Shown here: positions 1 through 47,874 of the stretch, one piece after another
Position numbering within the stretch: the first letter of the stretch is position 1
Layout of the letters: each line of letters starts with the position of its first letter
From: a virus
Length of the DNA stretch: 47,874 nucleotides
Strand: one strand, 5' to 3'
Virus record (IMG/VR): IMGVR_UViG_3300027513_000023
Coordinates: 1 to 47,874 of that record
Notes under the pieces: generated by a model
What the model saw: the letters and a program-made list of their open reading frames with translations, nothing else
The model's database searches: none
Told to the model about the DNA's origin: nothing
Translations under genes and position numbers: made by a program

Positions 1-124
1 GCCGCAAGTAGGCGCGCATGGCCGCAACCTGCTCTGCGGTCATGGTATCGCCATGTAGATACGCCTCGATGGCAGGGCGCAGCACGCCGCTTGTCTCGTC
101 CATCCAAAAACCGGGCGCGCTCAT
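1..124 (-). CDS. Small phage protein, N-terminal part, runs off left edge
   Basis: The reading frame opens with ATG at 124 and stays open to the window edge (41 codons seen). It reads MSAPGFWMDETSGVLRP, and later TAEQVAAMRAYLR. This resembles a family of small phage proteins of unknown function whose helix AYLRQWI is followed by a C-terminal part ending in WLxxAExxGxDPL. Such a C-terminal part lies at the opposite window edge (47827-47874), so the two pieces are probably one gene cut by the window. The start overlaps the stop of nothing visible upstream except the coupled gene at 121-228, which begins upstream on the same strand and ends in an ATGA overlap with this start. Function unknown. 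Confidence 0.7.
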   Translation of the reverse strand, partial: MSAPGFWMDETSGVLRPAIEAYLHGDTMTAEQVAAMRAYLR

Positions 125-228
125 GTCAGCGCCACGACGATCCAGACGATGCCCATGACCGCGGCCCCGCAGAGCACCCCCAGCACGACAAGCAGGCGCA
201 TAGCGCCGTCGATGTCCGGGACCATCAT
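121..228 (-). CDS. Single-span membrane miniprotein
   Basis: This 35-residue frame starts with two consecutive ATG codons (228 and 225). The first overlaps the stop of the upstream gene (225-758) in an ATGA arrangement. After the short hydrophilic start MMVPDIDGAMR the rest is one hydrophobic stretch, LLVVLGVLCGAAV followed by MGIVWIVVALT, long enough for one membrane helix. Its stop overlaps the start of the next gene at 124. The tight coupling on both sides supports translation. No family is recognised; tiny membrane proteins like this are common among phage late genes. Confidence 0.6.
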   Translation of the reverse strand: MMVPDIDGAMRLLVVLGVLCGAAVMGIVWIVVALT

Positions 229-758
229 GGCTTGCCCCGCGGCGGCACCAGCGAGCCGGGGTAGCCGTCCTCCTCCTGAAAGTGGTGCCCGGCCTCCCAC
301 GGCCCGGTGCGGGCAACTTCGCCCTCGAACAGGCGGCGGAGGTAGTAGGTGTCTCGCCAGGGGTACGCGCTGCCGCAGGCCTGGCACCAGACGTAATGAT
401 CGCGGCCTTGACCGTCCTCGCTCTGCCGCTCGGCGAACCATTGCCAACGGCAACCGCTCGCTTGGCAGGACATCTCGCGGCGCAGGAACGCGGCGAAGCC
501 GGGGCCGACGTCTTTAATCGGTGCCGAATGCTGTGACTCTCCCTCCCACGGCCCGGTGCGGGCGGCCTCGCGCTGGCAGCGGGTCAGCACCTTGTCGATG
601 ACGGAGCGGGCGAGAACTGGCAGCAGTAAATCGAAACGGTCGCGCTCGGTGAGTAGCCCACGGCCCTCATGCCAAAGCTCAAGGGCGTAGTCGATCCCGG
701 CGGGGCTGGTCAGATTGTCGTAGATCGCCTCGGCGAGGTCGCGCTCGCGCTCGCTCAT
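225..758 (-). CDS. Hypothetical protein with duplicated ARTGPWE segment and Cys motifs
   Basis: The 177-residue product begins MSERERDLAEAIYDNL. The segment DLAEAI recurs at the start of the gene at 1198-1398, so the two may share an N-terminal module. A later part holds CQASGC and CQACGS, two Cys pairs about 35 residues apart that could form a zinc ribbon. The heptapeptide ARTGPWE occurs twice, encoded by a perfect 22-bp direct repeat (293-314 and 542-563) spaced 249 bp, a multiple of three. The gene is coupled by ATGA overlaps at both ends. Function unknown; a structural zinc-binding protein is only a guess. Confidence 0.75.
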   Translation of the reverse strand: MSERERDLAEAIYDNLTSPAGIDYALELWHEGRGLLTERDRFDLLLPVLARSVIDKVLTRCQREAARTGPWEGESQHSAPIKDVGPGFAAFLRREMSCQASGCRWQWFAERQSEDGQGRDHYVWCQACGSAYPWRDTYYLRRLFEGEVARTGPWEAGHHFQEEDGYPGSLVPPRGKP

Positions 759-1201
759 GGCGGCGCCTTCCGCGTAATCGCGGCATCTCGGGCAAGGAGT
801 GCGTCATCTAATGCGATGAATTCCTCGCCGGGGCTTGCCTCACGCGGTGATTGGCGAAGCCTGCTGCCACGGGTCGCGAGCCCGTCCGGTCCGGATGTGT
901 TGGCCGCGCTCCAACATTCGGAGAGCGCGTACTTATGCGGGCACGGCCTCGGCGCCTCGCTCGGCGCGCAGGTGCAAGAGCGCAGCCGCGTCCGCGCCCT
1001 AGCGCGCTGCATCGCCTCCAGCACGAGCGACGGCGGCGCCGGGTGCGGCCCGAGCGGACACAGGCTCACATGCACGACCAGGCCCTCCGTGGTGCGCTGC
1101 GGGCAGCGGCAGCCGGCGATGGCGGCCACGCGCTCGCGCTGCAATTCGGCCATGCGCTCGGCGATGCCGGGCTGCTCGCACATCGGGAGCCGGCCGCTCA
1201 T
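755..1201 (-). CDS. Cys-rich hypothetical protein
   Basis: The 148-residue product starts at ATG 1201, overlapping the stop of the upstream gene (1198-1398) by four bases, and ends in a four-base overlap with the downstream gene. It carries several scattered Cys residues (near GCRCPQRT, LCPLGPH, SCTCAP and PCPHKYALSEC). No recognised spacing stands out, so metal binding is possible but not shown. The middle is rich in Arg and Pro. The start is supported by the overlap. I do not recognise a family. Confidence 0.65.
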   Translation of the reverse strand: MSGRLPMCEQPGIAERMAELQRERVAAIAGCRCPQRTTEGLVVHVSLCPLGPHPAPPSLVLEAMQRARARTRLRSCTCAPSEAPRPCPHKYALSECWSAANTSGPDGLATRGSRLRQSPREASPGEEFIALDDALLARDAAITRKAPP

Positions 1202-1398
1202 GGCAGCACAAGACCGGGGCCGGGGTAACCCTCATTAGTAATGAGGGTTGTTTCATCCGCATCAAGCCGCGTCAGGCCAACACGAAATGGACCTGGCGGC
1301 ATCGGGTCGTTGCGACCGATCTCGCCCAATCCGCTCATCGCACGTTTCCGGACGATCTCGGCGCGGATCGCCTCGGCGAGGTCGCGGTCGTCGCTCAA
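1198..1398 (-). CDS. Small hypothetical protein with DLAEAI N-terminus
   Basis: This 66-residue protein begins MSDDRDLAEAIRAEIVRKR. Its DLAEAI segment matches the N-terminus of the gene at 225-758, which suggests a shared short domain or a past duplication. The rest is Pro/Gly-rich and without a known motif. It is joined by ATGA overlaps to its upstream neighbour (1395-1616) and its downstream neighbour. Function unknown. Confidence 0.65.
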   Translation of the reverse strand: MSDDRDLAEAIRAEIVRKRAMSGLGEIGRNDPMPPGPFRVGLTRLDADETTLITNEGYPGPGLVLP

Positions 1399-1616
1399 TC
1401 CGCCTCCAGGCTCAGCGAGCGCAGCTGGTAGTGCAGCCGCTCGGTCTGCCGCAGGAAGTCGAGGAGGGCGGCGTAATCGCGGGCCACCGCATTCATCGCG
1501 CCGCCATCCACATGCTCGACGGTCAGCCGGTAGCGCTTGCCGGCCTCGGGAAGCACTTCCACCCTGCCGCCCCGCAGTTGCGCCTTCTGCCCGGTGGCCA
1601 ACCGAATCTCGGTCAT
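1395..1616 (-). CDS. Small hypothetical protein
   Basis: The 73-residue product starts MTEIRLATGQKAQLRGG. Its first half looks like beta strands (VEVLPEAGKRYRLTVEHVD) and its second half like a helix (DYAALLDFLRQTERLHYQLRS). It overlaps the next gene by four bases. The short gap upstream (1617-1647) is AT-rich and contains a TATAAT-like hexamer on the minus strand, so a secondary promoter is possible, though no convincing -35 box is visible. No family recognised. Confidence 0.7.
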   Translation of the reverse strand: MTEIRLATGQKAQLRGGRVEVLPEAGKRYRLTVEHVDGGAMNAVARDYAALLDFLRQTERLHYQLRSLSLEAD

Positions 1617-1647
1617 CGGCGACTCATTATATATACCGCGGCAGCGC

Positions 1648-1896
1648 TCACTCGGCAGCGTCCCGGTCGGTCGGCTCCACCACTTCCTGCAATTTCGGCC
1701 GGCTCGGCCCCCGGTGCTTCGCCATCTTCCGCACGCTGTGAGCCGTCACCACGGCCTCCAGCTGCATATTGGCCAGAACCGAGCGCAGGTCTTCGATAGC
1801 CTCCCCGACCTCCTTGGAACCCAGTATCCTGGCCCGCTCCAGCTCGCTGTCCGGCGCGTCTCCGGCGAAGAGTATCTCGATCCGGTGGGTGGTCAC
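1648..1896 (-). CDS. Small hypothetical protein, first gene of the leftward block
   Basis: A GTG start at 1896 is chosen because GAAGGAG lies just upstream and protein-like sequence begins there (VTTHRIEILFAGDAP). The ATG further upstream at 2043 would add a Pro/Arg-rich stretch that overlaps a hairpin and looks non-coding. The 82-residue product has an acidic helical centre (EVGEAIEDLRSVLANMQLEAVV) and a charged tail. It is the first minus-strand gene downstream of a candidate promoter, so it may head the transcript that continues around the window edge into the terminase. Function unknown. Confidence 0.65.
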   Translation of the reverse strand: MTTHRIEILFAGDAPDSELERARILGSKEVGEAIEDLRSVLANMQLEAVVTAHSVRKMAKHRGPSRPKLQEVVEPTDRDAAE

Positions 1897-1921
1897 GGCC
1901 TCTCCTTCTCTGTCTTCGGAG

Positions 1922-1950
1922 AATTTAGCCCGACTTTCGACCGCCCACAA
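1922..1950 (-). promoter_or_regulatory. Candidate promoter for the leftward (late) block
   Basis: On the minus strand TTGTGG (1945-1950) is followed after exactly 17 bases by TAAATT (1922-1927), about 25 bases before the GTG start at 1896. The position at the head of the long minus-strand run makes it a good candidate for the late promoter. Both boxes deviate from consensus, and a phage-specific activator could be needed. Confidence 0.4.
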
Positions 1951-1956
1951 ATGGAA

Positions 1957-1987
1957 AGGCCCGCAACAGGGGAGCTGCTGCGGGCCT
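1957..1987. terminator. Strong hairpin at the divergence point
   Basis: AGGCCCGCA (1957-1965) pairs with TGCGGGCCT (1979-1987). A further CAG/CTG pairing inside the loop gives a long GC-rich stem. No T-run follows on either strand, so it is not a textbook intrinsic terminator. It sits just upstream of the candidate leftward promoter and could insulate transcription or serve as a protein-binding palindrome. Confidence 0.4.
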
Positions 1988-2102
1988 CTCGCGTGCGCCC
2001 TTGACCTTTGGGGGGATCTGGCGCGTGGTGTCGGACCAACCACGGGGACACAGGTGTCAGATATGCCAGATTCGACCCAAAAGCAAGGACCCGGCTGATG
2101 GC

Positions 2103-2279
2103 ATGAGCAGGAACGCAGCCCATTGGTGGCGCGATCTTCGGATCAGACTCCACTTCCTCGGCAGTAAACGGCTCGATGACGGCCAGTGGCCGGTCGCGCT
2201 CAAGCTGGCAGAGGAACGTTTGATGTCGCCGCAGGACGCGGCCGACATCGTTCACGCAGCACGACAGGCTCAGCCATGA
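2103..2279 (+). CDS. Small hypothetical protein
   Basis: This 58-residue product starts MSRNAAHWWRDLRIRL at 2103, with AAGGA about 12 bases upstream. The longer frame from 2001 has no protein-like start. The C-terminal half (SPQDAADIVHAARQ) looks helical. The upstream leader (2035-2052) contains an ACCAACCACGGGGA segment resembling the leaders of the genes at 4963 (minus strand) and 6978. It is followed immediately by a bidirectional terminator. Function unknown. Confidence 0.55.
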   Translation: MSRNAAHWWRDLRIRLHFLGSKRLDDGQWPVALKLAEERLMSPQDAADIVHAARQAQP

Positions 2280-2284
2280 CAAAC

Positions 2285-2315
2285 AAAACCCCGGAACTGG
2301 ACGATTCCGGGGCTT
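2285..2315. terminator. Bidirectional intrinsic terminator
   Basis: CCCCGGAA (2289-2296) pairs with TTCCGGGG (2305-2312) around an 8-base loop. The stem is flanked by AAAA on the left and CTTT on the right. It begins six bases after the stop of the 2103-2279 gene, which supports a terminator role. Confidence 0.7.
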
Positions 2316-2395
2316 TGCCTGCTTGACCCGGTCGCAGATCCGGCTCTAAGCTGATTTCTGGTCAACGGCGTGCTAGCGCCTCGCAGAAATAACCA

Positions 2396-2590
2396 ATGAC
2401 AGATAGACAATCCCCACCGAGAAGGCAAGCCTGCAGCGAAGCCTTCTTGGCCGCCAGGGAATTGCTCTTCGAGACAGTCCTCGAACGCCAGGTTCGCTCA
2501 GGCGAGGTTGTGATGCGCCTCAGCACGCCCACCGTGACAGGTGGCAAGTGCGCCGCCGGCCACTCCCTCGACGACGAGATCCCGTTTTGA
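2396..2590 (+). CDS. Small hypothetical protein upstream of SpoVG-like gene
   Basis: This 64-residue product starts MTDRQSPPRRQACSEAFLAARELLFETVL. A central helix is followed by a C-terminal part with CAAGHS. Its stop codon shares a base with the start of the SpoVG-like gene (TGATG), so the two are probably translated together. No strong Shine-Dalgarno is visible before 2396. The opposite-strand frame across this region has atypical composition and is considered a shadow. Function unknown. Confidence 0.55.
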   Translation: MTDRQSPPRRQACSEAFLAARELLFETVLERQVRSGEVVMRLSTPTVTGGKCAAGHSLDDEIPF

Positions 2591-2886
2591 TGAGCAAGGT
2601 CGCACAGCTGCGGCCGGAGCCAGGCATTGTCTGCCGGCGATTGGCGCGCGTGGACAAGGGGTCGCTGATCGGCTCGTGCGATCTGGAGATCGTGCGCTGG
2701 CACCTCCTGCTCTACGGCTGCACCTGGGTCAACGGCAAGAACGGCGAGTTTATCGGGTTGCCGTCGCAGCGCTACGTTCAAGACGGAAAAGCTTCGTATA
2801 AGCCCTTGATTCAATTCTCGTCCAAGGAAGCGTCCAGGCGTTTTCAGGAAGCGGCTCTGGCAGCCGTCAGGCTGATGGCGCGATGA
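2590..2886 (+). CDS. SpoVG-like protein
   Basis: The 98-residue product resembles the SpoVG fold. It has a beta-rich first half (CRRLARVDKGSLIGSCDLEI), then WVNGKNGEFIGLPSQR, which corresponds to the family signature of a glycine-rich turn followed by GxFxxxPS, and later YKPLIQFSS before a C-terminal helix. SpoVG proteins are small nucleic-acid-binding regulators; phage copies are common and of unclear role. Start at 2590 is chosen by the TGATG coupling to the upstream gene. An ATGA overlap links it to the next gene. Confidence is good for the family, low for a specific role. Confidence 0.65.
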   Translation: MSKVAQLRPEPGIVCRRLARVDKGSLIGSCDLEIVRWHLLLYGCTWVNGKNGEFIGLPSQRYVQDGKASYKPLIQFSSKEASRRFQEAALAAVRLMAR

Positions 2887-3089
2887 GTGAGTTTCGTGGC
2901 TCCCGGCGGCTGATGGCCCGCGCCCGGGACGCGAACCGTGTCAACCAGACCCGGCGCACCACCACGTCGCTATCCAAGGACGAGTTGGCCCTGAAGAAGC
3001 GCCTCGCCCGCGAGGCCGCGCTGGCAGGCTCGGCCCCGTACGACAGTAGCCCACGCTTAGTAAAACAGGCCCCGAAGCAGCAGGCGTAG
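2883..3089 (+). CDS. Small basic hypothetical protein
   Basis: The 68-residue product (MSEFRGSRRLMARARDANR and onward) is rich in Arg and Lys, with a helical centre (SKDELALKKRLAREAALAG) and an unstructured tail. It overlaps the SpoVG-like gene by ATGA and is the last gene before a long non-coding region. The charge would suit nucleic-acid binding, but no motif shows this. Confidence 0.6.
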   Translation: MSEFRGSRRLMARARDANRVNQTRRTTTSLSKDELALKKRLAREAALAGSAPYDSSPRLVKQAPKQQA

Positions 3090-3380
3090 AGTTTATCGGC
3101 TGGGTTAAAGGCCCATTGCCGTCACCGCCTGCCGCCAGCGATAGCTGGTCCGCCGCCCAACAAAAGACCCAGCCGGCTCTCGGCTCGCGCTCGCCCCGCG
3201 TACCCCCGAGACCGTACAGGATCACTAGAACGCATACGCATGTCGTGCGCGCGGCCCGAAGCGCCTCTCCGGATTGAGCGAGAGAACGCACAACCGCGCC
3301 GGGGGATGTCGCCCCGAACAAACGGACAGGCCCATAGGGGGGTGGGGCGGCCTGTGCCCGCAACAAGCCGGAAACGTCTG

Positions 3381-3400
3381 CCCTTGCGGAAACGCAAGGG
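3381..3400 (+). other. Perfect 8-bp stem with GAAA tetraloop
   Basis: CCCTTGCG (3381-3388), GAAA, CGCAAGGG (3393-3400). GNRA loops on perfect stems are typical of folded RNAs. There is no following T-run, so it is not an intrinsic terminator. Confidence 0.55.
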
Positions 3401-3630
3401 AAGATGCTGCCAAAAAGGGGCATGTGTGGCGACCCGCCTCCCGCCCTTCGGGCTGCCGACCGCACCACCGTATAGGCGACCAACTCGCAGGGACAAGAAA
3501 AGGGCTGCCAACAAGGCGACCCCGACAGCCGCCGTCCCGGTGAAAGACCCCAACCGTCCCAGCTGGTGGTGCGGCCAGTAGGGCGAAGCCCGGGGATCGA
3601 GACCACCACAACTCCCACACCCATCGACGG

Positions 3631-3770
3631 TCTCGAAAACCCGCCCAGGTTGTGACGGGCGCCCCAACCGACAGCGCCCGATTTCGAAAATCGCCGGCGG
3701 TTTGTGAGAGGGCTCGGCTACAGGCGATCTTCGATTTCGAAAACCGTCTCCGGTTTGAGAGAGGTCTCTC
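3631..3770. repeat. Three related palindromic repeat units
   Basis: TCGAAAA occurs at 3633-3639, 3684-3690 and 3737-3743, spaced 51 and 53 bp. Each is followed by a GC-rich inverted element and then GGTTTG or GGTTGTG. Unit 3 has AAACCG-TCTC-CGGTTT, and unit 2 has AAATCGCC directly facing GGCGGTTT. Units 2 and 3 continue with GAGAGG. The spacing is about five helical turns, which suits binding of repeated protein units on one face. Confidence 0.5.
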
Positions 3771-4027
3771 AATTTTCCCGCCGCCGTCACCGGATGCGGC
3801 AGAATTCCCGAACGGAACGGGCCGACGCGATGTCGCTGGAAGCCCGAGGGAAGCCCGGCAGCTGCCGAGTGTCGGAAAGTGGCGGAAACGTTGGGGTTTG
3901 TGGCTTGGAGCTACCGTTGGCTACGCTGTAACTGCGCCCGCGCGAGGGGCGGAAGGGACAGGGAACCTGACCTATTTGGTGACGTCGGACTTGACCTAAC
4001 CGGGTAGGTGGTGGCACTCACGCGAGG

Positions 4028-4675
4028 GTGCGCACACATCATGGGCCTACCGAGTTCTGCGGTGCTCGCAACCGATCTGGTTTGCCGTGTCGGCACCGGC
4101 CGATGGTCAACCGTCGGCGGTGCAAGCTGCATGGCGGGGTATATCGGGTAGGGGTCCACGCTCGATCGACCGCGGCCTCGCGCTTGGTCATTCGGGCTCG
4201 GCAGGGTTTATTCAAGGCATTTGGGTTAGCGTGGTATGGGGGTCGGACGCCTGGTGTAGGGAAGGTAGTGCGACGGATGGACGAAGCGTTGACGTTGACG
4301 GGTCAGGTATTGGAGGTTCTGGAGGATACGGCTGTGTTGCCGGCGATTGGTGGTCGTGAGCATTCGGAGACGTTGCACGACGGTTCGTTGCGTGGGTTGG
4401 TATTGCAGCGGGATACCGTAATATTGGTCCAGCGTGAGATTGACGCGGCGATGGCGGCTGGTGCGGGGGCGTCGTCTGTGGTTGACGACAAGGGTCGGGT
4501 TGTACCGACGGCGGCGATTGACGTGAAGTTGTTACGGGCGGGGAACGAAGCGGCTCGGATGCTGACGACATTAGCGGTGCGTGTGGCGGAGGGGGCGTTC
4601 AAGGCACAACAAGGCTCCCAGCTGGTTCAATTGCTGGAAGCCTTGAAGGCGGCGCAGGAGAAGAAGCGGGGTTGA
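4028..4675 (+). CDS. HGG zinc-motif protein, possible small terminase subunit
   Basis: The GTG-started 215-residue product has an N-terminal motif with Cys at TEFCGARNRSGLPC followed by RRRCKLHGG. This CxnCxnCxxHGG pattern is common in phage proteins, some of which are annotated as small terminase subunits. The rest is helical, with likely coiled-coil character near the C-terminus (QLVQLLEALKAAQEKKRG). A small terminase recognises the packaging site, and the repeats just upstream would fit one, but the large terminase lies far away across the window edge. Third codon positions are richer in T than in its neighbours (many TTG, GGT, GTT), suggesting a different origin. The role is tentative. 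Confidence 0.5.
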   Translation: MRTHHGPTEFCGARNRSGLPCRHRPMVNRRRCKLHGGVYRVGVHARSTAASRLVIRARQGLFKAFGLAWYGGRTPGVGKVVRRMDEALTLTGQVLEVLEDTAVLPAIGGREHSETLHDGSLRGLVLQRDTVILVQREIDAAMAAGAGASSVVDDKGRVVPTAAIDVKLLRAGNEAARMLTTLAVRVAEGAFKAQQGSQLVQLLEALKAAQEKKRG

Positions 4676-4687
4676 ACCCCGCGTTTG

Positions 4688-4963
4688 TTATCCTAGCGAG
4701 GAACCGGCGCGATAGGCGGCGGCATTACGCGCGGGCTTGCCGGCTTTTGCAACATCGCGATAGTGGTGGTGCACAAGAGATTGCACGGCAGCATCTAGCG
4801 ACAGGTGAAAGACATCGAAGCTGTCTCGGTTGGCGAGCCAATAGACGCCGACGGGCTTGCCGCGCGACCACCCGTCGGTGAATAGCGATACGGCACCGAT
4901 ATACTTACCATCGATATGGATGGCGTGGTCGCGCGGACCGAGGTTGGTGATCGTGTAAGGCAT
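4688..4963 (-). CDS. Small hypothetical protein
   Basis: This 91-residue product starts MPYTITNLGPRDHAIHIDGKY. GGAG is placed well before the ATG at 4963, within a leader (ACCAACCACGGAGA) shared with the gene at 6978. It contains aromatic-rich segments such as GVYWLANRDSFDVFH and no recognised motif. It is convergent with the gene at 4028-4675 and transcribed away from the mobile element. Its candidate promoter overlaps the element's left inverted repeat. Function unknown. Confidence 0.6.
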   Translation of the reverse strand: MPYTITNLGPRDHAIHIDGKYIGAVSLFTDGWSRGKPVGVYWLANRDSFDVFHLSLDAAVQSLVHHHYRDVAKAGKPARNAAAYRAGSSLG

Positions 4964-4986
4964 GAGTGAGTCTCCGTGGTTGGTGT

Positions 4987-5023
4987 CCTTAATATAGGGG
5001 ATTTATATACTTTACTCCCTTGG
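4987..5023 (+). repeat. Left terminal inverted repeat
   Basis: Reading inwards it begins CCTTAATATAGGGG and ends ACTCCCTTGG. It matches the reverse complement of 6811-6846 (CCCTATATTAGGG to ACTCCCGTGG). It contains the -35 box of the transposase promoter. Confidence 0.6.
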
Positions 5024-5029
5024 CCTCAA
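5002..5029 (-). promoter_or_regulatory. Candidate promoter for the gene at 4688-4963
   Basis: On the minus strand TTGAGG (5024-5029) and TATAAA (5002-5007) are separated by 16 bases, about 40 bases before the ATG at 4963. The site overlaps the inverted repeat, so the element may drive or have captured expression of this neighbour. Confidence 0.35.
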
Positions 5030-5039
5030 GCGGTATAAT
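5011..5039 (+). promoter_or_regulatory. Transposase promoter
   Basis: TTTACT (5011-5016), a 17-base spacer, then a perfect TATAAT (5034-5039). It lies 28 bases before the transposase start and partly inside the left inverted repeat, the usual arrangement in insertion sequences. Confidence 0.65.
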
Positions 5040-5067
5040 CGCCGCAGAAACCAAGGATGGATGAGCC

Positions 5068-5985
5068 GTGAGCCGTAGCACCATATCGACCTTTCAACTG
5101 TTCCAGATGATCCCCGATGCGGAAACCGCGCGCGTCTATCTGGAAAGTCGCCTGTGGCCCAATGGGCCGCGTTGTCCTGTCTGTGCCTCTGGCGAGAGGA
5201 TTACCGTTCGCAAGGGCGGATATTACCGCTGCGCCGCCTGCCGCGAGGACTTCACGGTTCGTACTGGCACCATCTTTGAGAGGTCGCACGTGCCGCTGCA
5301 CAAGTGGGTTTACGCGATGTACTTGCTCGTGACGGCGCGCAAGGGCATCAGCAGCATGCAGTTGGCGAAAGAGATCGGCGTTACCCAAAAGACTGCATGG
5401 TTCATGCTGCACCGGCTCCGGGAAGCCTGCGGCACCAAGCTCCAGAAGCTGGCCGGGATCATCGAGATTGATGAAACCTATGTCGGCGGCATCGAAGCCA
5501 ACAAACACGAGCGCAAAAAACTGAGAGCCGGTCGAGGCACAGTCGGCAAGACCGCCGTCATCGGCATGCGGGAGCGTGGCGGCAAGACAATCGGCAAGGT
5601 CGTTACTGCCACTGATCAGGAAACCGTGCATCGGGTTATCCATGAGAACGTCGAGGTCCGCTCGACCCTGCATACCGATGAGTTCGCAGCCTATCGTGGC
5701 CTTGGCGGGCTGTTCTTCGATCACGAAACCGTCAATCATGGTGCCGCAGAATTTGTCCGCGACGATGTGACGACCAACAGCATTGAGAGCGTGTTTGCCG
5801 TTCTCAAGCGCGGGCTGATCGGCGTCTATCATCACGCCAGCCCTAAGCATCTGAGCCGGTACGTCGATGAGTTTTCGTTCCGGCTGAACGAAGGCGACGT
5901 TAAGCGCCATACGCTGGACCGCCTCGACAGCTTCGTTGTTGGCGCGGCTGGCAAGCGCCTAACATACAAGGCGCTCGTCCAGTGA
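5068..5985 (+). CDS. IS1595-family (ISXO2-like) transposase
   Basis: The 305-residue protein catalyses DDE-type DNA transposition. An N-terminal zinc ribbon is formed by CPVC (36, 39) and CAAC (55, 58). It is followed by helices with an HTH-like part (MQLAKEIGVTQKTAWFML). The catalytic core shows D135 in EIDETYVGG, D204 in HTDEFAAY and E240 in TTNSIESVF, with LKRG and the YVDEFSFRLN tail typical of the family. The GTG start is chosen for AAGGATGG eight bases upstream. Length is normal and no frameshift is seen, so it is probably intact. The following gene overlaps by four bases, showing that the passengers are co-transcribed. Confidence 0.9.
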   Translation: MSRSTISTFQLFQMIPDAETARVYLESRLWPNGPRCPVCASGERITVRKGGYYRCAACREDFTVRTGTIFERSHVPLHKWVYAMYLLVTARKGISSMQLAKEIGVTQKTAWFMLHRLREACGTKLQKLAGIIEIDETYVGGIEANKHERKKLRAGRGTVGKTAVIGMRERGGKTIGKVVTATDQETVHRVIHENVEVRSTLHTDEFAAYRGLGGLFFDHETVNHGAAEFVRDDVTTNSIESVFAVLKRGLIGVYHHASPKHLSRYVDEFSFRLNEGDVKRHTLDRLDSFVVGAAGKRLTYKALVQ

Positions 5986-6164
5986 CCTACACGCTCTCTC
6001 CCGATGGGAAGGCAATCACCTGCCATAAGTGTGGGATGACCAGCCACAATCTGAATGACGTAGAGAAGCATTATTGCAGTAAGTGCCGCGTCTTTCATGA
6101 TGACATGAAGGTGCTCGACGCCATCGCGGATATCGTTCTTGCCTATCGAAAGCCGAAGTCATGA
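5982..6164 (+). CDS. Zinc-ribbon passenger protein
   Basis: The 60-residue product starts at GTG 5982, overlapping the transposase stop (GTGA). It has two Cys pairs, CHKCGMTSHN and YCSKCRVFH, spaced like a zinc ribbon, with conserved-looking His residues between them (VEKHYC). I recall very similar small proteins in alphaproteobacteria and their phages, of unknown role. Its coupling to the transposase suggests it is a passenger or an accessory factor of the element. Confidence 0.7.
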   Translation: MTYTLSPDGKAITCHKCGMTSHNLNDVEKHYCSKCRVFHDDMKVLDAIADIVLAYRKPKS

Positions 6165-6487
6165 CACTCGCCGCCTCCCAAAATCCATCAGAGCCATTTC
6201 GTAACCTTGCATTATGGGTACGCGCCCTACAACAAGAGCCTGCGTTGAAGGACTATCAACTGGAACTAGGCATCATGGCTAAAAAGCTCTCTGATGCCCA
6301 TGACGTGTTCTTTTCGCTTGGTGAGATGATGACAATTTGGCGTTCGGCGCGGATGCTGGATCACCATCCCGAGTACCTGGGTGCATTTGAGCGGGCGCAG
6401 ACGGCTTATCGAGCGGCCCGTGGCGAGCCATTACCCAACCTCGCAACAGAGGATGAACAAGATGCACCGGTCACACATGAGCAATGA
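6161..6487 (+). CDS. Hypothetical passenger protein
   Basis: This 108-residue product (MTLAASQNPSEPFRNLALW) overlaps the zinc-ribbon gene by ATGA. It appears largely helical, with an acidic tail. No signal or membrane segment is seen and no family is recognised. Its codon use is less GC-biased than the late genes, in keeping with the rest of the element. Confidence 0.6.
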   Translation: MTLAASQNPSEPFRNLALWVRALQQEPALKDYQLELGIMAKKLSDAHDVFFSLGEMMTIWRSARMLDHHPEYLGAFERAQTAYRAARGEPLPNLATEDEQDAPVTHEQ

Positions 6488-6659
6488 GCTTTTAGAGTTA
6501 ATGCGGCGACAGTGGCAAGAGCTTTTCCGGGGGATGCCGGCACGGGACACGCAACGGATACTGCGGCAAATGCCGTGTGGTGAATGCCATCTGGCTGATG
6601 GGGAAACCTGCGACATCTGCGGAGCATATCATGCGGCGAGAGAGTTCAATGATCCGTAA
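6462..6659 (+). CDS. Small Cys-pair passenger protein
   Basis: ATG at 6462 is preferred because AGAGG lies ten bases before it; an internal ATG at 6477 is the alternative. The 65-residue product has a helical N-terminal half (NELLELMRRQWQELFRGM) and then PCGEC with CDICGAYH. These are two CxxC pairs about ten residues apart, which could bind one zinc. It overlaps the previous gene by 26 bases in another frame. Function unknown. Confidence 0.55.
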   Translation: MHRSHMSNELLELMRRQWQELFRGMPARDTQRILRQMPCGECHLADGETCDICGAYHAAREFNDP

Positions 6660-6831
6660 GCACGAGACATACCTTGGCGATGGTGTCTATGCCTGGACTG
6701 ACGGTTATCAACTATGGCTTAGGACGGAACGAGATGATGGCGAGCATACAATCGCTCTTGAGCCTGCCGTATTTGCTGCGCTGATAACATACGAGAAGAG
6801 GTTACGAGTGCCACGGGAGTCAAATATATAA
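6649..6831 (+). CDS. Conserved DGVYAxxDGYQ-type small protein
   Basis: Starting at ATG 6649, the 60 residues read MIRKHETYLGDGVYAWTDGY, then a strand (LWLRTERDD) and LEPAVFAALITYEKR. Short proteins with the pattern GDGVYAxxDGYxxxLxT followed by a helix are widespread in bacteria and phages, without a known function. It overlaps the previous gene by 11 bases and ends 5 bases before the canonical part of the right inverted repeat, partly reading into it. It is the last gene of the element. Confidence 0.65.
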   Translation: MIRKHETYLGDGVYAWTDGYQLWLRTERDDGEHTIALEPAVFAALITYEKRLRVPRESNI

Positions 6832-6846
6832 GTCCCTAATATAGGG
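6811..6846 (-). repeat. Right terminal inverted repeat
   Basis: Its reverse complement starts CCCTATATTAGGG and ends ACTCCCGTGG, mirroring the left repeat at 4987-5023. The last codons and stop of the 6649-6831 gene lie inside it, unlike the left end, which is outside the transposase frame. Confidence 0.6.
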
Positions 6847-6862
6847 CATTGCGTCGGCTTTA

Positions 6863-6926
6863 GGTGTTTCGAGATGTTTCAAGGTGTTTCAGGCATCTGA
6901 AACAAGATGAAACATGATGAAACACC
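6863..6926. repeat. 64-bp palindrome of 10-bp-phased TGTTTC boxes
   Basis: TGTTTC occurs at 6865, 6875 and 6885, exactly 10 bp apart. Its complement GAAACA occurs at 6899, 6909 and 6919, again 10 bp apart. The halves mirror one another around 6894.5. The inner pair is TGTTTCAG-GCAT-CTGAAACA, and the outer pair is GGTGTTTC with GAAACACC. Helical phasing indicates several protein units bound on one face. In RNA it would form a hairpin of three 7-8 bp stems separated by small internal loops. It lies 52 bases upstream of the gene at 6978. Confidence 0.8.
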
Positions 6927-6977
6927 GTTGGGGAATAGATTGGACTATCTCTGTGGGATCAACCACGGAGATACGCT

Positions 6978-7769
6978 ATGTCCGATCTTTTCCACTTAGC
7001 TCTTAAATCGCGCAACGAGAAAACAGGTCCGATCCCAGTCTCGACAAGTCCGGCTAATACTTGCCCGGATTCTTGTCCGTTTAAGAAGCGGGTCGTCGTC
7101 GTAGACGATGCCGCCACGGAAGAGGGCGGCGGGTGTTATGCGGCTGGCGGGCCTTTGGCCATGCATTGGGCGCTGGTTAGTGCTGGCAAGCGTGGCGTGC
7201 CGTTTGATGCATTCCTGGCCAGTGTTAGTGCATTGCCGGCGCTGCAGCTGTGGCGTCACGATCAGGCGGGTGATTTGCCGGGGCGGGGTGATGCTATCGA
7301 TGCCGATGCATTGATGCGGCTAGTTGGGGCGAACCGTGGCAAGCGGGGGTTTACCTATACCCATAAGCCGCTGAGCGTTCCGGGCAATGCGGCGGCGGTC
7401 GCGGCCGCGAATGCCGGCGGGTTTACCGTCAATCTGTCGGGCAACAACCTGGCGCATGCTGACGAGCTGGCCGATGCGGCGGTCGGGCCCGTGGTTAGTG
7501 TCGTATCGATGGAATATCAGCGGCGGGAGAGCGGGTCTGGCAAAAACCATCAATGGCTAGAATCATTGGCGGAATATCGGGCCCGCATTGCGGCATTGCC
7601 GCAGGTGACACCGGCGGGCCGGCCGGTTGCGGTTTGCCCGGCAACCTACCTGGACGACAAATCGTGCGCCAATTGCGCGCTGTGCGCTGTGCGCGACCGC
7701 AAGGTGATCGTGGCGTTTCCGGCCCATGGGTCGGGCAAGGCGAAAGCCGATAGCGTGGCGCGCGCCTAA
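6978..7769 (+). CDS. DUF7227-like conserved phage protein
   Basis: The 263-residue protein matches a conserved phage/prophage family I know as DUF7227, of unknown function. Landmarks in order are NEKTGPIPVSTSPANTCPDSCP near residue 14, GCYAAGGPLAMHW (about 52), LWRHDQAGDLPG (about 90), GFTYTHKPL (about 123), GFTVNLSGNNLAHADEL (about 148), and a C-terminal CPATY, SCANCALC, DRKVIVAFPAHG block. The ordered Cys residues suggest a metal or Fe-S site. The start is set by CGGAGA in the leader CAACCACGGAGA. The phased palindrome directly upstream probably controls it. Confidence 0.75.
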   Translation: MSDLFHLALKSRNEKTGPIPVSTSPANTCPDSCPFKKRVVVVDDAATEEGGGCYAAGGPLAMHWALVSAGKRGVPFDAFLASVSALPALQLWRHDQAGDLPGRGDAIDADALMRLVGANRGKRGFTYTHKPLSVPGNAAAVAAANAGGFTVNLSGNNLAHADELADAAVGPVVSVVSMEYQRRESGSGKNHQWLESLAEYRARIAALPQVTPAGRPVAVCPATYLDDKSCANCALCAVRDRKVIVAFPAHGSGKAKADSVARA

Positions 7770-7820
7770 GGAGGCGCGCTGCATGTCACCCCATCAGACC
7801 AACCACAAGGATCATGGATC

Positions 7821-8051
7821 ATGGCGAAATACATGGCGAAATACACGGCGGAGATATCGGGGCACTCGTGGCGACAAGGGCCGGTCGCCGAATTCGACAC
7901 GGTGCGCGAGGCGCGGCAATGGGCCGAGAGCTACGGTCGGACGGCGGACAGATGCACGATCCGCGACGCCAGGGGTCGGGAGGTTGGGCTGCATTGCCGC
8001 GACACGGCCGGCAACGGCATGCGCTGGTTTCGGGCGGGGCTAGGCCGATGA
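7821..8051 (+). CDS. Small hypothetical protein
   Basis: The 76-residue product starts MAKYMAKYTAEISGHSWRQG. The first half is strand-like and is followed by a helix (TVREARQWAESYGRTADRC) and a final strand region, a small alpha/beta layout. The leader ACCAACCACAAGGATC resembles those of 4963 and 6978, with AAGGA as ribosome site; an in-frame ATG at 7833 is an alternative start. It overlaps the next gene by ATGA. Function unknown. Confidence 0.6.
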   Translation: MAKYMAKYTAEISGHSWRQGPVAEFDTVREARQWAESYGRTADRCTIRDARGREVGLHCRDTAGNGMRWFRAGLGR

Positions 8052-8377
8052 GCGGGGATGACGGGGTTTATGACCGGCCCAAGGGCGAGAGAGCGCATGC
8101 GGAGGCCGCCTATGCGATGTTGGCGCGGTCTCTGGACGGCACCGTCGCCGATGGCGAATGGTGCCTGGAGCTGGCCGCGCGGCGTCTGGAGCAATGGGGC
8201 GATCCGGGGCTGGCGGACCAGGTGCGGGCGCTGTGCGAGGGGTGGTACCCGGTGGATTCGGAGATTCGGGCGATGATGGTCCGGGTCGAGGAATTGATCG
8301 AGGCGCCGGAGCCGGCCATGACCGTCATCGGCTCCTTGGATGGCATTACGGGCACAGGGGAGAAGGACAATGGCTGA
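8048..8377 (+). CDS. Hypothetical protein
   Basis: ATG at 8048 overlaps the previous stop by four bases and opens MSGDDGVYDRPKGERAHAEAAY. The 109-residue product is mostly helical and acidic, with Trp residues in GEWCLEL, EQWGDPG and EGWYPVD. It overlaps the next gene by eight bases. I do not recognise a family. Confidence 0.6.
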   Translation: MSGDDGVYDRPKGERAHAEAAYAMLARSLDGTVADGEWCLELAARRLEQWGDPGLADQVRALCEGWYPVDSEIRAMMVRVEELIEAPEPAMTVIGSLDGITGTGEKDNG

Positions 8378-8606
8378 GGCAGGGCGAGACGAGGCATTCG
8401 AAGCGGTTATCGAGGAGATAACGCGGCAGCAGCGTGAGGCTGGGATGCCGTTTGAAGATGCGCTGAGGCTAGAGCGGCTGATCGTGACCTATGGCAGCTT
8501 TTGTGCCCGCGAGGCGCGGGAACGGGCCTGGGATTCGGCTCAAACAAATTTGATGTCGAGTGACTGGAGGCCGGCCGGCAAGACAACAAAGTTTGTCCCG
8601 TTGTAG
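8370..8606 (+). CDS. Hypothetical protein whose end overlaps a convergent gene
   Basis: The 78-residue product starts MAEAGRDEAFEAVIEEITRQQ and is helical to about residue 56. The last 20 or so residues lie on DNA that also encodes the C-terminus of the minus-strand RTX protein (67-bp overlap) and look less protein-like. An older, longer or shorter gene may have been cut when the 8540-9790 gene was inserted. Function unknown. Confidence 0.5.
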   Translation: MAEAGRDEAFEAVIEEITRQQREAGMPFEDALRLERLIVTYGSFCAREARERAWDSAQTNLMSSDWRPAGKTTKFVPL

Positions 8607-9790
8607 CTGATGGCTCCGGTAGTGCTATGGTAGGCGACCAATGCCGGATTGGCAAAGATCGAGCTACTAAGCTGCACCGTATCGTTGACACTGTTGAAAT
8701 CAAAACAGGTGTCGACGTTGTTCTTCCCCAACGGTGTGCTGAAGGCGATGGTGTCGTGACCATTGCCGGTGACAAGGGTGTCCCTGTTGCGTTTGCCGTC
8801 GAGGAAATCGTTGCCGTCGCCGCCCACCAGCGTGTTCCGGCCAGGGCCGCCGATCAGGACCAGATCGGGGGGTGGCGGAACCACCTCGAACGGGTGCGAC
8901 TCATCCAGCACCGGGGCTGCGGTGAGGAAAATTGTTCCAGTATCGTTGACAGGAAGCTGGGCGTCGGTCAGGCCGAACACGTCGTTGTTGCTGAATGTCG
9001 GAACGACACTGGTAAAGTTGAACAGGGCGCGGTCACTGGCGCTGTCGTTGTTGTTAATGATCACGTTGTTGTCGATGACGAGGCTGTTGCTGCTCCAGAG
9101 CAACCCCTCTGCACCATAAGCGATCAACGCCGGGTTTTGCGTATTGGTCCCTTGCTCGATGACGTTGCCGGTGATCGTGGCGTTGCCGCCGTTGGCTATA
9201 TCGATATTGTAGCTGCCCGACCCGTCCTCGTTCTGAATGCGGTTGTTGATTATCGTCGTATTGGCAGCCCGTGATTTGATTTCGTGACCGACTAGGGTGC
9301 CGTGGAAATAGCTGTCGGTTATAGTGACGCTATTAATTGCGCCAACATATAACCCGTGAGTATTACCGACGCCATTGCCATTAAAAGCAAACTCGCAATT
9401 ATCAATGACTAGATCGGAACTTGGGTCGCTGGCCGTCAGTATTCCATTTTCATTATCGTGAAAATAGCAGTTGGCGAGGGTCAGATCGCCGGTTTGCATG
9501 CGAATGCCGGCGCCGTTGGCGTCCGGCACGGCAGCGCCGCTAAACTCGAACCCGTTGATCGTGATATTGCCGTCGGTGGTGAAGATCGCCTTGCCGTCGG
9601 GCGGCGGCACCGTGGCCTGCATGTGCACCATGCCGCCGACCGCGGTCAGCGTGATGTCGGTGGTGATGTGGGCGAAGTCGTTGGTGTAGGTGCCGGCATC
9701 GACCAGGATCGTGTCGCCGTCCGCCGATGCTGCGATGGCGGCGGATACGGTCTGGAACTCTTTGTCTGCGCCAACGGTCAGCGTGGTCAT
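8540..9790 (-). CDS. Secreted-type beta-helix protein with RTX repeats
   Basis: The 416-residue product begins with the pectate-lyase-like pattern MTTLTVGADKEFQTVSAAI and DGDTILVDAGTY. About 250 residues of parallel beta-helix repeats rich in NN and IT steps follow (TITDSYFHG, IINNRIQNEDG). Near the C-terminus are hemolysin-type calcium motifs (GGPGRNTLVGGDGNDFLDG and GNGHDTIAFS). RTX proteins usually leave the cell through a type I secretion system of the host. There is no N-terminal signal, as expected. It is opposite to its flanking genes and has more AT-rich codons, so it looks like recently gained cargo. Carbohydrate or surface binding is plausible; no lyase active site could be identified. 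Confidence 0.8.
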   Translation of the reverse strand: MTTLTVGADKEFQTVSAAIAASADGDTILVDAGTYTNDFAHITTDITLTAVGGMVHMQATVPPPDGKAIFTTDGNITINGFEFSGAAVPDANGAGIRMQTGDLTLANCYFHDNENGILTASDPSSDLVIDNCEFAFNGNGVGNTHGLYVGAINSVTITDSYFHGTLVGHEIKSRAANTTIINNRIQNEDGSGSYNIDIANGGNATITGNVIEQGTNTQNPALIAYGAEGLLWSSNSLVIDNNVIINNNDSASDRALFNFTSVVPTFSNNDVFGLTDAQLPVNDTGTIFLTAAPVLDESHPFEVVPPPPDLVLIGGPGRNTLVGGDGNDFLDGKRNRDTLVTGNGHDTIAFSTPLGKNNVDTCFDFNSVNDTVQLSSSIFANPALVAYHSTTGAISYNGTNFVVLPAGLQSLDIKFV

Positions 9791-9851
9791 GAACGCACCC
9801 TGGTTATCGTCGGGGGGTTATCGCAGGAGTGGCGGCGGAGCCGCTAGTCGG

Positions 9852-10709
9852 CTAGTCGGTGTAGCCGTAGCGCGCGCTGGCGGCGGCGACCTCCGGGGCG
9901 TTCATGTGATACACCCCACGCTCCCAGCGTATCGGCAATTCCAGGTCGGCGGGGCCGTAATTCGACTTCCTCGACGACAGCATGAGGCCCAGCGCCTTGT
10001 CTTTGTGTAGGTAGAGCCTCGATCTGACGCCGTTGTGCCAGGCGACCGAACCGGATTCGCCGGTGCCCAGCGCCTGCCCGGCGGCCGAGGGGTGCTTCAC
10101 CAGGATGACGGCGCCCTGGATCGCCACGGCGAGCCGGCGCAACTGGTTGAGGAACTGCACCACCTGCTGCTCGTCGTTCTGATTGCCGCCAAAGGTCTGC
10201 GTCGCGGTATCGATGACGACGTAGGTAATCCCCTCGTCCAGGCACTTATGTAAGAGCCGCTCGAACAGGGTCGTAGGCTGCATCCGCCACTCTTTCTTGT
10301 CGAGGCGGGAGAGCGTGTTGTCGAACCCGACGCGCGGCGCCAGCCAGAGGCCGGCTTCCGCTATATCGGTCATCGAGAGGCCGACCGAGCGGTTGATGTC
10401 GTATTGCCGCCGCCATAATTCGTCGCCGTCATCCTCGGCGCCAAAGAATAAGGCTCGCCCCGCTTGGCATTGGAGCCCCAGAAACGGCCAGCCGAGGACG
10501 ACCGAGGTGAGCAACTGCTGCATGAGTAACGATTTTCCCGCCCCGCCCGGGCCGGTCAGCAGCATGACGCTGCCGCGCACGAAACACTTCTCGACGAGCC
10601 AGTCGCGCCGGGGCGGGGTCTTGCCCTCCCAGCGCATCGGCGACAAGAGATCGAAGGAATCGGAAGGACGCGCCTCCCGCAGCCGCTCGACATCGGCTCT
10701 CGCCAGCAT
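9852..10709 (-). CDS. RepA-like AAA ATPase (DnaB-type replication protein)
   Basis: The 285-residue protein has Walker A GPGGAGKS (residues 53-60) and a Walker B strand YVVIDTATQTFGG (about 163). Between them is LFFGAEDDGDELWRR, and VILVKHPS (about 201) follows, typical of the AAA_25/RepA family of hexameric helicase-like ATPases that act in plasmid and phage replication. GAGGGGGG precedes the ATG at 10709. Length is normal for the family. It is the last gene of a minus-strand block with RusA and a Cro-like repressor, which together look like replication and control functions. Confidence 0.8.
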   Translation of the reverse strand: MLARADVERLREARPSDSFDLLSPMRWEGKTPPRRDWLVEKCFVRGSVMLLTGPGGAGKSLLMQQLLTSVVLGWPFLGLQCQAGRALFFGAEDDGDELWRRQYDINRSVGLSMTDIAEAGLWLAPRVGFDNTLSRLDKKEWRMQPTTLFERLLHKCLDEGITYVVIDTATQTFGGNQNDEQQVVQFLNQLRRLAVAIQGAVILVKHPSAAGQALGTGESGSVAWHNGVRSRLYLHKDKALGLMLSSRKSNYGPADLELPIRWERGVYHMNAPEVAAASARYGYTD

Positions 10710-10755
10710 GTTGCCCCCCTCAACATGAATGTTTGGTGACGCCCCTTCGCCGAGC

Positions 10756-11010
10756 CTATTCCCCCCGGAGATAGCTCCGCAAGACGCCCTCCTCGGCCTC
10801 CTCCTCGCTCAGCGCGGGCGGCCGAAACCACTCGTCGTAGCCGGCCAGCACCCGCTCCCGCCAGGCGATCGCCAGGACCGCCCAGCCGATTCCCTCGGTC
10901 AGGTAGCCCTCCAGGATCGGCTCGTGGCACGACACCCGGGCCTGCGCCAGGATCACGAGCAGCCCCTTCTCCAATTCGGTCAGGTCGGCCGCCATCAGCC
11001 GAGCCGCCAT
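10756..11010 (-). CDS. Small hypothetical protein between rusA and repA-like gene
   Basis: The 84-residue product (MAARLMAADLTELEKGLLVILAQARV) is helical and acidic at its C-terminus (SEEEAEEGVLRSYLRGE). It overlaps the rusA-like gene by 16 bases. The position between two replication genes suggests an accessory role, but no motif supports a specific function. Confidence 0.65.
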   Translation of the reverse strand: MAARLMAADLTELEKGLLVILAQARVSCHEPILEGYLTEGIGWAVLAIAWRERVLAGYDEWFRPPALSEEEAEEGVLRSYLRGE

Positions 11011-11363
11011 ACCGACACAACCAGCGCCTCGGTCACGGCCACCCGCCGCACCTCGTATTCATCGACCCAGCGATCATCCAGGATGACCCGCTGCCGCACC
11101 AAGAGGTCGGCGATCGGCTTGATGGCGTTGTCGATGTCGCGGGTGCGGTTGAACGGCAGATCGATCTCGATCCGGCAGCGGCCGATCGGCTCGGGCGGCC
11201 GACCGGCCAGATTGACCGCATAGCCCGCCTCGGCGACCCAGGCCCGGTAGGCGTTGGTCTTGATCCGCTGCGTACTGCCGGCGCGGTTCGTGAACAGAGC
11301 ATTGGCGGAGGGCGGCACGGGGAGCCGCAGACGCAGGTCCGGCTCACTCGGCCGCAACCCCAT
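10995..11363 (-). CDS. rusA: RusA-type Holliday junction resolvase
   Basis: The 122-residue protein matches the RusA family of small phage endonucleases, which resolve four-way junctions. The N-terminal strand LRLRLPVPPSANALF is typical. The catalytic acidic residues lie in RDIDNAIKPIADLL (D76, D78) and VILDDRWVDEYEV (D96/D97). Length agrees with the family. It overlaps the upstream repressor gene by 20 bases and the downstream gene by 16, so it is part of the replication block. Confidence 0.88.
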   Translation of the reverse strand: MGLRPSEPDLRLRLPVPPSANALFTNRAGSTQRIKTNAYRAWVAEAGYAVNLAGRPPEPIGRCRIEIDLPFNRTRDIDNAIKPIADLLVRQRVILDDRWVDEYEVRRVAVTEALVVSVWRLG

Positions 11364-11649
11364 CGCCTCCCCCGCCAGCGGACTTCCGCCCGGTTGCGCG
11401 CCCCGGGGGCCTGCCGACCCGGCTCGGCACCGGCTCGACCTCGGCCCAGTCCGAGTATAGCCGGCGCACCGGGATGCCCGTCTCGATCGAGATTTTTTCC
11501 AGCGTGCTGGTCTTAAAAAACGCGCGCGGCTGCGCCGACCGCAGACCGCAGAGCGCGTAGATGCTTTGCGCGTTCATGCCCAAGCGGAGAGCGAACATCC
11601 GAGGCTTCTCGCCCCGGTCCGCCAGCCATGTAGCCAATTTCGTTGTCAT
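11344..11649 (-). CDS. Cro/CI-like DNA-binding regulator
   Basis: The 101-residue product starts MTTKLATWLADRGEKPRMFALRL at 11649. Residues from about 15 to 40 (KPRMFALRLGMNAQSIYALC) fit a helix-turn-helix, and TLEKISIETGIPVRRLYSDW fits the next helices of an XRE-type domain. The tail is basic and Gly/Arg-rich. No ribosome site precedes the ATG, and a promoter is placed so that the transcript would begin at or next to the start codon, as with leaderless repressor mRNAs. An ATG at 11685 is an alternative start. It heads the minus-strand replication block and lies divergent to the recombination genes, the classic place for a phage control gene. Confidence 0.65.
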   Translation of the reverse strand: MTTKLATWLADRGEKPRMFALRLGMNAQSIYALCGLRSAQPRAFFKTSTLEKISIETGIPVRRLYSDWAEVEPVPSRVGRPPGRATGRKSAGGGGDGVAAE

Positions 11650-11656
11650 GGACAGC

Positions 11657-11685
11657 AATGTATCTTTTCTGATTGACAGGCGCAA
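11657..11685 (-). promoter_or_regulatory. Candidate promoter of the Cro/CI-like gene
   Basis: On the minus strand TTGCGC (11680-11685) and TACATT (11657-11662) are separated by exactly 17 bases. The -10 box ends eight bases from the ATG at 11649, so transcription would start at or beside the start codon. Confidence 0.45.
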
Positions 11686-11742
11686 TGGGCGAGATTACGT
11701 TCGCCGGCATCGTGGACGTAGACGTACACATCGAGGGCCGAG

Positions 11743-11916
11743 ATGAACCATCTCGAGGAAATCGCGCTGAAGCACGCCAAGGCCTTGGGCCGTGCCGAGG
11801 CGGCACTGGCGTACATCGCCGCCATCGCCGACCGGCCGAACGAGGTGCGGGCGGCGGTGGCCGATGTGCAGGCCGAAATCACGCGGATTATCGCTGGCGG
11901 CGAGGTGGCGGAATGA
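11743..11916 (+). CDS. 57-residue hypothetical protein
   Basis: From ATG 11743 the frame reads MNHLEEIALKHAKALGRAEA, then helical alanine-rich sequence to GGEVAE. The stop overlaps the start of the HNH gene by ATGA. Upstream, in another frame, ATG 11685 opens MGEITFAGIVDVDVHIEGR, which also looks protein-like but runs on without a stop through the first codons of this gene. A one-base change near 11740 would join or end it. The start is therefore uncertain. Function unknown. Confidence 0.5.
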   Translation: MNHLEEIALKHAKALGRAEAALAYIAAIADRPNEVRAAVADVQAEITRIIAGGEVAE

Positions 11917-12392
11917 GCGAACCTCAACTGCGCGGCAGACAACAGGCATTCCTGCCACGCTTTGAAGCTGGTTACGAGCCCGAACCCAACAGCGGATGCT
12001 GGATTTGGCTTCGGCGCCTTACGCCAAAAGGCTACGGACGCATCCAGCTGGGTGGGAGCGAGGTTTATGTCCATCGTGCCGCATGGGAGTTCTTCCGCGG
12101 ACCAATCCCCGAGACGCTAGAAGTTGACCACTTGTGCGGCATGCGCTGCTGCGTCAACCCCGACCATCTGGAACCGGTAACGCACGCAGAAAACGTCCGG
12201 CGGAGCGCATCAGGCGAGGTTCTCCGCGCGATGATGCTGAGTAAGCCTGCATGCCCTAACGGCCACTCCTATGCCGGAGCGCCGCTGGATGCGAACGGGC
12301 ATCGCATCTGCCTGATTTGCCGGAAGGCGCACTGGAAGCGCCGCAATGCCCGCCAGGGCGCAAAGCGGAGGCTCGCACGATGCTCGGGTTAA
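11913..12392 (+). CDS. HNH endonuclease
   Basis: The 159-residue product has a classic HNH_3-like core: YVHRAAWEFFRGPIP, then EVDHLCGMRCCVNPDHLEPVT, where DH and the distal NPDH supply the metal-binding residues. A second cluster (CPNGH and CLICRKAHW) near the C-terminus resembles a zinc-binding segment. Such genes are usually free-standing homing endonucleases or nicking enzymes. It overlaps the exonuclease gene by 13 bases and the upstream gene by four, so it sits as a passenger in the recombination operon. Confidence 0.85.
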   Translation: MSEPQLRGRQQAFLPRFEAGYEPEPNSGCWIWLRRLTPKGYGRIQLGGSEVYVHRAAWEFFRGPIPETLEVDHLCGMRCCVNPDHLEPVTHAENVRRSASGEVLRAMMLSKPACPNGHSYAGAPLDANGHRICLICRKAHWKRRNARQGAKRRLARCSG

Positions 12393-13309
12393 GCAAAGAG
12401 CAGCTCGCAGCGCGGCGCAAGTATGTTCAAGCCGGCGATGCCGCCAAAATAATGGCCGGGGAGTGGCGCTCGGTATGGCGTGAGAAAAAGGGACTTGTTG
12501 ATGGCGAGGATTTGTCTGGCGTGCTTCCAGTTCAACTCGGCAGCATGACAGAGCCATTTAACCTAGCGTGGGCCGAGAGAACTACAGGCCGCGAGATCAA
12601 CTACTACAGCGGCAACCCGCTGATGCGCCAGATATGGCTTGCGCTACACGGCCCCGACTCAGTGGCTCTCGGTCTATACGCCAGCATGAACGAGGTGGAG
12701 TTGCAGGTTAGCGAGGCTTACCCCTGGATGGCATGCAATTTGGATGGCATGACGACGACTCCGCAAGGACGCCCCTGCGTCATTGATGCCAAGCATGTCG
12801 GTCGCTCCGACGAAGCGATGCTTCTTCGTTATGCGCCGGGCATGGTGCATCAGGCGACGGTAGCAGGTTTCGACTGGTGGGCATTGTCAGTGCTGATCGG
12901 CAACTCGAAACACGAGGTTATCTACCAAGAAGTAGATCCCCTGTACCAGGCCGAGCTGATCGCCAAGGAGCGGGCGTTCTGGCGGCACGTCGAGGCCGAC
13001 GAAGAGCCGCAAGACGAAGTGGCACCAGTCGCCGCACCCAAGCCCCAACCAAAGCGCCGCGAGATCCTCCTTGACCAAATGCGACGCGAGGACTGGCCGA
13101 ACTGGAGTTCGGACTTTATCGGGCTGGCAAAAACCTTCGCCCAAACAAAGTCGGCGGCTGACCTGCACGCGATCACTCGCAAGGCTATGAGTGAATTGGT
13201 GCCGGAGGATATCGGCTTAGTCTCGGTTGGATTGGTCTCCCTTAAAAGAGATGGCAGGGGCACCACGATAAGCCTCAAGAGGGCGCCAGACGATGGGGAG
13301 GGGCCATGA
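12380..13309 (+). CDS. YqaJ/lambda-exonuclease-like recombination nuclease
   Basis: Starting at ATG 12380, the 309-residue product opens KEQLAARRKYVQAGDAAKIM and LPVQLGSMTEPFNLAWAE, the pattern of YqaJ-type viral exonucleases. Probable active-site residues are E59 (TEPF), D122 (NLDGM), D136 and K138 (VIDAKHVG). This enzyme degrades one strand of DNA ends to feed the ERF annealing protein encoded four genes downstream, a phage recombination pair. A Pro-rich linker near residue 225 joins a C-terminal helical part. The upstream ATG at 12317 is rejected because it reads through the HNH gene. Confidence 0.8.
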   Translation: MLGLSKEQLAARRKYVQAGDAAKIMAGEWRSVWREKKGLVDGEDLSGVLPVQLGSMTEPFNLAWAERTTGREINYYSGNPLMRQIWLALHGPDSVALGLYASMNEVELQVSEAYPWMACNLDGMTTTPQGRPCVIDAKHVGRSDEAMLLRYAPGMVHQATVAGFDWWALSVLIGNSKHEVIYQEVDPLYQAELIAKERAFWRHVEADEEPQDEVAPVAAPKPQPKRREILLDQMRREDWPNWSSDFIGLAKTFAQTKSAADLHAITRKAMSELVPEDIGLVSVGLVSLKRDGRGTTISLKRAPDDGEGP

Positions 13310-13530
13310 TGAATGACAGCGACAACGACGTTGTACTAAGGCCGTCGTTCAACAGCATCGATGCGGCGTGGCGCTCATTCGCCGGGAACATCCCGGAATT
13401 GGATAGCCCTAATACAATGGCTGCGTTTGCCGCCGGGGCCAGCGCGGCGCTATCGATCATCTACCGGAATGGTTTCGCGAACTTGAGTCGCGAGCTAAAA
13501 CAAATCGAGGAGGAACTGGAGCATGGCTGA
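13306..13530 (+). CDS. Small hypothetical protein in recombination operon
   Basis: The 74-residue product starts at tandem ATG codons (13306, 13309) overlapping the exonuclease stop. It reads MMNDSDNDVVLRPSFNSIDAA, then a hydrophobic helix (TMAAFAAGASAALSIIYRNGF) and an acidic coiled tail (RELKQIEEELEHG). The helix could be amphipathic or membrane-associated. It overlaps the KTSC gene by eight bases. Function unknown. Confidence 0.6.
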   Translation: MMNDSDNDVVLRPSFNSIDAAWRSFAGNIPELDSPNTMAAFAAGASAALSIIYRNGFANLSRELKQIEEELEHG

Positions 13531-13741
13531 CATCACATGGGCCGAGTTGAAGAGCAGCAACGTTGGCCGGGTCGCCTACGACAGCGACAACGACGAGCTG
13601 TTGATCGAGTTCAAGTCGGGCAGCGTATACGCCTACCCCTCGGCCGGCGAGGCGGCATACCAAGACCTTTTGTACAGCACTTCTCCAGGCCAATATGTTT
13701 CAAGATGGCTACGCGGCCAGCCTTCGAGAAAGGTGAAGTAA
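13523..13741 (+). CDS. KTSC-domain protein
   Basis: The 72 residues follow the KTSC pattern: SSNVGRVAYDSDNDELLIEF, then KSGSVYAYPSAGEAAYQDLL and STSPGQYVSRWLRG. KTSC domains are small beta-rich modules common in phages and sometimes linked to RecB-like or lysyl-tRNA synthetase proteins; the biochemical role is unknown. It lies between the exonuclease and annealing-protein genes, so a part in recombination is plausible. The start is favoured by GGAGG upstream (near 13509). Confidence 0.75.
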   Translation: MADITWAELKSSNVGRVAYDSDNDELLIEFKSGSVYAYPSAGEAAYQDLLYSTSPGQYVSRWLRGQPSRKVK

Positions 13742-13909
13742 ATGGCCGACAAGGACACGCTTGAGCGTATAGCGGCCAACCTTGAAGAGATCGCCGACGC
13801 GCTGGGTGACATCAGGACGATTCTCAAGAAGCTGACGACCCACGCATACGGTGACCCCAACAGGCCGCTTTTGCTTCACGTTTACGACGAAAGCAGGGGA
13901 GATAATTAA
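13742..13909 (+). CDS. 55-residue hypothetical protein
   Basis: The ATG at 13742 follows the previous stop directly (TAAATG). The product begins MADKDTLERIAANLEEIADAL and is an amphipathic helix to about residue 35, followed by HAYGDPNRPLLLHVYDE. It ends one base before the ERF start, and its last codons contain the ERF ribosome site GGGGAG. The helical repeat pattern suggests a coiled coil. Function unknown. Confidence 0.6.
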   Translation: MADKDTLERIAANLEEIADALGDIRTILKKLTTHAYGDPNRPLLLHVYDESRGDN

Positions 13910-13910
13910 A

Positions 13911-14669
13911 ATGAGCGACACAATCAATCCGGGGGTTGGCGAGATGGGCGGGTTCAGCCATCGCTGGTCGAACCCGGCGAACGAGATATTCGGCGCGCTG
14001 GCGAAGGCGCAGGCGGGCATCAAGAACGCGCTGCGCGACAGCACTAACCCGCACTTCCGCTCGCGCTACGCCGACCTCGCCTCGGTCAAAGAGGCGTGCT
14101 GGGAGAGCCTCACCACGGCCGGGATTGCGGTCGTGCAGATGCCGATCAACGACGGCCCGAATGTCGGCGTCGTCACGCTGTTCGCGCACGGCTCGGGCCA
14201 GTGGATCGAGGGCACGGTGTACGTCGCCCCGACCAAATACGACGCGCAGGGCGTCGGGAGCGTCATAACGTATTTGAGGCGGTACGCCCTGGCGGCGATG
14301 GCTGGGGTGGCGCCGGATGATGACGATGGCGAGGCGGCTGTGGGGCGTCCTGCCGAGCGTACAGCGCCTGCAAGCGGCAATGGGGCTACCCGTGCCCCGC
14401 AGCGTCTTGCACCCGCTCCAGCGCCCTCGGACGCCGCCGCTGAGGTATCGAAGCGCTGGCGGGAGCTGGCCCACGACATCGACCTCGAGGAGGACAAGGA
14501 GAGGCTTCGCATCGCCGAGTGGGCAGCGTTCCAGACGCTGGACCGGATGAGCGCCGAGCTGGGGCCGCCGGAGGTACACGCCGAGCGGATGGGGATGCTG
14601 CAAACCCGCGCTCAGAAGCGCCGCGAGCGTCTGGTCGGATCGCTCGAGCCGTTCGACCTGAACCGATGA
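13911..14669 (+). CDS. erf: ERF-family single-strand annealing protein
   Basis: The start at 13911 has GGGGAG ten bases upstream. The 252-residue product carries the ERF core: ALAKAQAGIKNALRDSTNPHF, RSRYADLASVKE, then LTTAGIAVVQMP, and YDAQGVGSVITYLRRYALAAMAGVAPDDDDGE. ERF proteins bind single-stranded DNA and pair complementary strands during phage recombination or genome circularisation. A Pro/Ala-rich linker at about 150-180 leads to a helical C-terminal part. With the YqaJ-type exonuclease it forms a two-component recombination system. An opposite-strand frame overlapping it is a shadow. Confidence 0.88.
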   Translation: MSDTINPGVGEMGGFSHRWSNPANEIFGALAKAQAGIKNALRDSTNPHFRSRYADLASVKEACWESLTTAGIAVVQMPINDGPNVGVVTLFAHGSGQWIEGTVYVAPTKYDAQGVGSVITYLRRYALAAMAGVAPDDDDGEAAVGRPAERTAPASGNGATRAPQRLAPAPAPSDAAAEVSKRWRELAHDIDLEEDKERLRIAEWAAFQTLDRMSAELGPPEVHAERMGMLQTRAQKRRERLVGSLEPFDLNR

Positions 14670-14737
14670 GCACGCGCCTGGAAGCCTTGCTCGCGGGTCT
14701 GGTCCTGCTCGGCTTCGCCATCGGCTTGGCGATCTGA
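14666..14737 (+). CDS. 23-residue membrane peptide
   Basis: An ATGA overlap with erf opens MSTRLEALLAGLVLL followed by GFAIGLAI, a hydrophobic stretch of about 16 residues. The stop is followed at once by the ATG of the next gene (TGAATG). The coupling and composition make a real membrane microprotein plausible, though such a short frame could arise by chance. Confidence 0.4.
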   Translation: MSTRLEALLAGLVLLGFAIGLAI

Positions 14738-15244
14738 ATGACCGCGTTCCTCGCCGCCGCGCACTTCGACACCTTCGAGTTGGTCGCCAGCCTGCGCACC
14801 CGCTTGGGTCTCTTCAAACAGGAGGAGGCCGGCGGCGCGAACATCTGCCCGGTGCGGCAGATGAAAGGCGAGAAGTGGACGCGGCCAGCCTATGCCGCGA
14901 GCGGCAAGTGGCCGGAATTGACCAATTTGCTGCAGCGGATCTCGCGCCTGGGCGAGGCGATGGGCGGCATCGAATTGGGCATGGTCGATCTGGAGCTATT
15001 GCCTTCCGGGGCCTGCATGAACTGGCGCAAGGACGACGGTCTGCCGTTCGAGCATGCCATCATGCTGCTGCGCACCTCGCCGGCGGTGACGCTCTTCGCC
15101 GGCTCCGAGGTTGCGGCCCCAGGCATCGGATTCCTCACGATCGTTTCACGGCGGCTGCCGCGCAGCGCCATCAACCTGGGCGAGGCGGCGGCGATCTGGC
15201 TGGCGCTCGATTTCCGCAGGCGAGGGGAGAAGACGGATGGCTGA
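14738..15244 (+). CDS. Hypothetical protein, faint resemblance to Asp/Asn hydroxylase fold
   Basis: The 168-residue product starts one base after the preceding stop. The second half (LELLPSGACMNWRKDDG, FEHAIMLLRTSPAV, LFAGSEVAAPG, then PRSAINLGEAAAIWLALDF) follows the strand order of aspartyl/asparaginyl beta-hydroxylase-like proteins. These are 2-oxoglutarate oxygenases that bind iron through HxD and a later His. Here the expected first His is Asn or Arg and the distal His is Arg or Ser, so it would be catalytically dead. The similarity is weak and unverified. It ends the recombination operon. Confidence 0.6.
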   Translation: MTAFLAAAHFDTFELVASLRTRLGLFKQEEAGGANICPVRQMKGEKWTRPAYAASGKWPELTNLLQRISRLGEAMGGIELGMVDLELLPSGACMNWRKDDGLPFEHAIMLLRTSPAVTLFAGSEVAAPGIGFLTIVSRRLPRSAINLGEAAAIWLALDFRRRGEKTDG

Positions 15245-15382
15245 GCTGGACGTATGTCAACCGTACCTAACACCTGTTAACTCTGCCGTACATCGGCGCC
15301 GCTAGAAAGCGGCAGAAATCCTAGAAAAAACCAGCGGTACGCTTGTTGCGTCACCTCGAATGTTAATCAAAGGAGTAACACC

Positions 15383-16114
15383 ATGAAGTACGCACTTATG
15401 GCCGCCGTCGGGGCGCTCTTGGTCTACGCTTCGCCGGCTAACGCTGTCTTGCAATTCTCTGGTACGGTTGGTGGCAACGCCGTTTCGTGCCAGGATCAGA
15501 ACGCTGCCTGCGACACCAACCCGACGGTCGGCATCCTGCAGACCAACGCTCAGGTGTTTGGCGGCGTGTCATTCCTGGGAAGCTCGCAGACTCAGGTTAT
15601 TGGTGGTGTTAACAGCATCAATACGACGAGTTTCCAGATCGACAACCTAACTGGCGCGCCTATCAGCATTACGCTGGCAGTCGGAGGTACGGACTTCACT
15701 GGTCCGGTAACCGACCTCTCCCAATCTGGATCTGGGACGTTTCAGAACGCTATCGGGTCTGATATCACGATGACGTTCTATGCTGATACGGCTAACACTC
15801 AGGGGGCCGACACACCTCTTGATCTCCCTGGTGTGCAGCAGTCAACCAGTGGGTTGATTACCGCTACGACTATTGCCGACTCGTTCAACTTCAACTCGAC
15901 ATCGGTGTTTAACGACGCCGACCTCTACTCGATGACGTTGGGGACGACGGGTACCTTGACGGCTGGTGGCAGCCTCGTTGGCCGTTCCCAGACGCAGGTG
16001 GCGATCAACGAGGTGCCGGAGCCCGCTTCGCTCCTGATCCTCGGCGGGTCCCTCTTGGGCTTCGGCGTTGCCCTCTATCGCCGCCGGCGCAACGACGACG
16101 TAATGCCGGCGTAG
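15383..16114 (+). CDS. PEP-CTERM sorting-signal protein, secreted
   Basis: The 243-residue product begins with a Sec signal peptide (MKYALMAAVGALLVYASPANA, cleavage after ANA). A Ser/Thr/Asn-rich beta-type body with few charges follows. It ends with VPEPASLLILGG, a hydrophobic helix and RRRR, the PEP-CTERM signal recognised by exosortase in Gram-negative bacteria that make extracellular matrix. AAAGGAG stands well placed before ATG. It has its own intergenic region and a terminator after it, so it is probably an independent unit. PEP-CTERM proteins are rare in phages; this is likely host-derived cargo that alters the surface of the infected or lysogenised cell. Confidence 0.88.
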   Translation: MKYALMAAVGALLVYASPANAVLQFSGTVGGNAVSCQDQNAACDTNPTVGILQTNAQVFGGVSFLGSSQTQVIGGVNSINTTSFQIDNLTGAPISITLAVGGTDFTGPVTDLSQSGSGTFQNAIGSDITMTFYADTANTQGADTPLDLPGVQQSTSGLITATTIADSFNFNSTSVFNDADLYSMTLGTTGTLTAGGSLVGRSQTQVAINEVPEPASLLILGGSLLGFGVALYRRRRNDDVMPA

Positions 16115-16162
16115 AAGCGCACGCGCGTAGACTGGAGAGCGAGCGAGGCTAAACTGAAAGCA

Positions 16163-16197
16163 GCCGGGCGGGGCGCCCGTTCAAACGCCCCGCCGGC
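16163..16197 (+). terminator. GC-rich hairpin after the PEP-CTERM gene
   Basis: GGCGGGGCG (16167-16175) pairs with CGCCCCGCC (16186-16194) across a 10-base loop, extended by GCC/GGC with one bulge. It lies 49 bases after the PEP-CTERM stop and 33 bases before the antirepressor. No clear T-run follows, so termination may be partial. Confidence 0.5.
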
Positions 16198-16229
16198 CTA
16201 ACCGCAACCCGTGTAAGGAGCACAGGGTC

Positions 16230-16856
16230 ATGGCTAAGCCGACAAATAGCACGTCCTCTATCGTCGTCGTCCCGTTTCGGACTGATCAGCTGATCACGAT
16301 CCAGCGGGAAGACGGCATCTATGTCGCCATCCGACCGATCTGCGAGCGGTGCGGAATCGACTGGTCATCCCAACTGCAACGCATCAAACGGCACCCGATT
16401 CTCGCCGAAGCCGTGGTTATGACAACCACACCTTTCACGCGTCACGGGCAGGAAGAGGCCTGCCTGAGGCTCGATTACCTCAACGGTTGGCTGATGGGGA
16501 TCGACAGCAAACGGGTCAAGGAGGAGGTCCGCGCCGACGTCATCGCGTATCAGCGCGAGTGCTATCAGGTGCTGTTCGAGCACTTTTACCGCAAGACCGT
16601 CGGCTCTGGAGCGCGGCCGAGACGAGGATTGACAGAGGAAGAGCGAGCGGTGCGGGCGGACCTCGCCACGCGGCGGCAGCGTGTTAATGAAATACGGGCC
16701 GCGACACGGACGCTGCAAGAAATTCGCTTAACCCAAGGCGTTAAAGCGGCGGCAGCAGCCGCGCCCGAACTCTTTGCGCCATTCGGCATCAATCTCGAAG
16801 TCGTCGAGCCGCCGCAAGGTGAACTGCCGATTGACGACAACGGCAGGGTGCACTGA
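16230..16856 (+). CDS. ant: P22-type antirepressor (Ant N-terminal domain)
   Basis: The first 115 residues match the P22_AR_N domain: VVPFRTDQLITIQREDGIYVA, then IRPICERCGIDWSSQLQRIKR, VVMTTTP, LRLDYLNGWLMGID, and VIAYQRECYQVLFEHF. P22 Ant binds and inactivates the lytic repressor. The C-terminal part is a charged helix (EEERAVRADLATRRQRVNEI) with a short acidic end, differing from P22. TAAGGAG lies upstream of the ATG. Together with the Cro/CI-like gene it suggests a lysis-lysogeny switch even though no integrase is seen. Confidence 0.85.
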   Translation: MAKPTNSTSSIVVVPFRTDQLITIQREDGIYVAIRPICERCGIDWSSQLQRIKRHPILAEAVVMTTTPFTRHGQEEACLRLDYLNGWLMGIDSKRVKEEVRADVIAYQRECYQVLFEHFYRKTVGSGARPRRGLTEEERAVRADLATRRQRVNEIRAATRTLQEIRLTQGVKAAAAAAPELFAPFGINLEVVEPPQGELPIDDNGRVH

Positions 16857-16857
16857 G

Positions 16858-17082
16858 ATGGTCGAGCTGGCGATCTATATCGTGTCCACGGTAATCGTCC
16901 TCTATACCGCCGTGCTTCTGGCGGGCGCCGCCTTTGCGGCCCTTCTGTGGGCGCTAATGGCCGTGTGCATGCCGTTCGTCTGGGCTGCTAAGGGCCTGCG
17001 GTGGATGTACGCGGCTTGCGCTCGCGCGGTGCGGTCAGGTCTGCAGCTGCGCCGCCCGCCGCCGGGGCTCCCGACCTTATAG
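16858..17082 (+). CDS. Two-helix membrane protein
   Basis: The 74 residues begin MVELAIYIVSTVIVLYTAVLL, with a second hydrophobic region (AALLWALMAVCMPFVWAA) and a basic Pro-rich tail. The ATG follows the antirepressor stop by one base. The last 95 bases overlap the end of the convergent ejection-protein gene, and the tail may be an overlap artefact. It could be a small holin-like or exclusion protein, but there is no specific evidence. Confidence 0.45.
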   Translation: MVELAIYIVSTVIVLYTAVLLAGAAFAALLWALMAVCMPFVWAAKGLRWMYAACARAVRSGLQLRRPPPGLPTL

Positions 17083-18556
17083 CGGCCCCGAGGGATGGGT
17101 AGCGTTGGGCCACGTTTAGGCCAGGGTAGAGAAAGCTGCCAATCGCGCCGGGGATGGCCCCGGCGATTTGGCTGCCGGCGCTCGGGTCTTCGTAACGCCG
17201 CACACTGCGGCCTATGACGCGGTTCGCCAATTCGCCGAACTCCTGCATCAGCGTATCGCCCTTGGCAAAGTCAGCATGGTGCCGGGTGTAATCCTGCTGC
17301 TTGACTGCCTCCAGCATGTCCTGCGGGGTGAACTTTCCGCCGCTGTCTGCTCGATGCGACGCCGCGCCCTTGAGGCGCATCGACATAGCGTAAGCGTAGT
17401 CGATATTTTTTAAAGCCGGAGCCAACGCCTTGTTGTTGACGTAGCTGAGCAATTCGTCATGCAGAATGGTCTGCACCATCCTTAGGCCTTCCCCGATCTC
17501 GCTGTTGCGAAACTTGGTTGCCTCCTGCCCGAGATCGCTATCGACCTTTTTATATAGCGGGCCATCCATCGTATCGGTCACCTGGTCGAATCGGCCGAGG
17601 ACGCGGTTATCGATTTTTGCCTGCAGCCGCCTAACATCATCCGGCGCCATTTCCCGCATTAACTTCTGAAGTTCCGGATTATTCCAGATCGCCGCATCGA
17701 CATACATCTTGTCTATCGGAGCCAGCTTCGGCAGGAGTTGGTTGTAGGCGTCAGAAATCTTCGTCTCCATGTGCTTGATCATCTCGTGGCCGGCAGGGAC
17801 CGCGCGCGGCATCACCGCGCCGATCGGTTCCAGCGCCTGGCGGACGGCCGTTCGGTTGAAGTCATCGACGCTGCGCCCGACCTGGCCCTCGATATAGCCG
17901 CGCAGGATCGGGAACGCCTGCAGCTTCCTCTCGGCGCCCTGCATGCCCGTCCGCATCCCCGGCGTCAGGTTGACGCGACGCCTAGCCATCTCGGTCGCAT
18001 CAACCCCGACACGCGGCGAGAGTACTGCGCCGAGCCCACCGGCCGCTCCGCCGGCCGCTGCCCCGAGTCCGGTCTGCGTCGCTTTCTCGGCCCAGTAATC
18101 GCGCTCGCTGGTGACCGGATTGAGCGCGCCGGCAGCCCCACCGCTCGCCGCGCCAACCCCGATCCTCGTCCCCGCACCGCCGCGGCTCGCTCCGATCGCC
18201 AAGGGAAGCGTTGCCACCGCCTCGCCAATGAACTCGCCGAGCCCGGCCATTCTTGGGTTGGCCCGCGCCGGAGATAGGGGCTGCCCTGGCCCCGGCGCGT
18301 AGGGGCCACGGTACTCCTGCTCGCGCTGCCGGATCGCCAGATCGGCCTGTTCCGGCGTCTCACCGGTCGCACCCGAGCGAGCACCCATTTGGCGCAGCGC
18401 CGCCCCTGGGTTCATAAACCCGTGCAGCAGGCCCTGCCACAAGGATTGCACCATGCCCGGCTGCTCGACCGGAGCTTCCGCCTCGGCGCCGACGCTGGAC
18501 AGCCTCTGCCCCGCCGCAGCCGGCGCAGGAGCGTCCGGGATGTCCGACAATTTCAT
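16988..18556 (-). CDS. Internal virion / DNA ejection-type protein
   Basis: The 522-residue product is the last gene of the leftward block. It has a Pro/Ala-rich N-terminus, a Gly/Ala-rich hydrophobic centre (ATLPLAIGASRGGAG, GAASGGAAGAL, AAAGGAAGGLGAVL at about 115-175), and a helical C-terminal half (KLMREMAPDDVRRLQAKIDN). Membrane-inserting ejection proteins of podoviruses have this build and sit at the end of the tail module beside a transglycosylase. The assignment comes from position and composition, not from a motif. It overlaps the next upstream gene by ATGA. Confidence 0.6.
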   Translation of the reverse strand: MKLSDIPDAPAPAAAGQRLSSVGAEAEAPVEQPGMVQSLWQGLLHGFMNPGAALRQMGARSGATGETPEQADLAIRQREQEYRGPYAPGPGQPLSPARANPRMAGLGEFIGEAVATLPLAIGASRGGAGTRIGVGAASGGAAGALNPVTSERDYWAEKATQTGLGAAAGGAAGGLGAVLSPRVGVDATEMARRRVNLTPGMRTGMQGAERKLQAFPILRGYIEGQVGRSVDDFNRTAVRQALEPIGAVMPRAVPAGHEMIKHMETKISDAYNQLLPKLAPIDKMYVDAAIWNNPELQKLMREMAPDDVRRLQAKIDNRVLGRFDQVTDTMDGPLYKKVDSDLGQEATKFRNSEIGEGLRMVQTILHDELLSYVNNKALAPALKNIDYAYAMSMRLKGAASHRADSGGKFTPQDMLEAVKQQDYTRHHADFAKGDTLMQEFGELANRVIGRSVRRYEDPSAGSQIAGAIPGAIGSFLYPGLNVAQRYPSLGAAIRSGAPAAGGAAADLTAPRERKPRTSTAGP

Positions 18557-21249
18557 TGGACTGGCTCGACGTCTGGATCGTTCGGATCGCCACCGATGAC
18601 GCGATACTGCCTACCACCCTTCACAATGATGTCGCCTGCCTTATAGGGCGGTCCGGCTCCGCTTCTTTGCTGTCTCGGAGGCGGCGCGGTTGGCACCGGC
18701 GCTCCACCCGAGGAAGGCGGCACAGCACCAGGCGCACTCGTCTCCGGCAGTGTCGCCGCACGCTCGCTCGTCAGCGAGAGGAAGGCTTCCCGGCCCTTCG
18801 GGCTCAACAGCTGCGTATCGAACTGCTGCTCGCGCACGGGATCGCCCCGGGCGAATTGGGTGCGCAATCCTTCGAGCCGGCCGCCGACCATGTGCTTCAG
18901 CATGGTAAAGACCCCGGCGAACTGCTCGGGGGCCAACATCGAGGGGAAGTTCCCCTGCATGCCCGCACGGTCACCACGAGTACCGCCGGTCGCAGTCAGC
19001 AGCCGCACCACCTCATCTGCCATGATATCGCGCGCCGCTTCGTAAGTTGTCGGCTCCGGTCTGCCCATCTCCCTGGCGACCTGGACTGCAACTTGGTTCG
19101 CTCGTGGGAGCTGCCCGTTGCCTAGATCCTCGGCGTATTGCTGCACCCGCAGGATGTGATCCGCCACGGTGTTGAGCGCGATGATGTTGCGACCCATGAT
19201 GCCGCCGCCCATCGCCCGCATGACCGAGTCGTTCAGGATGCGGTTGGCACGGTAGTAGTCGTAGTCGGTGCCGCGCGCCCACGGATTGTCGTCGAAGAAC
19301 TGCTGCCGCGATGCCTCCGCCTCGGAACGCGGCTTGGTGTCGCCGATCCTGAGAACTTTGCCTTGCGGCAGCACCCTCCCATCCGCGGTGACCCAAGCGC
19401 CCGCATCCGCATCAGGCCGCGCGCTTTCCCGAACCAGCACTTGGTTGGTTTCCGGGTCGCGGATCTCGATGTTGTGGAAAGTCGCGCTCTGCGGCGTCCT
19501 GGCCTTAATCTGTGCCTTCTCAGCCGCATTCCAGAACTCGACCTTCTTCGCGTTCTTCTGCTGCTCTGAAGCATCCGGGTTCTGTTGTACCCACTCATTG
19601 AGTTTGGTTTCAGCATCAAGCGCCAGGATGTCCGCCCGTCTCGCGCCCATGCCGGTCGCGGGCGCCCTCTTCGATACGCCATATTCCTTCTGAACCGTCA
19701 GCCGATTCTGAAAGAGCACCTCTGCCAACTCGTCAGGAGTGGCGTCTGGATTTTCTGCCGCCCACGCCACTGTTCGGCGCTTTGCCTCGGCCACGATTGC
19801 GGCATTCTGTTCACCAGCAGCTGAGCCTCCGCCGGCACCACCCGCACCAAGCTTTTGCGCGCCGCCAGGCGTATAAGGCTCGCCCGATAGCGTCGTCGCC
19901 TTCCCGGGACCGTAGAAAAGATACTGCTGGTTAGTTGCCGGATCGGTCATGATATCCGGCTTCCTCTCTCCAACACGCAAGTTGCTCTGGAATTTGGCGA
20001 ACTCCACCTGCCAATCGTGCTGGCGTTGTTCCTTGTACAGTTCGAGCTGGATCTGGGCGTCCGGCGCCAGCAGCTTCTGGGCGTGCTGCAGCGCCAGGAA
20101 CTTGGTGGCGTCGTCGGCCCCCGGCATCGCCTTCTCGATCTGCTGCACGAGACCCTGAATGCCCATCCGGCCGTAGACGCTCGGCGGGGTGATCCGCGCG
20201 GTTTGCTGCACGCCCTGCACGACCTGCTGCTGGACCTGCGCCATCGGGTCGGCGGCAGGTGCCGCGGTAGCAGTGCCGGGCCGAGGGGTGGCAGCGCCAA
20301 GCGGGGACGCCACGGCTGGCGGTGGCGTGCTGTAATCTGTCGGTGTCGCAGGCGGGACGGTTAGGGGCTGTCCCGTCGCCCTCGAATAGTCGGCCGGCGT
20401 GATAAGCCCCACCCCAGGTGGGGACAGCGGCCCCTCTGGCGTTGGCGCGTCCGGGGTTGGTCGAGCCCCGCCGCCTGCAACGAGCGTGTCCGGCGGTCCG
20501 GTCGGCCGAGGCGCGCCAAGCCCCGCCGCCATGTCCGTGGGCATCGCGAATTGCCCAGAGCCGGCGGCAAGATCGGTCGCCGTCCCGGCATCGCCGCCGA
20601 GGTTAAGACCCCGAAGCGCCGCTGAAAATCGTTTGTTGTAAGGCTCCCACCGACTAAATCCGGTTTCGCGGTAGATCGCGTTCGCGACAGCCTTTTGCAC
20701 CTCGCGGGGCGCTGAGATTGCGGTGGGATATTGAGCTACATCGACACCGGCTTTTGGCGCAAACTCCATCCACGTCGGATTGGTGATCTGCCAATAGCCG
20801 CCAGCCGAGGATGGGCCGGTGACGCGCCCCACTGAAGGGTTGTAGCCACCCTGCGGCCCGACGACTCCCTGCATGATGTTGCGGTTGCCGCTCTCGAATT
20901 GCGGAATAAACTCGACCGGATCGTTGGGGTCATACTTATTCGTTAGCGCCCCGCCAGCCCGCATTCCGCCCCCGCCCGCCGGCGCTCCGCCACTCGGCCA
21001 TCCTTGAGATCCGCCTCCCACTTGCGGCAAACCCTGAATTGGCTGCGGCGCGCCAAAGCCCCCTTGGCTGGCGACACGGAATGCCGCCCCTTGAGCCTCG
21101 CGCTGCTGCCGCAGCTGCCGCTGCTCCTCCTCGAACGCCTGCATCTGGCGCTGGGCCTGCAGCATCCATAGCGCCGATTCCTGCTGCTGCCTGTACTGCT
21201 CCGCGAACTGGCCGATGCCGGCGCCGATGGCTGCGAGCGGGAAGGCCAT
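18553..21249 (-). CDS. Large internal virion protein with lytic transglycosylase domain
   Basis: The 898-residue product opens with a Gln-rich coiled coil (YRQQQESALWMLQAQRQMQA). At about 113-205 it has a lysozyme-like segment: FIPQFESGNRNIMQ, with E114 as likely catalytic acid, then SSAGGYWQITNPTWMEFAPKA and later AVANAIYRETGFSRW. Such domains let ejection proteins open the peptidoglycan during DNA entry. The rest is Pro/Ala-rich linkers and charged helices, with a C-terminal stretch (ILALDAETKLNEWVQQNPD and onward) resembling other phage internal proteins. No stand-alone endolysin was found, so this may also matter for lysis. It lies between the S74 protein and the ejection-type protein. 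Confidence 0.75.
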   Translation of the reverse strand: MAFPLAAIGAGIGQFAEQYRQQQESALWMLQAQRQMQAFEEEQRQLRQQREAQGAAFRVASQGGFGAPQPIQGLPQVGGGSQGWPSGGAPAGGGGMRAGGALTNKYDPNDPVEFIPQFESGNRNIMQGVVGPQGGYNPSVGRVTGPSSAGGYWQITNPTWMEFAPKAGVDVAQYPTAISAPREVQKAVANAIYRETGFSRWEPYNKRFSAALRGLNLGGDAGTATDLAAGSGQFAMPTDMAAGLGAPRPTGPPDTLVAGGGARPTPDAPTPEGPLSPPGVGLITPADYSRATGQPLTVPPATPTDYSTPPPAVASPLGAATPRPGTATAAPAADPMAQVQQQVVQGVQQTARITPPSVYGRMGIQGLVQQIEKAMPGADDATKFLALQHAQKLLAPDAQIQLELYKEQRQHDWQVEFAKFQSNLRVGERKPDIMTDPATNQQYLFYGPGKATTLSGEPYTPGGAQKLGAGGAGGGSAAGEQNAAIVAEAKRRTVAWAAENPDATPDELAEVLFQNRLTVQKEYGVSKRAPATGMGARRADILALDAETKLNEWVQQNPDASEQQKNAKKVEFWNAAEKAQIKARTPQSATFHNIEIRDPETNQVLVRESARPDADAGAWVTADGRVLPQGKVLRIGDTKPRSEAEASRQQFFDDNPWARGTDYDYYRANRILNDSVMRAMGGGIMGRNIIALNTVADHILRVQQYAEDLGNGQLPRANQVAVQVAREMGRPEPTTYEAARDIMADEVVRLLTATGGTRGDRAGMQGNFPSMLAPEQFAGVFTMLKHMVGGRLEGLRTQFARGDPVREQQFDTQLLSPKGREAFLSLTSERAATLPETSAPGAVPPSSGGAPVPTAPPPRQQRSGAGPPYKAGDIIVKGGRQYRVIGGDPNDPDVEPVQ

Positions 21250-21253
21250 CGCA

Positions 21254-22843
21254 TCACCTCACTGCGGCAGCATAGTTGACCATTTTATATCCGAGCGGCC
21301 CCTCGATCACCGCCTCGGGGTGAACCCGCTCGACCTCGTCAGCCATCAGCCCGACCCGCAGACCCTCGCTCCACTTGTAGCGGAAGAGGTAGACCGGCAG
21401 CCCGTTCTTCAGCGTGCCGATGCGGGAGATGTCGCGCTTCAGGCGGCGGTCAGACCCCAGCGCCAACATTGGCAGAGCCGAAAACGTGCTGCTGCCGAGG
21501 GACGGCAGGAAGCTGCTGCCGAATCCTGTCGCGGCAGCGGTTCCAAGACCGCCAGCACCGGCACCGCCGGAGAGACTCCCAAGGCCAAGAGACCCAAGCG
21601 TGCCGGGGAACATGCCGCTCGTCGGGTTGAACAGCATGTTGGCCCCGGACAGGAGGCCGCCAATCCCGGCAGCCTGCTGATTGAAGCCGGAGTTGGTGAG
21701 CTGGCCGCTGATCTGCGCCGCGTTCCGGCCGCCGGCCAGGTAATCCTGTAGCTGGCTCATCATCGACAGCGGCAGGTTGAACTGCTGATTGCCGAGCTGG
21801 GTCGTGCCGGTCAGTTGCTGCAGCAGGTTGGCCAAGCTGTTCTGCGCGTTGCCGCCGATCGTCGCGCCGGTCGCGTAGGGCAACCCTCCGAACTGCGCGG
21901 TGTTTTGGGCGAGGTTCTGCCCCAGGCCCTGCGCCTGCCCGAGCGCCGAGCCAAGGCCCGACAGCAGCGTATTGCCCGCCCCGACGCCGGAGATCCCGGC
22001 CTGGTTCTGGGCCCCCAGCGCCTTCAGGATCGAGTCGATCTGCGACAGGTAGGTCTGGCCCGGCAGCGCGGCCGAGGTCGCGGCGAGACCCGGTGCCTGC
22101 TGGAACAATGGCGAGGCGGCTCCCGCCGCAGAGGTCTGACGCCCCAGCTGCCGGTCCTGCCAGTCGAGATCGAAATTGGTCAGCGCGGTGTTGGCCGTAC
22201 CAGCGCCGTAGGGCGAGGTGCCGACGCCACTCATCGCGTTCAGCGCATTCGCACGGTCCATCGTGCGCTGCTGCCCCCGGTTGAACAGCGCTGATTGCGG
22301 GTCGAACCCGGACATCATGATGCCCTGACCCATGCCGTAAAGGTTCTCGGCCCCCTGACCGCCCAGCGCCGCCCCTTGCTGCGCCCCGCCCATCGCCCCG
22401 CCGAAGTACGGGTTGTTGGCGACATCGCTCACCGCCTGCCCGTACATCGGGTTGAAGGCGTTGCCCATGACCTGCGGCAGGTAGCCCAGCATCGAGCCGG
22501 CGCCACTGACGAGGCCGGGGATCTGGTTGTAGATGTCCGGCATCAGGCCGCCGTAGAGATTGCTGGCAGTCGCCGCCGATTCGAGCGCGCGTCTCTGGTT
22601 CTCTTCGAAGTGCGTCGGCTGACCACCCAGATAATCGCCGGTCAGGTATTGCATACTCGCCTGCTGGCCGGCCGGGTAGAGCTGTTGCGCCTGCGGATAG
22701 GCCCAGGCGCCCGGCGTGCCGGCACCACCGCCGGACGATAGGCCGACCAGCGGGCCGGCGATCTGACCCAGCGCTCCCGCCACCTCTTTTTGGGCTGGTG
22801 GCGTCATCAGGCCGGCGCTGCCGGGGCTGGTTGCTGGACCCAC
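21254..22843 (-). CDS. Virion protein with C-terminal S74 chaperone domain
   Basis: The 529-residue protein is Gly/Ala/Gln-rich through most of its length (many QQ, GGAG and SLGLGSLSGG runs). It ends in an S74 intramolecular chaperone: SDRRLKRDISRIGTLKNGLPV, YLFRYKW, VGLMADEVERVHPEAV and GYKMVNYA. These domains assist trimer folding and then cut themselves off. The Ser of SDRRLKRD is the likely nucleophile. In podophages this type of protein belongs to the tail or ejection apparatus, and its place next to the transglycosylase gene fits. Confidence 0.78.
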   Translation of the reverse strand: MGPATSPGSAGLMTPPAQKEVAGALGQIAGPLVGLSSGGGAGTPGAWAYPQAQQLYPAGQQASMQYLTGDYLGGQPTHFEENQRRALESAATASNLYGGLMPDIYNQIPGLVSGAGSMLGYLPQVMGNAFNPMYGQAVSDVANNPYFGGAMGGAQQGAALGGQGAENLYGMGQGIMMSGFDPQSALFNRGQQRTMDRANALNAMSGVGTSPYGAGTANTALTNFDLDWQDRQLGRQTSAAGAASPLFQQAPGLAATSAALPGQTYLSQIDSILKALGAQNQAGISGVGAGNTLLSGLGSALGQAQGLGQNLAQNTAQFGGLPYATGATIGGNAQNSLANLLQQLTGTTQLGNQQFNLPLSMMSQLQDYLAGGRNAAQISGQLTNSGFNQQAAGIGGLLSGANMLFNPTSGMFPGTLGSLGLGSLSGGAGAGGLGTAAATGFGSSFLPSLGSSTFSALPMLALGSDRRLKRDISRIGTLKNGLPVYLFRYKWSEGLRVGLMADEVERVHPEAVIEGPLGYKMVNYAAAVR

Positions 22844-22845
22844 TT

Positions 22846-23037
22846 CTATGTCCTCCCGGCCAGGGTCAGCTTCTCAGGCCCGACGATGACGACGCCCGCC
22901 TCGCCCGGCCCCGTGTAGTGGATCGGCACGCCCCACTTTCGGGAGCCTTCCGCCACCGTGACGACCTTGCCGTGCGCCCAGTAGCCGGGAAACGAGACCC
23001 GCACCTTGTCGCCGGGCTTCAGGCTGTCAGGGTTCAT
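22846..23037 (-). CDS. Small beta-barrel-like protein
   Basis: The 63 residues (MNPDSLKPGDKVRVSFPGYWAHGKVVTV) show the pattern of a small SH3-like or KOW-type barrel: a PGDxVRV strand, a turn, and GKVVTVAEGSRKWGVPIHY. Such proteins are common in phage tail operons, with unknown role. It overlaps the acetyltransferase-like gene by 11 bases and ends two bases before the S74 gene. Confidence 0.6.
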   Translation of the reverse strand: MNPDSLKPGDKVRVSFPGYWAHGKVVTVAEGSRKWGVPIHYTGPGEAGVVIVGPEKLTLAGRT

Positions 23038-23506
23038 CGAGGCACCGCCAATACAGCGTCGAGAACGGATGATATCCCAACCTTAGCATGAACGGCATGA
23101 GCGAGCGTTGGCCGTCATGCGCCATGACCCATGAGACTCCAAGCTCGCGTAGCGCCGGCTCGACCGAGCGCCACATCTTCAGGCCCACCTGCCCCGGTGT
23201 ATTGCGATAGGCCGGCGATAGCCAATGGCCGTAGTCGTATGCGAACAGCGTGTCTTTGTAGTCATGGTGCGGCGCGATCAGAAAGCTCAAAAACCCGGCT
23301 AAAGTTGAATCGACGCGGCAGGCCCAGATCCTGTACGACCCCTCGGCCTCCAAGCGTTGCAACAATGACCAGTCTGGATTGACCGGGATCAGATCCCGCA
23401 GCGGTGATAATTCTTCCGTATAAGCCCGGATCATGTCCCCGGCGTTCGGCTCGGCCAGCACCTCGGCGAGGGGCGACCAGGCGCAACGGATCTTCAGAAC
23501 CGCCAC
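23027..23506 (-). CDS. GNAT-like acetyltransferase
   Basis: The 159-residue product has the layout of GNAT N-acetyltransferases. It has an N-terminal helix with EELSPLRDLIPVN, a central strand GSYRIWACRVDSTLAGFLSFLI, HWLSPAYRNTPGQVGLKMWRSVEPAL in place of the acetyl-CoA loop, and LMPFMLRLGYHPFSTLYWRCL at the end. Similar proteins occur in many podophage tail clusters next to ejection genes. The substrate is unknown. It overlaps neighbouring genes on both sides. Confidence 0.65.
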   Translation of the reverse strand: MAVLKIRCAWSPLAEVLAEPNAGDMIRAYTEELSPLRDLIPVNPDWSLLQRLEAEGSYRIWACRVDSTLAGFLSFLIAPHHDYKDTLFAYDYGHWLSPAYRNTPGQVGLKMWRSVEPALRELGVSWVMAHDGQRSLMPFMLRLGYHPFSTLYWRCLDEP

Positions 23507-23952
23507 GTCTGATTGCCACCCATCAGCGACTGCAGTTGCATCTGCCGCATCAGTTGACCGACAGGATCCGGCATTACCCCGGCGCCGCCATCGCCAGCCT
23601 TGATAAACCCACGCTGCGCCGGGCTCAGAAATCCAGATTGATATTTTGCGCCGGACGGCTCGTCGCTAACCGGGTCGTTCGGGTCGCTACGCCAGCCTTG
23701 TTGCGGGTCGAGGTTCGGGCGATTCCACGGCGATGGCGGTATGCCCATAAGCGGCGGCGTATCCCCTCTAAATTCGCCGGTGTGAGGCGGAGCGAACCCT
23801 TGCCCGGCGTGAGACATCGCCGGCTGTATCACGATGTCGTTGGTCCAGCGCGCCGGCAACGCGGCATTAACCACATCGTCGCGATAATTAAGGCCCATCA
23901 GCTGCTGCAGCTGCATCCGCATCATCAGCTCGCGCAGCAGTTCCTCGTTCAT
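23494..23952 (-). CDS. Hypothetical virion-cluster protein
   Basis: The 152-residue product starts with a Met/Leu/Gln-rich helix (LRELMMRMQLQQLMGLNYRDD). It has a Pro-rich, likely unstructured centre and ends with a second Met/Gln-rich helix (LMRQMQLQSLMGG) that nearly repeats the first (MRMQLQQLMG). The two similar helices might dock the protein to a partner. Function unknown. Confidence 0.6.
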   Translation of the reverse strand: MNEELLRELMMRMQLQQLMGLNYRDDVVNAALPARWTNDIVIQPAMSHAGQGFAPPHTGEFRGDTPPLMGIPPSPWNRPNLDPQQGWRSDPNDPVSDEPSGAKYQSGFLSPAQRGFIKAGDGGAGVMPDPVGQLMRQMQLQSLMGGNQTWRF

Positions 23953-23999
23953 GGCCGCCTCGGCACCCCACGGATCACGTCATGTTCTGCTTCTCCGAA

Positions 24000-24167
24000 T
24001 CAGCGCAGTCCGGGGACGAACAGAAACAAGCCAAGCAGCAGTACCGCAATAAAAGCAAGGAACTGACTTCCTGCCGCGTAGGGTTGCAGCGGCGGAAAAG
24101 GCAGCAGAGTGAGAAACCAAATAAAAAGAGTTACGGTAAACAAGATCGTGAGGATCACGGCTGCCAC
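24000..24167 (-). CDS. Two-helix membrane protein, holin-like
   Basis: A GTG at 24167 gives a 55-residue protein that is nearly all membrane: VAAVILTILFTVTLFIWFLT and FLAFIAVLLLGLFLFVPGLR with a short loop. The longer frame from ATG 24266 would add a Cys/Arg-rich start overlapping the HNH gene's first codons and is less convincing. Two hydrophobic helices and the place in the tail/lysis end of the late operon suggest a holin, but nothing in the sequence proves it. The HNH gene may have been inserted into its original upstream region. Confidence 0.45.
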   Translation of the reverse strand: MAAVILTILFTVTLFIWFLTLLPFPPLQPYAAGSQFLAFIAVLLLGLFLFVPGLR

Positions 24168-24241
24168 CCCTGCTATGATGCGCGACGGGCCAGCGTTCTC
24201 AGCGCTAGCCCGCCACTTGACCCGTCTTTCGAGGCAAAGAC

Positions 24242-24772
24242 ATGGCCCAGAACAAATTGCTGCCACCAGTGGTGTATCTGCAAGCCTGTTTTAGGTACAC
24301 GCCAGAAACTGGATTGCTGATCTGGCGCGAGAGACCCCGCGAGCATTTCGCCGATCTTCGCAGTTGGGCGCGCTGCAACACGATGTTTGCCGGGGAGCCT
24401 GCTGGAACCATCTCGGCATCTGGCCATCGGGTGGTCGCGCTCGAAATGGTCCGATATATGGCTCACCGGATCGCGTGGAAGCTGACAACCGGCGAAGAGC
24501 CGCCCGCCATAATCGATCACATCAACGGCATCCCATTTGACAACCGATGGGAAAATTTCCGCGCGGCGACAACGGTTCAGCATGTCGGAAACCAGCGTAT
24601 CCACAGGAATAACACGTCAGGCTATCGTGGCGTCGCTCCGCACCTGGATGGTAAATGGATTGCAAAACTAGGCAGGCGATACCTTGGTTTATTCGACACC
24701 CTAGAAGCCGCCGCTGAAGCCTATGATGCGGCGGCCCGCCAGCATTTCGGCGAGTTCTATGCGCGGCGATGA
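24242..24772 (+). CDS. HNH homing endonuclease with AP2-like domain
   Basis: The 176-residue product has an N-terminal FRYTPETGLLIWRERP segment. An HNH core follows (YMAHRIAWKLTTGEEP, then IIDHINGIPFDNRWENFRA), and the C-terminal AP2-type DNA-binding domain (NNTSGYRGVAPHLDGKWIAKL, GRRYLGLFDTLEAAAEAYD). This order is typical of HNH-AP2 homing endonucleases, which cut and spread into related DNA. GAGGCAAAGAC precedes the ATG. It is the only plus-strand gene inside the late structural run, so it is an insertion. Confidence 0.88.
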   Translation: MAQNKLLPPVVYLQACFRYTPETGLLIWRERPREHFADLRSWARCNTMFAGEPAGTISASGHRVVALEMVRYMAHRIAWKLTTGEEPPAIIDHINGIPFDNRWENFRAATTVQHVGNQRIHRNNTSGYRGVAPHLDGKWIAKLGRRYLGLFDTLEAAAEAYDAAARQHFGEFYARR

Positions 24773-24787
24773 CATCATGTCGCCTCC

Positions 24788-25027
24788 CTACTTCGCCGCC
24801 GCCTCTTCCAACAATCGGCGCACCACGTCGCACGGCTCGACTACCGACAGCAGCTTGCCATCAGCCAGCCATACCACACAGCGTGCCCCGGCCGTCACCG
24901 CTCTGTTGCTGGCGTCGGCCGGTGCCTTGGCGTGCAATGCGGTGACCTGCGACGGGGCTACCGCTACCTCGCCGCCATCGGCCCGGTGCAACATTGCCAT
25001 GCCGCAGAGCAGAAACGGGGCGATCAA
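24788..25027 (-). CDS. Small hypothetical protein
   Basis: A TTG at 25027 is the likely start of this 79-residue product (initiator Met, then IAPFLLCGMAMLHRADGG). It is a mixed sequence with VAVAPSQVTALHA, a basic stretch, and a C-terminal strand-helix unit ARCVVWLADGKLLSVVEPCDVVRRLLEE. That unit resembles short phage proteins that carry a small beta sheet. An ATG at 24996 could give a shorter form. A 16-codon frame (25079 to 25028) directly upstream is coupled to the stop of the GH99-like gene and may be a leader peptide. Function unknown. Confidence 0.5.
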   Translation of the reverse strand: MIAPFLLCGMAMLHRADGGEVAVAPSQVTALHAKAPADASNRAVTAGARCVVWLADGKLLSVVEPCDVVRRLLEEAAAK

Positions 25028-25077
25028 TCAGGTCACCTCGACCAGTTTTTCCGGCAACTCGATCTGCCCGCTCCGCA

Positions 25078-26265
25078 TCACGCCGCCGCCGTCAGCACCG
25101 GCTTGATGGCGGTGAGCAGAGCCGTCGTCGGCGGGCTGCCGGTCGGCGGGTCGCCGAGTGTCGGCATGCCGCTGGTGCCGCCCTCGGCACACTCGTTCCA
25201 GGCATACACAATCATGATTTTGTCCGAGCAGGCGACCGGGTTGGCGCCGATAAAGTCGATGCACTGCTGCAAGTGCCCGGCGATCTCGGCGTTGGTGCCC
25301 CTGACATAATACTGGCTGGTCCCGACCCACGGGACGCGGCTGCTATTGGCCAGCGGCTGCTCGACTTGCGGCCGGACATCCCAGCCCAAACACGCATTCG
25401 GAGCCACCTTGTGACCGGTCGCCACATTGGCGGTCCAGAGCGCCGCCACCTCGGCGTACATCTGCGCCGCAGTCGCCGGCATCGCCACCGGGCGCTGCGT
25501 CGGCGAGTAATTCGAGATGCAGTCGCCCGTGACGATCGACATAATTTCCGCCGAGGTGCGGTCAGCCCCCCACGGGTCGCCCATCGCGATGATGTACGGA
25601 TTGCCGGCGCCAGCCGCGACGCTCTGCGAGCGCAGATAGTTGCAGGCCGTCGTGACGTTGGCGGTCGAGCCGGCGAAATTCGGCGAGAGTTCGCTCTCAT
25701 GCCACCGTATCGTTACAACCGGGCGGCCGCCGATCTTGAGATAGTTTGATGTATTAAAGTGCGACACCCAATAGTTGCAGTTGGCCTGCCAGCCAGCCGT
25801 GTCGGACCACGGGTTAAAGCCGAGCGATGCGATGCCGATGTGACCGCACCATTTCAACGAGGATTTATAGGTCGAGCTATCGTACAATTGCCAACCCTTC
25901 CATAGATTGGCATCCGCCGGCGTACCGCTCGCCTTGGGGCCATACCAAACAAACGACCATGCTTTTATCCCGGCGGCGGCGGCGGCTTGTATCTCGATGT
26001 CGGCGTCAGCCTGCGTGCCCTCGCAGGTAATCCTGTCGGAGCCCAGGACTTTGCAGAACCAGGGCGCGCGAAACTGCCACCGCTGCGGCGATAATTGCAC
26101 ATGATACCGCCGCGTCACCTCCGCCTCGGCGTCGTACCAGGCATCCCATTTGAGAAAAATCGGCCAGACGCCAGTAGTCTGCGCGACGACCGGGCGGGGG
26201 CGGATCAGCGAGGCCACCGCAGCCCCGCCAACGAGGGCGCGCCGGGTTATCAAAGCACGGTCCAT
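25078..26265 (-). CDS. GH99/WbsX-like glycosidase with Tat-type signal
   Basis: The ATG at 26265 gives 395 residues starting MDRALITRRALVGGAAVASL, a twin-arginine signal followed by a cleavage-like VVAQT. The mature part resembles GH99/WbsX-like barrels: KWDAWYDAEAEVTRRYHVQLS, AAAAAGIKAWSFVWYGP, then VVTIRWHESELSPNF, and the C-terminal MIVYAWNECAEGG, where NE in a strand-end position is typical. It may hydrolyse host or capsule polysaccharide. A Tat signal on a phage gene in the tail cluster is unusual. The longer frame from 26325 has no ribosome site and is rejected. Confidence 0.65.
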   Translation of the reverse strand: MDRALITRRALVGGAAVASLIRPRPVVAQTTGVWPIFLKWDAWYDAEAEVTRRYHVQLSPQRWQFRAPWFCKVLGSDRITCEGTQADADIEIQAAAAAGIKAWSFVWYGPKASGTPADANLWKGWQLYDSSTYKSSLKWCGHIGIASLGFNPWSDTAGWQANCNYWVSHFNTSNYLKIGGRPVVTIRWHESELSPNFAGSTANVTTACNYLRSQSVAAGAGNPYIIAMGDPWGADRTSAEIMSIVTGDCISNYSPTQRPVAMPATAAQMYAEVAALWTANVATGHKVAPNACLGWDVRPQVEQPLANSSRVPWVGTSQYYVRGTNAEIAGHLQQCIDFIGANPVACSDKIMIVYAWNECAEGGTSGMPTLGDPPTGSPPTTALLTAIKPVLTAAA

Positions 26266-27251
26266 TGTGTCTTGTCCGCCGTCGCCCAGACGTGCCACTG
26301 CCCCGCCTTCAGCGCCTCGATGCAAACGCTGGCATAAGGCTGGCTCGACGAAATCTGGCCGCCCACCGCGCTGTTCGTGCCGCCAAAGGCGATGCGGTCG
26401 GCCGGGTCCGCCTTGATGATCACCGCCCCCGCCTCCTCGACCAGGAAACAGTAGTTCAGCGCCAGGAGCGGATTGACCGAGGGCAGCTGAAACGTCGTCG
26501 GCGACGCCCCCGCCGTGCGGTTGTGATAGCGCTTGCCGCTATCCTCCACCGGCACCGCGTTGGTGCCTCCGGCGATCGTCTGGCTGACGTGCCGGACCCC
26601 GGCAATCTGCACCCCATTGGCGGTCGAGCTGAGGACGCTGGACCCCGTCCCCGATGGCGTGGTCACAACAAAACTTCCCAGCCCGACGGGCGACACGATA
26701 CTGACCTTGCCGGTGCCCTTAGCCTGTAATTCCAGATGCACGTCCGTGGTGCCATCCGCCTCAAGGCGCGCTATCGCGGCATTGGTCGCCACAAATTTCG
26801 CCCACCCATTAGCGTGAACACTGCCCGAGCCGGTGCTCTCAAAGCCGAACTCACCCAGGACCCCAGCGCCGTTACCGAACAGGTGCCGGCCGGTCACGCC
26901 GACACTGGCGTAATTGCAGTCCGCCACCGCGCCAAGTGTCGTCGTGCAAACCCGGGTCGCCCCGTTACCAGCATTGCCGGCCTGCTCGATCGCGTAATCC
27001 GTCGCGTTCGGCTCGCTGTTGATCTGAAATTGTACCTTTGCCCCAATCCCCTCGCCGGTCGGGGCGTAGGTGTAAAACCGGGTCACCGCGTCAGCGTTGG
27101 GCGGCGTGCCACCTTCCGACTTGACCGTGCCCAGCTCCAGGTTCTGCCGCGCCTCGGGCAGCTTGGCATTGCTGGCGTCCTGGTACATATCCGCCGCCGC
27201 CGGCAGGCTCGCCAGCAGGGCCAGCAGGAGGGCCAGGGCGCGAGCCATCAC
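26250..27251 (-). CDS. Fibre-like protein with signal peptide
   Basis: The 333-residue product begins with a Sec-type signal, MMARALALLLALLASLPAAA. The motif DMYQDASNAKLPEARQNL follows, which resembles the LPxARxNL linkers of tail fibres and matches the start of the mature 27248-29338 protein. The remainder is beta-rich (GSFVVTTPSGTGSSVLSS) and ends with a compact domain WHVWATADKTQWTVL. It overlaps the GH99-like gene by 16 bases and the spike gene by four. A tail fibre or receptor-binding protein is the best guess; export is predicted only from the N-terminus. Confidence 0.65.
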   Translation of the reverse strand: MMARALALLLALLASLPAAADMYQDASNAKLPEARQNLELGTVKSEGGTPPNADAVTRFYTYAPTGEGIGAKVQFQINSEPNATDYAIEQAGNAGNGATRVCTTTLGAVADCNYASVGVTGRHLFGNGAGVLGEFGFESTGSGSVHANGWAKFVATNAAIARLEADGTTDVHLELQAKGTGKVSIVSPVGLGSFVVTTPSGTGSSVLSSTANGVQIAGVRHVSQTIAGGTNAVPVEDSGKRYHNRTAGASPTTFQLPSVNPLLALNYCFLVEEAGAVIIKADPADRIAFGGTNSAVGGQISSSQPYASVCIEALKAGQWHVWATADKTQWTVL

Positions 27252-29338
27252 AGCGTCCCCGGTATCAGCTTGATCGTCGCGCCCAGGAGCTTGCAGGTGT
27301 CAGTGCTGGCCGTCACCGTCTGGCAATTCACCAGCACATACGCCGAACCGGAACCGAACCCGCTGGCAATGGCCGGCGAGCCCGGATGGCTCGCCGATAT
27401 ACCCAAGCCCCCGTCCGACGAGGTCGAGGAACCAACCTGCGCCGCATCCGACGACGTATTGTGAATAATCACGATGCTGCTGCCGCTCAACTTGTCGCCG
27501 GCATCCAGCACCGACCGATGCACCACCGTCCCCGCCGTACAGGTACTGCCAGGCGTACACGCGCTGCCGGAAAACCGAACCACCATATCCTTCCGGTTTG
27601 TCGTTACCCCTGCCGTGTCAAACAACGCATTAACCCATACGCTATCGTTCGGCATCAAGATCGGTAATTTGAAACTCAGCAGGTTCCGTTCATCGGTGCC
27701 CAGCCCAGTATTCGTCCATACCGCCGGAGCATCCCAGCGGCTATACAACACCGTCTCGTCCCCCCGGCAGCTCACCGTGATGCCTGATGTCGTATCGTCA
27801 AAACAAACCCGGCCACCCAGGAACCGCTTAACATTCCAGATGCGCGGTCGTTGCAGCAGGAAATTACCGCTCACCACCCACAAATCTGGCTGATCGATCA
27901 GCACCACCCCGGCACTGTTCAGCGTGCGCGGCATGCGGATCTCGGCGCCACTGAGCTGTACGTCGGTAATCCCCGGCCCGGTCTTAAACAGAGCAATCTG
28001 CGCCTGCGGCTGATCGTCCATAAAGGTGAAGTTAGGGAGCCGAGGGCTAGGCTGCGGGATCGGCGTCGCGCACGTCGGCAACACCGTCACGCAGGTGCCC
28101 GTCAGGAGAAATCCGTAGGAGAGCGGGTCCTGCTCGATCCTGCCTTTGATGTATAGAGAGCGATTATCGGTCGCGTCGCTGTCCTGGTACAAAATCACCG
28201 CGTGATCGCCACCGACGCTCAGAATGTATGCGTGCATAAAAGTGTGCGCGTGCGTGCCGGAAAGCCACATGCTCGGGCTCGATGTCGCACTGCGAAACTC
28301 GCCGGATAGATACAGGTTGCCGCCAAAGCTGCCAGCGTCATCCTTCGGCAGGCTCGTCACGTCGTAATACTGGGAACGAAAATCCCAGTGGTTCATGCCG
28401 TCACCGATATAGGTAAAACTCTGGCTGCTGATCGTTGTCGCCGCCACGGTCTGGCTGTAGTTGACCGTGTAGGTGCCGGCGCCGCCAGTGCCGGTGCCCA
28501 ACGCCGTGATATACGTCCCCGGCATGACGTTGGTGCCGTCGATGCCCATGCCGACGTAATAATTGTTGGTTACCGTGCCGCCGACCGTCAGCGTCGTGCC
28601 GGCAATGGAGGATGCCGTCGATACCGCTCGCGGCATCTGGTTCTGCAGAAACGGCTTCCTCCAGTGGTTGCTCTCGCTCATCACGTTGAGCACCACCGTC
28701 TGCGCGAAATTACCCGTGATCGTCAGGCTCTGCACAATGTTGGATGCCGCCGTCTGGCCCAAACCGTGCCGGCCGAACTGAAACCCCACCTTGGGGGCTT
28801 TCGCCGGGTCTTCCGCCTTGATGTACAAGTTGGTGTACTTGACCCGCTCATTGCCGACCGCATCCCACGCCACCAGATCTTTCGCGGTCGTCCTGATCAA
28901 GTTACCGGTCGCCAGGAACTCGATACCGGAGCCCCTGAGAACCGTCGCGTTGATCGATACATCGGCCAGGCAGATGCCCTGCGGCAAAACAATCTGCACC
29001 GCCGTGCTGCCGGTCACCAGCACCGTCCTGGCATAAGCAATCGCATTATTGATAGCGACGCCGTCCAGCTCGTTGGTTAGCGCCGTGGCAGTCGGGAACT
29101 CCGCCTGCGCCGCCGCCAGGGTGGGATACCAGGTCGACAGCGGATGGCTGGCACCGTCGCAGATCGCTCCCCTGGTCGCGGCAAGATGCGGCTCCTTGAT
29201 GGAAATCGTCTTGTCCGGGATCTCCAGGTTCACCTTGGCTTCCGGCAACTTCGCGTTACTGCCGTCCTGGTACATATCGGCCAGGACCGGCGTAGCCAGC
29301 AACAAGCCCAGTACCAACGCGAGAAGCCGGCGCATCAT
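27248..29338 (-). CDS. Beta-helix spike-like protein with signal peptide
   Basis: The 696-residue product starts MMRRLLALVLGLLLATPVLA, a Sec-type signal, then DMYQDGSNAKLPEAKVNLEI, nearly identical to the neighbouring gene. A pectate-lyase-like beginning follows (AICDGASHPLSTWYPTLAAAQ, AINNAIAYA, IVLPQGICLADVSIN) with beta-helix repeats. A short inserted module (YYVGMGIDGTNVMPGTYITA) is of the same kind as in the nozzle and adaptor. The likely role is a tailspike or secreted depolymerase. The start is set by ATG 29338, which overlaps the upstream stop. Confidence 0.7.
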   Translation of the reverse strand: MMRRLLALVLGLLLATPVLADMYQDGSNAKLPEAKVNLEIPDKTISIKEPHLAATRGAICDGASHPLSTWYPTLAAAQAEFPTATALTNELDGVAINNAIAYARTVLVTGSTAVQIVLPQGICLADVSINATVLRGSGIEFLATGNLIRTTAKDLVAWDAVGNERVKYTNLYIKAEDPAKAPKVGFQFGRHGLGQTAASNIVQSLTITGNFAQTVVLNVMSESNHWRKPFLQNQMPRAVSTASSIAGTTLTVGGTVTNNYYVGMGIDGTNVMPGTYITALGTGTGGAGTYTVNYSQTVAATTISSQSFTYIGDGMNHWDFRSQYYDVTSLPKDDAGSFGGNLYLSGEFRSATSSPSMWLSGTHAHTFMHAYILSVGGDHAVILYQDSDATDNRSLYIKGRIEQDPLSYGFLLTGTCVTVLPTCATPIPQPSPRLPNFTFMDDQPQAQIALFKTGPGITDVQLSGAEIRMPRTLNSAGVVLIDQPDLWVVSGNFLLQRPRIWNVKRFLGGRVCFDDTTSGITVSCRGDETVLYSRWDAPAVWTNTGLGTDERNLLSFKLPILMPNDSVWVNALFDTAGVTTNRKDMVVRFSGSACTPGSTCTAGTVVHRSVLDAGDKLSGSSIVIIHNTSSDAAQVGSSTSSDGGLGISASHPGSPAIASGFGSGSAYVLVNCQTVTASTDTCKLLGATIKLIPGTL

Positions 29339-30981
29339 GGGATACCGTAAAAGCTCTTCTGGTTGGCGATCAAAGCCGACCGCGAAGCCGGGGGCAGCAC
29401 CGTGTTGTCCCAAACGATCAGCTCGGTCTGATCAACCACCGCCGCCGTGCCCGCCAAGCCCTGCACCCCAGGCGTCGTATTGCCGGTAGCCGTGCCGGTT
29501 GTTTCCGTGCCGTCGACGTTCATAACGCTGGTGGCATCGCCGGTCAGCGTCGCTACCACCGCATGCCACGCCGCCTCGGCCGCTACCCCGGCTACCCCGC
29601 CACTCGCACCGCCTTGGGACGAAATAACCCCGGCACCGCCAAACCGGATGCGGTTCAGCGTGCCGTTCTGCCGCACCGGCACTGTCAAGGCGGTGCCGCT
29701 GTTGCGTACCGCCACCACGCTCATGCTCACTACACCAGTAGCCGGCGTGATGTTCCCCGCCGTGGCCAGGATCATCGCCACCGAGTTGTACCGGAGGCAG
29801 GGCAGGGTGTCTTTGCAGTTAAATACAAACAGCGGCTGCGATGCCGGGGTCGTCTGTATGAGGTCGTATGTCGCACCGCCACTGTCCTGGTTGTACCAAG
29901 TGCGAACAAAACAGCTCGTCGCAGCACAGTGCGCCACCGCCGCCGCCGTATCGATCGGCGCCCCCGTGAAGGAGGTAAAGCCGAGGAAATTGATGTCCAG
30001 CTCAGCGTTGTCGCTGGCCCGCCGGATGCGGATCGCCGGGCCGGTGTAGGTGCTCTTCAGCTTGCGGAAGGAGTAAGCGCCGCTCGGGGCGGTGAAGGTA
30101 TCCAGCGGCAACGGCATCCAGTAGTCGCGCTGATTTGCCGCCAACGCCGCCCTCTCCCCCGCCGGCATTGCGTAGTTGTCCCAAAACACCGCTTCCGTCT
30201 GACTACACACCACAGGCGCCACAATCGTCGTGGTGATCCCCGCCGTACCCGCCGCCGTATTGCCCGTTACCGTCCCCGTCGTCTCAGTGCCGTCAATGTT
30301 CAAAACGCTCGACGCACCCGCAATCACCCCGGTCGCTACATGCCACCCACCATCCGATGCCGCCGCGGTAATACTCCCAGATGTGCCGCCGGTCAGAATG
30401 ACCGAAGCCGCCGTCGTGCCGATGGTCAGCCGGTTGCCGGCCGAGCCGTTCTCCCGAAACAGCGTGCAAACCCCCGTGCTGCCGCCAGAGCGACGCCCCA
30501 CCGCGCTGAGACTCACCGTACCGCTCGCCGGCGTCACGCTCGGCCCGCCCAACGCCTGCGTGTTCACCGTCCACTGCGCGCACGGCAAGGCGCCGATGCA
30601 GCCCGCTAAGTACGCCGGCTGGTTCGCCGCCGCCAACTGCACCAGATCCCGCCCGTTGCCGCTCTGGTCAAACCATGTCTGTACCGTGCAGGCCGTCGTG
30701 CAAAACGCCGTCGCCGCAGCCGTGTCAAAATCGTTGCCGACAAAGCCAATATCAGCCGTCGTCGCGTCAACCCGCCGCAGCTTTACCGCACTGCCAGCGT
30801 AAGCCGACAGCAACTTGCGAAAACTGTACGCCCCAGACGGCGTCGTGAAGCTGTTCAGTGGTGGACTCGTGCCACTGGCAGCAGCCCCCAGCACGCCTGG
30901 CGGGCATTGAAAGCCAAGGCACTGCGCCTCGGCCGACGAGGTCGCCAGCAACGCCGCTATGAGGGTCGCCCAGCGGATCAT
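29335..30981 (-). CDS. Tandem arabinofuranosidase-B-like domain protein with signal peptide
   Basis: From ATG 30981 (ATGA overlap) the 548-residue product starts MIRWATLIAALLATSSAEAQ, a signal peptide ending AEA. Two similar domains follow, each starting PSGAYSFRKL and continuing with YxGxAxRxRRxxxN, DTAAAxAxC, then VRTWYNQDSGGATYDLIQ or VQTWFDQSGNGRDLVQ. Both end in NIDGTETTGTxTGNT and a WDN motif. This pattern is that of alpha-L-arabinofuranosidase B-type catalytic or lectin-like folds found in fibres. It suggests binding or degradation of arabinose-containing glycans. Both domains look complete, with no frameshift. Confidence 0.7.
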   Translation of the reverse strand: MIRWATLIAALLATSSAEAQCLGFQCPPGVLGAAASGTSPPLNSFTTPSGAYSFRKLLSAYAGSAVKLRRVDATTADIGFVGNDFDTAAATAFCTTACTVQTWFDQSGNGRDLVQLAAANQPAYLAGCIGALPCAQWTVNTQALGGPSVTPASGTVSLSAVGRRSGGSTGVCTLFRENGSAGNRLTIGTTAASVILTGGTSGSITAAASDGGWHVATGVIAGASSVLNIDGTETTGTVTGNTAAGTAGITTTIVAPVVCSQTEAVFWDNYAMPAGERAALAANQRDYWMPLPLDTFTAPSGAYSFRKLKSTYTGPAIRIRRASDNAELDINFLGFTSFTGAPIDTAAAVAHCAATSCFVRTWYNQDSGGATYDLIQTTPASQPLFVFNCKDTLPCLRYNSVAMILATAGNITPATGVVSMSVVAVRNSGTALTVPVRQNGTLNRIRFGGAGVISSQGGASGGVAGVAAEAAWHAVVATLTGDATSVMNVDGTETTGTATGNTTPGVQGLAGTAAVVDQTELIVWDNTVLPPASRSALIANQKSFYGIP

Positions 30982-31433
30982 TCGTAGAGGCAGGTAAAGG
31001 GCGAGGAGGCCGCGCTCGACAGGATGCTGACCGTGGTCGGCGGCGGGAACGCGCCCTTCCAAAAGCTGATGCCGTTCTGCCCGGCGGCGCCGACCGGCGA
31101 GAGGGCAATCGAGGCGGCAGCGTTGGCGGTAGCGGTGCAGCCCTTGGAGGCGCAGACCCAGAGCGTCGCGGTGGCGCTCGGGTTGGCGATCGTCAGGAAC
31201 TGCGAGGCGAAGGTCGGGCCGGTGTTGCCGGCCGCCGGGAAGACGATTGCGGCTGCTGTCGAGGTCGCGGTCCCCGAACAGTTGCTGGGCTGCGACTGCT
31301 GCGCGAAGGCCGCCACGGCCCCGGCGCACAACACCGCCACCACCGCAGCGGCGATGATGGCCCGCTGCGCCCAGACCGTCCGGCGGTCCGCCCGCTCGAA
31401 CGACTGCATCAGCTCCCCCACTCCATCGAACAT
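30978..31433 (-). CDS. Membrane-anchored or secreted beta-rich protein
   Basis: The 151-residue product has a 24-residue charged N-terminus (MFDGVGELMQSFERADRRTVWA), then a hydrophobic segment (IIAAAVVAVLCAGAVAAFA) with a cleavage-like AFAQQ. A Ser/Thr/Ala-rich domain with two Cys pairs (NCSG, CASKGC, FTCLYE) follows. It would be anchored in the membrane with its C-terminus outside, or released. The beta-rich domain resembles tail-associated proteins in other phages only vaguely. It overlaps the next gene by ATGA. Confidence 0.6.
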   Translation of the reverse strand: MFDGVGELMQSFERADRRTVWAQRAIIAAAVVAVLCAGAVAAFAQQSQPSNCSGTATSTAAAIVFPAAGNTGPTFASQFLTIANPSATATLWVCASKGCTATANAAASIALSPVGAAGQNGISFWKGAFPPPTTVSILSSAASSPFTCLYE

Positions 31434-31451
31434 CTCACCGCCTCCTTGAGG

Positions 31452-31988
31452 CTATTGCGTCTGATAGACGCCGCTGACGACGATATTGGCCCCGGACCCG
31501 CCAGGGTAGCCGTTGTTGAACAGGCGCACGTTGATGCGCGGGCTTGGCGTCAGCTGCACCAGGCCCCGCGTCATCGGGCCACCCACCAGCGTGCCGGGCA
31601 GCACAAAGGCGTTGTGCGCCGCAGGGGCCAGTTCGGCCGGCAGCGCGACGTTGATCGCGGTGGCGCAGGTGCCGTTGGTGGCGATCTGGATCTGCACCGA
31701 CAGGAACACCGTCTTGCCGATAACCTTGGAAAGCACGTTGCCGGTGGCCGAGGTCAGCGTGCCGGCATTGCAGGACAGCGTGGCGGGCGCCGCCGACCAG
31801 GCGTTGGTGAATGCGGTCAGCTCGGCGCTGTTCTGCCCGATGCGCCCCGACGCCTCGTTGATCGCCCGGCGCACCTGATTGATCGGATCGTTCAGCGGCG
31901 GCACAATCGGCTCGGTGATGTCAGGCAGGTGCTGCGCCATCACCGGAGACGCCAGGCAAGCCAGCAGAAAGGCGGCGGCGAGCTTCAC
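31452..31988 (-). CDS. Beta-rich protein with signal peptide
   Basis: The 178-residue product begins MKLAAAFLLACLASPVMAQ, a clear Sec signal (cleavage after VMA). A short coiled helix (INQVRRAINEASGRIGQNS) follows, and then a beta-rich C-terminal domain with NVLSKVIGKTVFLSVQIQI and PSPRINVRLFNNGYPGGSG, resembling fibre tips that display a beta sandwich. It overlaps the upstream basic protein gene by ATGA. Probable fibre-region protein, exported; no enzyme motif seen. Confidence 0.62.
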   Translation of the reverse strand: MKLAAAFLLACLASPVMAQHLPDITEPIVPPLNDPINQVRRAINEASGRIGQNSAELTAFTNAWSAAPATLSCNAGTLTSATGNVLSKVIGKTVFLSVQIQIATNGTCATAINVALPAELAPAAHNAFVLPGTLVGGPMTRGLVQLTPSPRINVRLFNNGYPGGSGANIVVSGVYQTQ

Positions 31989-32143
31989 TTCTTTCGGGCG
32001 CTCCCTTTGAACTTAATCGGCGTCTTTTTGGTGAAGTCCTTCAGCTGGGCCTCGGTCATTCCGGTCTTCGTCTTCTTGCCGGCCTGCAATCGGCCAAGCT
32101 CAGCACCCATAAAGCCTCGCTGCTTAAGCGTCTTGCTCGGCAT
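31985..32143 (-). CDS. 52-residue basic protein
   Basis: The frame from ATG 32143 reads MPSKTLKQRGFMGAELGRLQ, AGKKTKTGMTEAQLKDFTKK and TPIKFKGSARKK. It is strongly basic. The start shares a base with the stop of the next upstream gene (TAATG), and its stop overlaps the following ATG. The tight coupling makes it real despite its size. It resembles the neighbouring basic protein in its motif GMTxxxFxK. Function unknown; nucleic-acid binding is possible. Confidence 0.6.
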   Translation of the reverse strand: MPSKTLKQRGFMGAELGRLQAGKKTKTGMTEAQLKDFTKKTPIKFKGSARKK

Positions 32144-32298
32144 TACCGCTTCCTCTTTTTCGCCATCCTGGCCTTGTCGGCCTTTCGGTCGACCGCCGAC
32201 TTCTCGAATGCTTTCTGCGTCATACCGGCCTTTTTCGCGCCTGCCCGGTCCTGCCGGATGTCTGCCGGCGACCCCTCACCTTTGCCGCGTGATGGCAT
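32143..32298 (-). CDS. 51-residue basic protein
   Basis: ATG 32298 is selected for the good ribosome site GGGAGG six bases upstream. The product reads MPSRGKGEGSPADIRQDRAG, then AKKAGMTQKAFEKSAVDRKA and a lysine/arginine-rich tail. GMTQKAFEK parallels GMTEAQLKDFTK in the next gene, so the pair may be a duplication. Longer frames (starts at 32340 and 32361) lack a ribosome site. Function unknown. Confidence 0.55.
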   Translation of the reverse strand: MPSRGKGEGSPADIRQDRAGAKKAGMTQKAFEKSAVDRKADKARMAKKRKR

Positions 32299-32378
32299 CT
32301 TCCGCCTCCCGATCAGTCCCGCGAAATTGCCTGAGTTCATTACGGCCAACCCGTGATACAAAGGTGGCCTCGAAACCC

Positions 32379-32395
32379 TGTCAGAGCGTCTGACA
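32379..32395. other. Perfect 7-bp inverted repeat
   Basis: TGTCAGA-GCG-TCTGACA in the 124-bp gap between the basic protein gene and the 32423 gene. It could be a transcript hairpin or an operator. No T-run follows on either strand. Confidence 0.45.
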
Positions 32396-32422
32396 TGGCT
32401 AGAGGGCTACTACAGCTACACC

Positions 32423-32653
32423 TTACTGGCGGGCTTCGGCCCGCTTTTTTTCGGCCTCGACCTGGGTCAAAAACCAAGCCCACAGCGTCGCTTGTCTCGC
32501 CTCGGCATCCTCGGCCTGCACTTTCAGCATCGCCTGCTGCAAGGCCAACTGCGCCTGCATCGCCTGCAGCATCGGGTCGGCGAGGCGCGGGTCAACCTGC
32601 TGCGCCTGAGCCAGGACCGGCAGGAAGGCGAGGAGCAATGCAAGCCACCGCAT
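32423..32653 (-). CDS. Small secreted coiled-coil protein
   Basis: The 76-residue product starts MRWLALLLAFLPVLAQAQ, a Sec-type signal, and continues as a Gln/Ala-rich helix (LQAMQAQLALQQAMLKVQAE) to a charged end (VEAEKKRAEARQ). This size and layout would suit a periplasmic coiled-coil protein such as a spanin subunit or a fibre accessory factor. No lipobox is seen. Its last codons encode a perfect terminator structure for the opposite direction. Confidence 0.6.
   Translation of the reverse strand: MRWLALLLAFLPVLAQAQQVDPRLADPMLQAMQAQLALQQAMLKVQAEDAEARQATLWAWFLTQVEAEKKRAEARQ
32429..32451 (+). terminator. Textbook intrinsic terminator, rightward
   Basis: GCGGGC-TTCG-GCCCGC (32429-32444) is followed by seven T (32445-32451) on the plus strand. 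It overlaps the 3' end of a minus-strand gene, and no rightward gene lies just upstream. On the minus strand the A-run precedes the stem, so it would act only on rightward transcripts. Confidence 0.65.
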
Positions 32654-32655
32654 CG

Positions 32656-33873
32656 CTACCCGCCCTGCGGAAAGCAGACGTAAGAAAATGTCGAGCTTGC
32701 CAATGTCGGCGCCTCGACCGTGAACCCGGTCGTGTTCAGCACGGTCAGGCCGAACCCCGCGATATTAAGCCCCGACACCACACAGGCCGGGGTAACAAGA
32801 AAAGCAGTACCAAATGCCACCGCACAGGAGGTTGTGCCGGTGCCGGCGGCAATATATCCCGACATATCGGTTGCATTTGCCCCAAGAACCGGGCCGGCAC
32901 CACACGCGCCAATGACCGGCGGAACAAGCCCGTGCCCGGTGATCTTGTACTGTTTGGACAACACATGGCCGTTGTAGGTAATACCGGCCTGCGGGCCTTG
33001 AGTGGCATTGTCGATTACCAGCGCCACATTTCCGGTAGGAGCGGCCGACATCAACAACTGAGCGGCGTACCCGACGCCGTTATTCTTGAACAACGCGGAC
33101 GTTTGTGTGCCTGACGGCATCTCCTCCACCACAAGCCCGAACTGGCGGAAATTGGTCAAGTAGGTGCCGGTGTTGAAGGCGAAATCGCTGAAGGAGCCGC
33201 TCTCGTTCGAGACATAGATACCGACCGAGCAGTCGTTGGTGCCGCCGGCGGCAGCGTGACCGCAGGTCACCTGCACCCCGTTCGCAGTGCTGCCCGCGTT
33301 CGGAATGGCGGTGCTGGGCGGCAGATTAATGTCGGGCGCGTTGCCGCTTCGGTTGCGGGTGGTGAATTCGGCCGCGATGGCGGTGCCGGTCGTGGCGTAA
33401 AGCTCACTGAGACCATAGACGCCAAAGACTTGGTTGCCGGCCGAAACGGCACTGACTCGGCCATACCCGGCGGTGCCGGAGGGCAGCGCAAAGGTTCCGG
33501 GCGCAAGGTTCATGTCCACCGCGCCGATCAGCGCGTTCTGGAATCCGTTGGACCCAACCATCAGCGCCGCCTCGCCAAAGGGCGCGGTGCCGGGAACGGT
33601 GATGCCGGTTTTGGCTGGGCCGTTGTTCTTCAGAAGATTGCCGGTCTCGCTGTTCCAGACCGCCAGATTGCCGACCGTGGTGATCGCGGGGCCGAAGACG
33701 CCCGGGGTGGTGTTGATGCAGTCGCGCAGGCTGCTGAAGTTGACATTGACCTGGGTCGCGTTGAACGGCGCGCCCTGGGCGAAGATAAAGGGGATCGGCG
33801 GGCATGCGGCCTGCGCCGCCGCCGACAGGGCAATCGAGATAACCGTAAGTGGTATCAGGTACTTACAGGTCAT
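32656..33873 (-). CDS. Large fibre-like protein with signal peptide
   Basis: The 405-residue product starts MTCKYLIPLTVISIALSAAA with a cleavage-like QAA and then CPPIPFIFAQG. The body is Gly/Asn/Thr-rich (GNLAVWNSETGNLLKNN, GVQVTCGHAAAGG) and looks beta-structured. Its C-terminus (CVVSGLNIAGFGLTVL to FSYVCFPQGG) resembles the tip domains of phage fibres. The start overlaps the upstream stop by ATGA. A secreted or fibre protein is likely; why a fibre would carry a signal peptide is unexplained. Confidence 0.62.
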   Translation of the reverse strand: MTCKYLIPLTVISIALSAAAQAACPPIPFIFAQGAPFNATQVNVNFSSLRDCINTTPGVFGPAITTVGNLAVWNSETGNLLKNNGPAKTGITVPGTAPFGEAALMVGSNGFQNALIGAVDMNLAPGTFALPSGTAGYGRVSAVSAGNQVFGVYGLSELYATTGTAIAAEFTTRNRSGNAPDINLPPSTAIPNAGSTANGVQVTCGHAAAGGTNDCSVGIYVSNESGSFSDFAFNTGTYLTNFRQFGLVVEEMPSGTQTSALFKNNGVGYAAQLLMSAAPTGNVALVIDNATQGPQAGITYNGHVLSKQYKITGHGLVPPVIGACGAGPVLGANATDMSGYIAAGTGTTSCAVAFGTAFLVTPACVVSGLNIAGFGLTVLNTTGFTVEAPTLASSTFSYVCFPQGG

Positions 33874-34325
33874 TTCCAGTATACGAATCCTATCGTATCG
33901 ATAAACCGCATGACGATGGCGGCGCCGGGGCCGTACCCCGACGTCGGAGCGCCCGGCACCGGGACCGCTGCACTGTCTTGAATGGTCAGCGCCGCTATCG
34001 GGGCGGCCGGGCAGATCTCGACCGTGTAGGTGCCGCTGACCACCGGCGGCAGTAGAATCGTCAAGGTCGCCAGGGCACTCGTATTGATGTAGAGAGACCG
34101 CGTCCCGTCCGGCAGCACCACCGTGTCGCCGCTGGCCGGTGTCACCACCAGAACCGGGAAGGTCTCCGTTGTCGCGATATCGGCGGGCGAGACGTAGTAG
34201 GTCTGCTCGGTGGTTGCCGGGCCGCGCACGATCGCCAAGCGGTCACTTGCCACTATCGGCAGCGGCAGTGCCGTTGTATTCGGGTCCTGAACCAGGAAGA
34301 AGCCGAAGGTTTCGCCTATCGCCAT
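33870..34325 (-). CDS. Tail-region beta-rich protein
   Basis: The 151-residue product (MAIGETFGFFLVQDPNTTALPL) contains YVSPADIATTE and a beta-rich C-terminal half (RSLYINTSALATLTILLPPV and TVEICPAAPIAALTIQ). No signal peptide is present, unlike the next genes. Its TGATG junction with the nozzle gene implies a structural role close to the nozzle or fibre attachment. No family recognised. Confidence 0.6.
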   Translation of the reverse strand: MAIGETFGFFLVQDPNTTALPLPIVASDRLAIVRGPATTEQTYYVSPADIATTETFPVLVVTPASGDTVVLPDGTRSLYINTSALATLTILLPPVVSGTYTVEICPAAPIAALTIQDSAAVPVPGAPTSGYGPGAAIVMRFIDTIGFVYWK

Positions 34326-36913
34326 CAGATCGGGTCCGGCCGCATGTTCACGTTGCCGTTCGAGCGCAGGATGGTAACCCCGTCATTCGACAGCAGAAAG
34401 AAATCCCCGGTCGGCCGGAACGCCTCGACCTGCGGCACCTGCAGCAGATAGCCGAGCACTTGGTAACGCATGTAGAAATTGCCCAGCGTGATGGTCGCTG
34501 ACGACAGCCCGCGGATATTGATCCGGCCCTGCTTGAAGACCAGCGGCAGGGTCCACGGGATTTGCCGTTGGCGGATCGTGCCGGGATCGGGGCCGGTCAG
34601 CGTGATACCGAAGAACGAGGTGCCCCACAGCGCCGGCGGCACGTTGAGGCCGCGCAGGGTGACGCCGTCGAGCGGGCCGCGGATCTCGTCGAGGAAGTCG
34701 ATCTGGGTCTGCTCGTCCGGCTGCAACGCCACCATGATCGCCGACTCGATGATGGTGTTCTCCGCCATCTCGCCGGTGTCGGGCAACAGCGAGGTCTCCC
34801 ACTCGTATTCCAGAAGCCGGCCGTTCTCGACAAAGGTGAGGTTGATCGGGTGCTGCTCGTCGGGCGCTTCCTGAAAGATGCCGAGGCGGGCCTGCGGCGT
34901 GATCAGAAAATCCGAGCGCCACTGGCGGCACAGCGAGGCCGCGCCGGTGTGCGGTCCGGTCCACATCTTCCGGGTAATGTCGAACCAGTAGGACGACCAC
35001 GAGCCGTCGATCCGCGGCGTGTCGATCCGCAAGGTCCGGCCATTGACGGCGGCGCAGATGCGCGAGACCGGGGCCGGCATGTCGTGCGGCGGGTTGGAGA
35101 CCTCCAGGAACGGCTTGACGACGCCGTCGCCGTCCTGGCCGATGGGGTCGGAGACCTTCGCTTGCAGATCGATGAGGCGCAGCCCTTCCGGCGACATAAA
35201 GAAGAGACCGAGCGGCGAGGGGGCGAGCGAGTTCGGGGCGAGGGTGCCGGTCAATACCGGCAGCAGGTTCATCTGCAGATTGCCGGTCGCCGGGTCGCCG
35301 GTGATCTGCTGCATCCCCTTGCCTTCCTGGAAGGCGATGACGGCTTGCACGATGCCGCCCAAGAGCGCGTTCGACAGCATGATCGGGGCGACCGCGGTCA
35401 CCGGCATGCCGTTCGCCGGCAAGAGCGCCTGCGTGTCCTCGGTTCTGACGCAGGGCAGGAGGCTGTCGGAGAACGGCACGCCGCTCTCGCCATCGGCGAA
35501 CCAGGCGCGACCGCTCATCTGCACGACCCCGAGGGGCACCTCCGGAAGATTGTTCGGCTGGGTGTCGCCGGCACCCCACAGCGGGGCCTCGGGAGTGCCG
35601 CCCGCGACCGTCAGCTCGACGCCCATGTTGGTGCCGGTGAGCGGCGGCACGACCTCGATCTGGGTCCCGCTGAAAAACAGCGTCGTCGTGCCGGTCAGCA
35701 GCGCTGGATTGGACATGACGATCAGATTGCCGCCGGCGGATAAGAGCGTCGTCGCGGGCGGGATGCCGACACCGGCCACGTCCATGCCATCCGACAACCC
35801 ACTGGCGCTGACGGTGGCAAAGGCGTTGTTGTCACCCGCCGTGATGCTCGCGACGATCTCGGCCGTCACCGCCGTGGTGGAGACGATGACGGTGCCGGGG
35901 GCGACCCCGGGGCCGCTGACCGAGAGACCCGGCTGCATCCCGATGGTGTTCGGGTTGCCGGTGATATGCGTGTCGGAAAAGAAGGTAAAAGCGGTGCCGT
36001 TGGCCGTCGCGGTAGCCGCATTGCCAATCTCGACCTCCTTCCCGATGGCCGAGAAAGGGACGCCGGCGGCAGTGACGGTGGCGCTCTGGTCGAGGGTGAT
36101 CTGCGTCGCGGAATCGACCGTCAGGATCTGCGAGCCGGGCGGAATGCCGGCACCCTGCACGACCATCCCGACATACATGTCGGTCGTATCGGGGATATTG
36201 ATGACAATGGCCGAGGCGGCGGTGGTATCGCCGGTGGCCGAGACCGCGACATCCTCAATGCCGACAATCGTCGTGCCCGCCGGAATGCCGGCGCCGGTAA
36301 TGCTGAAACCGATCTGCGCCTCGGCTGGCGGCACCCCGGGCGGCACCCCGTGGATCAGGAAATCGCCGATAACGGTGTCGCCGATAAACACAAACTGCTC
36401 GACGGTGTTGGCGGTGATCGTCGCCTCAAAGCCGCTGATATCGAACCAGCCGAATTTGATGTCACCACCGGGAAATCCGGTGTGGGTCACCAGGATGCGC
36501 GTGGCGACCTGCGCCAGGATCGGTGGCACCCACTTGCCGGTAGCGGGCGGGCTCACCGGGGTATTGGCGGCGGTGATGCCGCTGACCGGGATCGCCACCG
36601 GCGGATCGACCGAGAGATCGTAGGCGAAGGGCTGGTCGTGGCCAGCGTGCAGGCTGGAAGCAACCATGCCGTAGAGCGTGTCGCCGATCACGGTGAAGCC
36701 GCTGATAAAGCCGGCGCCGGCGACGATGTCCGACAGATCGATCAGATCGCGCGCCGCCGGACGGCAGAGAAAGTTGCCGCGCGTCGAGGGATCTGGCACC
36801 AGGTTGGTCAGCGCCCGCATCGACCCGCGCGCGGTGTTGGTCCCGTCTACCGCGTCGCTGAGACCCTTGGCTTGAAAATTAACAGCGGCCGGATTGCGGA
36901 GAGAGGTGGCCAT
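34325..36913 (-). CDS. Tail nozzle (tubular protein B-like) with inserted repeat modules
   Basis: The 862-residue product is the largest head-tail protein of its block. Its N-terminal part (ALTNLVPDPSTRGNFLCRPA) and the C-terminal region (GRAWFADGESGVPFSDS, YWFDITRKMWTGPHTG and beta strands) have the layout of podovirus tail nozzles. Between about 170 and 430 lie at least four copies of a short module (GAGIPAGTTIVG, GAGIPPGSQILTV, GPGVAPGTVIV and GVGIPPATTLL). The copies are probably beta-sandwich decorations that could bind glycans. It adjoins the adaptor gene, as in T7 and P22. Confidence 0.75.
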   Translation of the reverse strand: MATSLRNPAAVNFQAKGLSDAVDGTNTARGSMRALTNLVPDPSTRGNFLCRPAARDLIDLSDIVAGAGFISGFTVIGDTLYGMVASSLHAGHDQPFAYDLSVDPPVAIPVSGITAANTPVSPPATGKWVPPILAQVATRILVTHTGFPGGDIKFGWFDISGFEATITANTVEQFVFIGDTVIGDFLIHGVPPGVPPAEAQIGFSITGAGIPAGTTIVGIEDVAVSATGDTTAASAIVINIPDTTDMYVGMVVQGAGIPPGSQILTVDSATQITLDQSATVTAAGVPFSAIGKEVEIGNAATATANGTAFTFFSDTHITGNPNTIGMQPGLSVSGPGVAPGTVIVSTTAVTAEIVASITAGDNNAFATVSASGLSDGMDVAGVGIPPATTLLSAGGNLIVMSNPALLTGTTTLFFSGTQIEVVPPLTGTNMGVELTVAGGTPEAPLWGAGDTQPNNLPEVPLGVVQMSGRAWFADGESGVPFSDSLLPCVRTEDTQALLPANGMPVTAVAPIMLSNALLGGIVQAVIAFQEGKGMQQITGDPATGNLQMNLLPVLTGTLAPNSLAPSPLGLFFMSPEGLRLIDLQAKVSDPIGQDGDGVVKPFLEVSNPPHDMPAPVSRICAAVNGRTLRIDTPRIDGSWSSYWFDITRKMWTGPHTGAASLCRQWRSDFLITPQARLGIFQEAPDEQHPINLTFVENGRLLEYEWETSLLPDTGEMAENTIIESAIMVALQPDEQTQIDFLDEIRGPLDGVTLRGLNVPPALWGTSFFGITLTGPDPGTIRQRQIPWTLPLVFKQGRINIRGLSSATITLGNFYMRYQVLGYLLQVPQVEAFRPTGDFFLLSNDGVTILRSNGNVNMRPDPI

Positions 36914-36914
36914 C

Positions 36915-37937
36915 TCAGCATACCGGGAGCATCAACGCAGTGCCCAGCGCGAATGTCAGCAATACTTGCCAGCCAGCGTGTTTTGTTGACTTGGCCCGAC
37001 GATATCCCCCTCCGGGAGCAGAAGCAAAGCTACGGGCATCTAGCTGGATTGACTGCGCGCGGTTCTGTTTATCCCCGTCTTTCTGCAAGTACTTCCGTAT
37101 CCGCGTGTCGGCCAACGCGTGCAGGTTTAGGGCCCGTTGGTCGTCGCTGATCTCGCACAGCCGGGACGCCAACTCGGTGATGAGATAGCCCTCGTCGGGG
37201 AACCACGGCACGGCCAGGTGATTGACGATTGGCGGCATCTGCCGCTGGTAGCGCACGGTGACCGGGTAAGTGCCGAGCGGCGGCGGGTAGACATAGGCCT
37301 TGGGCGCGATGCCGAAGAACACGCTGGCGCCGTCGAGGCTGCGGGAGGTCGGCAGCGACAGCGTGATCTGGCTGGTGGCCCCGTTAATCGAGAGGATGAT
37401 CGAGCCCGGCTCGATCCCCTCGCCGGCGGCCGAGAGACCGACCGTGAGGCCGGCTAAGGTCGGCAGGTTCGAGACCGTGCCGTCGGTGCCGGTGATGTCG
37501 CCGGTGGTCGAGAGGATGATCCGCTGCGTCAGCGGGCCGCCCATGTCGGTGGCCCACAATTCCGGGGTCGATTGCGAGGGGAACTGCGGATAGCCGTCGA
37601 ACTCGGCGATGTCGATCGGGGTCATGTAGATCGGCTGCCCCGAGGGAAAGGCCGGGGTCGGGTAGAGATACCACGCCGAGCCAGAGGCCCCGGTGGCGCC
37701 GCTCGACCCCGAGGTGCGTAGGTAATCGAGCGGCAATAGGTAAGGACCGCTGCCGAACATCGAGGCCAGCGCCGGGTTGAAATTGAAATTGTAGACGCCG
37801 CGGGCCAGCGCGAAATCGTGGTGCTGGCAGATGTCGCTGAGGATCGCGTTGAGGTTGCGGATGCCGAAAGTGGGCAGATACCCCGGCACCTTGGCGCGAT
37901 AGACCGCCTCCTCGAGAAGCTCGAAGGCGGTCAGCAT
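36915..37937 (-). CDS. Tail adaptor (tubular protein A-like)
   Basis: The 340-residue product begins MLTAFELLEEAVYRAKVPGYL and has the helical adaptor layout of podovirus gatekeeper proteins (ELASRLCEISDDQRALNLHA and DTRIRKYLQKDGDKQNRAQS at the end). Inserted is one copy of the repeat module found in the nozzle (AGEGIEPGSIILSINGATSQ). The final 30 residues (WQVLLTFALGTALMLPV) form an unexpected hydrophobic tail. Neighbouring genes (nozzle and head genes) fit an adaptor role. Confidence 0.72.
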   Translation of the reverse strand: MLTAFELLEEAVYRAKVPGYLPTFGIRNLNAILSDICQHHDFALARGVYNFNFNPALASMFGSGPYLLPLDYLRTSGSSGATGASGSAWYLYPTPAFPSGQPIYMTPIDIAEFDGYPQFPSQSTPELWATDMGGPLTQRIILSTTGDITGTDGTVSNLPTLAGLTVGLSAAGEGIEPGSIILSINGATSQITLSLPTSRSLDGASVFFGIAPKAYVYPPPLGTYPVTVRYQRQMPPIVNHLAVPWFPDEGYLITELASRLCEISDDQRALNLHALADTRIRKYLQKDGDKQNRAQSIQLDARSFASAPGGGYRRAKSTKHAGWQVLLTFALGTALMLPVC

Positions 37938-37940
37938 CGG

Positions 37941-38456
37941 CTATTCGGCAGCGACGATCGAGAAGACTGACGGCACGATCTGATCGGGCGGTTCCTCCGG
38001 AGGCGGCCTCCCGGCGATGATCGCCTCCAGACGCGGGATTTCCAGTTCGTCGAAGCGGATCGTGTCGACGATGCCCTGGAGCGCGTTCTGCGCCTGGCTC
38101 ACCGCGTTGACATCGACGCCGAGCGGCTGCGCCCGGTCCGGGTTGCGGCGGGCAGCAGCCATCTGCTGGATGTGCGCCTCCTGCTTCGTGATCGCCTCGT
38201 GCACCGCCCTCTCGGCCTTCGCCAACTTCTCACGGTTCTGCTTCAGCCGCAGCCTGGCAAACGGCAGGTCGTGGATGGCTTTCTGCCGCGCCGCAGCGCC
38301 GCTCAGTCGGTCCATCAGCTCGTTCAGGTCTGCCAGCGAGGCGGTGCGGTCCTCCGCCACCTCGTAGGCGATCATCTGCCCCTCGGCGATCTGGAAGTGG
38401 TAGGCGATCTTCATGCCGGGGACGGCGATCATCTGATTGAAAACCGGATCGGGCAT
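37941..38456 (-). CDS. Coiled-coil head-cluster protein
   Basis: ATG 38456 overlaps the stop of the preceding gene (TGATG). The 171 residues have a beta-type start (MIAVPGMKIAYHFQIAEG) and then long amphipathic helices (LKQNREKLAKAERAVHEAIT, QEAHIQQMAAARRNPDRAQ) with a Pro-rich end. It lies between adaptor and head-assembly genes, so it may help build the head-tail joint. No family recognised. The longer frame from 38552 is rejected. Confidence 0.6.
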   Translation of the reverse strand: MPDPVFNQMIAVPGMKIAYHFQIAEGQMIAYEVAEDRTASLADLNELMDRLSGAAARQKAIHDLPFARLRLKQNREKLAKAERAVHEAITKQEAHIQQMAAARRNPDRAQPLGVDVNAVSQAQNALQGIVDTIRFDELEIPRLEAIIAGRPPPEEPPDQIVPSVFSIVAAE

Positions 38457-39253
38457 CAGATGCGCACCATGTTGGTTGCCTCGTGCTGCTGGCGGCGTAA
38501 CCCGTGCAGCCGGCCCTTGCCCTCGAAATCCAGCTCGTTCTGCTGCAGGCAATAGAGGATATGCCGGATGTCGAGCGCCCGGCCCAGCGGCATCGTCGCC
38601 TGCTGCCCGTGCTGGTACAGCGCGCCGTCAATCGAGATGCCCTGCGCCACGACGCCGCCGGTGTCGGACACAAAGGGCAGGCTCGGCGTCACCTTGACCC
38701 GCTTCGCCATATGCTCGCGCACCCGCTTGCGTTCGGCCTCCTCGGGGGTCAAAAGCCCGGCCGCCTCCCGCGCCGTCTCCTTGGCCCGGTCGCGCGCCTG
38801 CTGCGCGAGTTGCTTGCGGCGCTCGGCCTTGGCTTCCCGCCCGGCCTCGTCGAAGTGCTCGCGTAACACGTCCATGCCGAGCAGTTCGATCGTCTCCGGG
38901 GGCAGCATCGAGAGGTAGATGTCGAAGGGCGTCTGCGGGCCCGGCTCGACGACCGGCTCGGGCTCCGGCGTCAGACCCTGATCCTGGGTCAGCGCCAGCT
39001 CCTCGACGGCTTCCTCGACTTCCGGCTCTTGGCTCACGGTCAGGGTTCCTTCCTGTTGCGCGGGCTTGGCCCAGCGCTGCCTGCGCGCCTCGACCTCGGC
39101 CTCCGCTGCCTCACGCCGCTTGCGTGCGTTGTATTCGCGCATGTATTCGCGCTTGGCCGCGCGCTCCTCCGGGGTCGACTCCTTCCGTACCCGCCCCGCC
39201 GGCTCGGGCTCGACCGGGTCAGACGGCGTCTGATACTCGAAATCGTCTGACAT
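38456..39253 (-). CDS. Charged coiled-coil head-cluster protein
   Basis: The 265-residue product has an acidic/basic N-terminal region (EERAAKREYMREYNARKRRE), a Glu/Pro-rich centre (EPEVEEAVEELALTQDQG), helices (EHFDEAGREAKAERRKQLAQ) and a C-terminal part with PSLPFVSDTGGVV. The highly charged sequence suggests scaffolding or assembly factors. It is coupled to both neighbours by overlaps. Function unknown. Confidence 0.6.
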   Translation of the reverse strand: MSDDFEYQTPSDPVEPEPAGRVRKESTPEERAAKREYMREYNARKRREAAEAEVEARRQRWAKPAQQEGTLTVSQEPEVEEAVEELALTQDQGLTPEPEPVVEPGPQTPFDIYLSMLPPETIELLGMDVLREHFDEAGREAKAERRKQLAQQARDRAKETAREAAGLLTPEEAERKRVREHMAKRVKVTPSLPFVSDTGGVVAQGISIDGALYQHGQQATMPLGRALDIRHILYCLQQNELDFEGKGRLHGLRRQQHEATNMVRI

Positions 39254-39552
39254 CAGGCAAAGGCCCAGTTAGGCCCGGCAACCGCCCGAGCGGTCACCAG
39301 GACGACGCCCCCGGTAGACGGGTCAATCGCGATCACATCACCCGGATAGATGCGGATCTGCCCCCGGTTCGGCACCGAGAGGATGCCCTCGTTGGACAGG
39401 CCGCCAACCCCGGAGATGTGCGCGACCGGCGTGCCCACCGTCTGGTCGTCCTTGATCAGCTGGTTCAGCGCCGCCACGTCGGCGATGCTGGCCGGCCAGG
39501 TGAGGGCGGTCAGCGTGGTCGCCGCCGTCGTGCCCGCAGTGCCCAGTGCCAT
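39253..39552 (-). CDS. Small beta-rich head protein, possible decoration
   Basis: The 99-residue product is Ala/Thr-rich at the start and then has SVPNRGQIRIYPGDVIAIDPS and GGVVLVTARAVAG, a beta-barrel-like pattern. Its place two genes from the major capsid gene suggests a decoration or head-stabilising protein. No homologous family could be fixed. Confidence 0.55.
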   Translation of the reverse strand: MALGTAGTTAATTLTALTWPASIADVAALNQLIKDDQTVGTPVAHISGVGGLSNEGILSVPNRGQIRIYPGDVIAIDPSTGGVVLVTARAVAGPNWAFA

Positions 39553-39564
39553 CGGCGAGCCTCC

Positions 39565-39888
39565 TCAACCAGCGCCCGAGAAAAACCCATTGATCTTAGC
39601 CAACTCGGTGGCGTTGATGATCGGCGTGCCGGTCGAGCCGGCAAAGGTCGCGGAAGCCGCGTCCAGCGCCGTCTTGATATTCGCCAGCGTGATTGCCCCC
39701 GCAGTGCCGGGGATCGGCTCGGCGTCCTGATAGTACTTTGTCTGCGCGAACGAGGTGGCGCCCGGCAGAAGGCTCTGCCCGTAAGACGGATCGTCGGCGT
39801 TGAGACCGCCCATGCCCGAGGGACCGGCACCACCCGGCACCGCCTCGACCCGTATCCGCACGCTCACCCGCAATCCCATTGCTGGCAT
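39565..39888 (-). CDS. Small head-region protein
   Basis: The 107-residue product reads MPAMGLRVSVRIRVEAVPGG, a Gly/Pro linker, PSYGQSLLPGATSF, and a helical end (ANIKTALDAASATFAG and NATELAKINGFFSG). It sits just after the capsid gene and may be a minor head protein. Function unknown. Confidence 0.55.
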   Translation of the reverse strand: MPAMGLRVSVRIRVEAVPGGAGPSGMGGLNADDPSYGQSLLPGATSFAQTKYYQDAEPIPGTAGAITLANIKTALDAASATFAGSTGTPIINATELAKINGFFSGAG

Positions 39889-39912
39889 GTCGATTACTCC
39901 TGATTAGCCGGA

Positions 39913-41259
39913 TCAGCCGAAGGCTCCCGTGGAAGAAGCAGTGCTTTCCATGGCTGCAACGAAGCGTTGGTTAAGTACAACCCAGCCTTCCATAAACTTG
40001 TACCCCCAACTCCTTAGTTGGTTTAACGGGTCGCTCTTATCAGCATCGCTTAACTTGAACCACTGCACATTATCCAGCTTCAAGGTAGCGAACGCTTCCT
40101 GCCCGAAGACATAGGTGCGGTACACCGTAACGCCGGTGGCCGGGGCGGATGGCGGGATCTGGTAGAGCCCGAGGCCGGTGATGGTGGCGACGGTGCCGGG
40201 CGCCAGCTGGATCGCATGTCCGCTGTAAGGGCCGCTGGTCGGGCCGCTGGTGGTCAGCCCGAGATTGACTGGCGCGGCGCCGGTGCCGACCCCGACATAG
40301 ATCGCGTAGGTGAACCCGGCGGTCGAGGGGACCGTGACGGCGATGCCGCCGGTGGTAACCGAGATGTCGTTCGAGAGTTGGTAGATGCGCGATTCGTAGA
40401 AATTTTGGTTATCCCAGCCGGTGACCTGAACCGTGTAGGTGGCGGTGGCCAATGACCCGACGGCGTTGGCGCCCTGCACCGCAGCGACGCCGGTCCACGA
40501 TGGCATCATATTGCTTTCGCAAAACACGATGCCGCCCCAGATACCGTGCTCGTTGATATAGAGGTGGTCCGCACCGGAGTACTGGTAGGTCTGCACCACC
40601 AGCGGGTTGTTGCGCAGATCCTGCATGACCAGCGGGTTGCCGATCGCGACGTAGTGCGCTGCCTGGCCGGGGGCCTTTTTGCCCTCGTTGAAGTTGTAGT
40701 TCATGTTGCGCAGCACGGTCTCGCCGGTCTGCCCGTTCCACATCGGCGCGCCGATGACCTTCATGTTTGAATAGGTGCGGGTGACCGTGGTCGGGTCGAG
40801 GTTGTTGCCGGCGACCAGCGCGGCGCGGCTGCCGGCCTGCGCTACGTAGTTCACCTGGGTCACGCCGTTCAGCATGTTCCAACCGTTGCGCTCCTTCAGC
40901 TGCATCATCTGCTGGCCGAGGAGGTCGGAGCCTTTGGCGAGGAGGTCGTCGGGGACCGTCTTGACCGCGACATCGGTGAAGACTAGGCGACCGCCCCACT
41001 GGAGCGCGACGCCGGTGACCTGCTCGAAGCCCATCTGCTGCGGCGTCGGCGGCACACCCTCGGCGATGGGCGCAGTGGGCAACGGCAGGTAGGGCCAGCG
41101 ATTGGCGGTCCAGGTGACCCCAGCGCCCTCCTTCATTTGCTTTACGTCGGCGAACTGCGTCAGCACGATAAAGCGCTGCGCGTTCTGGAGTGCCCGCCGC
41201 TCGATCGTGCGCTCGATTGCGCCAGCGTAACTGGCTGATGTGTTCGTCGTCGTCGCCAT
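39913..41259 (-). CDS. Major capsid protein, N4-gp56 family
   Basis: The 448-residue product follows the N4 gp56-like HK97-fold pattern: ERRALQNAQRFIVLTQFADV, then WTANRWPYLPLPTAPIAEGVP and LQWGGRLVFTDVAVKTV, with LGQQMMQLKERNGWNMLNG forming the long spine helix. Around 285-370 a beta-rich insertion (TYTVQVTGWDNQNFYES to GAAPVNLGLTTSG) extends the usual domain. The gene follows the scaffold in transcription order, as expected. It forms the icosahedral shell. Confidence 0.85.
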   Translation of the reverse strand: MATTTNTSASYAGAIERTIERRALQNAQRFIVLTQFADVKQMKEGAGVTWTANRWPYLPLPTAPIAEGVPPTPQQMGFEQVTGVALQWGGRLVFTDVAVKTVPDDLLAKGSDLLGQQMMQLKERNGWNMLNGVTQVNYVAQAGSRAALVAGNNLDPTTVTRTYSNMKVIGAPMWNGQTGETVLRNMNYNFNEGKKAPGQAAHYVAIGNPLVMQDLRNNPLVVQTYQYSGADHLYINEHGIWGGIVFCESNMMPSWTGVAAVQGANAVGSLATATYTVQVTGWDNQNFYESRIYQLSNDISVTTGGIAVTVPSTAGFTYAIYVGVGTGAAPVNLGLTTSGPTSGPYSGHAIQLAPGTVATITGLGLYQIPPSAPATGVTVYRTYVFGQEAFATLKLDNVQWFKLSDADKSDPLNQLRSWGYKFMEGWVVLNQRFVAAMESTASSTGAFG

Positions 41260-41303
41260 GCCCTTACCCCTCCGTCACGGGGCGGGGCATCGCGGCCACC
41301 GCC

Positions 41304-42104
41304 TCAGAAGATTCCCTTGCGCAGGGCCTCGGCGGCCATGCGGGCGTCGAATTCGGGATCGCCCCAGGACTGCTTGCCGCGCCCGGCGGCCCCATCTCCG
41401 CGACCATTGGTAGGCCGAGCTTGGGCGCCAGCAACACGCCGTGCAGCGGTACGTCGCTGAACGCTTGCTGTGCGGGACGCACGATCAATGGCATCCCGTC
41501 CCACCAGACGGTGAAGGATATCGTCTCGGGTGGCGCGCAGGTTTCCCCGCTGGCGCTCAGCATTAAGCTCGCGCTCGACCTCGTCCTTGTACTGGGCGTG
41601 GACGCGGGAGGTGCGGGCTTGCTGGTTGAAGTCGCGTTGATCGATCCGGTCCTCGGTTTGCAGCTGCTGCATCAGCATCTGCTGCTGCGTCTGCTGTAGC
41701 CCCTTATTGTAGTAGTAGCCGGCGACTTCCTGCGCCGACATCATCGGGAGGTTGTCCGCCTCCCACCGCGCAACCCGTTCCGCCTCCTGGTTCTGCTGCT
41801 GCGGCTGCTGCTGCCGAAGCTGCTCCGCCGCGCGCTGAAATCCCCGGCCTTCCGCCGCTTCCCGCTCGGCCCGCTCGGCGCGCTCGCGCCACCGTTGGGC
41901 CTGGGATTTACGGCCTTGCCTCGGTGCCGGAGGCTCTACATCTCCTTCGCCGTCTTCCGCGCTTGCGCCTTCTTCGTCATCCCGCCCTTCCCCTTCGGCG
42001 CCTTCGCCTTCAGGAAGGCCGGCATCGTCTTCTTCGCCATCTTCGATTTCGCCAAGATCAAGCTCCTCGCCCCCTTCCGGGGGAAGCTTTGGATCGTCCG
42101 ACAT
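41304..42104 (-). CDS. Scaffolding protein
   Basis: From ATG 42104 the product has 266 residues. The N-terminal third is extremely acidic (EELDLGEIEDGEEDDAGLPE and onward). Glu/Gln-rich helices follow (RWRERAERAEREAAEGR, QQTQQQMLMQQLQTED). The C-terminus has FDARMAAEALRKG. This acidic, coiled build and its place just before the capsid gene are those of internal scaffolds that leave the head before packaging. ATG 42179 would add an unlikely Cys-rich start. Confidence 0.75.
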   Translation of the reverse strand: MSDDPKLPPEGGEELDLGEIEDGEEDDAGLPEGEGAEGEGRDDEEGASAEDGEGDVEPPAPRQGRKSQAQRWRERAERAEREAAEGRGFQRAAEQLRQQQPQQQNQEAERVARWEADNLPMMSAQEVAGYYYNKGLQQTQQQMLMQQLQTEDRIDQRDFNQQARTSRVHAQYKDEVERELNAERQRGNLRATRDDILHRLVGRDAIDRASRTASVQRRTAARRVAGAQARPTNGRGDGAAGRGKQSWGDPEFDARMAAEALRKGIF

Positions 42105-42208
42105 TGCTTTCCCTTCAGCTGTCCGCCGCTTGGGCGATTCGCATGAAGACCCGCACCCTAACGCCGTGCGCGCGTGCAATCATGGTAAGTCACAAAATGT
42201 GGTGTTGG

Positions 42209-42457
42209 TCAACCAGATGTGGTTTCGATATTGCGCCGCAGCGCTTCTTTCATCGCCGGCAGCATGGCAATCCAGCGCACTCGCAGCCCGTCCTCGACGG
42301 TGCGGTGGCGATGCCGGAAAGAGAGGCCATGCCGTTTTGCCAACCTTCTGACTGCTCTGCCGGAGATCCCCAGGGAGGCCCCGACACGCGCCGAGGTCCA
42401 GCCGGCAGCGATCTTCTCGCGCAGCCACTCAACATCAGCCGCGGTCCGCCGCATCAC
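42209..42457 (-). CDS. GcrA-like helix-turn-helix protein
   Basis: The 82 residues read MMRRTAADVEWLREKIAAGW, TSARVGASLGISGRAVRRLA and KRHGLSF. The pattern Wxxxxxxxxxxxx-G-WTSAxVGAxLGIS-R-AVxRxAKRHGLSF is that of GcrA-like or resolvase-type HTHs, in which WxxGxSAxQIAxxLG is characteristic. GcrA is an alphaproteobacterial cell-cycle regulator. A copy between portal and scaffold genes could steer late transcription, or be a DNA-packaging factor. It overlaps the next gene by ATGA. Confidence 0.65.
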   Translation of the reverse strand: MMRRTAADVEWLREKIAAGWTSARVGASLGISGRAVRRLAKRHGLSFRHRHRTVEDGLRVRWIAMLPAMKEALRRNIETTSG

Positions 42458-42642
42458 TCAGCCAGCCGGACGGGAACACCCAGGATAGTCGAGCCGTAAG
42501 CGCCGATGCAGTGTGTCCCCTCGCATTCCCGCCTCAAGCTGCGCAACTCCGATTCCGACAATTCCACATACACCGGGGACCCTCCATAGAGCCGCCGGTA
42601 GCGGCAGAGGAAATCGCTCACACGAGAAAGCGTGACCATCAC
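42454..42642 (-). CDS. Small hypothetical protein
   Basis: The 62-residue product starts MMVTLSRVSDFLCRYRRLYG and contains ELSESELRSLRRECEGTHCIG and GSTILGVPVRL. It is bridged by four-base overlaps to the portal gene and the GcrA-like gene, which supports translation. Cys residues are too few for a clear motif. Function unknown. Confidence 0.6.
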   Translation of the reverse strand: MMVTLSRVSDFLCRYRRLYGGSPVYVELSESELRSLRRECEGTHCIGAYGSTILGVPVRLAE

Positions 42643-44894
42643 ATGTTCCGGGGAAGCTGCGTACCGCCGGCGGCGGACGCCTGATCCGGATGGATCATCC
42701 CGGCGGGGCTCTTAATGAGCCTCGGCCCGGCCGGCATCGCCCCCGGCTGCGGCTGCTGCGCACCCGGCGGCCGACCAGGCCCCTGACCCTGCGGCCCCGG
42801 CGCGCCCTGCGCCTGCTGTTGCATCTGCTGCATCATTGCGGCCTGCGCCTTCATATTGCGCTGCGCTAGATGGGCCTGGAGATGCACCCGCATCGTGCCG
42901 GCGAGGTCGCCCGTCTCCTGGATGCCGCGCATCGTCACCGGGATGTGCTGCTCGTCGTTGTCGAGGGGATGCACCGGCACCTCGAACCCGGCCGCCAGCA
43001 TCTCGTTCTCCTGGTCCTGCGGGATCGTCAGCTGGTCGCGCTGATCGACGATGATGCCCTCGCCGAGTTCGGGTCCAAAAGCGTTGGTAACCATCTGGCT
43101 GACCAGCTTGGAGAGCCGGATCTGCACGCCTTCCGCCGCGAGGCGCTGCGCCAGCGCCGGGTTCTGCAACACATTCAGCAGCGCGGTGCCCTGCTGCGCC
43201 ATCATCGCGTTCTGCCGGACCTGCTCGCCGCCGCGCCAGACAAAGGTGAAGCCGTTGCGGTTCTGCAGTGGCGAGACCGACTGCATCTTGGCCTTGCGGC
43301 CCTCCTCGCCGAACATGCGAACCAAGAGGTCGCGGTCGCGGAACTGGTAGTCGAGGTCGACGATCCAGGCCACCGCCTCGGTGAGCACCCCTTCCAGCGC
43401 GGTGACCCGCATGGCGGTGGTCAGGAGATCGACCGCCTGCTCCTGCGCCACCATTGCCTGGCTCGGCTTGTCGGCCCGGGTCTGCTGCGGCAGCATCGAG
43501 GGGTTGACGCTCAGCGTCTGGAAAATCGCCTGGAGGGCCATCTGCACGCGCGTTGCTGCGCGCGGAGTAAGGTCAGGAAATGTAAGAAGCTCGACCGAAC
43601 CGGGTGGCGCATCCCAGACGGCGCCAACATTGTAAACCAGCGGCCCATCGACCTTTTCGGGATCGCGAGCAACGATTGGCGCCGCCGAGAGTGTGGCCGC
43701 ATCGGCGCCCTCGTTAACCGCATCGTTCGCTTCATATTGCAGCGATTCCACGTACTTGATGAGGCTGGGGCCTTTGATCGCGCCGGACATCTTCTTGACC
43801 GGGCGGCTGATCAGCGGACAGCGGTCGTTCCAATAGGGGTTTCGCTTGGCCCCGAGCTGCGCCCGGTTCGGGCCGAAGAAGACGCGGCAGAGGCGCTTCC
43901 TGCCCTTCTCGGCGTATCCCTTGTCGCTCAGCGGCAGCATCGCCCACGTCTCGAAGATTTGCGCCGTCTTGCCCTTGTCGTAAATCCCGACCTGTTCCAG
44001 CTTGTGCTTGTCGGTGTCGCGGTGCTCGCTCTCGGCGTTGGTCATCGAGTCGAGGAGCCCGTCGGCCTCGTCGTCGCGGATATTGCCGGCGGCAACCATC
44101 GCCTTGATCTTCGCCCTCGACCAGCGCCGCAGGATGGTCACGCTGCCGCCGCAGGCCAGCGCCTCCTGCACCGTGTCGGCGGTAAACGGCAGGATCAGCA
44201 CATCGTTGTCGGCGAGAACCTCCAGGCACGGATAGCCCTCGACGATGTCCTCCTCGACGATGTCGTCGATCTCCTCACCGGGCATTTCCTGGCCGGTTTG
44301 CGGGTCGATGGGGCCATGTGTTTCACGTGAAACAATCTGCCGCTCCAATTCGGCCCAGTCCATGTAGAGGTTGTACTGACCCTCGACGACGCCGTTGCGG
44401 GCGAGTGGTTCCGCCACTTGTGTTTTGACGCTGCCCTCGCGGATATAGTGGTCGAGGATAGCGACTAGTGCGCCTTCGGTTGAACCGTCCGAAGCGATAG
44501 CTTGGACATAGCGACCGCCCTGCGGGAATAATTGGTTCACGTCGCGGGTAACGATCGCCTCGGCGCCGTCGTGGATGATCGGGAAATAGATATCGGCGAT
44601 ACCGTTGTAGTATCTGTGCTGGTTCGCCTCGCAGTTGTAGCAGTCCCAGTAATCCTGGTTCTTGTCGGCCCGATCCCTCTGGTCCTCGTAGCCGCGCTTG
44701 ATATCGTCGAACAAATCGTCGAGGCGGTGGCGGATACCGGATTTGGGCTTCGCTCCGGAAGGCGGCCGGCGGCCGAGCAGATCCGCGTCCCGGCCCAACG
44801 GCTCCGGACGCGCCGGCTCGGCCTCCTCCATCTCTTCTTCTTCAGGAAGCTCGTCGTCTTCCAGATTCGTATTCTTCCCGTTCATCGGCGGCAT
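42639..44894 (-). CDS. Portal protein
   Basis: The 751-residue product has a charged N-terminus and then a core typical of podovirus portals of the P22-like size class: DLFDDIKRGYEDQRDRADK, NGIADIYFPIIHDGAEAIVTRD, LEQVGIYDKGKTAQIFETW, RNPYWNDRCPLISRPVK and PSLIKYVESLQYEANDAVNEG. The Gln-rich C-terminus (MKAQAAMMQQMQQQAQG) forms a barrel-like tail in related proteins. The portal is the dodecameric ring through which DNA enters the head. The reading frame carries a perfect parS-like site at 44319-44334. Confidence 0.82.
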   Translation of the reverse strand: MPPMNGKNTNLEDDELPEEEEMEEAEPARPEPLGRDADLLGRRPPSGAKPKSGIRHRLDDLFDDIKRGYEDQRDRADKNQDYWDCYNCEANQHRYYNGIADIYFPIIHDGAEAIVTRDVNQLFPQGGRYVQAIASDGSTEGALVAILDHYIREGSVKTQVAEPLARNGVVEGQYNLYMDWAELERQIVSRETHGPIDPQTGQEMPGEEIDDIVEEDIVEGYPCLEVLADNDVLILPFTADTVQEALACGGSVTILRRWSRAKIKAMVAAGNIRDDEADGLLDSMTNAESEHRDTDKHKLEQVGIYDKGKTAQIFETWAMLPLSDKGYAEKGRKRLCRVFFGPNRAQLGAKRNPYWNDRCPLISRPVKKMSGAIKGPSLIKYVESLQYEANDAVNEGADAATLSAAPIVARDPEKVDGPLVYNVGAVWDAPPGSVELLTFPDLTPRAATRVQMALQAIFQTLSVNPSMLPQQTRADKPSQAMVAQEQAVDLLTTAMRVTALEGVLTEAVAWIVDLDYQFRDRDLLVRMFGEEGRKAKMQSVSPLQNRNGFTFVWRGGEQVRQNAMMAQQGTALLNVLQNPALAQRLAAEGVQIRLSKLVSQMVTNAFGPELGEGIIVDQRDQLTIPQDQENEMLAAGFEVPVHPLDNDEQHIPVTMRGIQETGDLAGTMRVHLQAHLAQRNMKAQAAMMQQMQQQAQGAPGPQGQGPGRPPGAQQPQPGAMPAGPRLIKSPAGMIHPDQASAAGGTQLPRNM
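44319..44334. promoter_or_regulatory. Perfect chromosomal-type parS sequence inside portal gene
   Basis: TGTTTCACGTGAAACA is the exact palindromic consensus of bacterial parS, the site loaded by chromosomal ParB. It spans codons GTT TCA CGT GAA ACA (Val-Ser-Arg-Glu-Thr). All are rare choices in this GC-rich gene, where GTC, TCG, CGC, GAG and ACC prevail. The window shows no parA or parB gene. Confidence 0.85.
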
Positions 44895-45012
44895 GATGGA
44901 TTACCACCCCCTCGTCGTAAAGGGGACGGCACCAGCAGTCCTCGCTCGGCTCGTGCTCCCGCAAATCATCGAGCGGGATGACGTGCGGGAAATCGACGAG
45001 CCACCGGGTCAT
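44842..45012 (-). CDS. Small conserved phage protein
   Basis: ATG 45012 has GGGAG four bases upstream. The product is 56 residues, with HVIPLDDLREHEPSEDCWC and later VVIHHAADEREEYE. This resembles a widespread small phage protein with the pattern VxPxDDLxxHExSxxCWCxP and a C-terminal HxxxDGREhxE. Its role is unknown. It overlaps the portal gene by 53 bases. An ATG at 45042 would extend it by ten residues without a better ribosome site. Confidence 0.65.
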   Translation of the reverse strand: MTRWLVDFPHVIPLDDLREHEPSEDCWCRPLYDEGVVIHHAADEREEYESGRRRAS

Positions 45013-45080
45013 TTTCTCCCTTGACAGCGAGCCCGATTTCATCGCATGCGCGCACGCGCGTTCTTATATTACTGCATCCG

Positions 45081-45611
45081 CTACGCGGCCTTGGCCTCCT
45101 CGACCGGCGGGTTGAGGCGGGCGCGGATCGCGGCGACGCGGGAGCCGATGCCGGCATAGCGCGGGTCCAGGTCGATCAGCTGATCGAGGATGGAGAGGAT
45201 CTCGTTGAAGGTGTTGACGGGTTCCGGGGCCGCCTTGGCAGGCTCGCCCGGCTGGTGGCCGGCGGCTTCGCTTTCGGCGGCATTGAGCTTCGCCAATTCG
45301 GCCTTGTCGGCATCGTTCAGCTGGTTGCGCTCGTGAAGCAAGCGCAGATCGCGCAGCCGCACGATTTGATCCTCGGGCATCGGCTTTAGCGCGTTCTTCG
45401 CTTCCAGCGCCTGTAATTCGGTCTTTTCCTGGGCCGAGCGCTCGCCTTCCGGTTTTGCCAAGAGTTCGTTGCGGCGGGCTTGCTCCAGGGGAGCGAGCGT
45501 GCTCGGCGGCGGCGGGGCTGGCTGCGGCGGCGTCGGAACCGGATTCACCGCTCCCGGCCTGAATGTCGGGTCGTCGGGGTGCCGGTCGTCGTGATCGTTG
45601 GAACGTGCCAT
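45081..45611 (-). CDS. Hypothetical protein between terminase and portal
   Basis: The 176-residue product has a Pro-rich start (VPTPPQPAPPPPSTLAPLEQ), a long charged helix (LQALEAKNALKPMPEDQI to LNDADKAELAKLNAAESEA) and a C-terminal helical end (FNEILSILDQLIDLDPRYAG). The start is three bases before the terminase end. The elongated shape is like that of small DNA-packaging or assembly factors, but no motif is recognised. Confidence 0.6.
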   Translation of the reverse strand: MARSNDHDDRHPDDPTFRPGAVNPVPTPPQPAPPPPSTLAPLEQARRNELLAKPEGERSAQEKTELQALEAKNALKPMPEDQIVRLRDLRLLHERNQLNDADKAELAKLNAAESEAAGHQPGEPAKAAPEPVNTFNEILSILDQLIDLDPRYAGIGSRVAAIRARLNPPVEEAKAA

Positions 45612-45614
45612 CGG

Positions 45615-47723
45615 TCATCTCCTTGCTGGCATTGCGGTCCTATAACGGTTGCCGTGGCGATCCTCTCCCCACGGCTGTTGCGTATCCTCGTCTTCGCCAT
45701 CGGCGGCAAGCGTTTTGCGCTGCAGGCCCATAAACGATTCCAGCCCCTCCATCAGGAGGCGGTACGGCCCCTCCTCAGCGTATTCCTGGAGCCGGCCGCG
45801 CACCAGGGCTCGGGCGTAACCGCCGGCCAGGCTTCGGCATATCCACCGGGCGCGGGGGGAGACCGCGACAGCGGGCAGGCCGCGGCTGATGCGGCCAAGC
45901 AGATCCTGCAATTGAACCTGGCCGGCCGGAGCCTGGCCACCCAAGCGCAGATCCGCCGGAATCTGGCGGATTGCCTGAAGAAGCCCGACATTCGTGTACT
46001 TTTCCTCGTGGTGCGGCGGGACGACCCAAGTCGGCGGTTGGTTGCGGGTGACGAGCCGGTCTGGGACCGGCGCCTTCAGCATCGCGGCCCAGGAGCGCGG
46101 CCGGTCCTGCAAGAGCGCCTCGCGCGGCGAATCTGCGACGAGGATCGACTCATTATATATGGGCTCCGTCAGCTCGCCCGGATTGCCCTCCCGCACCCAG
46201 TCCCGCAGCAGAAGGAGGCGGCCGTCGTGAAACTGGCAGAGCACCGCCGCGGTCATGCTGCCGGTCGCGTTGGCGACCAGGAACAGCGGCCTGGTCGGGT
46301 CGTGTTCCAGATCCGGCACGATATGGTCGGCGCCGAAGCCCTCGTAGACCGGGAGACCCGGCCGCATCTGGAGCGCATAGGCGAGCGCGTTCGGCGCGTC
46401 GATCTTGCCGGTCGGATAGTTCAGCAGCTGCTCGGTCAGGGCCGGGAGCGGCTGGGCGAATTCGCATTCGCGGGCGGCGAAGAAGGGTTGCAGACCCCGA
46501 ATAAAATCGAGTTTGCCGCGCGGCGCTCGGACGCCGCGCACCGGCAGATAGGTGCCCCGCCGGACCATCTCGTGCCGCAGCGGCTGCAGCAGGAACTGTT
46601 CCAGACCGTCAAGCTCCACCCCGACCCAGACAGGGTCATAGCGTTCGGCAATGTCAAACGCCAGAGCCACGATTTCGTCGGGAAGAAGAAACTGTGCATC
46701 GGCGGCCCAGACGACGAGGCGGTTGCTGACCCACGACCAGACGGCCCAGCCGGTGGTCGCGCTGGTAGAGCCCACCGTCCTGGCCGGGTCGATCATCGCG
46801 TAGCAGGCTTGCCAGGTGCGCTCTCGCGGGGCGACGCGGATCATGTCCCGGGTGAAAATCCGGTCCGATTCCGAGAACGCCCGGCAGAGCATCTCGCGCT
46901 CCCAGACCGCGAGTTCGCCGACCCGCTCGTAGCCCTGGCGCTCGCGGTCGATCTTGGAAAGCGGCCAGACTTCCGGCCAGGAGGCCTTGCGCTTGCCGTC
47001 CTCGCCCAGATACTCGACCGGGTAGGTCTGGCACGGCCAGCCCCACTCCTTTTCGAGCTTCACCGGCAGGGATTCGGCGTCCATCGGGGTGGCGCGGATA
47101 CGGACCTTGCGGTTCGGCGCGCAGGCCGGCAGCAGCTCGGAGAGAAACCAGCGCAGCGTCTTGCGCCGCTGGTCCGGCGTCTGGACCGAATCCGGGCTTT
47201 CCACGTCATCGACGAAGATGAAGTCGGGCCGGTGATCGAGGTGCTTGATGCCGCGGATATCCTGGTCTCGACCGATGGCCTGGATGCACACCCCGGTCGT
47301 CGTCACCAGCTTCGTTTGGGTCCAGGCATCGCCCTTGAGATCGCCGAAGGCGGCCTGGATCCAGGGGTTGTTCATCAATTCGTAGGCAACGGCCGCGAGG
47401 CGTTCCGCCGCCCGGGTCTCGTTCGAGGAGATGATCACGATGTTGCGGTGCGCCATCAGGCAGGCCGCCAGCACGATGTCCTCCTCGCCCAGCGTGGATT
47501 TGGCGCTGCCCCGGAAGGCGAGCCGGATGGTGTACTGGTCCGTCGACCAAAAGTCGGCCACGAGGTCTTCGTGGAACTCGGCCGGCGGGGTTGGCACGCC
47601 GTCATACTGGTGACGGTGGGCAAAAAGTACTTCGTGACTGGCCCACTTATCCTCGGCCAGGATCTGGATGATCTGCTTTTTGGCGGCCAGGACGGCAATC
47701 GCGTCCGGCTCGGCCGTCTTCAT
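45615..47723 (-). CDS. Terminase large subunit with extra C-terminal nuclease-like domain
   Basis: The 702-residue ATPase-nuclease drives DNA into the head. The ATPase has a Walker A variant RGSAKST (71-77) and a Walker B strand FIFVDDVESPD (168-178). The nuclease (about 300-460) has MIDPA with D312, WVGVELDGLEQFLL, and ALTEQLLNYPTGKIDAPNALA. After about 475 a second segment, LFLVANATGSMTAAVLCQFHD then GRLLLLRDWVREGN, copies the first strands of a terminase RNase-H fold but has Asn and Thr where the catalytic Asp should be. This gives a longer protein than usual and a probable degenerate duplication. It overlaps the upstream small membrane gene by four bases. Confidence 0.85.
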   Translation of the reverse strand: MKTAEPDAIAVLAAKKQIIQILAEDKWASHEVLFAHRHQYDGVPTPPAEFHEDLVADFWSTDQYTIRLAFRGSAKSTLGEEDIVLAACLMAHRNIVIISSNETRAAERLAAVAYELMNNPWIQAAFGDLKGDAWTQTKLVTTTGVCIQAIGRDQDIRGIKHLDHRPDFIFVDDVESPDSVQTPDQRRKTLRWFLSELLPACAPNRKVRIRATPMDAESLPVKLEKEWGWPCQTYPVEYLGEDGKRKASWPEVWPLSKIDRERQGYERVGELAVWEREMLCRAFSESDRIFTRDMIRVAPRERTWQACYAMIDPARTVGSTSATTGWAVWSWVSNRLVVWAADAQFLLPDEIVALAFDIAERYDPVWVGVELDGLEQFLLQPLRHEMVRRGTYLPVRGVRAPRGKLDFIRGLQPFFAARECEFAQPLPALTEQLLNYPTGKIDAPNALAYALQMRPGLPVYEGFGADHIVPDLEHDPTRPLFLVANATGSMTAAVLCQFHDGRLLLLRDWVREGNPGELTEPIYNESILVADSPREALLQDRPRSWAAMLKAPVPDRLVTRNQPPTWVVPPHHEEKYTNVGLLQAIRQIPADLRLGGQAPAGQVQLQDLLGRISRGLPAVAVSPRARWICRSLAGGYARALVRGRLQEYAEEGPYRLLMEGLESFMGLQRKTLAADGEDEDTQQPWGEDRHGNRYRTAMPARR

Positions 47724-47830
47724 GGCCCGAGCCAGTGCGAGCCGGGCCCGTGCGCCATGCCGTAGAGGAGCAGCGGCACGGCCAGCGTGGCGGCGAGGAT
47801 GACGATGGCGAGCATGGCGGGGCCGCTCAT
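47720..47830 (-). CDS. Small membrane protein upstream of terminase
   Basis: The 36-residue frame starts MSGPAMLAIVILAATLAVPL and continues LLYGMAHGPGSHWLGP, a single hydrophobic helix followed by a short polar end. Its stop overlaps the terminase ATG (ATGA), and its start overlaps the stop of the truncated edge gene. The position and the coupling support expression. It parallels the other miniprotein at 121-228. Function unknown. Confidence 0.55.
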   Translation of the reverse strand: MSGPAMLAIVILAATLAVPLLLYGMAHGPGSHWLGP

Positions 47831-47874
47831 AGCGGATCGATCCCCAAGCGCTCGGCCCGCTTGAGCCAATCGGC
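47827..47874 (-). CDS. C-terminal end of edge gene, runs off right edge
   Basis: The last 15 residues read ADWLKRAERLGIDPL and end in TGA overlapping the start of the membrane gene. This ending is typical of the family whose N-terminal half lies at 1-124, where AYLRxWI helices come before a WLxxAExxGxDPL end. The two pieces are probably one gene with an internal stretch missing. Joining the ends directly would give a different frame, so some bases (not a multiple of three) are absent. Confidence 0.6.
   Translation of the reverse strand, partial: ADWLKRAERLGIDPL

Follow-up and report, generated by a model that had tools for sequence, protein, structure and literature searches.

The presence of a bacterial centromere-like sequence within a structural gene of a phage raises the question of whether it is the DNA or the protein that is being preserved and, if it is the DNA, which protein would read it. 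The window, i.e., the whole stretch of 47,874 bases analysed here, contains the exact 16-mer TGTTTCACGTGAAACA at 44319-44334, which shows 0 mismatches to the chromosomal parS consensus and lies in frame inside the portal gene, as an earlier note on this DNA had claimed. ParB-parS systems are usually ascribed to chromosomes, and to plasmids and phages with their own parAB. The expectation of that note that a perfect 16-mer would very rarely arise by chance was also borne out, with only 1.9e-6 exact copies predicted in the window from base composition (the GC content of the virus contig is 0.637). Dinucleotide shuffles of the window gave 0.06 matches at up to 3 mismatches, and no second parS-like site was found by a whole-window scan even when 3 mismatches were allowed.

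Table 1. Positions in the window of the parS site, its carrier gene and other genes discussed in the text
Feature	Position	Strand	Remarks
parS palindrome TGTTTCACGTGAAACA	44319..44334	.	exact chromosomal consensus; synonymous positions conserved in relatives
portal protein gene, site carrier	42639..44894	-	751 aa; residues I187-T192 = IVSRET; PHROG 1216; 45 viral-contig homologues
terminase large subunit	45615..47873	-	phrog_38, E 2.5e-52; upstream of portal; open at window end; kept in relatives
major head protein	39913..41259	-	phrog_1357, E 2.3e-29; downstream of portal
Ant/P22_AR-type antirepressor	16230..16856	+	phrog_524 1.5e-41; PF10547 7e-31

The assignment of the carrier ORF as a portal gene is based on a weak PHROG match (phrog_1216, E 7.6e-5) together with its position between the terminase and the major head protein (Table 1). 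Elsewhere in the window, a structural protein harbors an arabinofuranosidase B-like domain (PF09206; 29335-31329, minus strand) and is perhaps a tail enzyme, a phage protein (15383-16114, plus strand) has a PEP-CTERM sorting motif (PF07589) at its end, which is unusual in a phage, and an IS1595-type transposase (PF12762; 5068-5985, plus strand) is located within the phage contig.

Among the portal relatives collected from viral contigs (n=45), the exact 16-mer was found in 25, while a further four differ by one mismatch, which is located at the outermost base in L130, L131 and L155 and at the base next to the outermost in L141. Every (I/L/V)VSRET in the relatives, in portals down to 38% identity, is written as a third-position T followed by GTT TCA CGT GAA AC(A/C); the codon before VSRET varies among ATT, CTT and GTT, encoding I, L or V, and the T that it contributes to the palindrome is constant. 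Codon statistics were calculated for 19 non-redundant portals, with codon identity scored where the amino acid is equal. The identity was 1.0 for the I, V, S, R and E of the site and 0.72 for its last T, against a portal mean of 0.64, and the three best of the 477 codon windows were all situated on the site. Elsewhere in these 19 portals the site codons account for small shares of their respective amino acids (GTT 8.7%, TCA 2.8%, CGT 4.3%, GAA 20% and ACA 4.3%), the product of site-codon usage being 9e-7, which agrees with the earlier description of five consecutive non-preferred codons. Moreover, no identical nucleotide run shared by six divergent portals is longer than the 17 nt that cover the site. 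Since the codons are identical in portals of 38-100% identity, the earlier proposal that selection acts on the DNA and not on the protein is strongly supported, and the check suggested at that time, namely a search for related phages encoding the peptide with different codons, was run on the relatives and left the proposal standing. The parS in the portal gene is under DNA-level selection.

The peptide itself does not dictate the codons, because the L223 portal, derived from a Rhodospirillales MAG bin, has HVVSRQ without parS in the ordinary codons GTC GTG AGC CGG CAG. The remaining relatives comprise five fragments that begin beyond the site, three distant portals and eight outgroup portals, the last of which possess neither the peptide nor the site. 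The site is missing from several relatives of the same family (L149-L153, L156, L160 and L161), so that it is not essential to the wider family. On the portal tree two changes of the site/no-site label are needed, for which one origin followed by loss and two gains are indistinguishable because the key rows are long branches.

Near-complete genomes of the clade carry one site each (up to 1 mismatch), in the portal gene. The exception is one species with a second perfect parS in another, large gene, where it is again read as VSRET (GGVSRETPG). In this species the portal site is seen in G004 and the second perfect site in G012. These records share two stretches, one of 19.6 kb at 99.97% identity and one of 11.2 kb at 99.98%, whose order would fit a single genome of about 46.6 kb with circular permutation. 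In G017 and G021, both without the portal site, none of the near-parS sites (2-3 mismatches) is read as VSRET, and these sites possibly arose by chance. G017, the record behind L153, contains three parS-like sites with 3 mismatches (27539, 29563 and 37696), more than expected, which are possibly degenerate sites or reflect a host with another parS variant.

The absence of parA and parB genes, remarked on previously, was supported for the window and for the relatives searched. ParB_N (PF02195) was absent above the cut-off from the window and 23 relatives, and a ParA-type ATPase (PF13614) was absent from the window and 12 relatives, with several of the records being fragments in both cases. The sole weak PF02195 match, in G020, has a Rad52-like sequence on inspection, and a phage-encoded ParB was thus rejected, as was a phage-encoded ParABS of the P1/N15 type, for which neither parA nor parB was found in the window or the relatives. 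The phage therefore combines a host-type parS with no detected parB, which is the arrangement of the phi29 type. A family search of the window disclosed no tyrosine or serine integrase, while the Ant-type antirepressor hints at a life cycle that is temperate or deferred. With an antirepressor present and no integrase found, a plasmid-like or deferred phase of this phage is possible.

The comparison with known systems made in the earlier note was right in that P1 and N15 encode their own ParB and sites, but it overlooked the published precedent of phi29 and Spo0J. As related in PMC9437464, which cites Meijer 2005, the chromosome of the virulent Bacillus phage phi29 is trapped in the spore by the host Spo0J/ParB. 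The resemblance is that phi29 is a virulent phage which uses the ParB of the host chromosome without parAB of its own, as the present phage would do. The phi29-like phage B103 carries the same exact 16-mer, again as VSRET, in gene 15. In contrast with phi29, the present clade belongs to another phage family, probably has a non-spore-forming host, carries the site in the portal gene and has no known link to Spo0A or sporulation. P1, N15, cyanophage Mic1 and the extrachromosomal prophages of mycobacteriophages likewise bear a parS-type centromere on a phage genome, but they encode their own ParA/ParB with a cognate site, whereas none was found here and the site is of the host-chromosomal type. 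The parS of bacterial chromosomes consists of the identical 16 bp, which here are located on a phage, in a structural gene and without adjoining parAB. The CtrA-site phages of Alphaproteobacteria (PMC9437464) similarly borrow a cell-cycle DNA-binding protein of the host through sites in their genomes, although the protein and the site are different and the CtrA sites described there are regulatory and mostly intergenic or in terminal repeats.

The orphan site is not restricted to this clade. The exact 16-mer is present in 286 of 50,697 phage records, compared with one for a control palindrome, and in at least 120 IMG/VR stretches, compared with 11 and 2 for two control palindromes that share its composition and its ACGT centre. 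Many of the 286 records are near copies (87 are Listeria phages), with 27 organism first names among them; Escherichia, Salmonella and Klebsiella are not among the ten commonest names, a weak sign that phages whose hosts lack ParABS (Enterobacterales) are depleted of the site, but neither is Mycobacterium, which is not a genus devoid of ParABS. ParB_N scored above the cut-off in 3 of 100 IMG/VR records with the site, a share that may in truth be higher because many of these records are fragments. Where it falls within a coding region, the site mostly translates as VSRET or FHVK, the third frame having a stop, and the genes concerned encode portal, terminase, DNA polymerase, primase, endolysin, adaptor, scaffold and other proteins. 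It is kept in homologous sets of unrelated phages, namely L045/L101/L119 at 50-63% protein identity and L092/L109 at 74%. In gene 15 of Bacillus phage B103 it is read as NVSRETSK in an apparent linker, Arthrobacter phage Ranunculus carries it in the portal gene and again 2.2 kb further on, and the lytic Listeria phage P100 is among the carriers. Within the literature searched, which left most subscription journals and bioRxiv outside, no general report of orphan parS in phages was found. On balance, we are inclined to regard the orphan host-type parS as a common, independently evolved phage device, found also in lytic phages of non-sporing hosts; it would allow phages to borrow the segregation machinery of the host generally and not only for spore entrapment.

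Regarding the host, a single-sequence scan of genome contigs for prophages revealed no portal relative, while a profile scan of genome contigs identified five MAG contigs with portal relatives, none of whose portals (0/5) contains the 16-mer. These MAG bins, which are weak host evidence, are assigned to Rhodospirillales, Acetobacteraceae, Kiloniellaceae, Burkholderiales and Eremiobacterota, mostly groups without known sporulation. In three of the five MAGs the same 16-mer adjoins a canonical chromosomal parA-parB pair, subject to the same weakness of a bin as host evidence.

These sequence comparisons are most economically read as recruitment of host ParB, and the phage probably uses the chromosome-sorting proteins of its host without encoding its own. 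Host ParB, a CTP-dependent clamp, would load on the phage DNA at the site and subsequently spread; the host ParA gradient, perhaps with SMC loading, would then place the phage genome in the nucleoid, and daughter cells would inherit that genome in a slow, deferred or plasmid-like infection. Binding of host ParB to the phage site is the firmer part of this proposal, and segregation or positioning of the phage DNA as the resulting benefit is suggested with less certainty. For the chromosome of P. aeruginosa to be segregated, a single parS is sufficient, as stated in PMC4368675. It appears to us rather probable that selection on the DNA has preserved a functional orphan parS here, on which host ParB loads and spreads and thereby places or segregates the phage genome. 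Against segregation it may be argued that the phage could be strictly lytic, in which case segregation would be of little benefit. Positioning or segregation was ranked first, a decoy second and control of transcription or packaging third on account of the economy of the host-ParB reading, the phi29 precedent and the sufficiency of a single parS.

As a decoy, the site on replicated phage DNA would titrate host ParB off the chromosome, disturb both segregation and division of the host and favour phage production, which we judge unlikely but worth keeping in view. Division in alphaproteobacteria is linked to ParB through MipZ, even one site could draw off a spreading clamp where the genome replicates to high copy number, and the presence of the site in lytic phages such as Listeria P100, as well as the 5-6 sites in 5.9 kb of some microviruses, speaks for such an effect; however, most clade genomes keep one site, where additional copies would be expected of a sponge. 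More doubtful still is that ParB spreading represses the late operon and delays lysis until ParB is displaced, or marks the DNA for packaging. The clade site is indeed placed about 3.5 kb into the terminase-portal-head block, but a role in late transcription or packaging, as suggested in the earlier note, is weakened by the occurrence of the same orphan site in genes of other phages such as those for DNA polymerase, primase, endolysin, adaptor and scaffold, where its position shows no fixed relationship to late promoters or to packaging. Because the sites are situated in so many unrelated genes, a portal- or packaging-specific role is unlikely. We consider it improbable that the palindrome is an operator or recombination site for a protein encoded by the phage, in place of host ParB: many genes of this phage are without known function and might include such a reader, but the exact chromosomal parS consensus recurs in numerous phages that are unrelated to one another and have unrelated hosts, and the phage encodes no ParB_N protein above the cut-off. 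Hardly any weight is given to preservation of the VSRET peptide, of an mRNA hairpin or to chance, since the synonymous positions are invariant with rare codons, the small hairpin that the palindrome can form is disfavoured by a fold no better than shuffles (z -0.53), with no compensatory changes seen and the whole 16-mer including the hairpin loop kept, and the control palindrome is found in 1 phage record versus 286.

A clade of phages whose host is probably non-sporing thus preserves a host centromere, as DNA, in a structural gene, and the orphan site extends to several hundred phage records outside it. Whether phages use host ParB can now be tested directly in model systems, including B. 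subtilis with B103-like phages, P100-like Listeria phages, and Microbacterium, Gordonia and Ruegeria phages, and such use may bear on carrier states, pseudolysogeny and the intracellular place of phage DNA.

Clusters of the exact site were also observed. Two bajarodino viruses of 5.8-5.9 kb in INPHARED, PQ006099.1 and PQ006149.1, carry about 5 and 6 exact parS, respectively (10 and 12 strand-wise places), and five-site clusters of exact parS are present on the IMG/VR contigs L044 (10535-11462, beside a terminase gene) and L017 (2657-3444).
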